Source: an uncultured Dehalococcoidia bacterium
GTDB taxonomy: Bacteria; Chloroflexota; Dehalococcoidia; Lucifugimonadales; GCA-2712585
NCBI GenBank assembly: GCA_958295715.1
Contig: OY282371.1
Location: forward strand, 2,093,697-2,157,696
Direction: 5' to 3'
Length of the DNA stretch: 64,000 bases
Positions 1 to 64,000 of the stretch are shown in pieces (the stretch's first letter is position 1; the number at the start of each line of letters is the position of its first letter). The translations under genes were made by a program, and so were the position numbers. Below the pieces are notes generated by a model. It did not search any database. It saw only the letters and a list, made by a program, of their open reading frames with translations, and had not been told where the DNA came from.

Positions 1-129
1 CACGCCGCCAAGGCCGCCAGCCCCATCGGCCTGACGCGGGAGCGGATGGTTAACCTGATAACCGACGCCGGTAAGACGCCGGTGGAGCGGGACGCCCTCT
101 ATAACGTGATTCGCGTCTATGAAAACTGA
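1..129 (+). CDS. mqnE: Aminofutalosine synthase MqnE, C-terminal end only
   Basis: The window opens inside this gene; 42 codons are visible before TGA at 127-129. The visible tail ([20 protein letters not shown], then [12 protein letters not shown]) resembles the C-terminus of the radical SAM enzyme MqnE, where a helix is followed by a G-x-x-P-V-x-R-D-x-L-Y-N sequence. MqnE joins the chorismate-derived enolpyruvyl product of MqnA to adenosine, giving aminofutalosine in the futalosine menaquinone pathway. The assignment rests on this tail and on the directly following mqnA and mqnC, with mqnA overlapping it by 11 bp. The radical SAM cysteines lie outside the window. Confidence 0.75.
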
Positions 130-976
130 GGCCGCCACGGGCGGCGAGCCCCACGTCCAAGCGCGGCCCGCACGGTCAACGACGCCCGTGAAGACCAGGG
201 TGGGAAGGATCCCTTACCTCAACTCCGAGGTGTTCTACTCAGGGATGGCCGCCGAGGGGATTGAGCTGGTGTCTCTCGTGCCCAGCGCCCTATCCGCCGC
301 CGCCCGGGAGGGCCGGGTGGACGCCGGCCCGGTGCCCCTGGTGACCTGCTTCGAACTGGAGGACCGGTTTGAGCCTCTCGGCGACTACTGCATCGCCACG
401 GTGGAGCGGGCGCGCAGCATCATCCTGTTCTGCAAGCGGCCCATAGAGCGGCTGGATGACGCGGTGGTGGGGGTCACCGGCGAAACGTCGACCTCCGTCC
501 GCCTTCTCAAGACGCTGCTGACCCACCGGTTCAAGGTCGCGCCCCGGCGATACGTCCCGGTGTCGGAGGACAGCGACGCCTTCCTCCTCATTGGAGACGA
601 GGCCCTCCGGAACCGCGGCGGCGTTCCTTCATACCCGCATCTGTACGACCTGGGGGAGGAGTGGCGCCGTTGGACGGGGCTGCCCTTCGTGTTCGCCCGG
701 TGGATGGCGCGGCGGGACGCGTCCCCCGAAGCCGTCGCCCGTCTGGACCGCCTGCTGTCGGAATCGGTGAAGCGGGGGCTGGCCGGGGCGGAGACCATCG
801 CCGGAAAGCGGCGGGACCTGTCCATGAGCCGCGCTGAGGTCGTCGAATACGTGCGCAGCTTCCACTACCGCCTCGGCGCCGCCGAGTTGGAGGCCATCGC
901 CAGGTTCCGAGACCTCTTGGACGGGGATACGGCCGCCGCCCGTCTCATCCCTTCAAAGGAGATAACCAATGCTTGA
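119..976 (+). CDS. mqnA: Chorismate dehydratase MqnA
   Basis: MqnA dehydrates chorismate to 3-[(1-carboxyvinyl)oxy]benzoate, the first step of futalosine-dependent menaquinone synthesis; it is cytoplasmic. The family signature near the N-terminus is [13 protein letters not shown], followed by the substrate-cleft segment [14 protein letters not shown] and a two-lobed periplasmic-binding-protein-like fold. The ATG at 119 overlaps the mqnE end by 11 bp and the 3' end overlaps mqnC by 8 bp, so mqnE-mqnA-mqnC look translationally coupled. The first ~27 residues precede the conserved core and are a non-homologous extension; a start further downstream cannot be excluded. At 285 aa it is about family length. 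Confidence 0.9.
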
Positions 977-2081
977 AGCCATCAGGGAGAAGCTGGCCGC
1001 CGGGGAGCGGCTCGACAGGGAGGACGGCCTTTTCCTTCTCCAAAAGGCCAATCTGCTGGACCTGGCGCCCATGGCCCAGGAGGTCCGCTACCGCCACAAC
1101 CCGGAGCGGGTGGTGACCTTTGTGGTGGACACCAACCTCAACTATACCAACGTGTGCGACGCCTACTGCACCTTCTGCGCCTTCTACCGCACGGAGCGGG
1201 ACAATGACGCCTACACCTACTCGGTGGATGAGGTGATGGGGATGATAGGGACGGCGACGGAGAAGGGGATAACCACCGTCCTGATGCAGGGCGGCTTGAA
1301 CCCCAGCCTTCCCCTAGACTACTACACCCGGCTGGTCCGGGAGACCCGACGCCGGTATCCACAAGTTCACCCCCACTTCTTCTCGGCCCCGGAGATTATG
1401 AAAATGAGCCAGGTGTCGGGGCTTCCCATCTCCGAGGTCTTGGGGGAACTGCGGGAGGCCGGCCTGGAGAGCATCCCCGGCGGCGGCTCCGAGGTGCTTT
1501 CCAACCGGGTCAAGCACAAGATAAGCCGGCTCTTCCCCAAGGGCCGGGTGGACGACTGGACCCTGGTGCACCGGGAGGCCCACAAGCTGGGATACCGCAC
1601 CACGGCCACCATGATGTACGGCCACTTGGAGGAGGACGAGGACGTTATTGAGCACCTGGAGCACGTCCGCTCGTTGCAGGACGAGACGGGCGGGTTTACG
1701 GCCTTCATCCCGTGGAGCTTCAAGAAGACCAACACGGCCCTCGACAAGCGGGTTGGAGCGGAGGCCGGGCCCAACCGCTACCTGCGCGTCATAGCCCTGT
1801 CGCGGCTGTATCTGGACAACGTGCCGCATATTCAAGCCTCCTGGTTCTCCGAGGGCAAGAAAACGGGGCAGGTGGCCCTGCACTTCGGCGGCGACGACTT
1901 CGGCGGCACCCTCTTTGACGAGAACGTGATGCAGGAGGCGGGGTTCTACAACCGCACCACCATTGAAGAGGTGAAGACCCTCATCCGGGAGGCGGGGTTC
2001 ATCCCGGCCCAGCGCACAACCATGTACGAGGTCGTGGGCCGCTTCGACGAGGCCGCCCCGAAAGCCGTTGAGGCGGCTTAG
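969..2081 (+). CDS. mqnC: Cyclic dehypoxanthinyl futalosine synthase MqnC
   Basis: Radical SAM enzyme that cyclises dehypoxanthinyl futalosine to cyclic DHFL, the step before MqnD. The [4Fe-4S]-binding CX3CX2C motif is CDAYCTFC near residue 60, preceded by NLNYTNV and followed by AFYRTERDNDAYT as in MqnC/MqnE. GGLNPSLPLDYY and the C-terminal FGGDDFGGTLFDENV are further family motifs; the second distinguishes it from the HemN and BioB groups. The ATG sits inside the end of mqnA with GGAGAT just upstream. The 370 aa length is normal. Full pathway function also needs MqnB or another futalosine hydrolase/deaminase, which is not in this window. Confidence 0.92.
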   Translation: MLEAIREKLAAGERLDREDGLFLLQKANLLDLAPMAQEVRYRHNPERVVTFVVDTNLNYTNVCDAYCTFCAFYRTERDNDAYTYSVDEVMGMIGTATEKGITTVLMQGGLNPSLPLDYYTRLVRETRRRYPQVHPHFFSAPEIMKMSQVSGLPISEVLGELREAGLESIPGGGSEVLSNRVKHKISRLFPKGRVDDWTLVHREAHKLGYRTTATMMYGHLEEDEDVIEHLEHVRSLQDETGGFTAFIPWSFKKTNTALDKRVGAEAGPNRYLRVIALSRLYLDNVPHIQASWFSEGKKTGQVALHFGGDDFGGTLFDENVMQEAGFYNRTTIEEVKTLIREAGFIPAQRTTMYEVVGRFDEAAPKAVEAA

Positions 2082-2140
2082 AAGGGGTCTTATCAGGGAC
2101 GATCGCCCCGCTTGAGGAACAGTTAGGACAGAGCCACGCG

Positions 2141-2896
2141 TTGAAGTTTAACCGCCTCTACAACGACCTGGTCCACCTGTGGCCCCTTCTGGACCCGCCG
2201 GAAGACTACGCCTTCGAGGCCGACTTCTGGCGTCAGACCATCCGGGAGAAGCTGGGGCCGGGACGGCGCCGAGCCCTGGAGTTGGGGGTGGGCGGGGGAC
2301 ATCTGCTTTCCAACCTCACAGGCGACGTGGAGGCCACGGCGGTGGACATTTCCGAGGGGATGCTGGCCCACTCCATGCGGCTGAACCCCGGCGTTAAGCA
2401 CCTCCTGGGCGACATGCGCTCCGTGCGCCTGGGCCGCGCCTTCGAGGCCGTGTTCATCCACGACGCCATCTCCTACATGCTCACGGAGGATGACCTGCGG
2501 GCCGTTTTCGCCACCGCCGCCGCCCACCTGGAGCCGGGCGGCATCATCATCACCGTGCCCGACTATTTCCGCGAGACCTTCAAGGGAACCTCCGTGCAGA
2601 GCCAGACCAGAACCGCCGGGGCCAAAGAGTTCACCTACGTGCAGTACGTCACGGACTTGGACCCGACGGACACGGTTATCGAGACGGTGTTCGTCTATCT
2701 AATCAAGGAGGATGGGCAGATTCAGGTGGAAACAGACCATCACGTGACGGGCATCTTCCCCCTGTCCACCTGGCAAGATCTGCTGGCCCAAGCGGGGTTC
2801 GAGGTCGAGACGCGGCCCTATCCCGTCTATGACGACGACCTCGACGGGTTCCTGCTGGTGGGGAAACTGAAGGGCGAGGGCCGCCGGGGTGAGTAG
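2141..2896 (+). CDS. Class I SAM-dependent methyltransferase
   Basis: A 251-aa protein with motif I ALELGVGGGHLLSNL, an acidic motif II (AVDISEGML), motif III around LLGDMRSVRLG and a post-motif strand EPGGIIITVPDY, so a Rossmann-fold methyltransferase. The substrate is not evident. It follows mqnC by 59 bp on the same strand and overlaps the next gene by 8 bp. A role in finishing menaquinone (a UbiE/MenG-like demethylmenaquinone methyltransferase) is attractive from context, but it lacks clear UbiE signatures, so this is only a hypothesis. Translation appears to start at TTG 2141 with a weak AGGA upstream; no ATG or GTG fits the N-terminus better. Confidence 0.75.
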   Translation: MKFNRLYNDLVHLWPLLDPPEDYAFEADFWRQTIREKLGPGRRRALELGVGGGHLLSNLTGDVEATAVDISEGMLAHSMRLNPGVKHLLGDMRSVRLGRAFEAVFIHDAISYMLTEDDLRAVFATAAAHLEPGGIIITVPDYFRETFKGTSVQSQTRTAGAKEFTYVQYVTDLDPTDTVIETVFVYLIKEDGQIQVETDHHVTGIFPLSTWQDLLAQAGFEVETRPYPVYDDDLDGFLLVGKLKGEGRRGE

Positions 2897-3695
2897 CAGG
2901 GTCCTGCTGGTCCACTGGAAGGCGGCGGAGGCCCCGGAGCGGTTGGAACGCCTGCGCCGGTCGGGATACGGAGCCGAGCGCCTGCCGGTGGAGGACTCGC
3001 CGGCCCTCCGCGAGGCGGCGAAGGACCCGCCGGCGGCCGTAGTCATCGACCTGAGCCGCCTGCCCTCCCACGGTAGGGACCTGGCCCTGTTCTTCAGGAA
3101 CTCCAAGGCCACCCGCCGGACGCCGTTGGTCTTTGTGGATGGAAGGGAGGAGAAGCTGGCGGCCATCCGTAAACTCCTGCCCGACGCGGTCTTCACCACC
3201 TGGGACCGCATTGACGGAGACCTCAAGGAGGCCATAGCCAACCCGCCACGGGAACCGGTAACGCCGCCCTCCCCAATGAGCGGGTACTCAGGGACGCCGC
3301 TGCCCAAGAAGCTGGGCGTCAAGGCGGGGTCTAGAGTGGCCTTGATGAACCCGCCGGAGGGGTTTGAGCGGGTCTTGGGGCCTCTGCCGGAAGGCGCAAC
3401 CGTCCGACTTGGCCGGACGCCGGGAAGCAGCCTCACTATATGGTTCTGTAGGTCTCAAAGCGAGTTGGAGTCGGGGATAGGCGGCGTGGCCGCTTCCCTG
3501 GAAAAGGGAGCCGGCGTGTGGATAGCGTGGCCCAAGAAGGCGTCCCCCAAGACGGCGCCAAAGATAGCCACCGACCTGTCCCAAGCGGCGGTGCGCGGGG
3601 CCGGGCTGGCCGCGGGGCTGGTGGACTACAAGGTATGCGCCATCGACGCCGTGTGGTCCGGGCTGCTGTTCACCCACCGCAGGGCCGCCGGCTAA
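2889..3695 (+). CDS. Receiver-like domain fused to DUF3052 domain protein
   Basis: Two parts are visible. Residues ~1-110 look like a degenerate response-regulator receiver: VLLVHWKAAEAPERLERLR, a VVIDLSRLPSHGRDLA strand-helix, TPLVFVDG and a final LPDAVFTTWD. The acidic pocket is mostly absent, so phosphorylation is doubtful. Residues ~130-268 match the DUF3052 pattern: KLGVKAGSRVALMNPPEGF, LGPLPEGATV, WIAWPKKASPKTAPKIATD and VDYKVCAIDAVWSGLLFTHR. DUF3052 proteins have no settled function. GTG start at 2889 overlaps the methyltransferase end by 8 bp, indicating coupling. The 3' end sequence is reused in the downstream tandem repeat. Confidence 0.65.
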   Translation: MSSRVLLVHWKAAEAPERLERLRRSGYGAERLPVEDSPALREAAKDPPAAVVIDLSRLPSHGRDLALFFRNSKATRRTPLVFVDGREEKLAAIRKLLPDAVFTTWDRIDGDLKEAIANPPREPVTPPSPMSGYSGTPLPKKLGVKAGSRVALMNPPEGFERVLGPLPEGATVRLGRTPGSSLTIWFCRSQSELESGIGGVAASLEKGAGVWIAWPKKASPKTAPKIATDLSQAAVRGAGLAAGLVDYKVCAIDAVWSGLLFTHRRAAG

Positions 3696-3921
3696 AACTC
3701 CACCACGTCCAGGGGTGAGTCTCCCACGCCCACGGTCGCGCCAGTCATCAGGCTACAGTTCTACCACGTCCAGGGGCGGGGCGCCCAAGCGCCGTGGGGC
3801 GTGGGGATGCCCGCCGCAGGGCCGCCGGCTAAAGCTCCACTACGTCCAGGGGCGGGTCTCCCGCGCTCACGGTCGCGCCAGTCATCAGGCTAAAGTTCCA
3901 CCACGTCCAGGGGCGGGGCGG
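3679..3921. repeat. Tandem repeat made of the 3' ends of two convergent genes
   Basis: The sequence around the stop of the DUF3052 gene (GCAGGGCCGCCGGCTAAA at 3679) recurs at 3816, a period of 137 bp. Within it the last codons of the convergent mqnD (CCACCACGTCCAGGGG and close variants) occur four times, the last copy being the genuine end of mqnD. Copies carry point differences. The unit therefore contains both gene tails, including both stop codons. Confidence 0.85.
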
Positions 3922-4726
3922 CGGGAATGACGCCCTTTTCCGCGGCCAGCCGGTAGAGGGTCTCAAGGGCGCGGCGGCCCTCGTCCCCGAAGTCCACCGT
4001 ATCGTCGTTCACGTACATCCGCACAAAGCGCCGGCCCGTCTCCCGGTCTATGCCGCGGCCGTACTGGAGGGCGTAGTCCAAGGCGTCGTCCTCGTGGGCG
4101 CGGGTGTACACGATGGCGTCCCGGAGGGCACGGGCCACCCTTTGGCACAGGTCGTCCCCCAGCCTGCGATGCACCATGTCAAGGCCCAAGGGTATGGGAA
4201 GCCCGACGCTGTCGAACCACCACCGGCCGAGGTCCAAGACCTTGTGGAGGCCCAGTTCCTCCGAGAGGATCTGCCCCTCGTGGATGAGGACGCCGGCGTC
4301 CACCGCCCCGGTTTGGACCGCCTCCGTTACGGCGTCGAAATTCAGGAAGACCGGCTCGAAGGGGTCGTCCATGAAGACGCGCAGGAGCATGTAGGCGGTG
4401 GTGTGCTCGCCGGGGAGGGCTATCCGCTTCCCGGCCAGCCTGTCCGGGTCCAAGGGGGTCTTGGACACCAACGCCGGGCCGTACCGCCGGCCCACCGACG
4501 CGCCGCAGGGCATTATCCGGTAGAACTCAGACACCTGGGGATAGACGGCGGCGGAGATGGCCGTCACCTCCAGTTCCCCCGTCATGGCCCGGCGATTCAG
4601 GGCCTGTATCTCCTCCAAGACGTGCTCTATCCGGTAGCCCTCCACGGTGACAATGCCCTTGGCCAAGGGATAAAACATGAAGGCGTCGTCGGCGTCGGGG
4701 CTGTGGCCCACTCGGAGGACTGGCAT
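3890..4726 (-). CDS. mqnD: 1,4-dihydroxy-6-naphthoate synthase MqnD
   Basis: Converts cyclic dehypoxanthinyl futalosine to 1,4-dihydroxy-6-naphthoate. The family pattern is clear: VGHSPDADDAFMFYPLAKG at the N-terminus, IEHVLEEIQALNRRA, LPGEHTTAYMLLR, and DAGVLIHEGQ, which contains the conserved histidine expected for catalysis. Length 278 aa is typical. The ATG at 4726 is preceded by GAGAGGGTCACCC. It lies convergent to the mqnE-A-C operon and has its own promoter, so the pathway is split into two transcription units here. The last residues (DVVEL) are encoded by the sequence repeated downstream. Confidence 0.9.
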   Translation of the reverse strand: MPVLRVGHSPDADDAFMFYPLAKGIVTVEGYRIEHVLEEIQALNRRAMTGELEVTAISAAVYPQVSEFYRIMPCGASVGRRYGPALVSKTPLDPDRLAGKRIALPGEHTTAYMLLRVFMDDPFEPVFLNFDAVTEAVQTGAVDAGVLIHEGQILSEELGLHKVLDLGRWWFDSVGLPIPLGLDMVHRRLGDDLCQRVARALRDAIVYTRAHEDDALDYALQYGRGIDRETGRRFVRMYVNDDTVDFGDEGRRALETLYRLAAEKGVIPAAPPLDVVEL

Positions 4727-4758
4727 GGGTGACCCTCTCTTTGCGATGTAGGGCGTTG

Positions 4759-4787
4759 ATTATAGCGCTTATAGTGATTAAATCACT
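4759..4787 (-). promoter_or_regulatory. mqnD promoter with palindromic operator candidate
   Basis: Reading toward mqnD, TATAAT (4764-4759) forms a consensus -10. The perfect 15-bp palindrome AGTGATTTAATCACT covers 4787-4773, exactly where the -35 element should be; the hexamer itself (AGTGAT) is poor. This suggests a factor-dependent or repressor-controlled promoter. The palindrome is seen directly; its role is inferred. Confidence 0.55.
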
Positions 4788-4802
4788 GGGGGGGGGGGGG
4801 GG
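4788..4802. repeat. Homopolymeric run of 15 G
   Basis: Fifteen consecutive G immediately upstream of the mqnD promoter palindrome. Such tracts slip during replication and can alter promoter spacing; a sequencing or assembly length error is equally possible. Confidence 0.8.
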
Positions 4803-4894
4803 CGGGTTGAGGGGATGCCTGGCCGGCGCGGCCTGACTTAGAGGCCGCCCACAAGGGACGCCTCTTCATAAGGAAGCCGGGAGCGGCGCCTGGC

Positions 4895-5722
4895 TTAGAG
4901 GGCGAAGACCCGCCCGAAAAAGCCGGTGAGGACCTGCGCGGCGGTGTCCCCTAACTGGTAGGTGGCGTGTCCGACGCCCTCAAAGGTGTGAAAGGAGAAG
5001 GTCGCGCCCAAGGGGCCGAGGACGTGGGAGAGGCGCACCGGGTTCTCCTCGTAGAGCATGTTCTCGTCCACGTCGCCGTGGATGAACAGGGTCTCCGGCA
5101 GTTCGCCGGCGAGGGCCTGGCCCTTCTCGCCAATGAGTAGCCGGGTGCGGGTTACGGGGTCGTTGAAGGCCAGGGCGGCCACGGCCAGGTCGTCGGGGGC
5201 GTCGGCGGGGAGGCCGTAGGCTTCCAACAGAAAGGACTTGAACTTGTGGTTGCGGATGACGCTTTCGTAGGAGATGGTGGCCTGCTGGAGGACCACGGCC
5301 TTCAGGCGTCCCAGCATGGGGCCGGTGACGGAGTTCCAGAGGAGGGCGCCGCCGAGCCCGCCACCCCACAGACCCATGCGGCCGGCGTCTAGGTTGGCGC
5401 CCGACAGGAGGGCGTCCAGGAGGGCGGCGTTGGCGGCCACGGCGCTGGGCCTTCCCCAGTGGTTGCCGGTGGCGTGGCTGCTGGCCACGGCTACGCCCTT
5501 ATCCACGAGGCTGTTGACAAAGGCCAACTTGAACTCCTCCGTAAGCCAGTCGGCCTCGCCGTCCTTCACGTAACCGTGGTGGCCGTGGCACTGGATAACG
5601 CAGGGGACCGGCTGGCCGGCGGCCCTGTAGGACGCGGGGGTCTTGAGGAAACACCACTCGCCGCCCGCCTGGAAGTAGGCCGTCTGCTCGCCGTCTTTTA
5701 GTTGTGGAATGGGGGTTGTCAT
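4895..5722 (-). CDS. Alpha/beta-hydrolase-fold protein lacking the nucleophile serine
   Basis: A 275-aa protein with the dienelactone-hydrolase/prolyl-oligopeptidase type fold: an oxyanion-type CVIQCHGHHG after strand 3, a nucleophile elbow GLWGGGLGG, the acid region LFIHGDVDENM and the histidine region FEGVGHATYQ. In active relatives the elbow reads G-x-S-x-G; here the serine position is glycine (GGG codons read directly), so classical hydrolysis is unlikely. It may be a binding or structural derivative, or have a different chemistry. ATG at 5722 is preferred because GGAGGAG lies just upstream; the in-frame TTG at 5734 falls inside that ribosome-binding site. No close operon partner. Confidence 0.7.
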   Translation of the reverse strand: MTTPIPQLKDGEQTAYFQAGGEWCFLKTPASYRAAGQPVPCVIQCHGHHGYVKDGEADWLTEEFKLAFVNSLVDKGVAVASSHATGNHWGRPSAVAANAALLDALLSGANLDAGRMGLWGGGLGGALLWNSVTGPMLGRLKAVVLQQATISYESVIRNHKFKSFLLEAYGLPADAPDDLAVAALAFNDPVTRTRLLIGEKGQALAGELPETLFIHGDVDENMLYEENPVRLSHVLGPLGATFSFHTFEGVGHATYQLGDTAAQVLTGFFGRVFAL

Positions 5723-5873
5723 AGACTCCTCCAACGGGTAGTATTCAATTGGAAATTCGCTCTATAATATCACAGGGCGAATCTGAGGGACATCCTCGTT
5801 TCACGGGTGGCCCGTCATCAATCCATCATCAAAGCGATGGGGCGGTTTTCCTGCTACCGGCCTAACATAACTC

Positions 5874-5902
5874 TTGAATCCATGGCAAGGTTTCTATACA
5901 AT
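5874..5902 (+). promoter_or_regulatory. Sigma70-type promoter for the membrane protein/FN3 operon
   Basis: TTGAAT (5874-5879), a 17-bp spacer and TACAAT (5897-5902). It lies about 65 bp before the ATG at 5967 and would drive both the small membrane protein and the giant FN3 gene. Confidence 0.6.
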
Positions 5903-5966
5903 ATAGACACCCTTTCGTTGAGTTGATGGGTTGCGACGGACGGGGCCCATCATTAAAGGAGTCACG

Positions 5967-6491
5967 ATGATAAGCGCGAGCAACCAGCCACAGCTCGAAA
6001 CTGTAGTGACACCCAGGGGGCAGAATCCACCGGACCCCGACGTTGTTCCCAGCGCCACGTATCACCTGGAAACCGTAGTCGTCCCGCGGAAGCCCAAGCA
6101 CCTTGAGTTCATACAGCAGGCAATCAACCGGGTAGACAGCAACTCCATCCTATTGAAGGGATGGACCATCATCCTCACCGCAACCCTCTTGGGGCTGTTT
6201 TCAGACGACCAGACAGCCAATCACATCTTCACGCTATCGTTGCCGGTGCTCGGGTTCTGGGCCCTTGACGGTCTCTTTGAGTCCCGGCAGCGGCTCCTGA
6301 ACGCGCTGCACGACCGCGTTAGACACACCCCGGAGAGCGAGATTGACTTCACGATGGACCTAAGCGTGGAAAGGCAAGACCCGAAGAACCGGCTGGTCGC
6401 GTCTATGCTCTTTTCATCCCTCGGCCTCTTCTATGGTCCAGTCATCCTAGTCGTTCTCGTGACTGCCGGAATCCTAAGCATCAGCTTCTAG
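5967..6491 (+). CDS. Small multi-pass membrane protein, possibly of a 2TM effector-like family
   Basis: A 174-aa protein starting at ATG 5967 behind AAAGGAG (an in-frame TTG at 5931 has no such site). After a polar N-terminus comes [18 protein letters not shown], then a hydrophobic pair ([14 protein letters not shown]; a second segment around [13 protein letters not shown]), a basic-acidic middle ([11 protein letters not shown]) and a C-terminal hydrophobic stretch around [13 protein letters not shown]. The helix followed by a paired membrane hairpin resembles small 2TM proteins that elsewhere accompany TIR or nucleotide-signalling effectors; this is recalled similarity only. It ends 4 bp before the FN3 gene, so the two are probably co-translated. 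It may instead help secrete or anchor that protein. Confidence 0.6.
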
Positions 6492-6495
6492 AGTC

Positions 6496-9400
6496 ATGTT
6501 CGGCCAAGGAGCAGCAGCCCCCGGCGCAGGCGCGGGGGCAGGCGCAGGGCTATCGTCAGGGGTAGTCGGCACCCTGGTTCCCTTGGCGGCCGGCGTATCT
6601 ATCGCCGTGGCCGTAGTGGTCGGCGACATCGGCCAAAGCCCTCCGCAGGAACCGACCGTCGCCGCGGCTACTCCCACGGCCACGCCTGAGCCCACCCCTA
6701 CGCCTACACTAACGCCGACGCCGGGGCCTACCCCCACGGCCACGCCTGAACCCACGGCCACGCCACCGCCTACAGCCACGCCACCGGCCACGCCGGAACC
6801 TACCCTTGCGCCTACTCCCACGGCCACGCCCACGAACACGCCGGCGCCTACGGCCACGCCGCCTCCAGCGCGCGGGCCGCCGCCCACACTAGCGGCCATA
6901 TCCCCTCCCCCGTCAACATCAACGCCAACGCCGGCGCCTACGTCTACGCCTGCTCCACCGCCCGCGCCTACGTCTACCCCGGCGCCGGAGTCCACACCCG
7001 TTCCAACCCCGACGCCCGTTCCCACACCGGCTCCTACACCCGTTCCAACCCCGACGCCGACACCCATTCCAACCCCGACGCCCACACCCGTTCCGACACC
7101 GGCGCCTACACCCGTTCCGACCCCGGCGCCCACGCCCGTTCCGACCCCGGCGCCAACCCCGGTTCCCACACCGGCGCCTACGCCTGTTCCAACCCCGGCG
7201 CCTACTCCTGCTCCGACACCTGCGCCCACGCCTAGTCCGACGCCAGAGCCCCCAGAGACCAACGTGCCAGGCGCGCCTCAGAGCTTTGCCGCCGCCCGCG
7301 GCGACCGCCAGGCCACCCTCACTTGGTCAGCCGCCGCAAGCAACGGCGTGGCTATCACGAGGTACGAGTACCAGAAGGACTCAGACTCTTGGCAGAACGC
7401 CGGCGGCAGCTCAGCCAGAAGCCGCACCATTAACGGACTCACCAACGGGGTCGAGTACACCTTCAAGCTCCGGGCCGTCAACGCCGTTGGCGATGGCGCC
7501 GTGGCGTCAACCACCGTCACCCCGGCGACGACCCCCGGCGCGCCTCAGAGCTTCACGGCCACCCGCGGCCACCGCCAGGCCACCCTCACTTGGACCGCCG
7601 CCGCAAGCAACGGCGCCTCTATCACCAAGTACCAGTACCAGCAGGGTTCAGGCTCTTGGACGGACATATCCGGCGGCGGCTCAGCCACCAGCCACACCGT
7701 CACGGGCCTCACCAACGGGACCGCGTACACCTTCAAGCTGCGGGCCGTCAACGCCGTTGGCAACGGAGCCGAGACATCGGCGGCCACCGTCACCCCGGCG
7801 GCCGTTCCCGGCGCGCCTCAGAGTTTCACCGCCGCCGCAGGCAGCGCCCAGGCCACCCTCACTTGGACTGCGGCCGCAAGCAACGGCGCCGCTATCTCCA
7901 AGTACCAGTACCAGCAGGGTTCAGGCTCTTGGACGGACATCACTGGCGGCGGCTCAGCCACCAGCCACACCGTCACGGGCCTCACTAATGGGACTGCGTA
8001 CACCTTCAAGCTGCGGGCCGTCAACGCCGCGGGCAACGGAGCCGAGGCGTCGGCCACCGTCACCCCGGCGACGACCCCCGGCGCGCCTCAGAGCTTTGCC
8101 GCAGCTCCAGGCAACACCCAGGCCAGCCTCTCTTGGACGGCCCCCGCTAGCAACGGCGGCGGCGCTATCTCCAAGTACCAGTACCAGCAGGGTTCAGGCT
8201 CTTGGACGGACATATCTGGCGGCGGCGCAGCCACCAGCCACACCGTCACCGGCCTCACTAATGGGACTGCGTACGCCTTCAAGCTGCGCGCCGTCAACTC
8301 CGCCGGCAATGGAGCCGAGGCGTCAACCACCGTCACGCCGGCGGCCGTCCCCGGCGCGCCTGGGAGCTTCACCGCCACCGCAGGCAATACCCAGGCCACC
8401 CTCTCTTGGACTGCCTCCGCCAGCAACGGCGCCGCTATCTCCAAGTACCAGTACCAGCAGGGCTCAGGCTCTTGGACGGATATCACTGGCGGCGGCTCAG
8501 CCACCAGCCACACCGTCACGGGCCTCACCAACGGGACCGCGTACACCTTCAAGCTGCGGGCCGTCAACTCCGCCGGCAACGGCGCCGAGGCCTCGGCCAC
8601 CGTCACCCCGGCGGCCGTCCCTGGCGCGCCACAGAGCTTTGCCGCCGCCCGCGGCGACGGCCAGGCCAGCCTCTCTTGGACGGCTCCCGCCAGCAACGGC
8701 GGCTCCTCTATCTCCAAGTACCAGTACCAGCAGGGTTCAGGCTCTTGGACGGATATCACTGGCGGCGGCTCAGCCACCAGCCACACCGTCACGGGCCTCA
8801 CCAACGGGACCGCGTACACCTTCAAGCTCCGGGCCGTCAACTCCGCCGGCAACGGAGCCGAGGCGTCAACCACCGTCACCCCGGCGGCCGTCCCCGGCGC
8901 GCCTCAGAGCTTCGCCGCCGCCCGCGGCGACCGCCAGGCCACCCTCACTTGGTCAGCCGCCGCAAGCAACGGCGTGGCTATCACGAGGTACGAGTACCAG
9001 AAGGACTCAGACTCTTGGCAGAACGCCGGCGGTGGCTCAGCCAGAAGCCGCACCATTAACGGACTCACCAACGGGGTCGAGTACACCTTCAAGCTCCGGG
9101 CCGTCAACGCCGTTGGCGATGGCGCCGTGGCGTCAACCACCGTCACCCCGGCGACGACCCCCGGCGCGCCTCAGAGCTTCACGGCCACCCGCGGCCACCG
9201 CCAGGCCACCCTCACTTGGACAGCCGCCGCAAGCAACGGCGCCTCTATCACCAAGTACCAGTACCAGCAGGGCTCAGGCTCATGGACGGACGTATCCGGC
9301 GGCGGCTCAGCCACCAGCCACACCGTCACCGGCCTCACTAATGGCGCCACGTACACCTTCAAGTTGCGGGCCGTCAACGCCGTTGGCAACGGAGCCGAGA

Positions 9401-12400
9401 CATCGGCGGCCACCGTCACCCCGGCGGCCGTTCCAGGCGCCCCTGGGAGCTTCACCGCCACCTCAGGCAGCGCCCAAGCCACCCTCTCTTGGACGGCCGC
9501 CGCCAGCAACGGCGCCGCTATCTCCAAGTACCAGTACCAGCAGGGTTCAGGCTCTTGGACGGATATCACTGGCGGCGGCTCAGCCACCAGCCACACCGTC
9601 ACGGGCCTGACCAACGGGACCGCGTACACCTTCAAGCTGCGGGCCGTCAACTCCGCCGGCAATGGAGCCGAGGCGTCGGCCACCGTCACCCCGGCGACGA
9701 CCCCCGGCGCGCCTCAGAGCTTTGCCGCCGCCCCAAGCGACGGCCAGGCCAGCCTCTCTTGGACGGCCCCCGCCAGCAACGGCGGCGCCGCTATCTCCAA
9801 GTACCAGTACCAGCAGGGTTCAGGCTCTTGGACGGATATCAGTGGCGGCGGCTCAGCCACCAGCCACACCGTCACGGGCCTGACTAATGGCACCCAGTAC
9901 ACCTTCAAGCTGCGGGCCGTCAACTCCGCCGGCAATGGCGCCGAGGCGTCGACCACCGTCACCCCGGCGGCCGTCCCAGGCGCGCCTCAGAGCTTCACCG
10001 CCACCTCAGGCAACACCCAGGCCACCCTCTCCTGGACAGCCGCCGCCAGCAACGGCGCCGCTATCTCCAAGTACCAGTACCAGCAGGGCTCAGGCTCCTG
10101 GACGGATATCACTGGCGGCGGCTCAGCCACCAGCCACACCGTCACGGGCCTCACCAACGGGACCGCGTACACCTTCAAACTCCGGGCCGTCAACGCCGCC
10201 GGCAACGGCGCCGAGGCGTCAACCACCGTCACACCGGCGACCGTCCCTGGCGCGCCACAGAGCTTTGCCGCCGCCCGCGGCGACGGCCAGGCCACCCTCA
10301 CTTGGACGGCCCCCGCCAGCAACGGCGGCGCATCTATAACCAAGTACCAGTACCAGCAGGGTTCAGGCTCTTGGACGGATATCACTGGCGGCGGCTCAGC
10401 CACCAGCCACACCGTCACGGGCCTCACTAATGGCACCGCGTACACCTTCAAGCTGCGCGCCGTCAACTCCGCGGGCAACGGCGCCGAGGCCTCGGCCACC
10501 GTCACGCCGGCGGCTGTCCCCGGCGCGCCTCAGAGCTTTGCCGCCGCCCGCGGCGATGGCCAGGCCAGCCTCTCTTGGACGGCCCCCGCCAGCGCCGGCG
10601 GCGCATCTATCACCAAGTACCAGTACCAGCAGGGTTCAGGCTCTTGGACGGATATCACTGGCGGCGGATCTGCCACCAGCCACACCGTCACGGGCCTCAC
10701 CAACGGGACCGCGTACACCTTCAAGCTCCGGGCCGTCAACGCCGTCGGCGATGGCGCCGAGGCGACAACCACCGTCACGCCAAGGGGAGTCCCCGGCGCG
10801 CCTGGGAGCTTTGCCGCATCAGCAGGCGACGAACGGACCGGTCTCTCTTGGACCGCCGCCGCCAGCAACGGCGCCACTATCTCCAAATACCAGTACCAGC
10901 AGGACTCAGGCTCTTGGACGGATATCACTGGCGGCGGCTCAATCACTAGCGTCACCATCACGGGCCTGACCAACGGGACCCAGTACACCTTCAAGCTGCG
11001 GGCCGTCAACGCCGTCGGCGATGGCGCCGAGGCGTCAACCACCGTCACGCCAAGGGGAGCCCCCGGCGCGCCCGGGAGCTTCACCGCCGCCTCAGGGGAC
11101 GAACGGGCCGATCTCTCCTGGACCGCCGCCCCGAGCAACGGCGCATCTATCACCAAGTACCAGTACAAGCAGGGGGCAGGCTCCTGGACGGACATCTCCG
11201 GCGGCGGCTCAATCACCACCCATACCGTTAGGAACCTCACCAATGGGACCGCGTACACCTTCAGGCTCCGCGCCGTCAACTCCGCGGGCAATGGCGCCGA
11301 GGCCTCTGACACCGTCACGCCGTCGACGACCCCCGGCGCGCCGCAGAGCTTCACCGCCACCCGCGGCGACGAAGAGGCCGCCCTCTCTTGGACGGCCCCC
11401 GCCAGCAACGGCGGCGCCGCTATCTCCAAGTACCAGTACCAGCAGGGCTCAGGCGCGTGGACGGATATCACTGGCGGCGGCTCAGCCACCAGCGTCACCG
11501 TCACGGGCCTCACCAACGGGACCGCGTACACCTTCAAGCTGCGCGCCATCAACGTCGCGGGATTTGGACCCTCGGCCTCAGCCACCGTCACCCCGGCGGC
11601 CGTCCCAGGGCTCCCTGGAAGCTTCACGGCTACCCGCGGCGACACCCAGGCCACCCTCTCTTGGACCGCCGCCGCGAGCAACGGCGCGACTATCTCCAAG
11701 TACCAGTTCAAGCAGGACGCAGGGGCTTGGACAGACGTATCCGGCGGCTCCTCAGCCACCAGCCACACCGTAACGGGCCTCACCAATGGGACGGAGTACA
11801 CCTTCAAGGTAAGGGCCGTCAACAACGTCGGCAACGGCGCCGAGGCCACAGCCACCGTCACCCCAGCGACGACCCCCGGCGCGCCTCAGAGCTTCACCGC
11901 CGCCCGCGGCGACCGCCAGGCGACCCTCTCTTGGACCGCCGCCGCGAACAACGGCTCGGCCATCACCAAGTACCAGTTCCAGCAGGACTCAGGCTCTTGG
12001 ACGGACATTTCCGGCGGCGGCTCAGCCACCAGCCACACCGTCTCCAGCCTGACCAATGGGACGGAGTACACCTTCAAGCTCCGGGCCGTCAACGCCGTAG
12101 GCAGCGGAGCCGAGGCCTCAACCACCGTCACGCCGGCGACGACCCCCGGCGCCCCTCGGAGCTTCACCGCCACCGCAGGGGCCGGTCAGGCCGCCCTCTC
12201 CTGGACAGCCCCCTCTAGCAACGGCGGCGCGTCTATCACCAAGTACCAGTACCAGCAGGACTCAGGCTCTTGGACGGACATATCCGGCGGCGGCTCAGCC
12301 ACCAGCGCCACCGTCACGGGCCTCACCAACGGGACCCTGTACACCTTCAAGCTGCGGGCCGTCAACATCGCGGGCAATGGAGCCGCGACCTCTGACACCG

Positions 12401-14334
12401 TCACCCCGGTGGCGGCCCCGGACGCGCCTAGGAGCTTCACCGCCGCCCGCGGCGACCGCCAGGCTGAACTCTCTTGGACCGCCCCCGCGGACAACGGCTC
12501 GGCCATCACCAAGTACCAGTACCAGCAGGGTTCAGGCTCCTGGCAAGATATCTCCGACGCCTTGGCCACCAGCCACACCGTCACGGGCCTCACCAACGGG
12601 ACCGCGTACACCTTCAAGCTCCGGGCCGTCAACGCCATAGGCAACGGCGCCGAGGCATCAGCCACCGTCACCCCGTCGACGACCCCTGGCGCGCCTCAGA
12701 GCTTCACGGCCACCCGCGGCAACACCCAGGCGACCCTATCCTGGACTGCCCCCTCTAGCAACGGCGGCGCGTCTATCTCCAAGTACCAGTACCAGCAGGA
12801 CTCAGGCTCTTGGACGGACATATCGGGCGGCGGCTCGGCCGCCAGCCACACCGTCACGGGCCTAACCAACGGCACCCAGTACACCTTCAAGCTGCGGGCC
12901 GTCAACGTCGCGGGCAACGGCGCCGTTGCCTCTGACACCGTCACCCCGGCGGCCGTTCCGGGCGCCCCTGGGAGCTTCACGGCCACCCGCGGCGATCAGG
13001 AGGCAACCCTCTCTTGGACCGCCGCCGCGGGCAACGGCTCGGCCATCACCAATTACCAGTTCAAGCAGGACTCAGGCTCCTGGACGGACATCGCCGGCGG
13101 CGCCTCGACCACCAGCCACACCGTTGAAGATCTCACCAACGGGACGGAGTACACCTTCAAGCTCCGCGCCGTCAACGCCGTCGGCTATGGAACCGAGGCC
13201 ACAGACACCGTCACCCCAGCGACGGAGCCAGGCCCGCCTCGGAGCTTCACCGCCACCCGCGGCGACGGCCAGGCCACCCTCACTTGGACCGCCGCCAAGA
13301 ACAACGGCGCATCTATCACCAAGTACCAGTTCAAGCAGGACGCAGGGGCTTGGACGGATATCACTGGCGGAGGCTCGGCCACCAGCCACACCGTCACGGG
13401 CCTCACCAACGGGACTTCGTACACCTTCAAGGTGAGGGCCGTCAACGCTGTCGGCAACGGCGCCGAGGAATCAGCCACCGTCACCCCGGCGGCCGTTCCG
13501 GGCGCGCCTCAGAGCTTCACCGCCGCCCGAGGCAACACCCAGGCCACCCTCTCCTGGACTGCCCCCTCCAGCAACGGCGGCGCGGCTATCTCCAAGTACC
13601 AGTACCAGCAGGGCTCGGGTTCCTGGACGGACGTATCCGGCGGCGCCACCGCCACCACCGTCACCGTCACGAGCCTGACCAACGGGACCCTGTACACCTT
13701 CAGGCTGCGGGCCGTCAACGCCGCCGGCAACGGCGCCGTGGCCACAGCCACCGTCACCCCGGCGGCAATCCCTGGGGCGCCTCAGAGCTTCACCGCCGCC
13801 CCAGGCAACCTGAAGGCCGACCTCTCATGGACCGCCGCTCCGGACAACGGCCTATCCATCACCAAGTACCAGTACCAGCAGGACTCAGGTTCCTGGAAGG
13901 ACGTGCCAGACGGTGGCTCCGCGAGAAGCTTAACCATCCACAACCTCACCAACGGGACCTCGTACACCTTCAAACTGCGGGCCGTCAACTCCGATGGCAA
14001 TGGAGCCGAGGCCACAGCCACCGTCACCCCGGCTCAGCCCGCCCAAGGAAGCGTCCCGGCCCAACCCAATAATCTCTCGGCCACCCCGGGCGACGGCCAG
14101 GCCACCATCTCCTGGACAGCCGGCTCGGACCGCGGCTCCCCCATCACCAAGTACCGGTACTCCCTAGACGGGGCCGACTGGCACGACATCCCCGGCGGCG
14201 GCTCAGTCACTAGCTACGTCGTCACGGGCCTCACCAACGGCGTCGCGCAGAACATCTACGTGCACGCTGTGAATGCGTGGGGAACCGGCGGGTACCGGGT
14301 CATAAGCGTTACGCCCACGGCAGGCGGGTCATAA
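6496..14334 (+). CDS. Giant surface protein with 26 fibronectin type III domains
   Basis: A 2612-aa protein. Residues ~1-20 are Gly/Ala-rich, ~23-43 form one hydrophobic helix (signal anchor or uncleaved signal), ~50-256 are a Pro-Thr-rich rod of PTP-type repeats, and from residue 257 there are 26 FN3 domains of about 90 residues. Each runs from (V/T)PGAPQSF through [30 protein letters not shown] and YTFKLRAVN to VTPA. No catalytic, cell-wall-anchoring or adhesive head domain was seen at the C-terminus (ends PTAGGS). FN3 repeats in bacteria usually act as spacers in surface or secreted proteins, so an extracellular stalk or adhesin is likely. No Shine-Dalgarno precedes ATG 6496, consistent with coupling to the upstream gene. 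Repeats this uniform can be mis-assembled, so the domain count is provisional. Confidence 0.85.
7264..10515 (+). repeat. Two tandem 1626-bp higher-order repeat units (6 FN3 domains each)
   Basis: FN3 domains 1-6 (7264-8889) and 7-12 (8890-10515) correspond one by one. Domains 1 and 7 share the distinctive segments [12 protein letters not shown] and [11 protein letters not shown], 2 and 8 share TATRGHRQ, 3 and 9 share GSAQ, 4 and 10 share the [12 protein letters not shown] start, 5 and 11 share GNTQ, 6 and 12 share AAARGDGQ. Both units are exactly 1626 bp, indicating in-frame duplication of six domains. Confidence 0.85.
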
Positions 14335-14451
14335 TATAGGAATAGATGGGAAGGCCCGGCGCCGGAGCACCTCGGTCGCGGATGAAGGGGCCTTGTCCCC
14401 CCGTTGGCAAGGGGAGCGCCGGAACGCGGAAAAGAGCAACGGGAGGCTTCA

Positions 14452-15978
14452 ATGGCCTATGACGTGATAATTGTGGGGGCGGGTTCTGCCGGGGCGGTCT
14501 TGGCTGCCCGCCTGAGCGAGGACCCAAACCTGTCGGTCCTGCTGCTGGAAGCGGGGCCGGACTACGCGGAGATAGACCACCTCCCCGGTGACGTGAGGGA
14601 CGGCGACAACGCGACGGCGGCGTCCAGAGGCTCCAGCCTGTGGGACTACGTGGCCCAGGGCAACCGCCACCAGGAAGCCGAGTCCATGTTCGTGCCCCGC
14701 GGCAAGATAATCGGCGGCTCCAGCTCCGTTAACGGCACCATCTTCATACGCGGGACGCCGGAGGACTACGACGGGTGGGCGGCCATGGGAAACGACGAGT
14801 GGTCCTTCGTCAAAACCCTGCCCTACTTCAGGAAGCTGGAGCGCGACCTGGACTTTGGCGGCGACTTCCACGGCAAAGAAGGCCCCATTCCCGTGCGGCG
14901 GCACAAGCGGGAGGACTGGCGCCCCAGCCTGGAGGCCTTTTACCAGGCGTGCCGCAGGGCCAGGTTTCCCCACGAGTCGGATATGAACAGCCCCGACACC
15001 TCCGGGGTGGGGCCGCGGCCCTTGAACACCGTTGACGGCCTTAGAATCAGCGCCTTCATCGGCTACCTGATGCCCAGCCGCCGCCGTCTGAACCTGACCA
15101 TCAAGGGAAACGCCACGGTCCGGCGGGTACTCTTCGACGGCCGCCGCGCCATCGGCGTCGAGGCAGAGAGCGCCGGCGAGACCTTCATCCTAGAGGGCAA
15201 AGAGGTCATCCTGAGCGGCGGGGCCATGGGTTCCCCCTTCATCCTGCTCCACTCGGGGGTGGGGCCCGGCGAGGAGTTGCGGCGCCTGGGCCTGCCGGTG
15301 GTTCACGACCTGCCCGGCGTGGGGGAGAACCTGCGCGACCATCCCTCGGTGCAGATGTGGTTCCGGCTCAAGGAGGAGGCGCGGGAAGACCCCTTCGCCA
15401 GCCAGGTGGGCCTCCGGTACACGGCCACCGGCTCTAATATAAGGAACGACATGTTCATCAGCCCCTACCCCGGCGAGGTGGTGAACGGCCTCCCCCATTT
15501 GGGGTTCAGGGTGATTCTGGAGTTGGCCCTCGGCGCCGGGAAGCTAAGCCTGGCCTCGGCGGACCCGGACCAGAGTCCACGGCTGGAGTACCGTTATCTC
15601 GACGAACCCTGGGACCTAGAGCGGCTGCGGGAAGGCGTCCGGCTGGGGCTGAAGCTGTCGGAGAGCGAGCCACTAAAGAAGCTCATCGCGGGCCGCACGG
15701 AGCCAACGGCGGAGGACGTGGCGTCGGACGAGGCCCTGGACCGGTGGATCCTGCGAAAGGTCGAAACGCCCCACCACTCGTCGGGAACCTGCAAGATGGG
15801 CCCCGCCTCCGACCCCCTGGCGGTGGTGGACCAGCGCTGCCGCGTCCACGGGCTGGAGGGGCTGCGGGTGGTTGACGCGTCCATCATGCCCGACGTCATT
15901 CGCGCCAACACCAACGCCACCAGCATAATGATAGGCGAGCGGGCCGTCGAGTGGGTGAGGGACGGCGCGAGGGGTTGA
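14452..15978 (+). CDS. GMC-family FAD-dependent oxidoreductase
   Basis: A 508-aa glucose-methanol-choline type flavoenzyme. The N-terminal FAD-binding motif is YDVIIVGAGSAGAVLAARL, the GMC signature GGSSSVNGTIFIRGTPEDY follows, and the C-terminal active-site block contains HHSSGTCKMG and VVDASIMPDVIRANTNAT. Family members oxidise alcohols (choline, alkanols, polyethylene glycols, aryl alcohols) to aldehydes; the substrate here is unknown. ATG 14452 follows GGGAGG by five bases; an upstream in-frame TTG (14404) lacks support. An SDR gene follows 34 bp downstream on the same strand, suggesting consecutive alcohol oxidation steps. A paralogue lies at 35075-36598. Confidence 0.9.
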   Translation: MAYDVIIVGAGSAGAVLAARLSEDPNLSVLLLEAGPDYAEIDHLPGDVRDGDNATAASRGSSLWDYVAQGNRHQEAESMFVPRGKIIGGSSSVNGTIFIRGTPEDYDGWAAMGNDEWSFVKTLPYFRKLERDLDFGGDFHGKEGPIPVRRHKREDWRPSLEAFYQACRRARFPHESDMNSPDTSGVGPRPLNTVDGLRISAFIGYLMPSRRRLNLTIKGNATVRRVLFDGRRAIGVEAESAGETFILEGKEVILSGGAMGSPFILLHSGVGPGEELRRLGLPVVHDLPGVGENLRDHPSVQMWFRLKEEAREDPFASQVGLRYTATGSNIRNDMFISPYPGEVVNGLPHLGFRVILELALGAGKLSLASADPDQSPRLEYRYLDEPWDLERLREGVRLGLKLSESEPLKKLIAGRTEPTAEDVASDEALDRWILRKVETPHHSSGTCKMGPASDPLAVVDQRCRVHGLEGLRVVDASIMPDVIRANTNATSIMIGERAVEWVRDGARG

Positions 15979-16012
15979 AGCTCAACAAAACCGGATATCT
16001 ACGAGAGGCAGG

Positions 16013-16765
16013 ATGATGCGGCTGGAAGGAAAGACGGCCCTGATAAGCGGCGGGGCCAGAGGGATGGGGGCCGTAGAGGCCCGGCTGTTCGCCCGGGAGG
16101 GCGCCAAGGTGGTCATTGGAGACGTCCTCGCGGAGGAGGGGGAAGCCACGGCCCGCCGGATACGCGCGGACGGCGGCGACGCCTACTTCACGAGGCTCGA
16201 CGTGACGGTGGAGGAGGACTGGCGCCGCGTGGTGGAGGAGGCCGAGGCCCGGTGGGGCGGCCCGGATATTCTGGTAAACAACGCCGGCATCTACCGGATA
16301 GCCCCTCTGGAGGAGACCTCCCTCGAGACGTGGGAACTGATAATGCAGGTGAACGTCCGGGGGGTGTTCCTGGGAACCAAGGCCGTTCTTCCGGGGATGC
16401 GAAAGAGGGGCGGCGGCTCTATAGTGAACATATCGTCAACGGCGGGTCTAACGGGTAGCCCCAACAGTTCGGCGTACCAGGCGTCCAAGGGGGCCGTCCG
16501 CATCTTCACCAAGTCCACGGCCACTGAGTACGCCAAGGAGGGCATACGGGCCAACTCGGTGCACCCCGGCGTTATCGACACCGACATGATAACGGACCTG
16601 CTGCGAGACCCCGAGTCAAGGCGTCAGCGGCTGGCGGCCGTCCCCCTGGGGCGCGTCGGCTCCGCCGAGGAGGTGGCCTACGGGGTCCTGTACCTGGCCT
16701 CCGACGAGTCGTCCTACGTGACCGGCGCGGAGTTGGTCATTGATGGGGGGAAGACGGCCCAGTAG
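16013..16765 (+). CDS. Short-chain dehydrogenase/reductase
   Basis: Classical SDR of 250 aa with the nucleotide-binding motif ISGGARGMG, the acidic residue of GDVLAEEG after strand 2 (suggesting NAD preference), NNAG, catalytic Ser of NISSTAG and the Tyr-Lys pair in SAYQASKGA. The C-terminal YVTGAELVIDGGKTAQ is typical of the 3-alpha/20-beta-hydroxysteroid dehydrogenase and FabG-like subgroup; actual substrate unknown. Two adjacent ATGs at 16013 and 16016 follow GAGAGGCAGG. Position right after the GMC enzyme suggests a joint role in oxidising an alcohol or ketone substrate. Confidence 0.9.
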   Translation: MMRLEGKTALISGGARGMGAVEARLFAREGAKVVIGDVLAEEGEATARRIRADGGDAYFTRLDVTVEEDWRRVVEEAEARWGGPDILVNNAGIYRIAPLEETSLETWELIMQVNVRGVFLGTKAVLPGMRKRGGGSIVNISSTAGLTGSPNSSAYQASKGAVRIFTKSTATEYAKEGIRANSVHPGVIDTDMITDLLRDPESRRQRLAAVPLGRVGSAEEVAYGVLYLASDESSYVTGAELVIDGGKTAQ

Positions 16766-17184
16766 GACGCGCCCATCCGGGTTTGGGCGGGCGGCGCCCG
16801 GCGCGTTTCCAGGGCGTGAACACGGATGACGGCGTTGAAGATTCCCGCGTCCCTGCCCTCAGCCGCCCTGCGCCAGGCCATCCGAGAGGGCGGGAGCCGG
16901 CCATCGCCAACCTGTATATCAAGGCCGCCGGATTCGCTAAACTTGCAGAGGAAGGGAAGCAGGCTTGTTGGCGCGGCTGCCCCGGCGCAACGGTGGCGGG
17001 GGATGGATTCCCGCCTGCGCGGGAAGGGCACGAGCGCCCACTTTGTTTTGAGGAGAGTTGGTTCTGAGTTGGGAACAGCCTGGATTCCCGCCTGCGCGGG
17101 AAGGGCGGATAGGGGAGGGGACATCCTCCCGGCTCCGAAAGCGGGCTAACGGCCAAAGACCTGGATAACTAAGGAGGACACCCT
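16766..17184. other. Intergenic spacer, no convincing gene
   Basis: 419 bp between the SDR and solute-binding protein genes. Short open frames here show no recognisable protein features. It carries a composite palindromic element (17007-17102) and ends in the AAGGAGGA ribosome-binding site of the next gene. No clear promoter was identified. Confidence 0.6.
17007..17102. repeat. Composite dRS3-like palindromic element
   Basis: Two copies of the palindrome ATTCCCGCCTGCGCGGGAA (17007 and 17084) flank a ~58-bp core containing GCGCCCACTTTGTTTTGA and GTTGGTTCTG. The same flank-core-flank arrangement recurs around 37.7, 38.1 and 42.8 kb, so it behaves like a small mobile or MITE-like unit. Confidence 0.75.
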
Positions 17185-18951
17185 ATGAGAGGACTCAGAG
17201 GAAGGCTGCCGGCGGCCTTGGGCGCGGCCTTGGCCCTTGCCCTGTTCATCGCGGCCTGCGGGGGCGGCGACGCCACGCCCACGGATACCCCGGCGCCGAG
17301 GGCCACCGCCGCGCCCACGTCCACGCCTGCGATGGTCGCGGAGCCGGAGCTAGTGGCCCCGCGCCTCCTGGTGACCATGCCGGCCCCCTCCGGCCAGGTT
17401 ACCTGCCACTGCGAGACCTTCCAGAGCGCCAGCGGCCACCTGCACAACCTCCACGACTACATGGTGGGCCTCGACCCGGTGACGGGTGAGGCGGGGCCAA
17501 CCCATCTCGCCCTCAGTTGGGAGGTCGACTCCACGGGCAAGATATGGAACTTCAAGCTGCGGGAAGGCGTCCCCTTCTATCAGGACGGCCAAGCCTCCCC
17601 CAAGTACGCCGAGTTCACCGCCAAGGACGTGGTCCACACCTGGGAGGTCATGGCGGGGATGAAGGGCGAGTCCACCCCGCCCGGCAACTGGACGGTTATG
17701 ATGGACTCGGCCGCCGACGGTTGGCATATTGTGAACGACCACGAGATAGTCTTGACCCACAAGCTCATCGAGCTTGAACTCCCCTTCCGGCTGTCGGAGG
17801 AGTGGACCTTCGGCCTCCTAAGCCTCGACTACTGGGACGACGTGGGCGGCATGGAGGCCTATAAGAAGGCGCCCATGGGCACGGGGGCCTTCAGCTTCGT
17901 TGAGAAGGTGGTCAACGAGCACATCCTGTACAAGGCCAACAAGCCCCACTGGCGCAAGACGCCGGAGTTCGACGAGCTCCAACTCCTATGGGTCCCGGAG
18001 TCGGCCACGCGGGTGGCCCAACTGATTTCCGGCGAGGCCCACATCGCCGAGATACCCAGGGACCTACAGGACGAGATTATCGCCAGAGGAATGAAGGTGC
18101 AGCGGTCAACCCTGCCCAGTTTCCACCTCTGGATTCGTATCCCCTACTACCAGCCCACCATCTTCACGACGGGCGAGCCCACGCCCAACTACGATGAGAA
18201 CGACCCTATCCGGAACCCCCTCGTGCGCCACGCCCTGAACGTGGCCATCGACCGCGACCTGATAAACGACCAGTTCTTTAGGGGTGGAGGGATGCCGAAC
18301 CCGGTGGATTTCTTCCCCCCGTGGAGGTCGGACTGCAAGGACGAGTGGGCGCCCTACCCCGGACCCGGCGGCGAGACGGGATGCGCCGGCGGGTGGCCCT
18401 ACCCCTATGACCCGGAGATGGGCAGGCGGCTTCTCGCCGACGCGGGCTACCCCAACGGCTTCGACCTCGTCTTCTACACGGCCCCGAACCTGGGCGGCAC
18501 GCCGGAACTCCCCGACGTCGCCGAGGCCATCACGGGGATGTGGGAAACCATCGGCATCAACGTAGACCTCCAGGTTGTCCAAGCAGACGTGCTTAGGTCT
18601 CAGCAAACGGCCCGCTCCTGGACGGGCAGCGTGAACCTGGTGCGGTACTCCCTAGACCCCATCTCGATGGCCGTGAGCTTCCTGTGGCGAGAAGCGCCCA
18701 GGTCCTTCATCGAGCACGAGTCCCTGACCGAGTGGAAGAAGGCCTATGACCGGAGCCTGGACCCGGACTTCCGGTTCCGCGAGTCCCAACGGCTGGGCGA
18801 CTGGTTCCACAACGAGCACGTCACCGCGCCGCTCCTGTGGCTCTTCGCCGAGGTAGGAATCAACCCCAACGTGGTCGCCGACTACGGGGTGAATATGCTC
18901 CACTTCGGCCCGGTGCGGTATCACGAGTACACCAAGGCGGTGTACAAGTAG
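17185..18951 (+). CDS. ABC transporter substrate-binding lipoprotein, family 5
   Basis: A 588-aa extracytoplasmic solute-binding protein of the oligopeptide/dipeptide/nickel type. The signal peptide ends in a lipobox (FIAAC, Cys 25), followed by a Pro-Thr-Ala linker to about residue 55. Family features include LHDYMVGLDPVTGE, TFGLLSLDYWDDVGG, ATRVAQLISGEAHIAEIP, RNPLVRHALNVAIDRDLIND and DAGYPNGFDLVFYTAP. Ligand unknown. ATG 17185 follows AAGGAGGA. No permease or ATPase gene is nearby, so it is an orphan component. It is a more distant paralogue of the proteins at 28223 and 59985, sharing the ending HFGPVRYHEYTKAVYK, and contains extra cysteines (VTCHCETF) that those lack. Confidence 0.9.
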   Translation: MRGLRGRLPAALGAALALALFIAACGGGDATPTDTPAPRATAAPTSTPAMVAEPELVAPRLLVTMPAPSGQVTCHCETFQSASGHLHNLHDYMVGLDPVTGEAGPTHLALSWEVDSTGKIWNFKLREGVPFYQDGQASPKYAEFTAKDVVHTWEVMAGMKGESTPPGNWTVMMDSAADGWHIVNDHEIVLTHKLIELELPFRLSEEWTFGLLSLDYWDDVGGMEAYKKAPMGTGAFSFVEKVVNEHILYKANKPHWRKTPEFDELQLLWVPESATRVAQLISGEAHIAEIPRDLQDEIIARGMKVQRSTLPSFHLWIRIPYYQPTIFTTGEPTPNYDENDPIRNPLVRHALNVAIDRDLINDQFFRGGGMPNPVDFFPPWRSDCKDEWAPYPGPGGETGCAGGWPYPYDPEMGRRLLADAGYPNGFDLVFYTAPNLGGTPELPDVAEAITGMWETIGINVDLQVVQADVLRSQQTARSWTGSVNLVRYSLDPISMAVSFLWREAPRSFIEHESLTEWKKAYDRSLDPDFRFRESQRLGDWFHNEHVTAPLLWLFAEVGINPNVVADYGVNMLHFGPVRYHEYTKAVYK

Positions 18952-19019
18952 CCCAGGGCCACGGATTCCCGCTTGCGGGGCGATGGCGATTATCCAAAGG
19001 TCTCAATTAGGAGAGAAGC

Positions 19020-20840
19020 GTGAAGATAGCGGTTTGCATAAAGCAGGTTCCCACCCTTTCCAAGATTGAGTTCGACTACGAAAGGAAGCGGATAATTCGC
19101 GACGGCGTGCCCTTGGAGATGAACGTCTTCGACCTCATTGCCCTGGGGCGGGCGGTGGAGATGAAGGAGGAGCTCGGCGCCGAGGTGACGGCCCTAACCA
19201 TGGGGCCTCCCCAGGCGCGGGACGTTCTGGCCCACGCCCTGGCCGTCGGCGCCGACCACGCCATGCTCATCAGCGACCCCGCCATGGCCGGCTCCGACAC
19301 CCTGGCCACCTCGCGAACCCTGGCCCTGGCCTTAGGGCAGCGGGGCTTCGACCTGATTTTGTGTGGAAGGAACAGCGCCGACGCCGAGACGGGACAGGTC
19401 GGCCCCGAACTGGCGGAACTTCTCGACATCCCCCACGTGAGCCGCGCCCGGAAGCTAGTCTACCACCCCGAGGCCAACAGCGTGGTGGTGGAGCGGGTCA
19501 CCGACGACGGGTACGAGACCCTGGAAGTGTCGCTGCCCGCCCTGGTGACGGCCACCGAGGGCCTCAGCGAGGAACGCTGGCCACGCCGCCGGGTCATAGC
19601 CGAGGCGCGGGAGCGGCCCGTGGAGGAGGTCAAGGCGTCAGACCTGTCGGACGACCCGTCGGTGTTCGGGGCCGCCGGCTCTCCGACGCGGGTCGCCGAC
19701 ATCCGGCTCCTAGAGCGCCGGCGTCTGGCAAGGGTTATCGAGGGGCTTGAGCCGTCGGAAGCGGCTACACTGGTGGCGGAAGGCATCCGGGGCGTGGCCG
19801 CCGCCAACGCCTCCCCTCCCACTGAACGGCGGTGGAGCAGGCATCCGCAAGGGCGGGATAAGGCCCTGTGGGTGGTGGCCGAACGGGCGGAGGGCGGCTT
19901 CCGGTGGGCAACCATGGAAAACTTGGGCAAGGCCCGGGAGCTGGCCGAGGAGTTGAAGGCAGAAGTGTCGGCGGTCCTGATGGATGAGGCCTCCCCGGAG
20001 GACGCTGCAACCCTGGCCTCCTACGGCGCCGACACTGTCCTGGCCCTGGAGGACGGCGGCGCGACCCATCCCACCAGCCCTCTCGCGGCTGCGGCCCTGG
20101 CCGAAGCCATAAAGACGCGGCGGCCTTACGCCGTGCTGTTCGCCTCCACCGCCAACGGCCGCGACCTGGCCTCCCGGACGGCGGCGCGGCTGTCCCTGGG
20201 CCTGACCGGTGACTGCGTGGACCTGGAGATAGACGAGGAGGGACGACTCGTACAGCTAAAGCCCGCCCTGGGGGGCAACGTGGTGGCCCCCATCCTGTCG
20301 GACACCCTGCCCTACATGACCACCATGAGGCCGGGCCTGCTGTCGCCCATCACCCGGGAGCCGGAAGCCGGGGCCGCGGTGGAGCGGTTCCACCTTCCCG
20401 CCGGAAAGGACCCCGTCAGGCTGCTGGCGAGCCGCCGCGAGGAGGACGTTAGGGGCGCAGAGTTGGAGCGGGCCAGGATAGTCCTGGGAGTGGGAAAGGG
20501 CATAGGCGGGCCTGAGCGCCTGGCTGAAATCCACCGGATGGCCGAGCGGTTGGGGGCCTCAGTGGCGGCCACCCGCAGCGTCACCGACGCCGGTTGGCTG
20601 CCCAAGCAGGCGCAGGTCGGCCTCACGGGGCGGGCCATAGCCCCCAGGGTGTACATAGCCGTTGGGATACGGGGCGCCTTCAATCACATGGTGGGCGTCC
20701 AAAAGGCGGGGGCCGTGGCCGCCATCAACACCAACGCCCGGCACCCCATATTTCAGGCCGCCGACTTCGGCATAGTGGGCGATTGGCAGGACTACCTGCC
20801 GCCCCTGATAGAGGCCCTGGCCGACGGCCCCGCCCTCTAA
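19020..20840 (+). CDS. Fused electron transfer flavoprotein, beta-alpha (EtfBA)
   Basis: A single 606-aa chain containing both ETF subunits. Residues ~1-255 are the EtfB half (MKIAVCIKQVP, DLIALGRAVEMKE, the AMP/FAD-side LILCGRNSADAETGQVGPEL, PALVTATEG). Residues ~285-606 are the EtfA half with ARIVLGVGKGIGGPE, QVGLTGRAIAPRVYIAVGIR and the C-terminal ADFGIVGDWQDYLP. ETF carries electrons from acyl-CoA and other dehydrogenases to the quinone pool. In the alpha loop, the usual SGAxQH reads RGAFNH, so the FAD environment may differ. GTG 19020 follows AGGAGAGAAGC. A separate etfB/etfA pair exists at 45.6-47.4 kb. Confidence 0.88.
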   Translation: MKIAVCIKQVPTLSKIEFDYERKRIIRDGVPLEMNVFDLIALGRAVEMKEELGAEVTALTMGPPQARDVLAHALAVGADHAMLISDPAMAGSDTLATSRTLALALGQRGFDLILCGRNSADAETGQVGPELAELLDIPHVSRARKLVYHPEANSVVVERVTDDGYETLEVSLPALVTATEGLSEERWPRRRVIAEARERPVEEVKASDLSDDPSVFGAAGSPTRVADIRLLERRRLARVIEGLEPSEAATLVAEGIRGVAAANASPPTERRWSRHPQGRDKALWVVAERAEGGFRWATMENLGKARELAEELKAEVSAVLMDEASPEDAATLASYGADTVLALEDGGATHPTSPLAAAALAEAIKTRRPYAVLFASTANGRDLASRTAARLSLGLTGDCVDLEIDEEGRLVQLKPALGGNVVAPILSDTLPYMTTMRPGLLSPITREPEAGAAVERFHLPAGKDPVRLLASRREEDVRGAELERARIVLGVGKGIGGPERLAEIHRMAERLGASVAATRSVTDAGWLPKQAQVGLTGRAIAPRVYIAVGIRGAFNHMVGVQKAGAVAAINTNARHPIFQAADFGIVGDWQDYLPPLIEALADGPAL

Positions 20841-20844
20841 CCTA

Positions 20845-21150
20845 CCGGCCCCGCTAGGACGCCAGGTGGGACTCTCCAGCTAGTCGTCCACGACGTCGGC
20901 TGTTCGGCTAACCCAACGGCCCCGCTAGGACGCCAGGTGGGACTCTCCAGCTAGTCGTCCACGACGTCGGCTGCTCGGCTAACCCACCGGCCTCGCTAGG
21001 ACGCCAAGTGGGCCTCTCCAGCTAGTCGTCCACTACGTCGGCTGTTCGGCTAACCCACCGGCTTCGCTAGGACGCCAGGTGGGCCTCTCCAGCTAGTCGT
21101 CCACTACGCCGGCTGTTCTGCTAACCCACCGGCCCCGCTAGGACGCCAGG
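20845..21150. repeat. 71-bp tandem repeat, four copies plus the native gene end
   Basis: CGCTAGGACGCCAGGTGG recurs at exactly 71-bp intervals (20852, 20923, 20994, 21065, 21136). The last copy is the true 3' end of the minus-strand ABM gene (codons YHLAS and stop); earlier copies repeat that tail plus a constant GTCGTCCACGACGTCGGC segment. Copies diverge at a few positions. It fills the gap between the convergent etfBA and ABM genes. Confidence 0.9.
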
Positions 21151-21461
21151 TGGTACGTCGCGATGTCGGAGGAGCGCACCTCGAAATGCTTAACCCAGTA
21201 CTCGCCGGCGTAAAGGTGGTCGGCGGCCCTGGCGTTCTCCTGCCGCTGGGGGCTCTTGTCGTAGTTCTCCACCTCCTCGTGGGTGTCCCAGTAGGTGATG
21301 GATATGCCCTCGTCCGGATTTTCAGTGCTGCGGAGGAGCTGGCGGCCGCTGAAGCCCGGCATGTGCACGCCGAGGGCCTGGATGTTCTTGTTGTAGTGCT
21401 CCTCGTACTCGCTCCACCTCCCCGGCTTAATCTTGCCCCAGAAAATTCTTACGTACATCAT
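21138..21461 (-). CDS. Dimeric alpha/beta-barrel (ABM-like) protein
   Basis: A 107-aa protein resembling antibiotic-biosynthesis-monooxygenase/EthD-like ferredoxin folds: YVRIFWGKIKPGRWSEYEEH gives the first strand and helix, MPGFSGRQLLRS the second strand, and ISITYWDTHEEVENYDKSP the typical third strand plus helix. Such proteins are homodimers acting as oxygenases, haem binders or with unknown function; no activity can be assigned. Tandem ATGs at 21461 and 21458 follow AAGGAGAG. It stands alone on the minus strand, its end embedded in the 71-bp repeat. Confidence 0.7.
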   Translation of the reverse strand: MMYVRIFWGKIKPGRWSEYEEHYNKNIQALGVHMPGFSGRQLLRSTENPDEGISITYWDTHEEVENYDKSPQRQENARAADHLYAGEYWVKHFEVRSSDIATYHLAS

Positions 21462-21526
21462 ACGCTCTCCTTCTAATAGAATGTGACTTTATAGCCCTAT
21501 AGCGTCATAGCGTCGCCGCGGCGGTT

Positions 21527-21868
21527 TTATCGCGCCTCCGCCTTGGAGTCCAAAAGGAGGCAGGGCTCCCCCCACTGGCCGGGGTCGCCGAGGTCCCAGG
21601 GAGCCGCGCCGGCCGCGGGTTGAAGGCGAATACCCCGGTCGCCGCCGTAGACCAGGGTCACCGCGCCCTCGCCGGAGTCGGCCACCAGAACGGCGTAAGC
21701 GGCGCATGGCCCCGCGTCGGACCAGCCCGTGACCCGGCAGGAAACGTCGTCCCCCCGGGGGTCGGGCGCGGTGACCTCCGATATCTCCCTTGGCGGGGAC
21801 ATGGCCTGAAACATGCGGTGGAGGGGCCAGCAGTTGGGGCCTTCCTCAACGTCCACCTCTACGTACAC
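21527..21868 (-). CDS. Small protein of unknown function, coupled to the phosphatase-like gene
   Basis: A 113-aa reading frame beginning at GTG 21868, overlapping the end of the upstream phosphatase-like gene by 10 bp. It has no membrane segments or recognised motif; a strand-rich middle (SCRVTGWSDAGPCAAYAVLV, then TLVYGGDRGIRLQP) suggests a small beta domain. The overlap and codon pattern support a real gene, but there is no family match I can name. Three cysteines are scattered without a metal-site pattern. Confidence 0.45.
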   Translation of the reverse strand: MYVEVDVEEGPNCWPLHRMFQAMSPPREISEVTAPDPRGDDVSCRVTGWSDAGPCAAYAVLVADSGEGAVTLVYGGDRGIRLQPAAGAAPWDLGDPGQWGEPCLLLDSKAEAR

Positions 21869-22392
21869 GGGTCAAAGCCCTCCCCGGCCAGGTCGTGTAT
21901 CATGCGCCGCTGGGACTGGCTTTCGATGGCGTAGGGACAGTAGCTGCCCCTCACCCGTTGAATGGCCTGGGCCGCTCCTAGCCCCTCGACGACTACCAGG
22001 AGGGACGCCAGGAGGCTTCCGGTGCGGCCGTGGGCGGCGATGCATCCAATCTCCACCGTCCGGCCCTCCCCCAGGGCCTTTAGGACAAGGCCGAGGAGTT
22101 TCTGAAGGAACCTCAGGTCTATGGCCCCCAAATCGGGCCAAGGAACGTAGACCACGGATCCCTGGGCGTCGGTGAGGGTTGGAAGGCAGGAGGCTTCGAC
22201 GGCGTTGGACACCGGCGCGGCGCCCCGGAGCCGGCTCCAACTGGCTATGTCTAGGTAAAAGGCCAACTCCTTGGGCGCGTAGCCCTTGGCGACGGCCGGG
22301 TTGTAGATCAAGCTGGCGCTGGCCGTGGCGTAGAGGGTGTGCGGCCCAACGGGAAAGGGCGTGTGGACGTGGCTATGAAATCCGGTGGTCAC
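21859..22392 (-). CDS. Dual-specificity/tyrosine-phosphatase-like protein
   Basis: Contains GCIAAHGRTGSLLASLLV, a CX5R(T/S) phosphatase loop in which the usual His before Cys is Gly. It is followed by a helix and YCPYAIESQSQRRMI, a layout known in a small actinobacterial and phage phosphatase family. Catalytic Cys and Arg are present, so phosphatase activity is plausible; substrate unknown. The frame is open back to 22590, but that extension begins with translated palindromic repeat sequence, so GTG 22392 (GTGACCACC, GGAG about 12 bp upstream) is proposed as the start, giving 177 aa; this start is uncertain. Confidence 0.6.
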   Translation of the reverse strand: MTTGFHSHVHTPFPVGPHTLYATASASLIYNPAVAKGYAPKELAFYLDIASWSRLRGAAPVSNAVEASCLPTLTDAQGSVVYVPWPDLGAIDLRFLQKLLGLVLKALGEGRTVEIGCIAAHGRTGSLLASLLVVVEGLGAAQAIQRVRGSYCPYAIESQSQRRMIHDLAGEGFDPCT

Positions 22393-22796
22393 TGCTTTTG
22401 ACGGCTCCGTGGGAAGGCTCGGGCATCCTTGACGCGTCAGAGTCGCGAGGCGCCGCGGCGTGACGGCGCGCCCGCTCAAGATATCATTGCCGTTGCGTAG
22501 GGACAAGCCCCCCAACGCATCCCAACCTGCTCCCGCACGCGGGCCTTGCCACCACTCTATTCCGTCATTCCCGCGCAGGCGGGAATCCATCCCATCTTAG
22601 ATTCCGGCCAGCGACACCAGCCGCGCGCCCTCCGGCCGACGGTCCTCCAATAACTTCTCGCCCGGGAAGGGCGCGACTTGCCAAAACCCCGGCCCGGAGC
22701 GGCGTTGACACCCCAACGGCGCAGGCGCTAGACTACAGTTCTTGTTAGCAATTCACCGGCCAGACTGCTAAAAGGCATCTAACGGAGAGAAGTATC
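22393..22796. other. Intergenic spacer between divergent genes
   Basis: 404 bp holding one dRS3-like palindrome (ATTCCCGCGCAGGCGGGAAT, 22567-22586) and the promoter of the zinc-ribbon gene. No gene seen apart from the uncertain N-terminal extension of the phosphatase-like frame. Confidence 0.6.
22705..22734 (+). promoter_or_regulatory. Sigma70-type promoter
   Basis: TTGACA (22705-22710), 18-bp spacer, TAGACT (22729-22734), about 60 bp before the FmdB-type gene. Confidence 0.65.
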
Positions 22797-23129
22797 GTGC
22801 CCCGCTACGACTACCAGTGTCTAAGTTGCAGCAATACCTTCGAGTTGAAACAGAGCTTCAGTGACGAACCCATCGGTGACTGTCCCCAGTGTGGAGGGCG
22901 CTCCCGGCGCAAGTTTCACGCCGTGCCGGTAATCTACAAGGGATCCGGCTTCTACACCACCGACTACGCCCGTTCCAGCCTGCGCGCCAACGGGACCGGC
23001 TCCGAGTCCTCGGAAACGGAGAAGGCCGGCGCCAAGGCTAAGAAGGATGAGTCCACCGAGGCATCCGCTCCCAAAGAGAAGACCGGCTCGGAAAAGACGG
23101 CCTCCGGCAGCGCCAAGTCCGGCGAGTAG
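22797..23129 (+). CDS. FmdB-family zinc ribbon protein
   Basis: A 110-aa protein with the family opening PRYDYQCLSCSNTFE and a second knuckle CPQCGGRSRRKF, giving a four-cysteine zinc site, then a long charged, low-complexity tail rich in Lys, Glu and Ser. FmdB-type proteins are common, small and of unclear function, originally noted as possible regulators of the formamidase/amidase locus. GTG start at 22797 follows GGAGAG. It sits 5 bp upstream of dtd and is probably co-transcribed with it. Confidence 0.85.
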   Translation: MPRYDYQCLSCSNTFELKQSFSDEPIGDCPQCGGRSRRKFHAVPVIYKGSGFYTTDYARSSLRANGTGSESSETEKAGAKAKKDESTEASAPKEKTGSEKTASGSAKSGE

Positions 23130-23134
23130 CCCCC

Positions 23135-23605
23135 TTGCGGGCCCTGCTCCAGCGCGTCGCAGGGGCCTCGGTTTACATTGAAGGTGAAAGCTCGCCCACC
23201 GCGGCCATCGGGCGCGGCATTGTGGCCCTCTTGGGGGTGTCCAAGGACGACGACGCGGAGGACGCCCGCTACCTGGTCGACAAGACCCTGAACCTCCGCG
23301 TCTTTCCCAGCGACGGGAGCCACTTCAACCGTTCCGCCCTTGAGGTTGGAGCCGACATCCTGGTGGTGAGCCAGTTCACCCTCTACGCCTCAACCCGCAA
23401 GGGCCGCCGTCCGGACTTCACCGCCGCCGCCCCGCCGGAGCAGGCGGAGCCTCTCTACAATCAGGCGGTGGAGATGTTCCGGGAGTCGGGACTGAAGGTC
23501 GCCACGGGACGGTTCGGCGCCCTGATGACGGTGCGCATCGAGAATGAGGGGCCGGTTACCCTGATGCTGGACAGCGCCGACAGATTCAAGCCCCGGCGGG
23601 GTTAG
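23135..23605 (+). CDS. dtd: D-aminoacyl-tRNA deacylase
   Basis: Dtd hydrolyses D-aminoacyl-tRNAs (and Gly-tRNA-Ala), protecting translation. The start MRALLQRVAGASVYIEGE, the active-site SQFTLYAS, TRKGRRPDF and the cross-subunit NEGPVTLML, with the Gly-Pro motif, are all visible. Length 156 aa is a little over the usual ~145-150. Start is TTG 23135, five bases after the FmdB stop, placed by alignment with the conserved N-terminus. The 3' end overlaps the convergent permease gene by 4 bp. Confidence 0.92.
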   Translation: MRALLQRVAGASVYIEGESSPTAAIGRGIVALLGVSKDDDAEDARYLVDKTLNLRVFPSDGSHFNRSALEVGADILVVSQFTLYASTRKGRRPDFTAAAPPEQAEPLYNQAVEMFRESGLKVATGRFGALMTVRIENEGPVTLMLDSADRFKPRRG

Positions 23606-24435
23606 CCCTGGGCCACCCGCCGCCGCGCCCACCGGGACCTGAAGCCGGTGTAGGCCAGGGTCAGTCCAAAAAGAACGGCCCCAAAGAGGACCACGCTGGC
23701 CCCCGACGACACGTCCACGTGCCAACTCGCGTAGATTCCCGCCAGTCCGCAGAAGGCCCCCAGGCCTGTCGACAGGAATATGATGGTCTTGAAGGAGTCC
23801 GTCAGGAGCCGCGCTATGATGGGCGGGATGACGATGGCCGCGGCGATGAGAGTGACCCCCACCACCTGCATGGAGACCACGATGGTGGCCGCCAGCGCCA
23901 GGGAGAACATGGCGTCCACCCACCCGGCGGGCACGCCGTAGAACCTGGACACCTCCTCGTCAAAGGTGGCGAAGAGAAGGAGCTTGTAGCCCAGAAATAG
24001 GGCCACCGCCGTGACCAGGGCCACCACCGCTATCGCCAGCAGGTCGCCCCCGGAAACGCCCAACATGTTTCCAATCAAGGCGGCTTCAAAGTCGCGGGTA
24101 AAGGTCTTGTAGCGGCTGATGAGGGCCACCCCAAGGGCGAAAGAGGCGGTGGTTATTATGCCTATGGCGGCGTCGGCGCCTATCTGCCTCCGGCGGGTGG
24201 TTAGGATGATGAGGATGGAGGCCAGGAACCCCCAGATGGTGGCGCCGATGAAGAAGTTGATGGACATTACGTAGCTGACCACCGCGCCTCCAAAGACGGC
24301 GTGGGAGAGGCCGTGGCCCACGTATGCCATGCGCCTCAGCACTATGTAGACGCCTATGAGCCCGCACAGCCCGCCCACCAGCGTTGTGGCGATGAGGCCC
24401 TTGATGAAGAACTCATACTGAAAGGGTTCTAACAA
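23602..24435 (-). CDS. Zinc/manganese ABC transporter permease (ZnuB/MntB type)
   Basis: Polytopic 277-aa protein of the ABC-3 family: about eight hydrophobic segments, with RRMAYVGHGLSHAVFGG near residue 35 and the cytoplasmic coupling region IGIITTASFALGVALIS. VGVTLIAAAIVIPPIIARLL is the strongly conserved segment near the C-terminus. It would move Zn2+ or Mn2+ delivered by the binding protein encoded upstream. TTG 24435 follows AGGAAAGG. It lies 311 bp after the ATPase gene, with repeats filling the gap, but is on the same strand as the rest of the operon. The C-terminus is basic (RSRWARRRV). Confidence 0.88.
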   Translation of the reverse strand: MLEPFQYEFFIKGLIATTLVGGLCGLIGVYIVLRRMAYVGHGLSHAVFGGAVVSYVMSINFFIGATIWGFLASILIILTTRRRQIGADAAIGIITTASFALGVALISRYKTFTRDFEAALIGNMLGVSGGDLLAIAVVALVTAVALFLGYKLLLFATFDEEVSRFYGVPAGWVDAMFSLALAATIVVSMQVVGVTLIAAAIVIPPIIARLLTDSFKTIIFLSTGLGAFCGLAGIYASWHVDVSSGASVVLFGAVLFGLTLAYTGFRSRWARRRVAQG

Positions 24436-24746
24436 TAGCCTTTCCTAACCAGGTCTTCCCGCCGCTTCTCTAGGGAGCCGGCAAGGGCCACCCTTACGCC
24501 GCCCGTTTTGGCCCGTTTTGGCCCGTTTTGGCCCATTTTGGCCCGCTTTGGAATGAAGGGGGTTTCTGGATTCCCGCCTGCGCGGGAATGACGGGAAGGG
24601 GCGGCGGGGATGACGGGAAGCGCGGCGGGAATCCGGGAGCCTTGGCCCACAGCCAACGGTAACTGGCGCGCGCCAGCCGCCGGCCCCTGGTGGAGCTTCC
24701 CAAAGGCCCCTTGACGGGAGGGGCGGGGCCACTCGCGCGCCTCGCG
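24436..24746. other. Repeat-containing spacer inside the metal-uptake operon
   Basis: 311 bp between the ATPase and permease genes. It contains five tandem 10-bp units (GCCCGTTTTG, 24501-24550; units 4 and 5 each differ by one base) and a dRS3-like palindrome at 24570-24589. No gene seen. Confidence 0.7.
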
Positions 24747-25622
24747 TCACTCAACGGCATCCGCGCGCGGGGACGCCGGCGAAACGCCGCCATCCGGCTG
24801 AGGGGGCTGCTCCCCGTTGCCGTTGAAGTGGTGCGGACTCTCAGCCACCAAGGTCATCCCCATGTACCGTATCACCGGCATCTCCGCGCCATAGGTGAGC
24901 CTGAAGGTCTCCGGCGTGAACACCTCGGCGGGGGGGCCGCTGGCCAGGACGCGGCCCTTCAGACACACCACCCAGGGCAGATGGGCCGCCACAGCGTTAA
25001 TTTCGTGGGTGGTCATAATGATGGTGACGCCCTGATGGTTAAGCTCGTGCAGGAGGTGAAGGGCCTCGTCGCGGGTCTTAATGTCTATGCCCGCCGTCGG
25101 CTCGTCTAGGAGGAGAAGCCTGGGACTGCTCACCAAGGCCCTAGCGAGGAAGACGCGCTGCTGCTGGCCGCCGGAAAGCTGGCGAATGTGCCGCTTGTGG
25201 AGATGGGCGATGCCCAGCTGCTCCAGAATCCCGTGGGCAAGCTCCCGGTCCTTGGTCCTGTGCCAGGGGAACAGGACGCTATCCATGGTGCGGCCCATCA
25301 TCACCACCTCCTCCACCGTGACCGGGAAGTTCCAGTCGATGGTCTCCAACTGGGGGACGTATCCAACCCTGGGCCGCTTCTTGGCCGTGGAAACGCCGTC
25401 CACCAGGACCTGACCCTGGTAGAGGTCCGCGTCTCCAAGGATGGCCTTCAGCATGGTGGTCTTCCCCGAGCCGCTTGGCCCCAGCAGTCCCACAAAATCG
25501 CCCGGCATCACCTTCAGGTCCACGTTGGAGAGGACAGCGTGGCCGTCGTAGCCGCAGGCCACGTCCCGCAACTCCACGGCAGGGGCTCCCGTTCCTTGAG
25601 GGTGTGGTGTGGGATGAAGCAT
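24747..25622 (-). CDS. Zinc/manganese ABC transporter ATP-binding protein (ZnuC/MntA type)
   Basis: ABC ATPase of 291 aa: Walker A GPSGSGKTT, Q-loop around YVPQLETIDWNFP, signature LSGGQQQRVFLARAL, Walker B LLLLDEPTAGID and switch His in TTHE. The WNFPVTVEEVVMMGR segment is characteristic of the metal (Zn/Mn) subfamily. It energises import with the adjacent binding protein and permease. The ATG at 25622 has only a weak purine stretch upstream; it starts 15 bp after the binding-protein gene. The C-terminal ~40 residues past the ATPase core are polar and Pro-rich, with no obvious role. Confidence 0.9.
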   Translation of the reverse strand: MLHPTPHPQGTGAPAVELRDVACGYDGHAVLSNVDLKVMPGDFVGLLGPSGSGKTTMLKAILGDADLYQGQVLVDGVSTAKKRPRVGYVPQLETIDWNFPVTVEEVVMMGRTMDSVLFPWHRTKDRELAHGILEQLGIAHLHKRHIRQLSGGQQQRVFLARALVSSPRLLLLDEPTAGIDIKTRDEALHLLHELNHQGVTIIMTTHEINAVAAHLPWVVCLKGRVLASGPPAEVFTPETFRLTYGAEMPVIRYMGMTLVAESPHHFNGNGEQPPQPDGGVSPASPRADAVE

Positions 25623-25637
25623 CGCCCTAGCCGCCCG

Positions 25638-26642
25638 CTACTGGGGGTAAACGGCCCCGCTCTCTCCGTCAAAGACGGGGCTTGAGTCGAAGCCCGCCAG
25701 GGCGTCGAGGCTGCCGTCGAGGGCTGCGACCATGGTCTCAAGGTTGGCGAGCATGAGGCCATGATAGGTATGGCGCGGGTCGCTGGGGCCGCCCGGCAGG
25801 TCGTCGTCCCGCAGCTGGTCGATAAAGACGGCGCCGCCCTCCCTGGCTATCTGCTCCATAACGTCGCTGGAGAACACCTCGGAGCCAAAGACGGCGGGAA
25901 CCCCCGTCTGCCTCACCTGATCTATAAGGTCGGCCACGTCTCTGGCCGAGGGCTGACTGAAGTCGGAGGGCTGCACGGCGCCGATTATTTCCAGGCCGTA
26001 CCTGTCGGCAAAGTAGGGGAAGGAGTCGTGATAGGTCAACAGCCGCCGGTTCTCAGGAGGGATCGTCTCCACCGCCGCCGCGATTCTCAGGTCCAGGTCA
26101 TGCAAGCGCGCCTCCAACCGCCGGTAGTTCTCGGCGTAGTAGCCGGCGTTCGCGGGGTCCAAGGCCGTCAGCCGGTCGAGGATCAACTCCGCGTATCTGA
26201 GGGCAAGGATGGGATTGGTCCACAGGTGGGGATTGGGCCGGCCCCCGTCCTCCGGGAAGGAGAAGTCAAACACCCAACTATCCGGGGCGATGGTCTCGTC
26301 GGCCAGGGTCAGGACAACGGCGCCGGGCCTGCTGACGGCCCTCGCCATGTTGAGGGAAGGCTCTTCCAGGAACAGCCCGTTGAGGACTATCAGGTCGGCC
26401 TGGGCCATCAACCGGGTCACGGAGGGCGCCGGCTCGAAGGTGTGGGAGTTAACGCCCTCCGGCACGATGCCCTCCAGGGATATGCGGTCGCCCCCGATGT
26501 TTTCGACGAGGCTGGTTATTGGAGAAACGGTGCTCACCACCCTAAGCTTTCCCGTCTCCGGCCCGTCGTCGCCGCCGCCACAGGCCGCAAGGGAAAGGAG
26601 GGTCAGGGCGGCTATAAGGCCCAGGGCCGTCCTTGCGCTCAT
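25638..26642 (-). CDS. Zinc/manganese-binding lipoprotein (ZnuA/TroA family)
   Basis: Cluster A-I solute-binding protein, 334 aa from ATG 26642. The lipobox is LAAC (Cys 21). Candidate metal ligands are the histidines in VNSHTFEPAP, NPHLWTNP and TYHDSFPYFADRYG, plus a carboxylate near VFGSEVF. There is no long His-rich loop as in many zinc-specific ZnuA proteins, so Zn versus Mn is open. The start ATG overlaps the TGA stop of the upstream Fur-family gene (ATGA), which fixes the start and shows coupling in the order regulator, binding protein, ATPase, permease. Confidence 0.9.
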   Translation of the reverse strand: MSARTALGLIAALTLLSLAACGGGDDGPETGKLRVVSTVSPITSLVENIGGDRISLEGIVPEGVNSHTFEPAPSVTRLMAQADLIVLNGLFLEEPSLNMARAVSRPGAVVLTLADETIAPDSWVFDFSFPEDGGRPNPHLWTNPILALRYAELILDRLTALDPANAGYYAENYRRLEARLHDLDLRIAAAVETIPPENRRLLTYHDSFPYFADRYGLEIIGAVQPSDFSQPSARDVADLIDQVRQTGVPAVFGSEVFSSDVMEQIAREGGAVFIDQLRDDDLPGGPSDPRHTYHGLMLANLETMVAALDGSLDALAGFDSSPVFDGESGAVYPQ

Positions 26643-27082
26643 CCCTGGGGGCTGTCGGAGGGGCCGGCGTTGCAGTTGGCGCAAACGCCCGTGACGGTGA
26701 AGTTGTCCAGGTCGGGTTCAAAGGAGAACTCCTTCATCAAGGCCTCGCGGAACCCGTCCAGGTAGTCCGGGGCCAGGTCGTAGGCGCCGCCGCACTTGGC
26801 GCACACCATGTGATGATGCCGCCTGTCGGGGTCCCTGATTTCGAAGTGGAGCCGGTCGCCGATGGCCACCTCCGTCACCACGCCCAGCCTCTTGAAGAGG
26901 TGCAGGGTGCGATACACGGTGGCGATGTCCATGTACGGGTAGGACTGTTTGGCCTGGCGGAAGACCTCATCCACCCCCAGGTGTCCCTCGCCCTCAGCCA
27001 CGGCGTTGAGGATGAGGAGGCGTTGGGGCGTGAGCCGCACCCCCCTAACCCGCAGCTCCTCCAGTATGCCTTGGCGCTTCAT
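26639..27082 (-). CDS. Fur-family metalloregulator, probably Zur
   Basis: A 147-aa Fur/Zur/PerR-type repressor. The winged helix includes RLTPQRLLILNAV and DIATVYRTLHLFKRLG; the metal region has HHHMVCAKCGG and a second CxxC, GVCANCNAG, for the structural zinc. First gene of a likely operon with the metal ABC transporter, so a zinc-responsive repressor (Zur) is the best reading. Mn- or Fe-sensing is possible. ATG 27082 (MKRQGILEELR) suits the fold; the in-frame extension to 27166 runs through the operator-like sequence and is rejected. Likely autoregulated through the TTGC-N4-GCAA sites. Confidence 0.88.
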   Translation of the reverse strand: MKRQGILEELRVRGVRLTPQRLLILNAVAEGEGHLGVDEVFRQAKQSYPYMDIATVYRTLHLFKRLGVVTEVAIGDRLHFEIRDPDRRHHHMVCAKCGGAYDLAPDYLDGFREALMKEFSFEPDLDNFTVTGVCANCNAGPSDSPQG

Positions 27083-27101
27083 TCGGTCTTCATTAAAACG
27101 A

Positions 27102-27188
27102 TTGCTTCTGCAAAGGTGGCGCTTTCGCCTGCCTGCGACGCCAACAGTTTGGCGCATCGGCGTCATTAGATAACAATTGCTTTTGCAA
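27102..27188 (-). promoter_or_regulatory. Two operator-like sites upstream of the Fur-family gene
   Basis: TTGCTTCTGCAA (27102-27113) and TTGCTTTTGCAA (27177-27188) are related short inverted repeats, TTGC-N4-GCAA, 75 bp apart and directly upstream of the regulator's ATG. Their placement suits autorepression of the metal-uptake operon. They are not a textbook Zur box, so binding is inferred. Confidence 0.45.
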
Positions 27189-27287
27189 ACGGTAGCGACT
27201 GCTTATATTAGCGTATGGTGCCCCGTTGTCAAGGAGCGGAGTAGTTGGGAAGGAAGATGTTCCAGCCTGGCGGGGCGCGGCGGATCC

Positions 27288-27869
27288 CTACGACGGCGGC
27301 TGGCCCAAGGAGCGGCGCTGCCGCCTGGCCTGGCGGACGAAGTGGCGCAGCAACGGGGCGTCGAACCCCAACTGACCGGCCTTCTCAGCGTCGGCGTCGG
27401 CGTCGGCGTCCCTGCCGAGGTGGGCGTTGGCCATGGCCCTAATCGCATAGGCGGAGGGCATTTCGCCCCCCAGAGCCAAGGCCTTCTCCACGTCCTTCAG
27501 GGCCTGCTCCGGCCTCCCCAGGTCGCAGAGGGCGGCAGCCCGGTTATTGTAGGCGTCCGCGTGGCCGGGGTTCAGGCTGATGGCCGCGGAAAAGTCCTCC
27601 ACGGCGGGCATCTGCTCCTTCAAGTGAATGTACGCCAGCCCCCTGTTGTAGTAGGCCTCAGCGTTATCCGGGGCCAGACGCAGGCACCGGTCGAAGTCCC
27701 TAATGGCGGCCACAGGCTCCACCAACTGGCCGAGGACCACCCCGCGGCGGTAGTAGGCGTCAGCGTCGTTGGGGTTGTCGCGTATGAGGGCGTCAAGCTC
27801 CTCCACGGCCTTGTGGAGACGCTGCACCTCGGCGAGGCTGTTGTTGCTTTCGGCTTGGCTGTCCTGCAT
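27288..27869 (-). CDS. Tetratricopeptide repeat protein
   Basis: A 193-aa protein with about four TPR units: [60 protein letters not shown] and a degenerate [16 protein letters not shown], followed by a [11 protein letters not shown] stretch. TPRs form a helical scaffold for protein binding; no enzymatic domain or signal peptide is present, so it is probably cytoplasmic. ATG 27869 ([10 protein letters not shown]) is the start; the frame continues upstream only by reading antisense through the tRNA. Partner unknown. Confidence 0.8.
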
Positions 27870-27889
27870 CTGGTTTAAGTAGGGGGGAA

Positions 27890-27963
27890 TCGGGGAGCCG
27901 GGACTCGAACCCGGGGCCTCTACGTCCCGAACGTAGCGCGCTGCCAAACTGCGCCACTCCCCG
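27890..27963 (-). tRNA. tRNA-Pro (anticodon CGG)
   Basis: On the minus strand: acceptor CGGGGAG paired with CTCCCCG, D-arm GCGCAGTTTGGCAGCGC, anticodon stem CTACG/CGTAG around loop TTCGGGA (anticodon CGG), and T-arm CCGGGTTCGAGTCCCGG. The discriminator base is A and the 3' CCA is not encoded. It lies 20 bp upstream of the TPR gene on the same strand. Confidence 0.95.
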
Positions 27964-28222
27964 CTTCCTCACATTGTAGCCTGAAGGATAGCGCGTCAGC
28001 AAGGCGGCCCTGGGCCGAAATGAACCGGCGCGTGGTTCCTATTCGCCGCCCCGGCGCCGGGCCGGCCCAAACCCTTGACATTGATATCTTGTAATGATAG
28101 TTTTCTCTTTCACGTTGTTTCGTTCTTCATGGGACGAGGCGACGCGGCTGTTGGCGTTGAGCGCCGACTTAGACACCGTTATGGGGGACTCAAAAAAACT
28201 TCCTAAGAGTTAAGGAGGCAAC

Positions 28223-30019
28223 ATGGCAAATGCGGTAAAACGGTTAAAGAAGCGAGGTGTTGGATTCGGGCTGCTCCTTGGAGCGGTTCTAGCCCTGGTC
28301 ATCGCGGCCTGCGGAGGCGATGACGCCACCCCCACCCCCACGGCGACCCAGGCGCCGCGAGCAACGGCAACGGCAATGCCAGCCACGGCCACGCCGAGGC
28401 CCACTCCCACGGCCACCCCGGAGCCTGAACTGGTAAGTCCCAGGCTCATAGTTTCCATGGCGCCGCCCACCCACCAGGTGAGGCTGCCCTACATGACCTT
28501 CCAGAGTTCCAGCGGGCCCCTCCACAACCTCTACGACTACATCGTAGGCATGAACCGCAAGACCTCTGAGTTGGAGAACAGCCACATCGCCGAGTCCTGG
28601 TCGGTCAGTTCCGACGCCATGACCTGGACCTTCGAGCTCAAGGAAAACATCCCCTACTACATAAACGGCGAGGCCAGCGATTACATCTTCACGCCGGACG
28701 ACGTGCGGTGGACCTGGCTCTTGCAGGCGGGACTTGAGTCCGACAGGGCCAATAACTCCGGCACCTGGAAGCCCTGGGCCGGAACCGTCGACAACATTAC
28801 GAACGTCGGCAACACCCTTACTTGGAACGTGCCAATCATCCAGCCCGACTTCAACGTCTACGTCTCCGAGAACTGGACCTTCGGCCTCATCAGCAAGGAG
28901 TACTGGGACGACGTTGGCGGCGAGGACGGATACATCAACCATCCCATCGGCATGGGAGCCTTCAGCTTCGTCGAGTACGTGGACAACGAGCACTTCCTCC
29001 TGGAAAAGAACGTTGGTCACTACCGCAAGGAGCCGGAGTTCGACGAGCTCCAGTTCCTCTGGAACAAGGAAGCGGCAACCATCATGGCCCAGATACTGAC
29101 CGAAGAGGTCCACATCGGCCAGTTGCCCAGCGACCTCTTCGACGAGGTTCAGTCCAGGGGCATGGAAATAGCCAAGAGCACCCTGCCCAGCTTCTACATG
29201 TGGGGCGCCATACCCTGGTACCTGCCCGAGGCCCTGGACGGCTCGCCCACCCCCAACTACGACGAGACCGTGCCAACCAGGAACCCCATGGTGCGTCACG
29301 CCCTGAACCTGGCCATTGACCGGCAGCGCATCAACGAGAGCTTCTTCGGTGGCGACGGCATGCCCCTCGGCGTGACCCACTTCGCCGAGTGGTGGGACTT
29401 CTTCAAGGACGAGTGGGCCCCCGAGCCCGGTCCCACCGGTGAGACGGGAGCCGCCGGCGGCTGGCCCTACCCCTACGACCCGGACAGGGCCAGGCAGCTT
29501 TTGACTGAAGCAGGCTACCCCAACGGCTTCGACCTCGACTTCTTCGGCCCCACCAACCTTGGCGGCCTGCCGGAGATTCCTGACGTCGCCGAAGCCGTCA
29601 CCGCCATGTGGGAAGACATCGGCGTCAACGTGAACCTGACCGTTTCAGAGTACGCGCCCATCCAGTCCCAGGTGACGGACAGGGCCATGAACGGGAAGAT
29701 CTTCATGATACGCTGGAGCCTGAACACCCCCTCCGTAGGAATGCGCTGGATCTGGCGCAAGGCCACCAGGCCCTACTACGAGTACCCCTTCATCACCGAG
29801 TGGAAAGAGAACTACGACACCATAGGCGATTCGGAGATCCGGAAGTCTCTGGCCCAGGACCTTGGCGACTTCTGGAGCCAGGAGCACCTGAGCATCCCCT
29901 TCCTGTGGGTGTTCGGAAAGGCCGTGTTCAACCCCGAAGTCCTTGTGGGCTACGAGGTCAGCCACGTCCACTTTGGCCCGGTTCGTTACCACGAGTACAC
30001 GGAAGCCGTGTACAAGTAG
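28223..30019 (+). CDS. ABC transporter substrate-binding lipoprotein, family 5
   Basis: A 598-aa solute-binding lipoprotein. The lipobox is VIAAC (Cys 30), followed by a Thr-Pro-Ala linker to about residue 70. The mature part includes TFQSSSGPLHNLYDYIVGMN, TFGLISKEYWDDVGG, RNPMVRHALNLAIDRQRI and LTEAGYPNGFDLDFF. Ligand unknown; a peptide or other amphiphilic compound is typical for the family. RBS AAGGAGG before ATG 28223; TTGACA at 28075 may be a -35, but no good -10 follows. No permease or ATPase nearby. The mature domain is nearly the same as that at 59985-61970, which carries a different signal peptide and linker. Confidence 0.92.
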   Translation: MANAVKRLKKRGVGFGLLLGAVLALVIAACGGDDATPTPTATQAPRATATAMPATATPRPTPTATPEPELVSPRLIVSMAPPTHQVRLPYMTFQSSSGPLHNLYDYIVGMNRKTSELENSHIAESWSVSSDAMTWTFELKENIPYYINGEASDYIFTPDDVRWTWLLQAGLESDRANNSGTWKPWAGTVDNITNVGNTLTWNVPIIQPDFNVYVSENWTFGLISKEYWDDVGGEDGYINHPIGMGAFSFVEYVDNEHFLLEKNVGHYRKEPEFDELQFLWNKEAATIMAQILTEEVHIGQLPSDLFDEVQSRGMEIAKSTLPSFYMWGAIPWYLPEALDGSPTPNYDETVPTRNPMVRHALNLAIDRQRINESFFGGDGMPLGVTHFAEWWDFFKDEWAPEPGPTGETGAAGGWPYPYDPDRARQLLTEAGYPNGFDLDFFGPTNLGGLPEIPDVAEAVTAMWEDIGVNVNLTVSEYAPIQSQVTDRAMNGKIFMIRWSLNTPSVGMRWIWRKATRPYYEYPFITEWKENYDTIGDSEIRKSLAQDLGDFWSQEHLSIPFLWVFGKAVFNPEVLVGYEVSHVHFGPVRYHEYTEAVYK

Positions 30020-30050
30020 GACCGGCGCCAGCCAATCGATAGGGCTAAAC

Positions 30051-30084
30051 GCCACGGCCCCCACCGCGGGGTGGGGGCCGTGGC
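30051..30084 (+). terminator. Strong hairpin after the solute-binding protein gene
   Basis: GCCACGGCCCCCACC pairs perfectly with GGTGGGGGCCGTGGC around a GCGG loop: a 15-bp stem starting 31 bp after the stop codon. There is no T-tract, so it is either a factor-assisted terminator or an mRNA-stabilising structure. Confidence 0.7.
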
Positions 30085-30115
30085 TAAACATGAGAGAAGC
30101 TCCAACGGTAAAGCG

Positions 30116-30679
30116 ATGCAAACCAGACATACGCCCCACAAGCGCTCCAAGGCCATCAAAGGCCCCTTCAGGGTATCCACGGCCGCGACGGGCCTCCTAG
30201 CCCTCCTTCTTATAGGAAGCCTGGCCCTCATGGCCTGCGGCGGAGGAGGGTCGGAGCCGGCGGCCCCGGCGACGGCGGCGCCTGCCAGCGGCCAGACGAG
30301 CGGCGGGGCTCAGGCAACGGAGGCCCCCGCTTCAAGCGGGCTGTCGCCCTCAGACTCCTTCTCAGAGGTGGTCCTGGTTCTGCCCCGGGGCTTTGAGACC
30401 CTTGAAGTTAACCTGCGGGCCGGCGACCGGGTGATGGTCACCTACTCCTCCGAGTCACGGGCCTACGGCGGCTACTCCGAAGCCGGCGTCGGCGGCAAGC
30501 CAGGGGTTGTCTTCGCCGTGCACGATCCTGTGGGCGACTCCGTTTTCCAAAGCGAGCAGATAGCGGAAGGCAGCCACGACTTTGTGGCGGAGCTTAACGG
30601 AACTCACCAGCTCATCTTCCAAAACCCGGAACTCCGCAACCAACAACAGGTTGAGCTAGAGTACAGCATTAATCCCTAA
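30116..30679 (+). CDS. Lipoprotein with a GOLD/emp24-like beta-sandwich domain
   Basis: A 187-aa lipoprotein: basic N-terminus, lipobox LMAC (Cys 41), a Gly/Ala/Ser linker to about residue 90, then a beta-rich domain. That domain (NLRAGDRVMVTYSSESRAYG, VFAVHDPVGDSV, HDFVAELNGTHQLIFQNPEL, VELEYSINP) has the strand order and the G-x-Y/H-x-L-x-F-x-N pattern of GOLD/emp24-like domains, which act as ligand or lipid recognition modules in surface proteins. ATG 30116 is preferred; a GTG at 30071 falls inside the terminator hairpin. It precedes the LRR lipoprotein cluster and may be part of the same surface set. Confidence 0.65.
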   Translation: MQTRHTPHKRSKAIKGPFRVSTAATGLLALLLIGSLALMACGGGGSEPAAPATAAPASGQTSGGAQATEAPASSGLSPSDSFSEVVLVLPRGFETLEVNLRAGDRVMVTYSSESRAYGGYSEAGVGGKPGVVFAVHDPVGDSVFQSEQIAEGSHDFVAELNGTHQLIFQNPELRNQQQVELEYSINP

Positions 30680-30750
30680 ACCGGACCCGGCCCTAACCAA
30701 GACTTGGCCCTAAGGAGACCCGGCGAATTGCTTGAATTGCAGGTCTTGAA

Positions 30751-31443
30751 GTGAACCCCCACCGAGCGGCGGCCATCACCGCGGCCCTGTGCCTTTCGGC
30801 GGCGCTGTTCATGGCGGCCTGCGCCTCTTCATCTTCGCCTCCCCCGGACAGTTCGGACCGGGCGGTCCTGACCGCCTTATACAACTCCACCGGCGGGCCA
30901 TCCTGGGAAAACAACGACAACTGGCTGAGCAATGCCCCGCTGAACCAGTGGCGCGGCGTGACCACCGACGAGAACTGGCGGGTGACTTCCCTGGACCTTG
31001 CGTCCAACGGCCTGACCGGTCAGTTGCCGCCGGAACTCGGCGGCCTGTCCAAGCTGACGGGCCTGCTCCTCAACGGCAACCGGCTGACCGGGCCTATCCC
31101 GCCTGAATTCGGCAACATGGCCAGCCTGGAACTCCTGCTCCTCTACAGTAACGGGCTGACCGGGCCTATCCCGCCTGAGTTGGGCAATCTGTCCAACCTG
31201 GAATGGCTGTCCCTCTACGGGAACCAATTGAGTGGCCCGATACCGCCGGAACTCGGCCGCCTGTCCGACATGATTGACATAGAGCTCCGACGGAACCAAC
31301 TGACCGGAACCATACCGCCGGGGTTGGGCAGCCTGCCACGCCTCGTGCGGCTGTCCGTCTACGAGAACCAACTGACCGGCTGCGTGCCCCAGGACCTGCG
31401 GGGTCGGGTGGACTTTGAGCGGCTGGGGCTGCCCTTCTGCTGA
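30751..31443 (+). CDS. Plant-type leucine-rich-repeat lipoprotein 1
   Basis: A 230-aa lipoprotein: lipobox MAAC (Cys 24), a Ser/Pro linker, an N-terminal cap (ALYNSTGGPSWENNDNWL, then GVTTDENWRVTSLDL) and about five LRRs of the LxxNxLTGPIPPELGNLS plant-specific type. It ends in LTGCVPQDLRG and LGLPFC, a C-terminal cap with two cysteines. Such LRR proteins bind partners through a curved solenoid; the ligand is unknown. Start is GTG 30751, aligned exactly with the starts of the three following paralogues (GTG-AAC-CCC-CAC). Outer-surface location is inferred from the lipobox. Confidence 0.85.
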   Translation: MNPHRAAAITAALCLSAALFMAACASSSSPPPDSSDRAVLTALYNSTGGPSWENNDNWLSNAPLNQWRGVTTDENWRVTSLDLASNGLTGQLPPELGGLSKLTGLLLNGNRLTGPIPPEFGNMASLELLLLYSNGLTGPIPPELGNLSNLEWLSLYGNQLSGPIPPELGRLSDMIDIELRRNQLTGTIPPGLGSLPRLVRLSVYENQLTGCVPQDLRGRVDFERLGLPFC

Positions 31444-31500
31444 GGAGTCGCGGCTCCACGGCTCTAACTGCCTTGCGCCCCCCGGATTGCAGGCCTTGAA

Positions 31501-32736
31501 ATGACCCCCCACCGGGCGGCGGCCCTTGCCGTTGCGACGTGCCTTGCCTTGGCCCTGTTCGTGGCGTCCTGCTCCTCATCACCTCCGTCTCCCCCGGACA
31601 GTCCGGAGGACCGCGCGGCCCTGACCGCCTTGTACAACTCCGCCGGCGGGTCGGCCTGGGACTGGAATTATAACTGGCTGAGGGGGGATTTCTGGGGCAG
31701 GAACGACAAGTGGCTGAGCGATGCCCCGCTGGACGAGTGGCGCGGCGTGATCACCGACGACGCGGGGCGGGTGATAGTCTTAGACCTTGGGTCCACCAAC
31801 CTGAACGGACGGTTGCCGCCGGAAATCGGCAGCCTGTCCAGCCTTTCGTCGCTATACCTTGGCGGGAACCAACTGACCGGGCCTATCCCACCGGAGTTGA
31901 GCAAACTATCCAACCTAAGGACTCTCGGACTCAGCTATAACCAGCTAAGCGGCCCCATTCCACCGGAGTTGGGCCAGTCGCCCAACCTATGGACTCTCCA
32001 ACTCAGCCATAACCAGCTAAGCGGCCCCATTCCACCGGAGTTGGGACAGATGCCCAACCTATGGACTCTCCAACTCAGCCATAACCAGCTAAGCGGCTCA
32101 ATTCCGCTCGAATTAGGCGACCTCTCCAACCTGGAGGCGCTAGACCTCTCCGGAAACCAGCTAACCGGGCAGATTCCGCCGGAGTTGAGCACGCTATCCA
32201 ACCTATGGGATCTCCAACTCAGCCACAATCAGCTAAGCGGCCCTATCCCGCCGGAGTTGGCCAGCCTGACCAACCTACAGGCGCTGGCCCTCGCCGGGAA
32301 CCGCCTGACCGGGCAGATTCCAACTGAGTTGGGCGGCCTCTCCAACCTGTTGGAAATGAACCTTAGCGCGAACCAATTTACCGGGCCTATCCCTCCGCAA
32401 CTAGGCAACCTGCCCAGCCTATGGGACCTCCAACTCAGCCATAACCAGCTAAGCGGCTCAATTCCGCCCGAATTAAGCGACTTGTCGAACCTGTGGAACC
32501 TCCAACTCAGCCACAACCAGCTAAGCGGCACTATCCCACCCGAATTAGGCGGCTTGTCCAACCTGGAGGCGCTAGACCTCTCCGGAAACCAACTGACCGG
32601 GCCTATCCCGCAAGAGTTGGGCAACCTATCCGAGCTGAACGCACTGATGTTAGGCGGGAACCAACTGACCGGGTGCGTGCCCCAGGGTCTACGGAGTAGA
32701 ATAAACCCGGATGAGGTGGGTATGCCCTTCTGCTGA
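31501..32736 (+). CDS. Plant-type leucine-rich-repeat lipoprotein 2
   Basis: A 411-aa paralogue of the preceding gene with lipobox VASC, the same N-terminal cap but with a 12-residue insertion (NYNWLRGDFWGR region), about 13 LRRs and the conserved C-terminal LTGCVPQGLRSRINPDEV...GMPFC cap. Many repeats are nearly identical (LQLSHNQLSGPIPPELG), indicating recent internal expansion. Start is ATG 31501, at the position where paralogues use GTG or TTG. The upstream spacer matches those of the other three genes, so gene and leader were duplicated together. Confidence 0.85.
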   Translation: MTPHRAAALAVATCLALALFVASCSSSPPSPPDSPEDRAALTALYNSAGGSAWDWNYNWLRGDFWGRNDKWLSDAPLDEWRGVITDDAGRVIVLDLGSTNLNGRLPPEIGSLSSLSSLYLGGNQLTGPIPPELSKLSNLRTLGLSYNQLSGPIPPELGQSPNLWTLQLSHNQLSGPIPPELGQMPNLWTLQLSHNQLSGSIPLELGDLSNLEALDLSGNQLTGQIPPELSTLSNLWDLQLSHNQLSGPIPPELASLTNLQALALAGNRLTGQIPTELGGLSNLLEMNLSANQFTGPIPPQLGNLPSLWDLQLSHNQLSGSIPPELSDLSNLWNLQLSHNQLSGTIPPELGGLSNLEALDLSGNQLTGPIPQELGNLSELNALMLGGNQLTGCVPQGLRSRINPDEVGMPFC

Positions 32737-32795
32737 GGGGCCGCGCGGCTCCCCGGTCCCAACCGCCTTATGCCACTTCGATTGGAGGCTTTGAA

Positions 32796-34310
32796 TTGAA
32801 CCCTCACCGTGCGGCGGCCCTTGCCGCGTTGATGTGCCTTGCGATAGCCCTCTTGATGGCGTCCTGCTCCTCATCACCCTCGCCACAGTCGGACAGTTCA
32901 GACCGGGCAACCCAGACTACTCCTCCATCAGACAATTCAGACCGGGCAACCCAGACTACTCCTCCATCAGACAATTCAGACCGGGCGGTCCTGACCGCCT
33001 TATACCACTCCACCGGCGGGGCATCCTGGGATAGGAACGATAACTGGTTGAGCGAGGCTCCACTGGACCAGTGGCGCGGAGTGGATGTGGACGACAAGGG
33101 ACGGGTGATTTATCTGAACCTTCCCTCCAACGGCCTGACCGGACGGCTGCCACCGGAGTTGGGTAGATTGTCCAATCTAGACACCCTAGACCTCGCCGGG
33201 AACCAACTGACCGGGCCTATCCCACCGGAGTTGGGCGGCCTGTCTAACCTTGAGACATTGGACCTCAACTACAATCTGTTGACCGGGCCTATTCCGCCCG
33301 AGTTGGGCAAACTATCCAACCTTGAAGAGTTGCTCCTCAACAAGAACCAACTGACCGGGTGTGTGCCACAGAGCCTACAGGAAAATGTAGACTCGGAACA
33401 GATAGGAATGCCCTTCTGCCCACCTCAGATATCGGACCGGGAGGCCCTGACCGCCCTATACCGCTCCACTGGCGGGGCATCCTGGGATGACAACGACAAC
33501 TGGTTGAGTGAGGCCCCGCTGGACCAGTGGCACGGAGTGGACGTTGACTCCGGCGGACGGGTGATTGCCTTAGACCTTGCGAACAACGGCCTGACCGGGG
33601 AGTTACCGCCAGAAATCGGCAGCCTGTCCAACTTGAGGTGGCTGGTCCTACCCGGGAACCAACTGACCGGGCCTATTCCACCGCAACTGATCAGCATGTC
33701 GAACCTGGAGACGCTGCGCCTTAGCGATAACCAACTGACCGGGCCTATTTCACCGGAGTTGGGCGGCCTCTTCAACTTGGAGACGCTGCACCTTAGCGAT
33801 AACCAACTGACCGGACCTATTCCGCCCGAGTTGGGTGGCCTCTCCAATCTAGAGACGATGTACCTCGCCAGTAACCAACTGGCCGGACCTATCCCACCAG
33901 AGTTGAGCAAACTATCCAACCTGGAGACGCTGAGCCTTGACGATAACAGACTGACCGGACCTATTCCACCGGAGTTAGGCGACCTGTCTAACCTGGAGAC
34001 GCTGAGCCTCGGCTGGAACCAACTGACCGGGCCCATCTTGTCGGAGTTGGGCCGACTGCCTAACCTTGAGTGGCTGTACCTAGGCTGGAACCAACTGACC
34101 GGGCCTATCCCGCCGGAGTTGGGCAACCTCTCTAACCTGCTTAATCTGCACCTCGCCGATAACCAACTGACCGGGCCTATCCCGCCTGAGTTGGGCAACC
34201 TTTCCAACCTGTGGGAGTTGCACCTCAACGAGAATCAACTGACCGGGTGCGTGCCCCAGGGTCTACGGAGTAGAATAAACCCTAATGCGGTAGGGATGCC
34301 CTTCTGCTGA
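32796..34310 (+). CDS. Plant-type leucine-rich-repeat lipoprotein 3, double-headed
   Basis: A 504-aa lipoprotein (lipobox MASC) with two complete cap-LRR-cap modules in one chain. Module one has about three to four LRRs and ends in LTGCVPQSLQENVDSEQIG and PFC. Module two restarts with SDREALTALYRSTGGASW and has about ten LRRs before the final LTGCVPQGLRS/GMPFC cap. Near the lipid anchor, SDRATQTTPPSDN is repeated in tandem as an extended linker. It looks like a fusion of two ancestral copies by loss of the first stop. Start TTG 32796, GGAGG seven bases upstream. Confidence 0.85.
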   Translation: MNPHRAAALAALMCLAIALLMASCSSSPSPQSDSSDRATQTTPPSDNSDRATQTTPPSDNSDRAVLTALYHSTGGASWDRNDNWLSEAPLDQWRGVDVDDKGRVIYLNLPSNGLTGRLPPELGRLSNLDTLDLAGNQLTGPIPPELGGLSNLETLDLNYNLLTGPIPPELGKLSNLEELLLNKNQLTGCVPQSLQENVDSEQIGMPFCPPQISDREALTALYRSTGGASWDDNDNWLSEAPLDQWHGVDVDSGGRVIALDLANNGLTGELPPEIGSLSNLRWLVLPGNQLTGPIPPQLISMSNLETLRLSDNQLTGPISPELGGLFNLETLHLSDNQLTGPIPPELGGLSNLETMYLASNQLAGPIPPELSKLSNLETLSLDDNRLTGPIPPELGDLSNLETLSLGWNQLTGPILSELGRLPNLEWLYLGWNQLTGPIPPELGNLSNLLNLHLADNQLTGPIPPELGNLSNLWELHLNENQLTGCVPQGLRSRINPNAVGMPFC

Positions 34311-34368
34311 GGGGCCGCGCGGTCCCCGGCCCTAACCGCCTTATGCCACTTCGATTGGAGGCTTTGAA

Positions 34369-35052
34369 TTGAACCCTCACCGGGCGGCGGCCATTGCCGC
34401 TGCGTTGTGCCTTGCGGTAGCACTGTTCATGGCGTCCTGCTCCTCTTCATCCCCGCCTCACCCTACGGACCTAGCAGCCCTGACCGCCTTATACAACTCC
34501 ACCGGCGGGGCAACCTGGGACAGGAACGACAACTGGCTGAGCGAGGCCCCGCTAGACGAATGGCACGGAGTGACCACTGACGACTTCGGACGGGTGACTT
34601 CCCTAAGGCTTCCAGATAACGGCCTGAGGGGACGGTTGCCGCCAGAACTCGGCAGCCTGTCCAACCTAGAAGTCCTATCCCTTTTCGGGAACCAATTGAC
34701 CGGGCCTATCCCGCTGGAGTTGGGCAGATTGTCCAACCTAGAAGTTCTATCCCTCACCGGGAACCAATTGACTGGGCCGATTTCTCCGGGGTTGGGCAAC
34801 CTGTCTGACCTGTGGCAGTTGCTCCTCAGCTATAATCAGCTAACTGGCCCAATCCCGCCAGAAATCGGCAGATTGTCCAACCTGCGGGCTCTCGGACTCA
34901 GCTATAATCAGCTAACTGGCCCAATTCCACCGGAACTGGGCAACCTCCCTATCAAATCGCTGACGCTAGGCGGGAACCAGTTGACAGGGTGCGTGCCACA
35001 GAGCCTGCGATATGGGGTGAACCATGCTGGAGTAGGGATGCCCTTCTGCTGA
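34369..35052 (+). CDS. Plant-type leucine-rich-repeat lipoprotein 4
   Basis: A 227-aa paralogue: lipobox MASC, cap (ALYNSTGGATWDRNDNWL, GVTTDDFGRVTSL), about five LRRs and the C-terminal LTGCVPQSLRYG/GMPFC cap. Start TTG 34369 behind GGAGG with the same spacing as gene 3. The spacer from the previous stop (TATGCCACTTCGATTGGAGG) is practically identical to that before gene 3. It ends the cluster, converging on the GMC oxidoreductase gene 22 bp away. Confidence 0.85.
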   Translation: MNPHRAAAIAAALCLAVALFMASCSSSSPPHPTDLAALTALYNSTGGATWDRNDNWLSEAPLDEWHGVTTDDFGRVTSLRLPDNGLRGRLPPELGSLSNLEVLSLFGNQLTGPIPLELGRLSNLEVLSLTGNQLTGPISPGLGNLSDLWQLLLSYNQLTGPIPPEIGRLSNLRALGLSYNQLTGPIPPELGNLPIKSLTLGGNQLTGCVPQSLRYGVNHAGVGMPFC

Positions 35053-35074
35053 GGGGCCGCGCGGCTCCCCGGCC

Positions 35075-36598
35075 CTAACCGCCCTTGGCGGCCCTCATCC
35101 AGGCGGCCACCCGCTCGCCAATCATAAAGCAGGTGGCGTTGGGGTTCACCCGCACGAGGTCGGGCATCACCGAGGCGTCGGCGACCCGCAGCCCCTCCAA
35201 GCCGTAAACGCGGCAGTACTGGTCAACCACGGCCATCGGGTCGGTGGCGACGCCCATCTTGCAGGTTCCGGAGGAGTGGTGACCCGTGGTGACGTTCTCA
35301 AGTATCCACCTGTCCAACGACTCCTCCGTGGCCATCTCCTCATCGTTGGGGGCCACCCGCTCACCGAGGACGCCTCGAAAGGCGGGACTCCCGGCCAGCT
35401 TGACGGCCAGGTGAACGCCTTCCCTAACGCGGGCCAGGTCCCACGGGTCATCCAGGTAGTTGTACTCGATATTGGGTGTCGGCGGCAGACCGGTGGAGGA
35501 GAGGGTCAGGCTGCCGGAGCCTCTGGCGTATTCGAGGCAGGCGCTCAGCCTGGTGTGGGGAAGGCCGTTAATCGTCCACCGGTTGTCGACGCTGATGGAC
35601 ATGTCGTCGGGGGTGGGCGAGCCGGTGGCGGTGTAGCGGAGGACCACCAGGCTTAGGAGGGAGTCCTTGGAAATCTCGGCGGCGTCGCGGAACATGACAC
35701 CCGCCACGGGATGGTTCCTCAAGTTCTGACCCACTCCCGGCAGGGGATGGACCACGGGCAGGTCCAGTTCCCGCAGGCGTTCCTCCGGCCCCACGCCGGA
35801 GCGCATCAGCAGCATGGGGGAACCGAAGGCCCCGGCGCTGAGGGCTATCTGCCTTCCTTCCACGCGAAAGGTCTCACCGTCGCACAGGACTTCGACGCCC
35901 ACGGCCCGCTTCCCATCGAAGAGGACGCGCTTGGCCAGGGCCTTGGGCCTAATGGTGAGGTTGAGCCGGTGGCGTATGGGGTCGAGATAGGCCATGGCCG
36001 CGTTCACCCTGACGCCGTTCACGTGGTTGTGGGGGTAGGCGCCAATGCCGGTGGCCCCGGGCAGGTTCACGTCGGGGCTTTCGGGAAACCCCTCCTCCAG
36101 GCAGGCGCGGTAAAAGGCCTCCACGTTTGCGGGCCAGTCGCCGCGGGGCACGCGGAGCACGGGGATGGGGCCATCCCGGTTATGGAAGTCGCCGCCGTAG
36201 TCCAAGTCCCGCTCAATCTTGAGGAAGTAGGGCAGGATCTTCTCGTATGACCACTCGGAGTTGCCCCAAGAGGCCCAGGAGTCCATGTCGTAAGGCGTGG
36301 CCCTCAGGAAGATGGAGCCGTTTATGGCGCTGGTTCCCCCCACGGCCTTGCCGGATGGCATGAGCATGGGGTCCTTCCTGTGCCCGTTGGCCCTGGCGGG
36401 GTAGTTGCGTACGTGGGGGTCGGAGAACCCGGCCATGACGCCGTAGCCCTTGGTGATGAGTTCGGGCGTGCGGTCGGGGTTGGGGTAGTCGGGGCCTTCC
36501 TCCAGAAGAAGGACTGAGCAGGCGGGGTCTTCGGAAAGCCTGGAGGCGATGATGGCCCCCGCGGAACCGGCCCCTACAACTATCACGTCGTATTGCAA
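35075..36598 (-). CDS. GMC-family FAD-dependent oxidoreductase (paralogue)
   Basis: A 507-aa GMC flavoenzyme, clearly homologous along its length to the one at 14452-15978. FAD motif VIVVGAGSAGAIIASRL, signature GGTSAINGSIFLRATPYDM, active-site HHSSGTCKMGVATDPMAVVD and the C-terminal VADASVMPDLVRVNPNAT. Substrate unknown. The start is TTG 36598, with GAGAGG about 10 bp upstream; no in-frame ATG extends or shortens it sensibly. Unlike the first copy it has no SDR neighbour. Confidence 0.9.
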   Translation of the reverse strand: MQYDVIVVGAGSAGAIIASRLSEDPACSVLLLEEGPDYPNPDRTPELITKGYGVMAGFSDPHVRNYPARANGHRKDPMLMPSGKAVGGTSAINGSIFLRATPYDMDSWASWGNSEWSYEKILPYFLKIERDLDYGGDFHNRDGPIPVLRVPRGDWPANVEAFYRACLEEGFPESPDVNLPGATGIGAYPHNHVNGVRVNAAMAYLDPIRHRLNLTIRPKALAKRVLFDGKRAVGVEVLCDGETFRVEGRQIALSAGAFGSPMLLMRSGVGPEERLRELDLPVVHPLPGVGQNLRNHPVAGVMFRDAAEISKDSLLSLVVLRYTATGSPTPDDMSISVDNRWTINGLPHTRLSACLEYARGSGSLTLSSTGLPPTPNIEYNYLDDPWDLARVREGVHLAVKLAGSPAFRGVLGERVAPNDEEMATEESLDRWILENVTTGHHSSGTCKMGVATDPMAVVDQYCRVYGLEGLRVADASVMPDLVRVNPNATCFMIGERVAAWMRAAKGG

Positions 36599-36663
36599 CT
36601 GGCGCGCCTCTCTGAGGTTTAGGGTTCTGGCTATGGGAATTCAGGCGGCTCCGCGGCCGGGCG

Positions 36664-37227
36664 TCAGCCCTTCTTGGAGCGGCCCTGAGCCTCCATGCGG
36701 GCGAGGATGTCGCGAATCTCGGTGAGAAGCCCGGCGGCTCCGCTCATACCCGCGCCGGCGGGAGTTGGCGACTGCTGTTCGCCGCTCACGACCTTCTGCC
36801 TCTGGCGCAGGATGGCGTCCCTGAGCTTGGTGGCGTCGACGACGCCTACCAGGTTCCCCTCGCCGCTGGAGTCCTCGCCCCCCTGGCCGGCCGTTTCCAC
36901 CCTCAGTCCCCGCAGCCCATAGTGCCGCATGAGGGGGCCATCGTGGAGCAGGACGTCGGTGACGCGGTTCAGAGGGATGGTGGCCTCTTTGCGGAAGAAG
37001 ACGCCTTTTCGTATCTCGAGGGCGTGGGCGGTCAGGCGCGCGGAGGTGCGGCGCAGGTACTCGGGGAAGTACCAGAGGCTGAACAGCAGGACGAAGGGGA
37101 TGAAGGGTATGCCCACGACGGTTATGAACATGATTAGGCTGATAAAGGCCCTGCCGTGGGAGGCGATTTTCGGGTCGAACTCCGCCTCCATAATGGTCTT
37201 GCCCGTCACGTTCCTGGGACTGCTCAT
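36664..37227 (-). CDS. Membrane protein with a bacterial PH (YdbS/DUF304-like) domain
   Basis: A 187-aa protein with a hydrophobic hairpin (ISLIMFITVVGIPFIPFVLL) near residue 35, then the bacterial PH-domain pattern LTAHALEIRKGVFFRKEATI, PLNRVTDVLLHDGPLMRHYG and LRGLRVETAG, and a hydrophilic tail ending in a charged helix (LLTEIRDILARMEAQGRSK). Such proteins sit in the inner membrane with the PH domain in the cytoplasm; function is generally unknown. ATG 37227 follows AGGAGAG. The next gene downstream is the GMC oxidoreductase, 65 bp away. Confidence 0.75.
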   Translation of the reverse strand: MSSPRNVTGKTIMEAEFDPKIASHGRAFISLIMFITVVGIPFIPFVLLFSLWYFPEYLRRTSARLTAHALEIRKGVFFRKEATIPLNRVTDVLLHDGPLMRHYGLRGLRVETAGQGGEDSSGEGNLVGVVDATKLRDAILRQRQKVVSGEQQSPTPAGAGMSGAAGLLTEIRDILARMEAQGRSKKG

Positions 37228-38326
37228 GGCGCTCTCCTAGCGGGCGCGGGCGGCGGGTTGGCCCGGCGCCGGCCCATGAAGGTTCGGACTATGATACCAC
37301 CATTCCGCCCCCTGAGCGCTCCCTGGGCTGGGGGTGTGTAACTGTTGAGGGCTGTTCATCCGAACCCCATCCTACCCCGGCGGCGCGCGGTCATCTGGGC
37401 GCAACGGGGCCGGGGTCTGCCTGCCCTTTTCCGTCATTCCTGCCGCCCTTTTTTCGTCATTCCCGCGTAGGCGGGAATCCATCCCCCGCCCCGCTGCGCT
37501 GGGCCAATCGCGATACGGCGCGCGCTCCCATCCGTCCCTCCCGTCATTCCCGCGCAGGCGGGAATCCAGGAAGGCCATATCGCGAAACGGCCAACGTGTC
37601 GCTCTCACGCCCTCCGGCCTAACCTGCGGCCCCAACCCGGAGTTCTGTTAATAGAAGACGATGGCGTTAGAGGGAATAGGGCAAGATGGATTCCCGCCTA
37701 CGCGGGAATGACGGAAAAGGGAGGCGGGAATCCATCCCCCAACGCAGAACCAACGCCCTTCAAAACTAAGTGGGCGCACGCGCCCTTCCCGCCTACGCGG
37801 GAATGACGGATAGGGAGGCGGGAATCCAGGAAGGCCATATCGCGAAACGGCCAACGTGTCGCTCTCACGCCCTCCGGCCTAACCTGCGGCCCCAACCCGG
37901 AGTTCTGTTAATAGAAGACGATGGCGTTAGAGGGAATAGGGCAAGATGGATTCCCGCCTACGCGGGAATGACGGATAGGGACGGATGGGAGCGCGCGCTA
38001 GGCGTCTCCCAGCGGGTGGGCGCCGGCCCGTTATGGCCGACTCTATGACGTGGATGTAGGCTTCCGTCATTCCCGCCTACGCGGGAATGACGGAGTAAGA
38101 GGGCGGGAATGCCGGATGGGGAGGCGGGAATCCAGCCCCCAACGCAGAACCAACGCTCTTCAAAACTAAGTGGGCGCACGCGCCCTTCCCGCCTACGCGG
38201 GAATGACGGAGTAAGAGGGCGGGAATGCCGGATAGGGAGGATGGTAGCCGCGCGCTAAGCGGCCAACTGATGAGACATCCCGCTAGGGCGTCTCCCATCG
38301 GGTGGGGGCAGAGGCCGAACGGCCGG
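37228..38326. repeat. 1.1-kb spacer packed with dRS3-like palindromes
   Basis: Contains at least seven copies of ATTCCCGC-N4-GCGGGAAT or a close variant (near 37459, 37546, 37690, 37785, 37950, 38069, 38185). Two copies of the core AACCAACGC...TTCAAAACTAAGTGGGCG occur at about 37748 and 38149. Open frames here translate the repeats (DSRLRGNDG-type peptides) and are not genes. A further short repeat, GGCGTCTCCCA-CGGGTGGG, occurs near 38000 and 38287. Confidence 0.85.
37556..37975. repeat. 160-bp direct repeat, period 260 bp
   Basis: 37556-37715 and 37816-37975 are essentially identical, from AGGCGGGAATCCAGGAAGGC through GGCGTTAGAGGGAATAGGGC to GCGGGAATGACGGA. Both copies start and stop in dRS3-like palindromes, consistent with recombination or transposition between them. 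Confidence 0.85.
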
Positions 38327-39235
38327 TTACATCATCCTTTGGATGATGCGCTCGGTGTGCTTCCTTTCCAGCCCCAAGTCTCTGAAGCCCAGGGGTCCGC
38401 CCTCGTTGAGCACGGGCTCCTGCTGGTCCAGGCTGGCGAGCTCCCTCTGGAGGAAGATGCCGGTGTAGATCTTGTCGCCCCACATCATGGCCTTCTCGCA
38501 GGCCGACTTCCAATCGCTGGGGTCGTGGCCCTCATCCTCCAGCTTCTTAACCCGCCCCTTGAAGAAGGCGTGGGTGTTGTCGAGGTTGAAGGTGACGCAG
38601 GGGCTGAAGACGTCGATGAGGGAAAAGCCCTTGTGCTTCACGGCCTGCTTTATCAAGTGGGTGAGGTGGCGCACGTCGCCGCTGTAGGCTCGGGCCACAA
38701 AGGTGGCGCCGTTCATTATGGCCGAAGTGATGGGGTTCACCGGCGGCTCCACGCTGCCGTAGGGGGTGCTCTTGGTCTTCATGCCGGTGGAACTGGTGGG
38801 GGACACCTGGCCGGTGGTGAGGCCGTAGATCTGGTTGTTCATCACCACGCAGGTCAGGTCCACGTTGCGGCGGGCGGTGTGGGTGAAGTGGTTGCCGCCG
38901 ATGCCGTAGCCGTCCCCGTCGCCGATGGTGACGATGACGTTCATCTCGTGGTTGCCCATCTTGGCGCCGGTGGCCACGGCCAGAGCGCGGCCGTGCAGGG
39001 TGTGCATCCCGTAGGCGTTGATATAGCCGGGGAGGTTGGAGGAGCAGCCTATGCCGCTCACCACCAGAAGCTCATGGGGTCTGAGGCCCATCTCGGCGCA
39101 GGCCCTCTGTAGGCTGTTCAGTATTCCAAAGTCGCCGCAGCCGGGACACCAGTCCGGGTCCACGGGTCCCTTGAAGTCCCTGGCGGTAAGGGGCGCGACC
39201 GAGCGGCCCTCCGCGACGTCGGTAGTGGTTGTCAT
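38327..39235 (-). CDS. korB: 2-oxoacid:ferredoxin oxidoreductase, beta subunit (KorB type)
   Basis: The TPP- and Fe-S-binding subunit of 2-oxoglutarate (or related 2-oxoacid):ferredoxin oxidoreductase. Visible motifs: CPGCGDFGIL with the first cluster cysteines, GIGCSSNLPGY with the third, TPP motif GDGDGYGIGGNHF, and SPCVTFN late in the chain for the fourth. Length 302 aa is typical. ATG 39235; it follows the alpha-subunit gene by 12 bp. The reversible enzyme feeds reduced ferredoxin or the TCA cycle. Substrate specificity is not decided by sequence alone. Confidence 0.9.
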   Translation of the reverse strand: MTTTTDVAEGRSVAPLTARDFKGPVDPDWCPGCGDFGILNSLQRACAEMGLRPHELLVVSGIGCSSNLPGYINAYGMHTLHGRALAVATGAKMGNHEMNVIVTIGDGDGYGIGGNHFTHTARRNVDLTCVVMNNQIYGLTTGQVSPTSSTGMKTKSTPYGSVEPPVNPITSAIMNGATFVARAYSGDVRHLTHLIKQAVKHKGFSLIDVFSPCVTFNLDNTHAFFKGRVKKLEDEGHDPSDWKSACEKAMMWGDKIYTGIFLQRELASLDQQEPVLNEGGPLGFRDLGLERKHTERIIQRMM

Positions 39236-39247
39236 TCTATCACCTCG

Positions 39248-41029
39248 TTAGACTACTACTTCCTGATAGGGAACAAAAACGTCCGTCTTCCCGGCCATGA
39301 CCTCGAGAACGCCGGTGGTGACGTGGTGGGGCATAAACGGCTCGCCGTCGTACTTGCGCACGTGGCCGTCCACCGAGACGCCGGTCTCGCTGCGCAGGTA
39401 TCTGTAGAATTGGCCGGAGTAGTTGTTTTCCACGATTATTATCTTCTTGGAGCGGGACAGGATTTCGGACACGGCGTCGGCCTTCAGGGGGACTATCCAC
39501 TTGATGGGCAGGTGGTTGGCGGTCACGCCCTCCAGCTTCAACTGCTCCACGGCCTCCTCGATGACGCCGTAGGTGGAACCCCAACCGACCAGGGTCACGT
39601 CGGCGTCTTCGGGTCCCTCCAACTCAGGGGCGGGAACGTCCTCGGCCACCAGCCGGAACTTGCGGGCGCGCTTCTCAACCATCATGCGCCGCTTGTGGGG
39701 GTTAGTGAACTCGTCGCTGATGAGGATGGAGTTTTCGTCGTGCTCGTCGGTGGCCACCACGTGAACGTAGCCCTCAAGACCGGGCAGGGCGCGGGGCGAT
39801 ATGCCCGTCTCCGTGTTCTTGTAACGCATATAGCCGTTGGAGGCCGTGGGCGTGGTGATAAGCTCTCCGCGGTCGATGACTGGGTGCATGTCGATAAGGT
39901 CCGGGTCCACGCTGAAGCGTCCCTCGGAGATGACCAGGTCGGATATGACTATGCCGGGGCACTGGGCCTTGTCCACCAGGTTAAACAGTTCGGGCATGGT
40001 GTTGAAGGCGTCAAGGCAGTCCTTGGGGGCGACGATGAACCGCTCGAAGTCGCCCTGGCTGGCGCCGAGTATCTGCCACAGGTCGCCCTGCTCCGACTTG
40101 GTGGGAACGCCGGTGGACGGGCCGGCGCGCTGTACGTCTATGAAAACAACGGGTATCTCCATCATGCCGGCGCTGCCCACGGCCTCAGTCATCAGGGCAA
40201 AGCCGCCGCCGGAGGTGGCGCACATAGACCGGCAGCCGGTGTGGGCCGCGCCAATGGCCATGTTCGCCACGCCTATCTCGTCCTCCACCTGGCGCACCAT
40301 GATGCCCAGCGTGCGGGCGTTAGAGGCCATCCAGTGTAGGACGCCGGTTGATGGGCTCATGGGGTAGGCGGAGTAGAACTTGACGCCGGCCGCCGCGCCG
40401 CCCATGGCCAGGGCGTCGTTGCCCGACCAGACGGCCAGGGGCTTGGAGCCTGTCGGCGCGCCCTGGGCGAACAGGGGGAAGTTGGCGTGGGTGTAATCGA
40501 AGCCTGCCCGGGCCATGGCCACGTTCTCGTCGACCACCGCCTGGCCCCGGCGCTGGAAGCGGAGAACCAGGCTCTCCTCCAGAGTCTCGAAGTCCATGCC
40601 CATGAGGGCGACCATGGCCCCCACCGCAACGGTGTTCTGGATGAGCCGGTTCCTGCTGCCGCCGGTAAGCTCCGACACCGGCATCGGGCAGAGGAACACG
40701 CCCTCCTTGGGGTTGTTTATCTTAATCCTGTCGCTGTTGAAGACTATCCGGGAGCCGGACTCCATTAGCCCAACGTGCCGGTCGGCGGTGTCCTGGTTGA
40801 GGCAGAGGAGGAGGTCTATCTTGTCGCCGTGGGTAAGCACCTCCTCGTCGCTGACGCGGACGGTCAAGAAGATGTGGCCGCCGCGGATGATGGACTGGTA
40901 GGCGTTGTAGGTGCTGAGGTGGAGGCCCCGCCGCACAAAGACCCTGGCCAGGATGTCCCCGGGCGTGGCAATTCCCTGCCCGGCTTCACCGCCGATGCTG
41001 AAGACGAAGTCGAACTTCCCTGAACTCAT
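39248..41029 (-). CDS. korA: 2-oxoacid:acceptor oxidoreductase, gamma-alpha subunit (KorA type)
   Basis: A 593-aa fusion of gamma and alpha domains, as usual for KorA. Residues ~1-190 form the gamma domain (SIGGEAGQGIATPGDILARV, NAYQSIIRGGH). The alpha domain follows with YPMSPSTGVLHWMA, the acceptor region VQRAGPSTGVPTKSEQGDL and C-terminal VGWGSTYGVIEEAVEQLKLE. Together with KorB it oxidatively decarboxylates 2-oxoglutarate or a related 2-oxoacid, reducing ferredoxin. ATG 41029 follows GAGGAGC. The korA-korB pair forms an operon without the small ferredoxin subunit seen in some archaea. Confidence 0.92.
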   Translation of the reverse strand: MSSGKFDFVFSIGGEAGQGIATPGDILARVFVRRGLHLSTYNAYQSIIRGGHIFLTVRVSDEEVLTHGDKIDLLLCLNQDTADRHVGLMESGSRIVFNSDRIKINNPKEGVFLCPMPVSELTGGSRNRLIQNTVAVGAMVALMGMDFETLEESLVLRFQRRGQAVVDENVAMARAGFDYTHANFPLFAQGAPTGSKPLAVWSGNDALAMGGAAAGVKFYSAYPMSPSTGVLHWMASNARTLGIMVRQVEDEIGVANMAIGAAHTGCRSMCATSGGGFALMTEAVGSAGMMEIPVVFIDVQRAGPSTGVPTKSEQGDLWQILGASQGDFERFIVAPKDCLDAFNTMPELFNLVDKAQCPGIVISDLVISEGRFSVDPDLIDMHPVIDRGELITTPTASNGYMRYKNTETGISPRALPGLEGYVHVVATDEHDENSILISDEFTNPHKRRMMVEKRARKFRLVAEDVPAPELEGPEDADVTLVGWGSTYGVIEEAVEQLKLEGVTANHLPIKWIVPLKADAVSEILSRSKKIIIVENNYSGQFYRYLRSETGVSVDGHVRKYDGEPFMPHHVTTGVLEVMAGKTDVFVPYQEVVV

Positions 41030-41451
41030 AAAGATGCTCCTCTTTCCTGCACTCGCATCGCGGCTCTAACCGCACCCGAACTCCCGGCCCTGAGCGCGCC
41101 TACGGCCCGGGCGTTTCCGTCTGCCCTTGCCATCCGCATCTGCTCCACTCTAGCAGGCGCTCCAAACCGTACTCTTCAAGGGTACTCTGAGAACGCCGCC
41201 CTTTGCCAAGGGAACGCAAACAAAATTCCGGCCTATTAACCGCCTCATCACTTTTATTATGTCTACCCGCCCCACAGTATACCGTTACCGCAACGGCTAG
41301 GCAACCAAAGGCCGCGGGGCGGGAGGCCGGGGCCTTCTGAAAGGCGTCCGCCCAGCCTCCATTCCCCGCGCCGTCGCGTTCATCCCCACCCCCCAAGAGA
41401 GATGGGTTATCCCTCAGGGAGCACAAAAATTGGAAAGGCCGAGGCTAGTCG
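41030..41451. other. Spacer upstream of korA, no gene seen
   Basis: 422 bp between glnII and korA, both on the minus strand. A 108-codon open frame (41100-41426) has no RBS and no protein-like features. An AT-rich patch around 41225-41285, including TATACT and CATAAT on the minus strand, may hold the korAB promoter but no complete -35/-10 pair stands out. Confidence 0.5.
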
Positions 41452-42459
41452 CTATTCCGTGTAGCCGCCGCAAACCGTTTCCATTATAAGTCGGGTGACC
41501 ACGTAGGGGTCCATGTTGGCGTTGGGACGCCGGTCCTCAATGTAGCCCTTCTGGTCCCGGTGCACCTGCCACGGAATTCGGACGGAGGCGCCCCGGTCCG
41601 ACACGCCGTAGCGGAACTCGGTGTAGGAGCAGGTCTCGTGCAGGCCGGTGAGCCGCTCCTCAATGGCGTGGCCGTAGTTGGCGATGTGCAGCTTGTGCCG
41701 GCGGCTCAGGGCCTCGGCGGCGTCAACGCAGGCCTGGTAGTCGTCGCGCATCTCTTTGGTGGAAAAGTTGGTGTGGGCCCCGGCGCCGTTCCAGTCGCCC
41801 CTAGCCGGCTTCGGGTACAGGGTGGCGTTAACGCCGAAGTCCTCGGCCACCCGGTAGAGGAGCCACCGGGCCAACCATAGCTGGTCCGCGACCTCAAGGG
41901 CGGGCAACGGGCCAATCTGAAACTCCCACTGGCCGGGCATGACCTCCGCGTTGATGCCGTCGATCTTGAGGCCGGCCGCCATGCACTTCTCCAAGTGGGC
42001 CTCAACAACATCCCGCCCGTGGACCTCGTCGTCGCCGACGCCGCAGTAGTAGCCGCCCTGGGGGGGCGGGTAGCCGGAGTCGGGGAAGCCCAGGGGCCGC
42101 ACGCCCTTAAAGAAGGTGTACTCCTGCTCTATGCCGAAAATCATCTCGTGGTCAGCGTACTTGGCCGCGGCCGCGGCGCAGGCGGCCCTGGTGTTGCTGA
42201 CGTGGGGCTCCAGGTGAGTGTCCAAGACCTCGGTCATCACCAGAAGGTCGTTAGAACCCTTGCGCACCGGGTCCGGCTTGGTCATCACCGGGCGCAGGAC
42301 GCAGTCCGAGTTGGACCCGTCCGCCTGGTTGGTGCTAGAGCCGTCAAAGCCCCAGATGGGCATCTCCTCCCCCGCCTCAACAATCTTAGTCTTGGAACGC
42401 ACCTTAGCCGTGGGTATGGCTCCGTCTATCCATATGTATTCCGCTCTGCCTGATGTCAT
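41452..42459 (-). CDS. Glutamine synthetase type II
   Basis: GSII, the eukaryote-like decameric form, joins ammonia to glutamate with ATP. The GSII signature WGFDGSSTNQADGSNSDCVL near the N-terminus, the catalytic-metal segment FGIEQEYTFF, NAEVMPGQWEFQIGP, and the ATP/glutamate site KPARGDWNGAGAHTNFST are all present, and the 335-aa length fits GSII rather than the ~470-aa GSI. ATG 42459 (MTSGRAEYIWIDG) is preceded by GAGGGAAG; the frame extends further upstream without support. It has its own promoter. In bacteria GSII is patchily distributed. Confidence 0.95.
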   Translation of the reverse strand: MTSGRAEYIWIDGAIPTAKVRSKTKIVEAGEEMPIWGFDGSSTNQADGSNSDCVLRPVMTKPDPVRKGSNDLLVMTEVLDTHLEPHVSNTRAACAAAAAKYADHEMIFGIEQEYTFFKGVRPLGFPDSGYPPPQGGYYCGVGDDEVHGRDVVEAHLEKCMAAGLKIDGINAEVMPGQWEFQIGPLPALEVADQLWLARWLLYRVAEDFGVNATLYPKPARGDWNGAGAHTNFSTKEMRDDYQACVDAAEALSRRHKLHIANYGHAIEERLTGLHETCSYTEFRYGVSDRGASVRIPWQVHRDQKGYIEDRRPNANMDPYVVTRLIMETVCGGYTE

Positions 42460-42542
42460 CTTCCCTCGAAACTCCTTGCGTCGTGATGCGCCTGCGCCGC
42501 CCATCCGCTTCGTGTGGGAAGGAACGCGCAAACTTGGCTACG

Positions 42543-42571
42543 AATATAGCAAAAATAGGCGCGCTGGGCAA
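42543..42571 (-). promoter_or_regulatory. Promoter of the GSII gene
   Basis: On the minus strand: TTGCCC (42571-42566), 17-bp spacer, TATATT (42548-42543), with TGC just before the -10 (extended -10). It lies about 85 bp upstream of the ATG. Confidence 0.65.
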
Positions 42572-42756
42572 CATAACGACAGCCCTTTCTGGCCTGCTAT
42601 AGGAACTGGACTGGGCCGGCCCACTATGCGACCGCGCCAACTAGATTCCTCACCCGCCGCCGACCAGGTGTGCTATCATCAGGAACGACCCCGGTAGGAA
42701 TAAACATGCGCCCATCGCCTCACCAGGTTGAATCAAACGCCAACAACGCCCTCGGC

Positions 42757-42967
42757 GTCCCACGCAGGCGGGAAGGGCGCGCGCGCCCACTTAGTTTTGA
42801 AGAGCGTCGGTTCTGCGGGGTAGGCTCTTCAGCTTCCTCCTCCGTCATTCCCGCGTAGGCGGGAAGGGCGCGTGCGCCCACCTAGTTTTGAAGAATGTTG
42901 GTTCTTCGTTCGGCGCTTCGGCCTCCCCCTCCCCCTCCCCCTCCGTCATTCCCGCGCAGGCGGGAAT
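42757..42967. repeat. dRS3-like composite elements upstream of the Fic gene
   Basis: A degenerate palindrome near 42757, full copies at 42847 and 42948 (ATTCCCGCG-N2-GGCGGGAA), and two cores with GCGCCCAC-TAGTTTTGAAGA-CGT/TGTTGGTTCT between them. Same family as at 17.0 and 37.4-38.2 kb. The 42460-43061 spacer otherwise holds only promoter or operator sequence. Confidence 0.8.
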
Positions 42968-42998
42968 CCATCTTCCCTCCCCGGCCCCGCGACGCGCT

Positions 42999-43047
42999 GC
43001 TATTAAGATTTATGTGGTAAAATTTTAATAGCCATGATTGCTATTAA
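42999..43047 (+). promoter_or_regulatory. AT-rich inverted-repeat region before the Fic gene
   Basis: GCTATTAA (42999-43006), TTAATAGC (43025-43032) and GCTATTAA (43040-43047) form an inverted pair plus a third half-site immediately before the start codon. The composition contrasts sharply with the GC-rich surroundings. It is a candidate operator; a related ~33-bp copy lies behind the gene at 44282-44314. Confidence 0.55.
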
Positions 43048-43061
43048 GGATTTTTAATCAA

Positions 43062-44225
43062 GTGCGGCGAGAAGCTACCGGCGAGTATCAGGTTACGTGG
43101 GTTGAGGGCGAGGCGGTCCGCGCCTTCATCCCAGCCCCACTGCCTCCGGACCCCCCGCTGGTCCTAGACGGGCCTCTCCAACAGTCCCTTGAGGCCGCGC
43201 TCCTAGCCTTGGGACGGCTGGACAGCCTTTCGGTTCTGCTGCCTGACCCGGACCTTTTCATCTACCACTACGTGCGCAAAGAGGCCCTCCTCTCATCGCA
43301 GATTGAGGGGACCCAGTCGTCGCTTTCGGAGCTTCTGAGCTTTGAATTCAAGAGGGCGCCCGGCGCGCCCACCATCGACGTCATAGAGGTGTCCAACTAC
43401 GTGGCGGCCCTGGAACACGGGCTGGAGCGGCTGCGAGAGGATTTCCCACTATCGAACCGGCTCATCAGAGATATCCACGGCGTCCTGTTGTCCCGAGGCC
43501 GCGGCAGCGACAAGTCGCCGGGGGAGTTCCGACGCTCTCAGAACTGGATTGGCGGGACGCGGCCGGGCAACGCCGTCTTCGTGCCGCCGCCGCCGTCGCA
43601 GGTGGAGGAGTGCATGGGGGCCTTGGAGCGGTTCCTCCACGACACCGGCGACGGCCTGCCCCTGCTGGCCCGGGCCGGGCTGGCCCACGCCCAGTTCGAG
43701 ACCATTCACCCCTTCCTCGACGGCAACGGGCGCGCCGGCCGGCTGCTCATCACCTTCCTGCTTCACCACGGCGGCGCCCTGCATGACCCCCTGCTGTACC
43801 TCAGCCTGTACCTGAAGCAGAACCGCTCCACTTACTACGAGTTGCTGGATGAGACGCGCCTCTCCGGTGACTGGGAGAAGTGGCTGGCCTTCTTCTTTGA
43901 AGGGGTGCGAACAACAGCGGAAGGGGCCGTGTCCACCGCCCAACGGCTGACGCGGATGTTTGCAGAGGACCGCGAGCACATCGGTAGGGCAGGCCGCCGC
44001 ACGGGGTCGGCCCTGCGGGTGCACCAAGCGCTGACGGAGTATCCAATTATCTCAATACCAATTATCTGCGAACGCACCGGCCTGTCCTTTCCATCGGTCT
44101 CCTCAACCATGAAGCTGCTGGTGGAAATGGGACTAGCGGAGGAGATAACGGGACGGCCAAGGAATAGATTCTTTGCCTATACTCAGTATCTTTCGATACT
44201 AAACGAGGGCACGGAGCCGGAATAA
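43062..44225 (+). CDS. Fic-domain protein with C-terminal winged helix
   Basis: A ~387-aa Fic/DOC protein. The N-terminal region carries the inhibitory helix motif SSQIEGTQ, matching (S/T)xxxE(G/N), so it belongs to the class with an intramolecular brake. The catalytic loop is HPFLDGNGRAGR (H-x-F-x-D-G-N-G-R-x-x-R), complete for AMP transfer to a target hydroxyl. The C-terminus (SIPIICERTGLSFPSVSSTM, then LVEMGLAEEIT) is a winged-helix segment. Targets unknown; such proteins are often autoregulated. Start is uncertain: GTG 43062 matches the family N-terminus, but TTG 43038 is in frame and overlaps the AT-rich repeat. Confidence 0.88.
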   Translation: MRREATGEYQVTWVEGEAVRAFIPAPLPPDPPLVLDGPLQQSLEAALLALGRLDSLSVLLPDPDLFIYHYVRKEALLSSQIEGTQSSLSELLSFEFKRAPGAPTIDVIEVSNYVAALEHGLERLREDFPLSNRLIRDIHGVLLSRGRGSDKSPGEFRRSQNWIGGTRPGNAVFVPPPPSQVEECMGALERFLHDTGDGLPLLARAGLAHAQFETIHPFLDGNGRAGRLLITFLLHHGGALHDPLLYLSLYLKQNRSTYYELLDETRLSGDWEKWLAFFFEGVRTTAEGAVSTAQRLTRMFAEDREHIGRAGRRTGSALRVHQALTEYPIISIPIICERTGLSFPSVSSTMKLLVEMGLAEEITGRPRNRFFAYTQYLSILNEGTEPE

Positions 44226-44281
44226 ACACGTTTATTTATGTAGGCGACGCGGTTATTAAGAGTTAGTAAATAACTACGCCT

Positions 44282-44314
44282 CTTATTAAAATTTAGGGGC
44301 TAACTTTTAATAGC
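44282..44314. repeat. AT-rich repeat copy downstream of the Fic gene
   Basis: CTTATTAAAATTT...CTTTTAATAGC closely matches the 34-bp element at 42999-43032 (GCTATTAAGATTT...ATTTTAATAGC), in direct orientation. The Fic gene is thus bracketed by two imperfect direct repeats, each internally palindromic. The 44226-44382 spacer is otherwise AT-rich without a gene. Confidence 0.6.
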
Positions 44315-44382
44315 AACTCTCCTAGTTAAAATTTGTTTAATAGAGCGCCAAGGGTTTTCACGTTAGTGGGAGCGGCCGCCGG

Positions 44383-45252
44383 CTATATGGATAGGGACAC
44401 AATCGCGCTTTCGAACATCTTCCCAACTCCACTAGTAGTTGAAGCTATCTCGTACTTGCAATAAAGACGCCAAATTCGCTGCGACAACTCGTCTTCGTGG
44501 GGATAGAATTTAACTTTGAGGCCCAGCTCTTTGGCCGCCTTGTGGTCAATCATGGCCCCATGAGAAAGATACTCCTTTGTGTCCGCCAACTTTTTTGAAA
44601 TCTCCCGGGCTTTGTCTTCGAGTTTACACTGGGAACGAAGCAGCCACTTCTCGGCGAAGCGTTGGGACCGTTCGATAGCCTTCTCACAATAGTCCAAGAG
44701 AGCAGGGTCAAGAGTTGCAAGAAGGGGAAAATAGACAGGCGACAGTTCACCGCTTTTGTCGACCTGCCTCTTTATAAGTTCCAGGCCATCCAGAAAGGAT
44801 GACGCCGGACGAGCTATCATCTCCCCCTGCGCCGTAGTAACCGTAACCTGCGGGTCTATGGGGCCAAGTTCTGAAGTGTCCCCCATAACTATCTCATCGC
44901 TGGCCAATGCCATGAGCGTGGCCGCGCTCTTGGCGCTTTCAGCGACGATTACGCGGAATTCGGAACTTCTGGAAACAATCAGGTTGACCAGCTTTTCGGC
45001 AATGTCTATGTCGCCACCAGGGCTTTGGAGGAGCAGGTCAATCGGCTGTTTATTGACGCCGTGCAACAGGTCGCCAAAGGCCGCCACGTCTTGATGGTCA
45101 ATGCCGGCGTGGGGCTTGGCGAAGTACACCAGCAACTTCCGCCCAGTGATGCGTTCAATATCCTGGATGTCGCTGCGGCGGTCATACCGCCCGCTTTGGA
45201 GGGCGTGAAAGAGCGGAGTGCGCTCCGGAATCTCGCGATTAGCCTGGGTCAA
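44383..45252 (-). CDS. ClpP-fold SDH-type serine protease
   Basis: A 289-aa protein of the SDH proteinase family (clan SK, ClpP/crotonase fold). LLLQSPGGDIDIAEKLVNLI gives the oxyanion-hole Gly-Gly, VAESAKSAATLMALASDEIV holds the probable nucleophile serine, and TSELGPIDPQV follows as in SppA/SDH proteins. A long C-terminal helical part (EKAIERSQRFAEKWLL, then HGAMIDHKAAKELGLKV) completes the family pattern. No transmembrane segment, so soluble. Start is TTG 45252, overlapping the upstream small gene by 4 bp, with GGAGG about 11 bp upstream. Base composition is visibly less GC-rich than the chromosome around it, hinting at acquisition. Confidence 0.82.
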   Translation of the reverse strand: MTQANREIPERTPLFHALQSGRYDRRSDIQDIERITGRKLLVYFAKPHAGIDHQDVAAFGDLLHGVNKQPIDLLLQSPGGDIDIAEKLVNLIVSRSSEFRVIVAESAKSAATLMALASDEIVMGDTSELGPIDPQVTVTTAQGEMIARPASSFLDGLELIKRQVDKSGELSPVYFPLLATLDPALLDYCEKAIERSQRFAEKWLLRSQCKLEDKAREISKKLADTKEYLSHGAMIDHKAAKELGLKVKFYPHEDELSQRIWRLYCKYEIASTTSGVGKMFESAIVSLSI

Positions 45253-45443
45253 GCCTGAAAGTTCCTCCGTCCATATCCAGGTTTTCGTCGCACTCTGCGG
45301 TTTGGCGCGCTGCCATTTACCGAATTCTTGTACTTCTTAAAGTCTCGCACAAACCGCTCGAAGGAATCCAGCAGACCCGGCCTACGCTCAATCATCCGCT
45401 CGCGATGCTTTAGAATACCCTCATCCTTCATGTTATCGTCCAT
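45249..45443 (-). CDS. Small basic protein coupled to the SDH-type protease
   Basis: A 64-aa protein with ATG 45443 behind GGAGGG. The N-terminal half is charged and helical (GILKHRERMIERRPGLLDSF), the C-terminal half is strongly basic (NRRVRRKPGYGRRNF). No family recognised. Its stop overlaps the TTG start of the protease gene (TTGA), so the two are translationally coupled; it could be an adaptor, regulator or substrate of the protease. Confidence 0.6.
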   Translation of the reverse strand: MDDNMKDEGILKHRERMIERRPGLLDSFERFVRDFKKYKNSVNGSAPNRRVRRKPGYGRRNFQA

Positions 45444-45525
45444 GGCTTCACCCTCCAGATAGACAATTGTACTACAGCAAGAGACCCTTGTGTTATTCTA
45501 GGCGTCCTGGCCCTCCTCACCCCTT

Positions 45526-45554
45526 TTGACACCCCCAGGGGCCGGTGTTATATT
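45526..45554 (+). promoter_or_regulatory. Sigma70-type promoter of etfB-etfA
   Basis: TTGACA (45526-45531), exactly 17 bp, TATATT (45549-45554). Transcription would start about 35 bp before the etfB start codon. Confidence 0.8.
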
Positions 45555-45596
45555 CCCTTCGGCCTTGGGAACCCACCACCGCCACGCGGAGGCGCC

Positions 45597-46397
45597 TTGC
45601 CCCTCAACATCTTGGTCTTGGCTAAACAGGTCATCGACCCCGAAATGCCCCTCTCCGCCTTTAAGGTGGAACGGGAAAACCGGCGCGTCAGCGTCCCTTC
45701 CACCCTGCCCCCCGTGGTGAACGGCTTCGACGAGAACGCGGTGGAGGCGGCCCTCCGCATAAAGGACGGCCAGGAAGCGACGGTAACCGTCCTGTCCATG
45801 GGCCAAGGCTTCGCCCTGGAGGTTATGAAAAAGCCCCTCTCCATGGGCGCGGACACCCTCGTCCTGCTCCAGGACGACGCCTTCCTGAACACCGTGGACA
45901 GCTTCGCCATCGCCCTGGCCCTGACAACGGCTATCCGGAAGCTGGGCGCCTTCGACCTGATTATTGCGGGAAGGCAGGCCTCGGACTGGGACAACGCCCA
46001 GGTTCCCCTCGCGGTGGCTGAGGCCCTGGGCCTTCCCAGCGTCACCACCGGCAAGAAGGTGGAGGTGGGCGACGGCCTGGTGACCGTTGAGCGGCAGACG
46101 CCGGAGGGCGCTGAGGTTGTGGAGGCCCCACTGCCCGCCCTGGTGACGGTGAGCAACGAGTTGGGGCAGCCTCGATACCCGACCCTGCGGGGAATCATGG
46201 CCGCCACTCGCAAGCAGCCCGTCATCTGGTCGGCTCAGGACCTGGGCCTGGACGCGTCGGACCTGCGGCCGCGGGTGGAGACGGTGGACCTGTACGTTCC
46301 CGTCACCGACGCGGAGTGTGAACTGATTCAGGGGGAGGACGAGGCCGAGTCGGGGCGGCTCCTGGCCCTGAAGCTCCGAGAGGCCAAGCTGATTTGA
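45597..46397 (+). CDS. etfB: Electron transfer flavoprotein, beta subunit
   Basis: EtfB of 266 aa: LNILVLAKQVIDPEMPLSAF, NGFDENAVEAALRIKDG, LIIAGRQASDWDNAQVPLAV (nucleotide-binding region) and PALVTVSNELGQPRYPTLRG. It pairs with the downstream EtfA to pass electrons from flavin dehydrogenases to the membrane quinone pool. Start TTG 45597 follows GGAGGCGCC. The asparagine-aspartate variant in the binding loop (SDWDNAQVP) differs from the fused copy at 19020 (SADAETGQVG), so this pair belongs to a different ETF subgroup and may serve other partners. Confidence 0.9.
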   Translation: MPLNILVLAKQVIDPEMPLSAFKVERENRRVSVPSTLPPVVNGFDENAVEAALRIKDGQEATVTVLSMGQGFALEVMKKPLSMGADTLVLLQDDAFLNTVDSFAIALALTTAIRKLGAFDLIIAGRQASDWDNAQVPLAVAEALGLPSVTTGKKVEVGDGLVTVERQTPEGAEVVEAPLPALVTVSNELGQPRYPTLRGIMAATRKQPVIWSAQDLGLDASDLRPRVETVDLYVPVTDAECELIQGEDEAESGRLLALKLREAKLI

Positions 46398-46409
46398 CGA
46401 GGTTTGGGC

Positions 46410-47411
46410 ATGGACGCGGTTGATTCCACCGGGGTCCTGGTCTTGGGCGAGTTGGAGGATGGCGCCCTAGCCTCCACCTCCAAAGAGACCCTGGCGGCGG
46501 GACGCTCCCTGGCCGGCGGCCTGGGGCAGCCCCTGTCTCTCTGCATCGCGGGCGCGGACACTGACGCGCCGGCCAGGGAGGCCGTAGCCCACGGCGCCGA
46601 CCGGGTCTACACGGTGACCAACCTCCTCCTTGCCGAATACCACCCTGAACTGCACCTGGAGGCCCTGGCCGGCGTCTGCCACCAGACCAAGCCGGCCATC
46701 GCGCTAATGGCAAGAACCACCGCCGGGCGGGACTTGGCCCCGCGGCTGGCGGCCCGGCTGGGCGCGGGGTTGGCCCAAGACTGCTTGGACATGTCCATAG
46801 ACCCGGAGTCGGGGCGCATGGTGGCGCGGCGGCCCGTTTACGGCGGCAACGCCATGGCCGCCGTGGTGTGCGCCGGAACGCCGCAGATGGCGTCCATACG
46901 GCCCAAGGCCTACGAACCCTTGGAACCGGACCCGTCCCGCCAAGGCGACGTCGTTCCCCTTGAAGTGGCCTTGGACCCCTCCATGAAGCGGGTCCGGCTG
47001 GTGGAGCGGATTGAGGAGGAGTCGGAGGGCGTGCAGCTGGAGACGGCGGGCATCGTGGTCGCCGGCGGCAGGGGCTTGGGGTCGGCGGCGCCCTTCAAGG
47101 AGTTGGAGGAGACGGCCCGGCTGCTGGGCGCGGGCATCGGCGCGTCCAGGGCCGCTGTCGACGCGGGATGGGTTCCCGCCTCGTGGCAGATAGGACTCAC
47201 CGGCAAGACTATATCCCCCAACCTGTACATCACCGTTGCCATATCCGGCGCCAGCCAGCACATGGCCGGCTGCTCCGGGGCCAAGGTGATTGTCGCCATA
47301 AATAAGGACGCCGAGGCCAATATCCTGAAGGAGGCCCGCTACGGCGTGGTGGGCGACTGGCAGAAGGTATGGCCCGCCTTTACGGAGACGCTGCGGGAGC
47401 TTTTGGGCTAA
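46410..47411 (+). CDS. etfA: Electron transfer flavoprotein, alpha subunit
   Basis: EtfA of 333 aa. N-terminal domain LVLGELEDGALASTSKETL; FAD domain AGIVVAGGRGLGSAAPFKEL, QIGLTGKTISPNLYITVAIS, GASQHMAGCSGAKVIVAINK and the final YGVVGDWQKVWPAF. The FAD-contacting SGAxQH loop is intact, unlike the fused homologue. ATG 46410 with GAGG seven bases upstream is preferred over TTG 46404. It follows etfB by 12 bp and ends 3 bp before the convergent panC. Confidence 0.92.
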   Translation: MDAVDSTGVLVLGELEDGALASTSKETLAAGRSLAGGLGQPLSLCIAGADTDAPAREAVAHGADRVYTVTNLLLAEYHPELHLEALAGVCHQTKPAIALMARTTAGRDLAPRLAARLGAGLAQDCLDMSIDPESGRMVARRPVYGGNAMAAVVCAGTPQMASIRPKAYEPLEPDPSRQGDVVPLEVALDPSMKRVRLVERIEEESEGVQLETAGIVVAGGRGLGSAAPFKELEETARLLGAGIGASRAAVDAGWVPASWQIGLTGKTISPNLYITVAISGASQHMAGCSGAKVIVAINKDAEANILKEARYGVVGDWQKVWPAFTETLRELLG

Positions 47412-47414
47412 CCC

Positions 47415-48260
47415 TCACGGCCCGGGGCCGAGGAGCAGGTTGTCGATGAGCCGCGTTTCGCCTATCCACACCGCCGTGGACACCATGGCCCCGTCGTTGA
47501 CTACGTCCAGTTCGCAGAGGGTGTCCGGGTCGGCGACGCTGACGTAATCGACGCGAGACACGCCCGGGTCACCGGCCAGGACCCGCCGGGACTCGGCCCT
47601 CAGCGGCTCGCCCCCGCGCTCGCCCGCATCCCATAGACCCTTGGCGGCGACGAGGGAGCGGTGTATCACCGCGGCGGCGCGGCGCTCCGGCCCCGAGAGC
47701 AGGGCGTTGCGGCTGCTCATGGCCAGGCCGTCGGACTCCCTAACCGTTGGAATCGATACTATCTCCACCGGCAGGTTCAGATCCCTGACCAAGGCCCGGA
47801 CCACCGCCAGCTGCTGACCGTCCTTCTGCCCAAAGTAGGCCCTGTCCGGCCCCGCCACGTTGAGCAGCTTGGCCACCACGGTGGCGACGCCCTTGAAGTG
47901 CCCTGGCCGGCGCTCGCCCTCCAACCCTTGAGACAGCCCGGAGACCTCCACCCACGTGTTGAAACCCGGTGGGAACATCTCATCTTCCGGAGGCGCGAAC
48001 ACCAGGTCCACCCCCTCTTCATCTAGCTTTGACAGGTCCAGGTCGAAGTTCCGGGGATAGGCCCCATAGTCCGCGCCCCGGTCGAACTGCGTGGGGTTTA
48101 CGAAGACGCTTACGGCCACGGTCGCGTTCTCCCGCCGCGCCCGCCGCGTCAACGCCAAGTGTCCCTGGTGAAGCGAACCCATGGTAGGCGCCAACCCCAA
48201 GGGTCTCGGGACGGCGCGGCAGGCCGCCGACATGGACGCGGCGGTTTTGATAACCCTCAC
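47415..48260 (-). CDS. panC: Pantothenate synthetase (pantoate-beta-alanine ligase)
   Basis: PanC condenses D-pantoate with beta-alanine using ATP. Conserved motifs: APTMGSLHQGHLAL (HIGH-like), VSVFVNPTQF, YFGQKDGQQLAVVRALVRDL and SSRNALLS (KMSKS-like). The 281-aa length is normal. GTG start at 48260, 13 bp after panB; no strong RBS, so coupling to panB is likely. Last gene of a panG-like/panB/panC operon. Confidence 0.93.
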   Translation of the reverse strand: MRVIKTAASMSAACRAVPRPLGLAPTMGSLHQGHLALTRRARRENATVAVSVFVNPTQFDRGADYGAYPRNFDLDLSKLDEEGVDLVFAPPEDEMFPPGFNTWVEVSGLSQGLEGERRPGHFKGVATVVAKLLNVAGPDRAYFGQKDGQQLAVVRALVRDLNLPVEIVSIPTVRESDGLAMSSRNALLSGPERRAAAVIHRSLVAAKGLWDAGERGGEPLRAESRRVLAGDPGVSRVDYVSVADPDTLCELDVVNDGAMVSTAVWIGETRLIDNLLLGPGP

Positions 48261-48273
48261 GGAGGCCGCGCCT

Positions 48274-49110
48274 TCAGTCGTCTAGAAGCTCGGAGAGGAG
48301 GGACTCGTCCATGGCGAAGCTCTGCTTACCGGTGGGAAAGACGCCCTCCCGCACCTCCTGGGCGTACTGGCCCAAGGCCTGGGAAATAAGCTCGCCAAGC
48401 TGCGCGTACTGCTTGGTGTGCCTGGGCACAAAGTCGCCGTACAGACCCAGCAGGTCGTGCATCACCTGCACCTGGCCGTCGCAGTGAGGCCCGGCGCCAA
48501 TGCCGATGGTCGGCGCGGTCAACCTGCTGGTGATGACGCGGGACAGTGGCGCGGGAATAAGCTCCAGCACCACGGCGTAGGCCCCGGCCTCCTCCAGGGC
48601 CTTGGCGTCCCGGAGGAGCTGCGACGCCTGCTCCTTTGCCTTGCCCTGGACCCTGTAGCCCCCGAACCGGTGCACCGACTGGGGAGTTAGTCCCACGTGG
48701 CCCATCACCGGAATGCCCGCCTCCACGATTCGCCTCACCGTCTCAGCCACCGGCTCCCCACCCTCCAGCTTCACCGAGTGGGCGCCGCCCTCCTGCACCA
48801 GCCGCCCGGCGTTGCGAAGGGCGTCGTCGGCCCCCGCCTGAAAGCTCATAAAGGGCATGTCGGATACGATGAGGGCGCGGGCGGCGCCCCTGGCCACGGC
48901 CCCGGTGTGCCGCGTCATGTCGTCCATCGTCACCGGTATGGTGGAGTCGTAGCCCAGGGTCACCATGCCCAAACTGTCGCCCACCAGGATAACGGGAAAC
49001 CCGGCCTCGTCGGCCAGCCTCGCCATCGGGTAGTCGTAGGCGGTGACGACGGGTATCTTCTCACCCTTGGCCTTCATGGCCGTCACGTCCCTGGCCGTTA
49101 CTCTCCGCAT
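48274..49110 (-). CDS. panB: 3-methyl-2-oxobutanoate hydroxymethyltransferase
   Basis: PanB forms ketopantoate from 2-oxoisovalerate and methylene-tetrahydrofolate. Motifs: VVTAYDYPMARLADEAG, the Mg-binding VGDSLGMVTLGYDSTIPVT, SVKLEGGEP, catalytic-region GHVGLTPQSVHRFGGYRVQG and TIGIGAGPHCDGQVQV. Length 278 aa from ATG 49110 (MRRVTARDV). The frame is open further upstream, but that part overlaps the upstream gene and lacks homology. It overlaps the DUF2520 gene end by 13 bp. Confidence 0.93.
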   Translation of the reverse strand: MRRVTARDVTAMKAKGEKIPVVTAYDYPMARLADEAGFPVILVGDSLGMVTLGYDSTIPVTMDDMTRHTGAVARGAARALIVSDMPFMSFQAGADDALRNAGRLVQEGGAHSVKLEGGEPVAETVRRIVEAGIPVMGHVGLTPQSVHRFGGYRVQGKAKEQASQLLRDAKALEEAGAYAVVLELIPAPLSRVITSRLTAPTIGIGAGPHCDGQVQVMHDLLGLYGDFVPRHTKQYAQLGELISQALGQYAQEVREGVFPTGKQSFAMDESLLSELLDD

Positions 49111-50015
49111 AGCGTCTGCCCCCGTCCTTCTATAGATGCGCCTGAGTAGTGGGATATGAGGTCTTGCAAGGCCTTCACCTCCCGGTCGCCGAGGGCGGGG
49201 GCGGCCAGGGGCACGGAGGCCTCCGAGAGGGCGAGATATAGAGGAAGGATGTCCGGCTGCCGGGCCTTGAACGCCTCCAAGTGCCCGCGCAGAGTGGCGA
49301 CGTCTCCCCTGGCTATCGGCCCCGTTAGAGCCGCCTGAGGTCCCAGAGCCGCCGCGTTGCGAAGGGTGGCCCCGGCCATAGGAAGCATGGCCCGGAGACC
49401 CTCCTCCTCGGTGAACCCCAGGGAAGGCCACAACCCGGCGGCGGCCTTCAGCAGGGCCACCAGGGAGCCGCAGCTCATTACCGCCGAGGCGTGATAGAGG
49501 GGCCGGTCCGCCGGGGCGACGCGGATGGCCCTGCCGCCCAAGGCCGCGGCCATGGCCTCAAGGGTTTCCAGCATCCAACCCTCGCCCTCCACGGCAAAGG
49601 TCACGCCTTGGAACCGCTCCACGGCGTCGCGGCGCCCCGTCACCCCGGCGAAGGTCTGAAAGGGATGCAGGGAGCCGCAGGACGCCCCCATGCCGGCGGC
49701 GGGCCGCAGCAGGTCGAGGGAGCCGGCGCCGCTGCAATGAGCAACCCCCCGTCCCGGCGACCAGCCCAGCGACGCGGCGACGCGGCCTATGGCGTCGTCG
49801 GTGGTGGTGACGAAAACCAGGTCGCACCGGTCCGCCACCTCTTGGGGATGGGGCGTCGCAACGCAACCGGGTATCTCGCCGGCGAGGGCGTCGGCGGAGG
49901 TCTGGGAGCGGCTGTTCACCGACGCGACGCGGTAGCCGGCGTCGGCAAGTCCCAGGGCCAGGCTTCTGCCCAGGGTCCCGGCGCCGATGAATCCAACGGT
50001 CAGACCGGCGTTCAC
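49098..50015 (-). CDS. Rossmann/DUF2520 protein, candidate PanG-type ketopantoate reductase
   Basis: A 305-aa protein with the NAD(P)-binding start VGFIGAGTLGRSLALGLADA, VFVTTTDDAIGRVA, the family's SLHPFQTFAGV and a C-terminal helical DUF2520 domain with DRPLYHASAVMSCGSLVALL. Proteins of this architecture resemble F420-dependent/ketopantoate reductases. Its position directly upstream of, and overlapping, panB and panC suggests it supplies the missing ketopantoate reduction, as reported for PanG in other bacteria. I infer this from context and recalled similarity. Start GTG or ATG near 50015; none further downstream keeps the Rossmann motif intact. Confidence 0.75.
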   Translation of the reverse strand: MNAGLTVGFIGAGTLGRSLALGLADAGYRVASVNSRSQTSADALAGEIPGCVATPHPQEVADRCDLVFVTTTDDAIGRVAASLGWSPGRGVAHCSGAGSLDLLRPAAGMGASCGSLHPFQTFAGVTGRRDAVERFQGVTFAVEGEGWMLETLEAMAAALGGRAIRVAPADRPLYHASAVMSCGSLVALLKAAAGLWPSLGFTEEEGLRAMLPMAGATLRNAAALGPQAALTGPIARGDVATLRGHLEAFKARQPDILPLYLALSEASVPLAAPALGDREVKALQDLISHYSGASIEGRGQTLCGE

Positions 50016-50307
50016 GCCAAGGGACCCGGAGAGGGGATGGCCGCCCTTCCCGCGCGGAAGGGGGCTTCAGAAGATGCGCCGCGCTTTCCTGCCGTCTCGG
50101 TCCTCATCGGATCCCAGCGGCCTCCTGGGGATGCTGGATGCTCACCTCCCAAGGGGTAGATGGCCCGGTAATGATACCACGCGACACGCGGGGCTTCAAC
50201 GCGCCGGGGCCTTCACCTTCAGCCCAGCCCCTTCCCCAAGTTGACCGCTTCTGAGGGCGATGATAGCATGTGCCCATCCCCACCCAAGCCCCCGCGCAGG
50301 AGCAGAC

Positions 50308-51534
50308 ATGTCCTCAACAACGCAATTCAACTACGCCGACCACTTCGCCAAGGGACTCCCGCCGCCCTCGGCCTCAGCCACCGTTGACAACCCCACCTAC
50401 AACTTCATTCTGGGGCACACCTGCCCCGACCTGGTGCCGGTGGAGGGCCTGGTGGAGGCCTCCGCCCGCGCCCTGCGAAAGGACGGCCCCGGCCTGGCCA
50501 TCAACCTTCACAACGGCGGCCTCCTGGGGTATCTGCCCCTGCGGGAGTTCCTGGTTCTCAAGCTGGGCCGGCATCGCGGCATCGACGTGACCGTGGACGA
50601 CATCCTCATCACCTCCGGCTCCCAGCCCGCCGCCATGCTCCTGAACGCGGCCCTGCTGGAGCCCGGCGACACCGTCATCGCCGAGAACTTCTCCTACGTG
50701 GGGATGCTAGGCGACATGCGGATGCGAAAGGTGAACATCGTGGGCGTTCCCGTGGATGAACACGGAATGCGCATGGACGCCCTGGCGTCGGCCCTCGACG
50801 ACCTGGCCGGCAGGGGCGTTACGCCCAAGTACATCTACACAATCCCCACCGTGCAAAACCCCACAGGCTCCGTCATGCCCATGGAGCGCCGCCGCCGTAT
50901 GCTGGAAATCAGCAAGGAGCGCGGCGTCCCCATTCTGGAGGACGACTGCTACGCCGACCTGGTCTTTGAAGGCGAGTGGGAGAAGGCCATCCGCTCCCTC
51001 GACGACTCGGGCCACGTGCTGCACATGGGTTCCTTCTCAAAGAACCTGGCGCCGGGGGTCAGGCTGGGCTACGTGGTGGCCCCCTGGGAGGTCCTGAGCC
51101 AACTGCTGCCCCTCAAGGGCGACATCGGCACCTCCACCTTTGGGCAGATGGTGGTGGCCGACTTCTTCCACAACCACTACGAGGAGCACCTGGAGACCCT
51201 GCGCTCCGGCCTCCGGAAGAAGCGGGACACCCTGTCGGCGGCCATCAGCGAGCACTTCGGCCCCTCGGTGGAACCCAACCACCCCAGGGGCGGCATCTAT
51301 CTGTGGGTGAAGTTCCCCGACGGCGTGGACACCCGGAAGCCCTTGGCGGCGGCGCGCAAGGAGGGCATCGGCTACAACCCGGGCTCCGACTGGGCCGTCT
51401 ATCCCGCCGACGACCGGCGCAACGGCAACAACTACATCCGCTTCTGCTACGCCCTCCCCACCGAGGATGAGATTTGGAAGGGAATCGAGTTGCTGGCCCA
51501 GGTCTTCCAGCGTGAACTGGGGTTTCCTTCTTGA
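50308..51534 (+). CDS. PLP-dependent aminotransferase, MocR/LysN-like class I
   Basis: Fold-type I aminotransferase of 408 aa. Signs: ITSGSQPAAMLLNAALLEPG, NPTGSVMPMERRRRML (Asn-Pro for PLP), ILEDDCYADLVFEGEW (Asp for the pyridine nitrogen), and GSFSKNLAPGVRLGYV with the Schiff-base lysine. The subgroup is that of 2-aminoadipate and broad-specificity aromatic aminotransferases; substrate not decided. ATG 50308 follows CAGGAG; the in-frame ATG at 50260 lacks a ribosome-binding site and adds nonhomologous sequence. The next gene is 41 bp downstream on the same strand. Confidence 0.9.
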   Translation: MSSTTQFNYADHFAKGLPPPSASATVDNPTYNFILGHTCPDLVPVEGLVEASARALRKDGPGLAINLHNGGLLGYLPLREFLVLKLGRHRGIDVTVDDILITSGSQPAAMLLNAALLEPGDTVIAENFSYVGMLGDMRMRKVNIVGVPVDEHGMRMDALASALDDLAGRGVTPKYIYTIPTVQNPTGSVMPMERRRRMLEISKERGVPILEDDCYADLVFEGEWEKAIRSLDDSGHVLHMGSFSKNLAPGVRLGYVVAPWEVLSQLLPLKGDIGTSTFGQMVVADFFHNHYEEHLETLRSGLRKKRDTLSAAISEHFGPSVEPNHPRGGIYLWVKFPDGVDTRKPLAAARKEGIGYNPGSDWAVYPADDRRNGNNYIRFCYALPTEDEIWKGIELLAQVFQRELGFPS

Positions 51535-51574
51535 GGAATGACGCCGCCCGCCGCCGGATGACAGGCCCGCCGGC

Positions 51575-52357
51575 ATGAACGCCGGGGAGCGGCTGGCCGC
51601 GGACCTCCTGCGCGCCCGGAGACACGGCGGCCTGATTCCGCGCTCGGCAGCCAAGGGTTTGGACTCCGTAACGGCGGCCTACGCCATTCAGCGAATCCAG
51701 GCGTCCTTGGAGTCCCTGCCCCGCGCGGGCTGGAAGGTTGGGGCCACCAGCCGGGAGCCGCAGAAGCTCTTGGGAACCGACGAGCCGGCCACGGCGCCGA
51801 TGCTCCGGCGCGACTGCTCCCAGTCCCCCGCGTCCGTGGCCATCTTCGAGGGGCAGAGGGCCAGCGTTGAGGGGGAGTTCGCCTTCCGCTTTGCCCGCGC
51901 CCTCCCGCCCAGGCCCGGCGCCTATGAACTTGACGAGGTGCTAGACGCCGTTGAAGTCCTGGTCCCGGCCATCGAAATCGTGGGGTGCCGGTTCGAGGGC
52001 GGCTACGACGGCCTGGGAGCCGTCAGGCTGGTGGCCGACGCCACGGCCCACACCGCCTTTGTAGAGGGGCCACGGAACGCCGGGTGGCGGGATATCGACC
52101 TTCCATCCCATCCCGTGCGGCTCTTCAAGAACGGGCGGTTGGCGGGTGAGGGCAGCGGCGCCAAGGCCCTGGACGGCCCCCTATCGGTGCTGCTGTGGAC
52201 GGCCAACCACCTGTCGCGCCTGGGCGAGGCCATAGAGGCGGGGGAGGTTGTGACCACCGGCACCTGCACGGGCATAACGCCCGTGGCCCCCGGCGACGCG
52301 GTGTCCGCCGACTTCGGCTCCTTGGGCCGGGTCGAACTGCGCCTGACCGCGGGCTAG
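51575..52357 (+). CDS. MhpD-like 2-keto-4-pentenoate hydratase family protein
   Basis: A 260-aa protein of the hydratase/decarboxylase branch of the FAH superfamily. Motifs: AYAIQRIQASLESLPRAGWKVGAT, the metal-binding VEGEFAFRFARAL (Glu pair), VPAIEIVGCRF and TTGTCTGITPVAPGD near the C-terminus, where the active-site region lies. Relatives add water to 2-hydroxypenta-2,4-dienoates in aromatic meta-cleavage or decarboxylate 4-oxalocrotonate. No other meta-cleavage genes are nearby, so the substrate is open. ATG 51575. Confidence 0.85.
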   Translation: MNAGERLAADLLRARRHGGLIPRSAAKGLDSVTAAYAIQRIQASLESLPRAGWKVGATSREPQKLLGTDEPATAPMLRRDCSQSPASVAIFEGQRASVEGEFAFRFARALPPRPGAYELDEVLDAVEVLVPAIEIVGCRFEGGYDGLGAVRLVADATAHTAFVEGPRNAGWRDIDLPSHPVRLFKNGRLAGEGSGAKALDGPLSVLLWTANHLSRLGEAIEAGEVVTTGTCTGITPVAPGDAVSADFGSLGRVELRLTAG

Positions 52358-52385
52358 GGCGGACCTACCGTTATACGAACGCACA

Positions 52386-52394
52386 TGCTATAAT
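52386..52394 (+). promoter_or_regulatory. Extended -10 promoter element
   Basis: TGCTATAAT (TGn plus consensus TATAAT) 28 bp before the ATG at 52423; no good -35, as expected for an extended -10 promoter. Confidence 0.6.
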
Positions 52395-52422
52395 CCTAGT
52401 AGACTTATCCACGGGATTGAGG

Positions 52423-53394
52423 ATGAATTCAGATACCATCGCCGCAGTAACTACAGCCTTGGACAACGCCATCGCAAAAGTAGCGGAAGAGCAGTTCGAT
52501 GGGCTTGGCAAAGAAATAACCGATCAGCAGACTGCCGAAAGAATCGTTTGCGCGCTCCGTTCGCTTGCAGGTCTGCAAGGAGGGATAATGCCTGAATACG
52601 ATGAGTGGGTTTCTCTTTTCTATTCACTCTGGTACCAGCCGACACAGATTAACTTGGCATATACCCTTGTCCTGCAAATACCAGAGGACAAGAACCCTCT
52701 CCTAACCGGCAATGACGATCTTCATCTTATTGATTTTGCCTGTGGAGCGTTGGCAATGAAATTCGGGCTGGCGTTAGCGGCGGCGGACATATGGCAGAAG
52801 CATTCCTTCTTTCCTAGAATTACTGTTGTGTCAAAAGACGAAAGCGTGTCTATGAAAAGTATCGGAGATAAGATTTGGAGACAATTCGTGAACGGGCTAG
52901 AGAAGAACCCTAAGCTCCATAATCTGCAAAGGGTATGCCGTAAGATGCTAGTCAACTCTCCCGCTGATTGTCCAACAACACGCTGGCTGACTGCTCTTCA
53001 CGTTGCTTACAGCAAAAATAACAAGGCCGTCAAAAACGCTCTTGATTGTATAGTGAAGATAGAGAAACCTGATGTAGTGTTGATTACGTCACATCCGGGA
53101 AGTGTTTCATATGCTTTCTCCCCTAACGCCAGTGGGTCAAATGAATATACCTGCAACGCAGGCGTCCTTTCCGACGAAACGGGCGAACCTCTTCAGTTGC
53201 ACGGAGAGTTTGAGGTCACCAGCGCCTTCAGGCAAAACCTATATGACACCAAAATTCGTCGCGGACATGATCTTTCACCTCTACTTGATGACTCCGATGA
53301 TGATTCGTTTGCGCGGAAATACCTGACAGCACACTCAACGAGTTGGACCACACCTTGGTTTAAGGCGAACTACTATATCTATACCAAGCGTTAA
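52423..53394 (+). CDS. AT-richer gene of unknown function paired with a radical SAM gene
   Basis: A 323-aa soluble protein with no clear family match. LHLIDFACGALAMKFGLALA after a helical N-terminus resembles motif I of Rossmann methyltransferases (D-x-x-C/G-x-G), and DVVLITSHPGSVSYAF could be a later strand, so a divergent methyltransferase-like fold is possible but unproven. Its base composition and codon use (many AAT, AAA, TAT) differ strongly from the GC-rich genes upstream, indicating a different origin. Start ATG 52423 follows a GAGG; a longer open frame back to 52195 overlaps the hydratase gene and is rejected. It ends 5 bp before the SPL-type gene, so the pair is likely functional together. 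Confidence 0.6.
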   Translation: MNSDTIAAVTTALDNAIAKVAEEQFDGLGKEITDQQTAERIVCALRSLAGLQGGIMPEYDEWVSLFYSLWYQPTQINLAYTLVLQIPEDKNPLLTGNDDLHLIDFACGALAMKFGLALAAADIWQKHSFFPRITVVSKDESVSMKSIGDKIWRQFVNGLEKNPKLHNLQRVCRKMLVNSPADCPTTRWLTALHVAYSKNNKAVKNALDCIVKIEKPDVVLITSHPGSVSYAFSPNASGSNEYTCNAGVLSDETGEPLQLHGEFEVTSAFRQNLYDTKIRRGHDLSPLLDDSDDDSFARKYLTAHSTSWTTPWFKANYYIYTKR

Positions 53395-53399
53395 CAGCC

Positions 53400-54323
53400 A
53401 TGCCGCCTAACTCAAATCAGCAGCCCCTTCCGGGTCTCGGAGTAGCCGAGCGGCCTGTAGTCATGGGGCCTTCCCGCATTGGCGAGGCTCGAGTTGAGTA
53501 CGTATCCTCCCGCGAGATTTTGACCCGCGCCTCCGGGTTCATGGACGCCTACGACTTTACCCTGAATCCCTATAGCGGCTGCTTCTTCGGATGCACCTAC
53601 TGCTACGCCGCCTTCTTCAGCCATAGCGCGGCGGACCGCGACGATTGGGGTCGCTGGGTCAAGGTGAAGGAGAACGCCACAGAGTTGATGGCCGCCCGCA
53701 GGCCCGGCTCCCTCGACGGCAAGCTCATCTACATGAGCAGCGTCACCGACCCGTACCAGCCCATCGAGCGGGAGGTGAAGCTGACCCGCCAACTCCTTGA
53801 AATCATGGCCGAACGGCACAAGCCCAAGCTGGTGATACAGACCCGCAGCCCCGACGTGACCCGCGACTGCGACCTGTTCCGTCTCATTGAGGAGAAGGGC
53901 GGGCGCGTTCGGGTGAACATGACCGTGACCACCGACGATGAGGATGTCAGGCGCGCCTTTGAACCCTACTGCCCGTCCAACGACGCGCGGCTTCGCGCAA
54001 TCGCCGAGGCGCAATCCGACGGCGTTGACGCCTGCATCACCATGACGCCTCTGCTGCTGGTGAGCGGTCCGCCCGCCTTTGCCAACGACCTGGCGGCGAC
54101 CGGCGTCAAGAAGTTCATCATCCAGCCCTTCCACTTCAAGCGGGGCAAGTTCATAGCCACCACACGGGAAAAGGCCTTGGACCTAATGGCGGAGAAGCTG
54201 GGCTGCGACAGGACGCTGGTCATCGACAGGTACTTGGAGCATTACGAGGGCGTCCGCAGCATTCTGGCCGACGGATTGCCGGAACTGAGCGAGGGGAAAG
54301 ACGGCTTCAAGCCCCCCTTCTAG
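53400..54323 (+). CDS. SPL-family radical SAM protein
   Basis: A 307-aa radical SAM protein with the cluster motif CFFGCTYCYAAF (CX3CX2C) after DFTLNPYSG, then LIYMSSVTDPYQPIEREVKL and KLVIQTRSPDVTRDCDLF, matching the spore photoproduct lyase-like/Rv2578c group. That group is often annotated as DNA repair photolyase-like, but most members have no tested activity; the SPL-specific downstream cysteine was not identified. ATG 53400 lies 5 bp after the previous stop, so they are probably cotranscribed. RecQ lies convergent 41 bp away. Confidence 0.85.
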   Translation: MPPNSNQQPLPGLGVAERPVVMGPSRIGEARVEYVSSREILTRASGFMDAYDFTLNPYSGCFFGCTYCYAAFFSHSAADRDDWGRWVKVKENATELMAARRPGSLDGKLIYMSSVTDPYQPIEREVKLTRQLLEIMAERHKPKLVIQTRSPDVTRDCDLFRLIEEKGGRVRVNMTVTTDDEDVRRAFEPYCPSNDARLRAIAEAQSDGVDACITMTPLLLVSGPPAFANDLAATGVKKFIIQPFHFKRGKFIATTREKALDLMAEKLGCDRTLVIDRYLEHYEGVRSILADGLPELSEGKDGFKPPF

Positions 54324-54364
54324 GAACCGTGGGCGATAGAGCCTCTCAGCGCGGGACGAGGCTA

Positions 54365-56956
54365 TCAGGAGCCTAAGCTCCCAAAGATGAAGCGGCCAAA
54401 CTGGATGATTCCGTAAATTACCCCTCCCAATACTAACGCTAATATAACCAGCATCACAATAATGCCGAAAATATCTGAGCCTTTGAATTTCGCCGTAGCG
54501 CGTCGGTGAACGTGAGCGCGAATCACAGTCAGAAACACATCGCCAAACTGCTCCAACTTCACCTCGCCGACGCCGTGTATGCGAGACAGGCTGTCGCGGC
54601 TTTGGGGAACCCGGTAGGCCATCTGCTGGAGGGTATCGTCGCCAAACACCATGTGGGGGGCCACGCCCCTCTCAGAAGCTATCCGGCTCCGCAGCCGACG
54701 CAGAACTCCGAAAAGCTCCCGGTCATATTCTAAGCCGTCGCTATCGAGGCTTAGGGCCGCCGCTTCCGCCCGCGCCACATCCTCAACCGACTCTCCCTTT
54801 TGGGGCAGGGGCTTGGTCCTGTCGTAGGTGGGGCCTTGGGGTTTCGCCGTAGCGACTCGGCGGCGGCGGGCAAGGATGGCACGCTCGCTCAAGCCGAGTT
54901 TATGAGCGCGAATCTCCGTCAGAAACACCTCGCCAAATTCCTCCAACTCCACCTCACCAACGCCGTCTATGCGGGACAGGCTGTCGCGGTTTAAGGGAAC
55001 CCAGTAGGCCATCTGACGGAGAGTCTTGTTACTAAACACCATGTAGGGGGGCACACCTCTCTTAGAAGCTATCCGGCTCCGCAGCCGACGCAGAATCTCA
55101 AACAACTCCCGGTCATATTCTAAGTCATCGCTATAGGGACTTGGGGCCGCCGCTCCTACCTCCTCCACCTTGCCGCCGCGCTTCTTCGCGACCTGTTTTA
55201 CGCCTCGTTCGGGGCTTGGGACCGCCGTTCCCGCCCACCTTTTTCTCCATAGGAACAGCTTTGTCCTTTTACTAAGGAATTCATATCCGTCGGCCGTTAC
55301 GCCAATGGCGCCAAGGGACACCGTGTTATTCCGGTTCTTATTGTAGAGAAGACCTTCAGCAATAAGGAGTTCCGCGATTTCCTTTAGCTCGTCGCGCGTG
55401 AAGTCGTTGACGATGCCGTAGACGCTAAGCTTGTCGTGTTCATATTCCCTTATCCGCTCGGTCTTCGCGCCCAGAAGCACACTGCTGACGTAACCTATCC
55501 AGAATCTCTCACCTGTGCGCACTACCGCAGACACAAATTTTAGGGCTATTTCCGTCGCGTCGAACTCATTCCTGGTGGCGAGGCACACATCGCAGCCCTG
55601 GCAATTTCCGCTTGGCCAGTCTTCAGCGAAATAGTTGAGCAGATATTCCCTTCGGCAGGACTCCAACTCGCTATACTTTATAACCTGGTCCAGCCTCTCC
55701 TGGGACCTCCTCCGTTCCTCCTTGTCCCTGATCCGGTCTATGAAATACTGCGGCTTTCTCTTGTCTTCACGAGAGTAAAAGAGGACGCATTCGCTGGGGA
55801 GACCGTCCCGCCCGGCCCTACCCGTCTCCTGGTAGTACCCCTCCACAGAATTGGGCAGGTCGTAGTGGACTATGAGGCGTATGTTGGGCTTGTCTACCCC
55901 CATACCGAAGGCGATGGTGGCCGTTACGATTTTAACCTCGTCGCGCATGAACCGTTCTTGAGTCTCGCTGCGCGTTAACCACTCTTGAGCTTCGTCTCTG
56001 GTCTTCTCATCGAGACCGGCGTGGTAGGGCAAGGCAGAAAATCCCTCTCTACGCAGATATCTCGCCAGTTCTTCGGTGCTATCGCGCCTAGAACAGTAGA
56101 TGATGACCGATTCGTCTTGATATTTGCGAAGGAGGCCCAGCAATTCCTCTAATGGCTCTTGAGTTTTATAAAGCACAGTGTGTCTAATTGGACGCCCGCG
56201 ATGCCGATGGACTATTTCGCTCTGATTAGGCCTCTTATACAGCACCGTGTACCTGAGGTTGGGGCGGTTGAAGCTGGCCACAAACCTCTGGGGCTTATCC
56301 AGGCGCAGCTGCTGGACTATGTCTTCCCGCACCCTCTCCGTTGCGGTGGCAGTGAAGGCCGCAATGGGAACCTCTGGCGTTAAATGGGCGTGATGTTCGT
56401 GGGTGTCGCACTCATGAATATCGCGCTCATATTCGGGATGGTCGCCGTGATGCTCGTGCTCATCGCATTCGTGGATGTCGTGTTTGAGCCGCAAGTTGCC
56501 CAGGTTCCGATATTCAGGACGGAATTCGTGCCCCCACATGGAGATGCAGTGGGCCTCGTCCACGGCGACGAGGCTGACCTCCAGCCGGTCAAGAAAGTCC
56601 TGAAAGCCCGGAACGGCCAAGCGCTCCGGCGCAGCGTACAGGATCTTGATTTCACCTCTGAGAGCCCTTCTTTGGGTCTTCTCAATCTCGGCGCGTGTCA
56701 GGGAACTGTTTATGTAGGCCGCCTCAACGCCCTTGGTCTTCAGGTCATCCACCTGGTCCTTCATTAAGGCGATGAGGGGCGACACCACCAGGGTAACCCC
56801 GTCCAGCATGAGGGCGGGCAGCTGGTAGCAGAGGGACTTGCCGCTGCCCGTGGGCATGAGGGCCAAGACGTCCCGGCCCTCCATGACGCTGGAGATTATC
56901 TCCTCTTGGAGGGGCTTGAACTCGTAGCCAAAGTGTTTTTTGAGGAGGTCGCGCAC
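54365..56956 (-). CDS. RecQ-type DNA helicase with His/Cys insertion, two HRDC domains and a membrane anchor
   Basis: An 863-aa protein. The helicase core is standard RecQ: MPTGSGKSLCYQLPA (Walker A), DEAHCISMWGHEFRPEY, AFTATAT, YHAGLDEKTR, IAFGMGVDKPNIRLIVH and ETGRAGRDGLPS. The zinc domain has CRREYLL plus CQGCDVC, followed by a winged helix. Additions: a 34-residue His/Cys/Asp/Glu-rich insertion at about residues 159-192 (HDIHECDEHEHHGDH, then RDIHECDTHEHHAHL) inside helicase domain 1; a duplicated TVLYK strand (YTVLYKR, HTVLYKT) after it; two HRDC domains (each YDRELF-LRRLRSRIAS); and a C-terminal hydrophobic helix (IIVMLVILALVLGGVIYGII) that should anchor it in the membrane. GTG 56956 is the preferred start because a TATAAT sits six bases upstream (leaderless). 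Confidence 0.88.
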   Translation of the reverse strand: MRDLLKKHFGYEFKPLQEEIISSVMEGRDVLALMPTGSGKSLCYQLPALMLDGVTLVVSPLIALMKDQVDDLKTKGVEAAYINSSLTRAEIEKTQRRALRGEIKILYAAPERLAVPGFQDFLDRLEVSLVAVDEAHCISMWGHEFRPEYRNLGNLRLKHDIHECDEHEHHGDHPEYERDIHECDTHEHHAHLTPEVPIAAFTATATERVREDIVQQLRLDKPQRFVASFNRPNLRYTVLYKRPNQSEIVHRHRGRPIRHTVLYKTQEPLEELLGLLRKYQDESVIIYCSRRDSTEELARYLRREGFSALPYHAGLDEKTRDEAQEWLTRSETQERFMRDEVKIVTATIAFGMGVDKPNIRLIVHYDLPNSVEGYYQETGRAGRDGLPSECVLFYSREDKRKPQYFIDRIRDKEERRRSQERLDQVIKYSELESCRREYLLNYFAEDWPSGNCQGCDVCLATRNEFDATEIALKFVSAVVRTGERFWIGYVSSVLLGAKTERIREYEHDKLSVYGIVNDFTRDELKEIAELLIAEGLLYNKNRNNTVSLGAIGVTADGYEFLSKRTKLFLWRKRWAGTAVPSPERGVKQVAKKRGGKVEEVGAAAPSPYSDDLEYDRELFEILRRLRSRIASKRGVPPYMVFSNKTLRQMAYWVPLNRDSLSRIDGVGEVELEEFGEVFLTEIRAHKLGLSERAILARRRRVATAKPQGPTYDRTKPLPQKGESVEDVARAEAAALSLDSDGLEYDRELFGVLRRLRSRIASERGVAPHMVFGDDTLQQMAYRVPQSRDSLSRIHGVGEVKLEQFGDVFLTVIRAHVHRRATAKFKGSDIFGIIVMLVILALVLGGVIYGIIQFGRFIFGSLGS

Positions 56957-56962
56957 ACAGGT

Positions 56963-56968
56963 ATTATA
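56963..56968 (-). promoter_or_regulatory. -10 element for a leaderless recQ transcript
   Basis: TATAAT on the minus strand (56968-56963) ends six bases before GTG 56956, which places the expected transcription start at or next to the start codon. No Shine-Dalgarno fits this GTG and no convincing -35 was found. Confidence 0.5.
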
Positions 56969-57024
56969 CCCGCCCACGCGTTGACGCGCCCCTCATGTTG
57001 GGGGCTGCGGGTCGGCCGGTGCGC

Positions 57025-58149
57025 CTAGCCGAACTTGTAGAGCCGCGCGGCGTTGCCTCCCACAATCAGGGCCTTCTCATCCTCCGGCACACCCTCCAAA
57101 ATGTCCTCCAGTATCTCCTGGGACTTGGGGAAGGTGGACTCGGCGTGGGGGTAGTCGGAGCCCCACAGCAGGTTTTCAACGCCGATGATGTCCCTGTCCC
57201 TAACGCCGAGGGCGTCCTCCTGAAAGCTATGGTACACGTTGCGGCGCATGAAGTCGCTGGGGAGGGCGTCCCCCTTGAACCGGTAGGGGGCCTGGGTGTG
57301 CCGCTCAACGTAGGTCACGTCCAAGCGGTTGAAGAAGAAGGGTATCCAGGCCAGGTCGTGCTCCACCTCTATCACCTTGAGGTTGGGGAACCGCTCGAAC
57401 ACGCCCGACAGCAGCATGTGGCTGAGGGACATCCGCACCCAGTACTCGGCGTTCACCCGGTTGGCCCCCGACTGGGACACGCCGCTGGTCTCCTCCGTCT
57501 TGGCGCCGGAGGGCCGGTTGGTGCCGGTGTGAAGGCTCAGGGGTATGTCCAGGTCCTGGGCCGCCTGCCAAAAAGGCTCGTACATGGGCTGGTCGTAGAA
57601 GTGCCGAGGGGCGGGGAAGACGCTTATCATGACGCCGGCGAACCCCGCCTCGGCGGCCTTCTGGAGGTCGGCTATGCCCGCCTCAATCTCGTCGTCCAAC
57701 AGGGTCATGGCGATGCCCTTGAGCCGGTCGGGGTAGGCGGAGCAGAAGTCGGAGAGCCAGTCGTTGTAGGCGGCGAAGATGTCCCGCAGTATCACCGTGT
57801 CGGATACGCCGAACATCTCCAGGCCGATGGAGGGGTAGAGGATGTTGGCGTGAACGCCGTCAAGGTCCATGTCCTCCACGTGGGCCTTGGGGTCATAGCC
57901 GCCGGGCCGGATGTCGGCCATGCGGCCCTCGCGCACAATGTCCTGGGGCCTTTCGAACCGCAGCCCCGCCGAGGTCCCAAAGCTGCCCAAGACGCCCATC
58001 CTCTGGTGGTCGGCGTACCAGTAGTCGTACTCCCCCTCGCCGACCAGGTGGGGGATGCGGTCGCCGTACTTGGGGTCCATCCTGTCGACGAAGAGTTCCG
58101 GCGGCTCCACGATGTGAGAGTCTGAGGATATGATGAGCTTCTTGTCCAT
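57025..58149 (-). CDS. Amidohydrolase family 2 (ACMSD-like) metalloenzyme
   Basis: A 374-aa TIM-barrel amidohydrolase. N-terminal SSDSHIVEPPELFVDRM is the family's metal-site start, with Ser where many members have the first His of HxH. Further: NILYPSIGLEMFGVSD, PLSLHTGTNRP (His ligand), VIEVEHDLAWIPFFFNRLD and LLWGSDYPHAESTFP with the catalytic Asp. Relatives decarboxylate or hydrolyse aromatic and carboxylic substrates; specificity unknown. ATG 58149 with GGAGGAG five bases upstream; the open frame further upstream is not needed. Isolated gene. Confidence 0.87.
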   Translation of the reverse strand: MDKKLIISSDSHIVEPPELFVDRMDPKYGDRIPHLVGEGEYDYWYADHQRMGVLGSFGTSAGLRFERPQDIVREGRMADIRPGGYDPKAHVEDMDLDGVHANILYPSIGLEMFGVSDTVILRDIFAAYNDWLSDFCSAYPDRLKGIAMTLLDDEIEAGIADLQKAAEAGFAGVMISVFPAPRHFYDQPMYEPFWQAAQDLDIPLSLHTGTNRPSGAKTEETSGVSQSGANRVNAEYWVRMSLSHMLLSGVFERFPNLKVIEVEHDLAWIPFFFNRLDVTYVERHTQAPYRFKGDALPSDFMRRNVYHSFQEDALGVRDRDIIGVENLLWGSDYPHAESTFPKSQEILEDILEGVPEDEKALIVGGNAARLYKFG

Positions 58150-58313
58150 GTCTGCTCCTCCACAAAAGGGTGAACTGCCCACGGGCCGGGGGTTGGAAGG
58201 ACCCGTTGAGGGAATTTTATACCCGACGGGGGGTGTAGTTCAATGAAGGAGGGAAGGTTTTCATCCGGCCCCGCCATACCATCTGCCCCACGGCCTGAAC
58301 CAAACGAGGCGCG

Positions 58314-58490
58314 TATCCGTATGTTAAGATAGCGATGACCGTTCCCGTTGACCCGGCCGCCACTGCCAAAGGCCTCGAAATCCTGATGAATGCCTGAATT
58401 GAGAAAGCCCGCTCTTATAATTGGACTGGCGTTGCTGCTGAGCATGGCGGCCGGCTGTATCACGGTGGTGGCGCCAACACCGCTCCCTAC
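58314..58490 (+). repeat. Leader/signal-peptide cassette, copy A
   Basis: About 177 bp covering the 5' leader (TATCCGTATGTTAAGATAGC onward), start codon and signal peptide through the first linker codons. It is nearly identical to 59910-60086; copy B lacks one G in the leader and has a handful of substitutions. Upstream and downstream of the cassette the two loci differ. Confidence 0.9.
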
Positions 58491-59898
58491 GGCCAGCCCT
58501 ACGCCGCGACCCACTCCTACACCAACACCTACGCCGAGTCCAACCGCCACAGCCACCGCTACACCAAGGCCCACGCCTACTCCTACGCCGACCCCAACGC
58601 CCACACCAAGTCCGACCCCAACGCCCACACCAAGTCCTACCCCAACGCCTACTCCTACACAGCCCCCCACGCCCACCGCCACGCCGCGGCCCACTTCCAC
58701 CCCTGAACCCTCCCTAGAATCCATGGTGGCCCGGGTGAAGCCGTCGGTAGTGAGGATAGCTTGGGGCAGGAGCAGCGGCTCCGGCGTTATCTTCCAGACA
58801 TACCCCGTGGACAACAGCGCCTATGTCTTGACCAACCACCACGTAGTAGAAGGCGCTTCAACCGTGGACGTGCACGTCGGTTCCCACTCCCAGTACGTCG
58901 GGAGGACCGTGTGGACGGACCCGGAGAAGGACTTGGCGGTGGTGACTTTCTGTTGCAGTTCCAGCCTGGTCACGGCGCCCTTCACGCCTAGAACGCCAAA
59001 TGAAGGGGCCGACCTGGTGGCCATGGGCTATCCCCTGGGAGTAGACAGCCCTGTGGTGACCAAAGGGGTCCTCTCCGCCGTCCATTTTGACTCAGATTCC
59101 GATAGCTGGTTAATTCAAACTGACGCACCCCTCAACCCGGGGAGCAGCGGCGGGCCCCTGCTGAACGCGTCCGGGGAGGTGGTGGGGATAACCGTCGGCA
59201 AAGTGTCGCATACCAACGTAGAGGGGACGGGTTTCGCCGTGGCGGGACGGACCATACTACGGGCGCTGCCGCACCTGCGGGAGCTGGTCGCCTACACCGC
59301 AGCAATAACGCCAACCCCCACGCCAAGGCCCACGCTGCGCCCCACTGCGACACCAACGCCAACCCCTCCGCCGCCAACCCCCGAACCGGCCCTCACCTTA
59401 TCGAGACTGCTCTACTTGCTGAGCAACCCTGACGAAATCGACCCCCTCTGGGCGATTTATTCCGAGTCGGAGTTGCCAGCCCTCGAATGGTGGTCATGGG
59501 AATACCCCTCCTGTGAAAGCGACCGGGATGAGTGTCTTCCCGACTATCCCCAAGGCGTACTCGCGTGGGTCTCGACCGCTGAGTCCAGCCCAGTCAACTA
59601 CGTTATTATGGAAAACCCTCCTACCCGAATCTTAGTGACAGAGCCAGCGGATTATGAATCTTACCCTGTTAATGATTTCTATTTCCGGCAGGTGATATTA
59701 CTGCAAGCATTAGAAATTCCTAATGCTGAAGCCTCGGATATTATATTATCACTAATTGAGGATATTGACGTATCATCAGACCCATTTAGGTCTCATTATG
59801 CCTCAAACGCCTCTTATGAAAACCTTAGCATTAGCTATCATTTATTCTTACTTGATAATGATGAAAAAGCTTATACGCTAGATATACGCATCAATTAG
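58390..59898 (+). CDS. HtrA/DegP-like trypsin-family serine protease lipoprotein
   Basis: A 502-aa lipoprotein: signal ending SMAAGC (Cys 23), Pro-Thr linker to about residue 105, then an S1C-type protease domain with catalytic His 151 (LTNHHVVEG), Asp 181 (PEKDLAVV) and Ser 253 ([10 protein letters not shown]), all present. There is no PDZ domain. A second Pro-Thr linker (residues ~310-335) leads to a ~160-residue C-terminal domain of unknown fold; its second half is encoded by strikingly AT-rich DNA (from about 59600). It probably acts outside the membrane in protein quality control or processing. Promoter, leader and signal peptide are shared with the next gene. Confidence 0.85.
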
Positions 59899-59909
59899 AG
59901 GGGGAACCC

Positions 59910-60086
59910 TATCCGTGTGTTAAGATAGCGATGACCGTTCCCGTTGACCCGCCGCCACTGCCAAAGGCCTCGAAATCCTGATGAATGCCTGAATTGAGAA
60001 AGCCCGCTCTTATAATTGGCTTGGCCCTGCTGCTGAGCATGGCGGTGGGCTGCATTACGGTGGTCGCGCCAACGCCGCTCCCTACG
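59910..60086 (+). repeat. Leader/signal-peptide cassette, copy B
   Basis: Near-identical copy of 58314-58490 placed in front of an unrelated mature protein (solute-binding protein). Shared codons read [20 protein letters not shown]; copy B then has VGC where copy A has AGC. Confidence 0.9.
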
Positions 60087-61970
60087 CCAACCGCGACGCC
60101 TACGCCAGCCCCCACACCAACGCCCAGCGCCACGGCCGCGCCAACCGAGACGCCTACGCCGAGTCCAACCGCCACACCGCGTCCAACCCCAACAGCCACC
60201 GCTACACCAAGGCCAACTCCCAGCCCTACGGCAACCCAAGCGCCGCCCCAAACGCCCAGCGCCACACCACGAACAACACCCACCGCTACACCAAGGCCCA
60301 CTCCCATCCCCACACCGAGTCCAACGCCGCGTCCAACGGCCACGCCAACCCCCACGCGGCGTCCAACCGCGGCGCCCCAGTTGGTGAACCCCAGGCTCAT
60401 AGTTTCCATGGCGCCGCCCTACCACCAGGTGAGGCTGCCCTACATGACCTTCCAGAGTTCCAGCGGGCCTCTCCACAACCTCTATGACTACCTGGTGGGC
60501 ATGAACCGCAAGACCCCTGAGTTGGAGAACAGCCACGTCGCCGAGTCCTGGTCGGTCAGCCCCGACACCAAGACGTGGACCTTCGAGCTCAAGGAAGGCA
60601 TCCCCTACTACATAAACGGAAGAGCGAGTGAGTACTTCTTCACACCGGAAGACGTGCGGTGGACCTGGCTCTTGCAGGCGGGACTTGAGTCCGATAGGTC
60701 CAATAACTCCGGCACCTGGCGGCCCAGGGCCGGGACCGTCAATAACATTACCTATGAAGGCAACACCCTTACCTGGAACCTGCCTATCATCCAGCCGGAC
60801 TTCAACATCTACCTCTCCGAGAACTGGACCTTCGGTCTCATCAGCAAGGAGTACTGGGACGCCGTTGGCGGCGAGGAAGGATACATCGACCATCCCATCG
60901 GCATGGGCGCATTCAGCTTCGTCGACTACGTGGACGACGAGCACTTCCTCTTGGAAAAGAACGTTGGTCACTACCGCAAAGAGCCGGAGTTCAACGAGCT
61001 CCAGTTCCTCTGGAACAAGGAGCTGGCAACCATCATGGCCCTGCTCCTGACCGATGAGGCCCACATCGTCATGCTGCCGAGCGACCTCTTTGACGAGGCT
61101 CAGTACAGGGGTATGAAAATAGCCAAAAGCACCCTGCCCAGCTTCTACATGTGGGGCGCCATACCCTGGTACTTGCCTGAGTCTCGGAGGGGCGAACCCA
61201 CCCCCAACTACGATGAGACCGCGCCAACCAGGAACCCCATGGTGCGCCACGCCCTGAACCTGGCCATCGACCGCAACCACATTAACGACTCCTTCTTCAA
61301 TGGAGACGCCGCGCCCCTCGCCGTAACCCACTTCGCCGAGTGGTGGGACTTCTTCAAGGACGAGTGGGCGCCCGTCCCCGGTCCCACCGGCGAGACGGGA
61401 GCCGCCGGCGGCTGGCCCTACCCCTACGACCCGGACAGGGCCAGGCAGCTTTTGACTGAAGCAGGCTACCCCAACGGCTTCAACCTCGACTTCTTCGCCC
61501 CCACCAACCTTGGCGGCCTGCCCGAAATTCCAGACGTCGCCGAAGCCATCACAGCCATGTGGGAAGACATCGGCATCAACGTGAACCTGACCATCTCCGC
61601 GTACGCTCCCATACAGTCCCAGGTGACGGACAGGGCCATGACCGGAAAGATCTTCATGATACGGTGGAGCTTAAACCCCCCGTCCGTAGGAATGCGCTGG
61701 ATTTGGCGCAAGGCCACCAGGCCCTACTACGAGTACCCCTTCATCACCGAGTGGAAAGAGAACTACGACACCATAGCCGATTCGCGGACCCGGAAGTCGT
61801 TGGCCCAGGATCTAGGCGACTTCTGGCGCAACGAGCACCTGAGCATTCCCCTACTGTGGGTCTTCGGAAAGGCCGTGTTCAACCCCGAGGTACTAGTGGG
61901 CTACGAGGTCAATCACGTCCACTTTGGCCCGGTACGCTACCACGAGTACACCAAGCCCGTTTACAGGTAG
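59985..61970 (+). CDS. ABC transporter substrate-binding lipoprotein, family 5, with borrowed signal cassette
   Basis: A 661-aa solute-binding lipoprotein. Residues 1-~30 are the same signal peptide as the protease upstream (SMAVGC, Cys 23), then an unusually long Pro-Thr-Ala linker to about residue 130. The mature domain is nearly the same as that of 28223-30019 (TFQSSSGPLHNLYDYLVGMN, RNPMVRHALNLAIDRNHIND, TEAGYPNGFNLDFF, HFGPVRYHEYTKPVYR). The gene looks like a recombinant: leader, signal and linker from the protease locus, body from the 28-kb paralogue. No permease or ATPase nearby. ATG 59985. Confidence 0.92.
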   Translation: MPELRKPALIIGLALLLSMAVGCITVVAPTPLPTPTATPTPAPTPTPSATAAPTETPTPSPTATPRPTPTATATPRPTPSPTATQAPPQTPSATPRTTPTATPRPTPIPTPSPTPRPTATPTPTRRPTAAPQLVNPRLIVSMAPPYHQVRLPYMTFQSSSGPLHNLYDYLVGMNRKTPELENSHVAESWSVSPDTKTWTFELKEGIPYYINGRASEYFFTPEDVRWTWLLQAGLESDRSNNSGTWRPRAGTVNNITYEGNTLTWNLPIIQPDFNIYLSENWTFGLISKEYWDAVGGEEGYIDHPIGMGAFSFVDYVDDEHFLLEKNVGHYRKEPEFNELQFLWNKELATIMALLLTDEAHIVMLPSDLFDEAQYRGMKIAKSTLPSFYMWGAIPWYLPESRRGEPTPNYDETAPTRNPMVRHALNLAIDRNHINDSFFNGDAAPLAVTHFAEWWDFFKDEWAPVPGPTGETGAAGGWPYPYDPDRARQLLTEAGYPNGFNLDFFAPTNLGGLPEIPDVAEAITAMWEDIGINVNLTISAYAPIQSQVTDRAMTGKIFMIRWSLNPPSVGMRWIWRKATRPYYEYPFITEWKENYDTIADSRTRKSLAQDLGDFWRNEHLSIPLLWVFGKAVFNPEVLVGYEVNHVHFGPVRYHEYTKPVYR

Positions 61971-62110
61971 CCCCTAGCCGGAATCCGTAGCGTCTCTACG
62001 AAAACGGCCATCCGCCCCCCCTTCCCCCTGCCCTTGACTGCGCCTATTCCCTTTGCTACATTCTGCCAAAGCCTTTTCCGGGCAGCTTCCCCCAGCGCGA
62101 GGTGTATGGT

Positions 62111-63250
62111 ATGGGCGCTCCATCCTTCAAGGAGATCCGAAGGGCCTACGGCTTCGACGAGGTGGCCATCGCGCCGGGGCAGGTCACCGTCAATCCCGAC
62201 ATGACCTCCACCCGCATGAAGGTGGCCGACCACGCCTTCGACATACCCATCATGGCCTCGTCCATGGACGCCGTGGTTTCCCCCGCCTTCGCCTCCCTCA
62301 TGCACCGCAAGGGCGGCCTGGGCGTTCTCAACCTGGAGGGCATCTACACCCGTTACGACGACCCCCACACCACTTTAGAGGAGATAGCCTCGGCGCCCCA
62401 GGCAGAGGTCACCGCCCTTCTCCAAAGGATATACGCCGAGTCCATACGGGAGGAACTGGTTGGTTCCTGCGTTGAAACCATCCGCAAAAGCGGGGCCGCC
62501 TGCGCCGTGGCGGTGACGCCGCAGAACACCAAGCGCCTCTCCCCCGTGGCCGTGGAAGCCGGGGCCGACATCGTGGTCGTCCAGTCCACCGTCACCACCG
62601 CCCGGCACCTGTCGCGGAGCTACGAGGGCCTCATCTTCTCCAAGTTCGTCAAGCAGGTGAAGGCGCCGGTGATTGTGGGCAACTGCGCGGGCTACTCCAC
62701 GGCCCTGGAACTGATGGAAACGGGCATAAGCGGCCTGCTGGTGGGAGTTGGCCCCGGGGCGGCGTGCACCACCCGGGAGGTGGTGGGCGTGGGCGTTCCC
62801 CAGGTGACGGCCACCCTGGACTGCGCCGCCGCCCGCGAGGAGCACTTTAAGCGCACCGGAAGGTACGTAACCATCATCACCGACGGCGGCATCCGCACCG
62901 GCGGCGACCTGTGCAAGGCCATCGTCGCCGGGGCCGACGGCGTAATGCTCGGCACCCCCCTGGCCCAGGCGCGGGAGGCCCCGGGCGGCGGGTTCAACTG
63001 GGGCATGGCGACGCCTCACCCGGACCTGCCCCGCGGGACCCGGATTAGCGTTGGCGTCAAGGGTCCTCTGAAGGAGATACTGCACGGCCCCACGTCGCTA
63101 ACCGACGGCACCCAGAACCTGGTGGGGGCCTTGAAGGCGGCCATGGGCATGTGCGGGGCCATGAACATCCGCGAGCTTCAGAAGGCGGAGATGATAATCG
63201 CCCCATCCATCAAGACCGAGGGCAAGATATTCCAGCTGTCCCGCAACTAG
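62111..63250 (+). CDS. guaB3: GuaB3-family IMP dehydrogenase-related protein
   Basis: A 379-aa TIM-barrel protein of the IMPDH/GMPR superfamily without CBS domains. PIMASSMDAVVSPAFASLMHR, IVVVQSTVTTARHLS, the catalytic loop GVGPGAACTTREVVGVGVPQ with Cys, and ITDGGIRTGGDLCKAIVAGA are visible; the CTTR form of the loop and NWGMATPHPDLPRGTRI are typical of GuaB3. This group occurs in Actinobacteria, Cyanobacteria and Chloroflexi; purine-nucleotide role is expected, with IMPDH activity not certain. ATG 62111 with GCGAGG upstream is preferred; GTG 62102 is in frame. Confidence 0.88.
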   Translation: MGAPSFKEIRRAYGFDEVAIAPGQVTVNPDMTSTRMKVADHAFDIPIMASSMDAVVSPAFASLMHRKGGLGVLNLEGIYTRYDDPHTTLEEIASAPQAEVTALLQRIYAESIREELVGSCVETIRKSGAACAVAVTPQNTKRLSPVAVEAGADIVVVQSTVTTARHLSRSYEGLIFSKFVKQVKAPVIVGNCAGYSTALELMETGISGLLVGVGPGAACTTREVVGVGVPQVTATLDCAAAREEHFKRTGRYVTIITDGGIRTGGDLCKAIVAGADGVMLGTPLAQAREAPGGGFNWGMATPHPDLPRGTRISVGVKGPLKEILHGPTSLTDGTQNLVGALKAAMGMCGAMNIRELQKAEMIIAPSIKTEGKIFQLSRN

Positions 63251-63283
63251 GGGCCAACCGCCCCGGAGACCTGGAGGCGCGCC

Positions 63284-64000
63284 ATCACCCGGAGGAGGCA
63301 TCCACCCGCGCCCATCCGCCTTGCCGCGACCGGCCTTGGAATCCTCCTGCTGCTCCTCTCACTCTCGGCGTGCAGGCCGGCCTCTGACCCGGCGACGGAG
63401 GCCCCAACCGCCGCCCAGGAGGCGATGGTGGACAGGATAGCCTACGTGGACAGCCATGGCGACGTCCACACCGTCAACCCCGACGGCTCCGACTCCCGCA
63501 AGCTCACCGGGGCCGCGTCGGCCCACTCGCGGGGGATGGGGCTGGCCCAACTCCTGCGGCAAGGCGACGTCGCCTACGCCTGGCCCACCTGGTCGCCCGA
63601 CGGCGCCGCCATCGCCGTCTCGCGGACGGTTTTGGAGGATGGAACGCCCAAGGCCTCCATCCTGACCCTTGACGCCTCCAACGGGGCCATGACCAAGGTC
63701 TACGATAACGAACCCGGGGCCAGCCCCGTCATAGCCGAGGCCGTCCCTCATTATATGTACTGGTCTCCCGACAGCCGCAGCCTGGCCTTCATCGCCGCCA
63801 CCCCAACCACCCTGGCCCTCCTGGTGAGCGCCGAGGACGGCAGGAAGGCCGCCGTTAGCCAGCAGGGGCCTATCTACTTCAGATGGGCCGCCGACAGCGG
63901 CTCCATGCTCATCCACTCAGGGGACACCCTGGAACGGGCCGCCGCGCCCTTTGAGGCCCCGCCCGTGGAGATCGCGCCCATGAGCCCCGTCTTCCGCGCG
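63284..64000 (+). CDS. Lipoprotein with TolB-like beta-propeller, cut by the window edge, apparent ATC start
   Basis: Open from the stop at 63248 to the window end. The conceptual N-terminus, read from ATC 63284, is a basic region (TRRRHPPAPIRLAATG), a hydrophobic core and lipobox SLSAC (Cys 30), then PD40/TolB-type propeller blades: IAYVDSHGDVHTVNPDGSDS, TWSPDGAAIAVS, YMYWSPDSRSLAFIAA. GGAGG lies six bases before the ATC, exactly where an ATG is expected. There is no in-frame ATG, GTG or TTG before the lipobox; the first ATG (63425) would delete the signal peptide. Either ATC is used, or an ATG was mutated or misread. TolB-like propellers bind proteins at the cell surface; the partner is unknown. 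Confidence 0.7.
   Translation, partial: MTRRRHPPAPIRLAATGLGILLLLLSLSACRPASDPATEAPTAAQEAMVDRIAYVDSHGDVHTVNPDGSDSRKLTGAASAHSRGMGLAQLLRQGDVAYAWPTWSPDGAAIAVSRTVLEDGTPKASILTLDASNGAMTKVYDNEPGASPVIAEAVPHYMYWSPDSRSLAFIAATPTTLALLVSAEDGRKAAVSQQGPIYFRWAADSGSMLIHSGDTLERAAAPFEAPPVEIAPMSPVFRA

Follow-up and report, generated by a model that had tools for sequence, protein, structure and literature searches.

A RecQ helicase with an embedded module related to histidine-rich small proteins in an uncultured Dehalococcoidia bacterium

A recQ gene was analysed in a 64,000-nucleotide stretch of contig OY282371.1 from an uncultured Dehalococcoidia bacterium (hereafter the window). Judged from its sequence, the product is a RecQ helicase with every catalytic motif, and it carries between motif II (the DEAH box) and motif III a His/Cys/acidic insert composed of two HECDxHEHH units and a spacer, here termed the HEC module. 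Such paired units also make up a family of small stand-alone proteins, which is apparently undescribed, as judged from Pfam, NCBIfam and a collection of open-access papers. We consider it likely that the protein is an ordinary RecQ bearing a metal-chelating loop derived from a HEC module.

Results

Identity and domain structure of the window RecQ

The open reading frame scored 712.8 bits against the NCBIfam equivalog TIGR01389 (cut-off 640.2), and the Pfam domains DEAD, Helicase_C, RecQ_Zn_bind, RQC and HRDC (twice) were detected. The SF2 motifs GSGKS, DEAH, CISMWGHEFRPEY, TATAT and QETGRAGR were intact and conserved, as was the aromatic-rich loop, and the zinc-site cysteines 434, 452, 455 and 458 were retained in the alignment. 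The top-ranked structures in Foldseek were the RecQ catalytic cores 4tmu, aligned there at 40% identity, and 1oyw. The helicase core was modelled by AlphaFold with pLDDT mostly of 85-96. An upstream GTG at 56977 provides an alternative start, which would give 870 residues, and the frame is open down to 54365. The features of the gene are listed in Table 1.

Table 1. Features of the recQ gene in the window
Feature	Residues	Position	Strand	Basis or remark
recQ gene	863 aa from GTG 56956	54365..56956	(-)	TIGR01389, Pfam domains, Foldseek
Motif II, DEAH	133-136	56549..56560	(-)	intact; invariant across the 36-sequence alignment
HEC module, HDIHECDEHEHHGDHPEYERDIHECDTHEHHAH	159-191	56384..56482	(-)	alignment, module profile, HMM
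Second insert (24 aa), PNQSEIVHRHRGRPIRHTVLYKTQ	about 243-266	56159..56230	(-)	missing in all 36 relatives
9-aa insert	near 320	55976..56002	(-)	missing in all 36 relatives
HRDC copy 1	about 616-686	54899..55111	(-)	Pfam, AlphaFold
HRDC copy 2	about 746-812	54521..54721	(-)	Pfam; comparison with copy 1
C-terminal hydrophobic helix	829-853	54398..54472	(-)	Kyte-Doolittle, AlphaFold, domain scan

Compared to bacterial RecQ (TIGR01389; E. coli and Cronobacter, PDB 1oyw and 4tmu), the window RecQ was alike in its motifs and in the order helicase-Zn-RQC-HRDC, but differed in the HEC module, two more loop inserts, a second HRDC and the C-terminal hydrophobic helix. From its Chloroflexota relatives it differed in that HTH_40 was gone.

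A preliminary description of this DNA had proposed a coupling of the helicase to DNA uptake or phage. This proposal found no support, since neither competence nor phage genes could be recognised directly around recQ in the window and HEC was unconfirmed in viral contigs. Regulatory or uptake genes were likewise not recognised close to recQ, and the only neighbours conserved between the window and relatives were distant amidohydrolases, at three loci. Elsewhere in the window, an open reading frame of about 375 codons (52270-53394) lies directly upstream of a radical SAM gene, with an atypically low GC3 of 0.50 and no confident Pfam match. Repeats were found in three further regions: 25 tandem copies of a 273-bp unit at 7270-14033 (82% matches), which is probably coding because its length is divisible by three; a 71-bp direct repeat at 20837-21153 (4.5 copies, 93% alike); and several blocks of 72-bp leucine-rich-repeat-like repeats at 31061-34805.

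The HEC insert in the motif II-III loop

Each of 36 same-order RecQs aligned had a loop between motif II and motif III that was 34 residues shorter than that of the window RecQ. All 36 lacked the HEC insert, as did the RecQs of viral contigs and the RecQ-like proteins of loci L034-L038; the RecQ-HEC fusion was seen in one genome only. The two inserted units noted previously at this position were thus borne out by the 36-sequence alignment and by the module profile. Against a profile of 22 HEC modules the insert scored +62, while 20,000 shuffled versions of the insert reached -5 at best, and the runner-up across all six reading frames of the window, an overlapping stretch, reached -8. A score so far above the shuffles and the rest of the window ruled out an effect of composition. 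The insert aligned without gaps to HEC modules, spacer length included, with up to 26 of 33 residues identical, and was matched by an HMM of the stand-alone HEC family in a whole-genome search (E 4.5e-8). Its spacer, GDHPEYERD, is without the two His of the usual HEC spacer, GDEPGHVHD.

The two units of the insert differed at 6 synonymous and 2 non-synonymous codons, and this synonymous divergence argues against a recent local duplication as well as against the sequencing duplication that had been named as a possible source. The closest DNA match to the insert agreed with it at 79 of 99 bases. An assembly error is unlikely, given that the insert is in-frame, diverged and without a near-identical donor in the genome. 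A different reading took the insert for a membrane-protein segment in reverse complement (MGVMFVGVALMNIALIFGMVAVMLVLIAF, hydrophobic on the opposite strand). It was rejected as a by-product of the codons, because across HEC loci it is the HEC frame that has the start codons, the Shine-Dalgarno sites and the conserved residues. AlphaFold gave pLDDT below 50 for residues 159-186, and the insert is predicted to be a disordered loop; the metal sensing suggested earlier was not supported.

Other inserts, duplications and the C-terminal helix

Several features had been overlooked in the preliminary description, namely the 24-residue insert, the 9-residue tandem duplication, the doubled HRDC and the loss of HTH_40. 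The 24-residue insert ends in HTVLYK, an imperfect copy of the immediately preceding YTVLYK; its GC3 was low (0.35), and residues 245-265 had pLDDT below 50. Copying of this insert from elsewhere in the genome was rejected, as no other copy was found. The 9-residue insert was an imperfect tandem copy, TRDEAQEWL (319-327) being followed by TRSETQERF (328-336). The two HRDC copies were identical at 59 of 78 residues and 195 of 234 nucleotides, and a doubled HRDC was also present in one of ten relatives scanned. Among other RecQ relatives, those of L115 and L118 had a Sigma-70 region 4 domain besides HRDC and HTH_40, and the viral-contig RecQ-like helicases of L169 and L170 were split at motif II (DEAH|C) by apparent inteins with the ends HN|C and AN|C.

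At the C-terminus the Kyte-Doolittle mean was 3.15 over 19 residues, compared with at most 1.25 in the C-termini of relatives, and residues 830-860 formed one helix in the AlphaFold model, which confirmed the hydrophobic helix reported before. HTH_40 was found in 10 of 10 relatives scanned but was missing in the window RecQ, where the hydrophobic helix takes its place. A comparable tail was found in none of the 36 same-order RecQs; a co-occurrence of insertion and anchor in homologues was accordingly not seen, 0 of 36 having either. An Arg/Lys-rich flank lies on the N-terminal side of the helix. From its hydrophobicity and predicted helical structure, the C-terminal stretch is a probable membrane anchor. 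An anchor common to another protein of the genome was also sought, but the only hit, part of another open reading frame, was weak (E 0.08).

A family of stand-alone HEC proteins

A total of 43 distinct small HEC proteins were collected, with a length of 42-161 residues (most 66-136) and tandem HxHDxHECDxHEHH units. Their composition was 34% His, 31% Asp plus Glu and 6% Cys, with a His:Cys ratio of about 6:1. The number of units was 2, 4, 6, 8 or 10 in 40 of the 43, which indicates that HEC units naturally come as pairs, and RecQ carries just one such pair. A Shine-Dalgarno sequence was present at 41 of 43 HEC genes compared with 9% of random sites, and codon differences between HEC modules were 2032 synonymous versus 1586 non-synonymous, although unconstrained codons would favour non-synonymous changes. 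The ribosome-binding sites, the paired units and the synonymous excess together argue that these are real proteins.

When six RecQ peptides, including HECDEHEH of the insert, were used to scan 84,980 species genomes, 26 loci with tandem HEC frames were obtained, all in records of Chloroflexi/Chloroflexota, Dehalococcoidia or SAR202 metagenome-assembled genomes. Of 249 other genomes in the same order, 31 had a HEC protein, and none was found in 300 Chloroflexota genomes drawn across the phylum. The family (loci L039-L059, L061, L062, L064-L081 and L173-L185) was restricted to one Chloroflexota order in the searches made. None was confirmed in viral contigs or plasmids, where plasmid matches were possibly masked by the BLAST low-complexity filter. 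Pfam gave no match for HEC proteins, NCBIfam gave one weak, chance-level match to an unrelated family (E 0.54), and among the titles listed from a collection of open-access papers nothing relevant appeared on SAR202 metallothionein or histidine-rich Chloroflexi RecQ. In 42 regions upstream of HEC genes no convincing palindrome was found as a shared operator (at most 3 of 42, compared with 2 in shuffles).

Linkage to CDF exporters and a second embedding

The commonest neighbour of HEC was a CDF cation exporter (PF01545). A CDF gene was located within about 1 kb of the stand-alone HEC in 17 of the 18 same-order relatives having one; the exception was G084, with a short HEC frame of 44 residues and no CDF found in that genome. 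For the loci of the wider scan, a CDF was present within up to 4 kb on each side in 19 of 26 and none in 7. Two CDFs were scanned, and the NCBIfam equivalog nearest to them was that of the zinc transporter ZitB, with scores below the cut-off. Some HEC loci also had Fur-family or Zn/Mn ABC genes nearby. These observations suggest that the HEC family probably binds metal and is linked to the export of zinc; outside RecQ it looks like a buffer or chaperone rather than a sensor.

The CDF of genome G067 (L034), an unrelated protein, also has the HEC pair embedded, inside its own His-rich N-terminus. Since the pair is embedded there as well as in RecQ, it has the look of a portable module. In three genomes of one genus, G067, G081 and G092 (L034-L036), HEC, CDF and recQ lie in this order on one strand; this was the sole joint occurrence seen and may be chance. 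An origin of the insert by recombination between neighbours in that order was rejected, as the window RecQ did not group in the tree with those RecQs.

In the genome of the window (96.6% complete) no CDF was found, by a search positive in 14 of 14 control genomes. A stand-alone HEC was not found there either, and the sole HEC copy is inside recQ. The same-genus genome G002 has a stand-alone HEC adjoining a CDF, plus an insert-free RecQ.

History of the window RecQ

In the tree, the window RecQ was placed apart from that of G002 and grouped with RecQs of families f30 and f6, on a long branch (0.85). The GC3 of recQ was 0.68, compared with 0.83-0.91 in four neighbour genes, and other nearby genes were equally low. 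Horizontal acquisition and fast drift would both fit this tree position and base composition. The long branch, unusual inserts and lower GC3 fit relaxed constraint as well as they fit a new function.

Discussion

Bacterial metallothioneins and His-rich metal storage peptides such as SmtA and Hpn are small and rich in metal ligands. HEC proteins are likewise small and ligand-rich, but they have no Pfam match, a His:Cys ratio of about 6:1 and a strictly repeated acid-rich unit. The RecQ insert shares the paired HECDxHEHH units and the spacer length of the stand-alone proteins; the latter are encoded by a separate gene, mostly next to a CDF, whereas the insert is one embedded pair in a genome in which no CDF was found. 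In one CDF transporter, that of G067, the HEC pair lies within the His-rich N-terminal region; such transporters of the ZitB/ZnT type, with cytosolic loops rich in His, are membrane proteins of an unrelated fold.

As the insert is absent from all relatives, we propose that a fragment of a HEC gene entered recQ in-frame through illegitimate recombination. The His, Cys and acidic side chains of the loop would chelate a divalent ion, Zn(II) or a similar one, as the composition of the loop, its homology to HEC proteins and the CDF linkage of their genes suggest. Since the loop is predicted to be disordered without metal, it would most likely be an appendage that chelates metal and is tolerated or of slight use, not a switch; it could serve local buffering or zinc supply to the four-Cys site of RecQ. 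Against this reading stand the lack of the same insertion in every homologue examined, the spacer without its two His and the 7 of 26 loci of the wider scan with no CDF. The C-terminal helix, replacing the lost HTH_40, may tether the enzyme to the cytoplasmic membrane, and the Arg/Lys-rich flank preceding it suggests that the helicase would stay cytosolic.

The insert could instead be a neutral or slightly harmful passenger, without a cellular metal function, in a decaying or fast-drifting recQ. This is a serious though less probable reading, compatible with the metal chemistry, because a loop can bind metal and still be useless. Three inserts, a doubled HRDC, a swapped C-terminus and a long branch in one gene speak for it, as does an insert kept by no homologue; yet all 863 codons are open, with helicase motifs and zinc cysteines all intact, and the units differ mainly by synonymous changes, although that constraint may predate the insertion. 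Convergence, by which a local His-rich codon repeat grown through slippage would merely resemble HEC, could draw on the further short internal duplications of the same gene. It is extremely improbable, however, because the gap-free match also takes in non-His positions and the length of the spacer, synonymous divergence between the two units is too great for recent slippage, and the confirmed HEC-type matches among the 84,980 species all came from Chloroflexota records.

Functional readings that go beyond a chelating appendage are also doubtful. In a metal-gated, membrane-tethered RecQ, zinc on the loop would alter ATPase or unwinding and couple the helicase to metal status. The insert does sit in the motor domain between motifs II and III, and its HEC relatives are encoded next to zinc pumps, but a long disordered loop conserved in no relative, a neighbourhood without recognised regulatory or uptake genes and the buffer- or chaperone-like character of the HEC family make such gating very unlikely. 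We know of no metal-responsive RecQ, and one gated by this loop, if true, would be the first. We hold it quite unlikely that the HEC pair is a portable metal-binding cassette moving among stand-alone proteins, CDF and RecQ, and that the membrane-anchored RecQ of this exporter-less organism responds to or stores zinc.

With this RecQ, nature has in effect carried out a domain-insertion experiment on a loop in the motor domain of a well-studied helicase, one that is readily testable in vitro. The HEC family is arguably of greater interest than the RecQ that led to it: it is small and strongly conserved in an uncultured Chloroflexota order, and its repeat pair lies inside two unrelated proteins.
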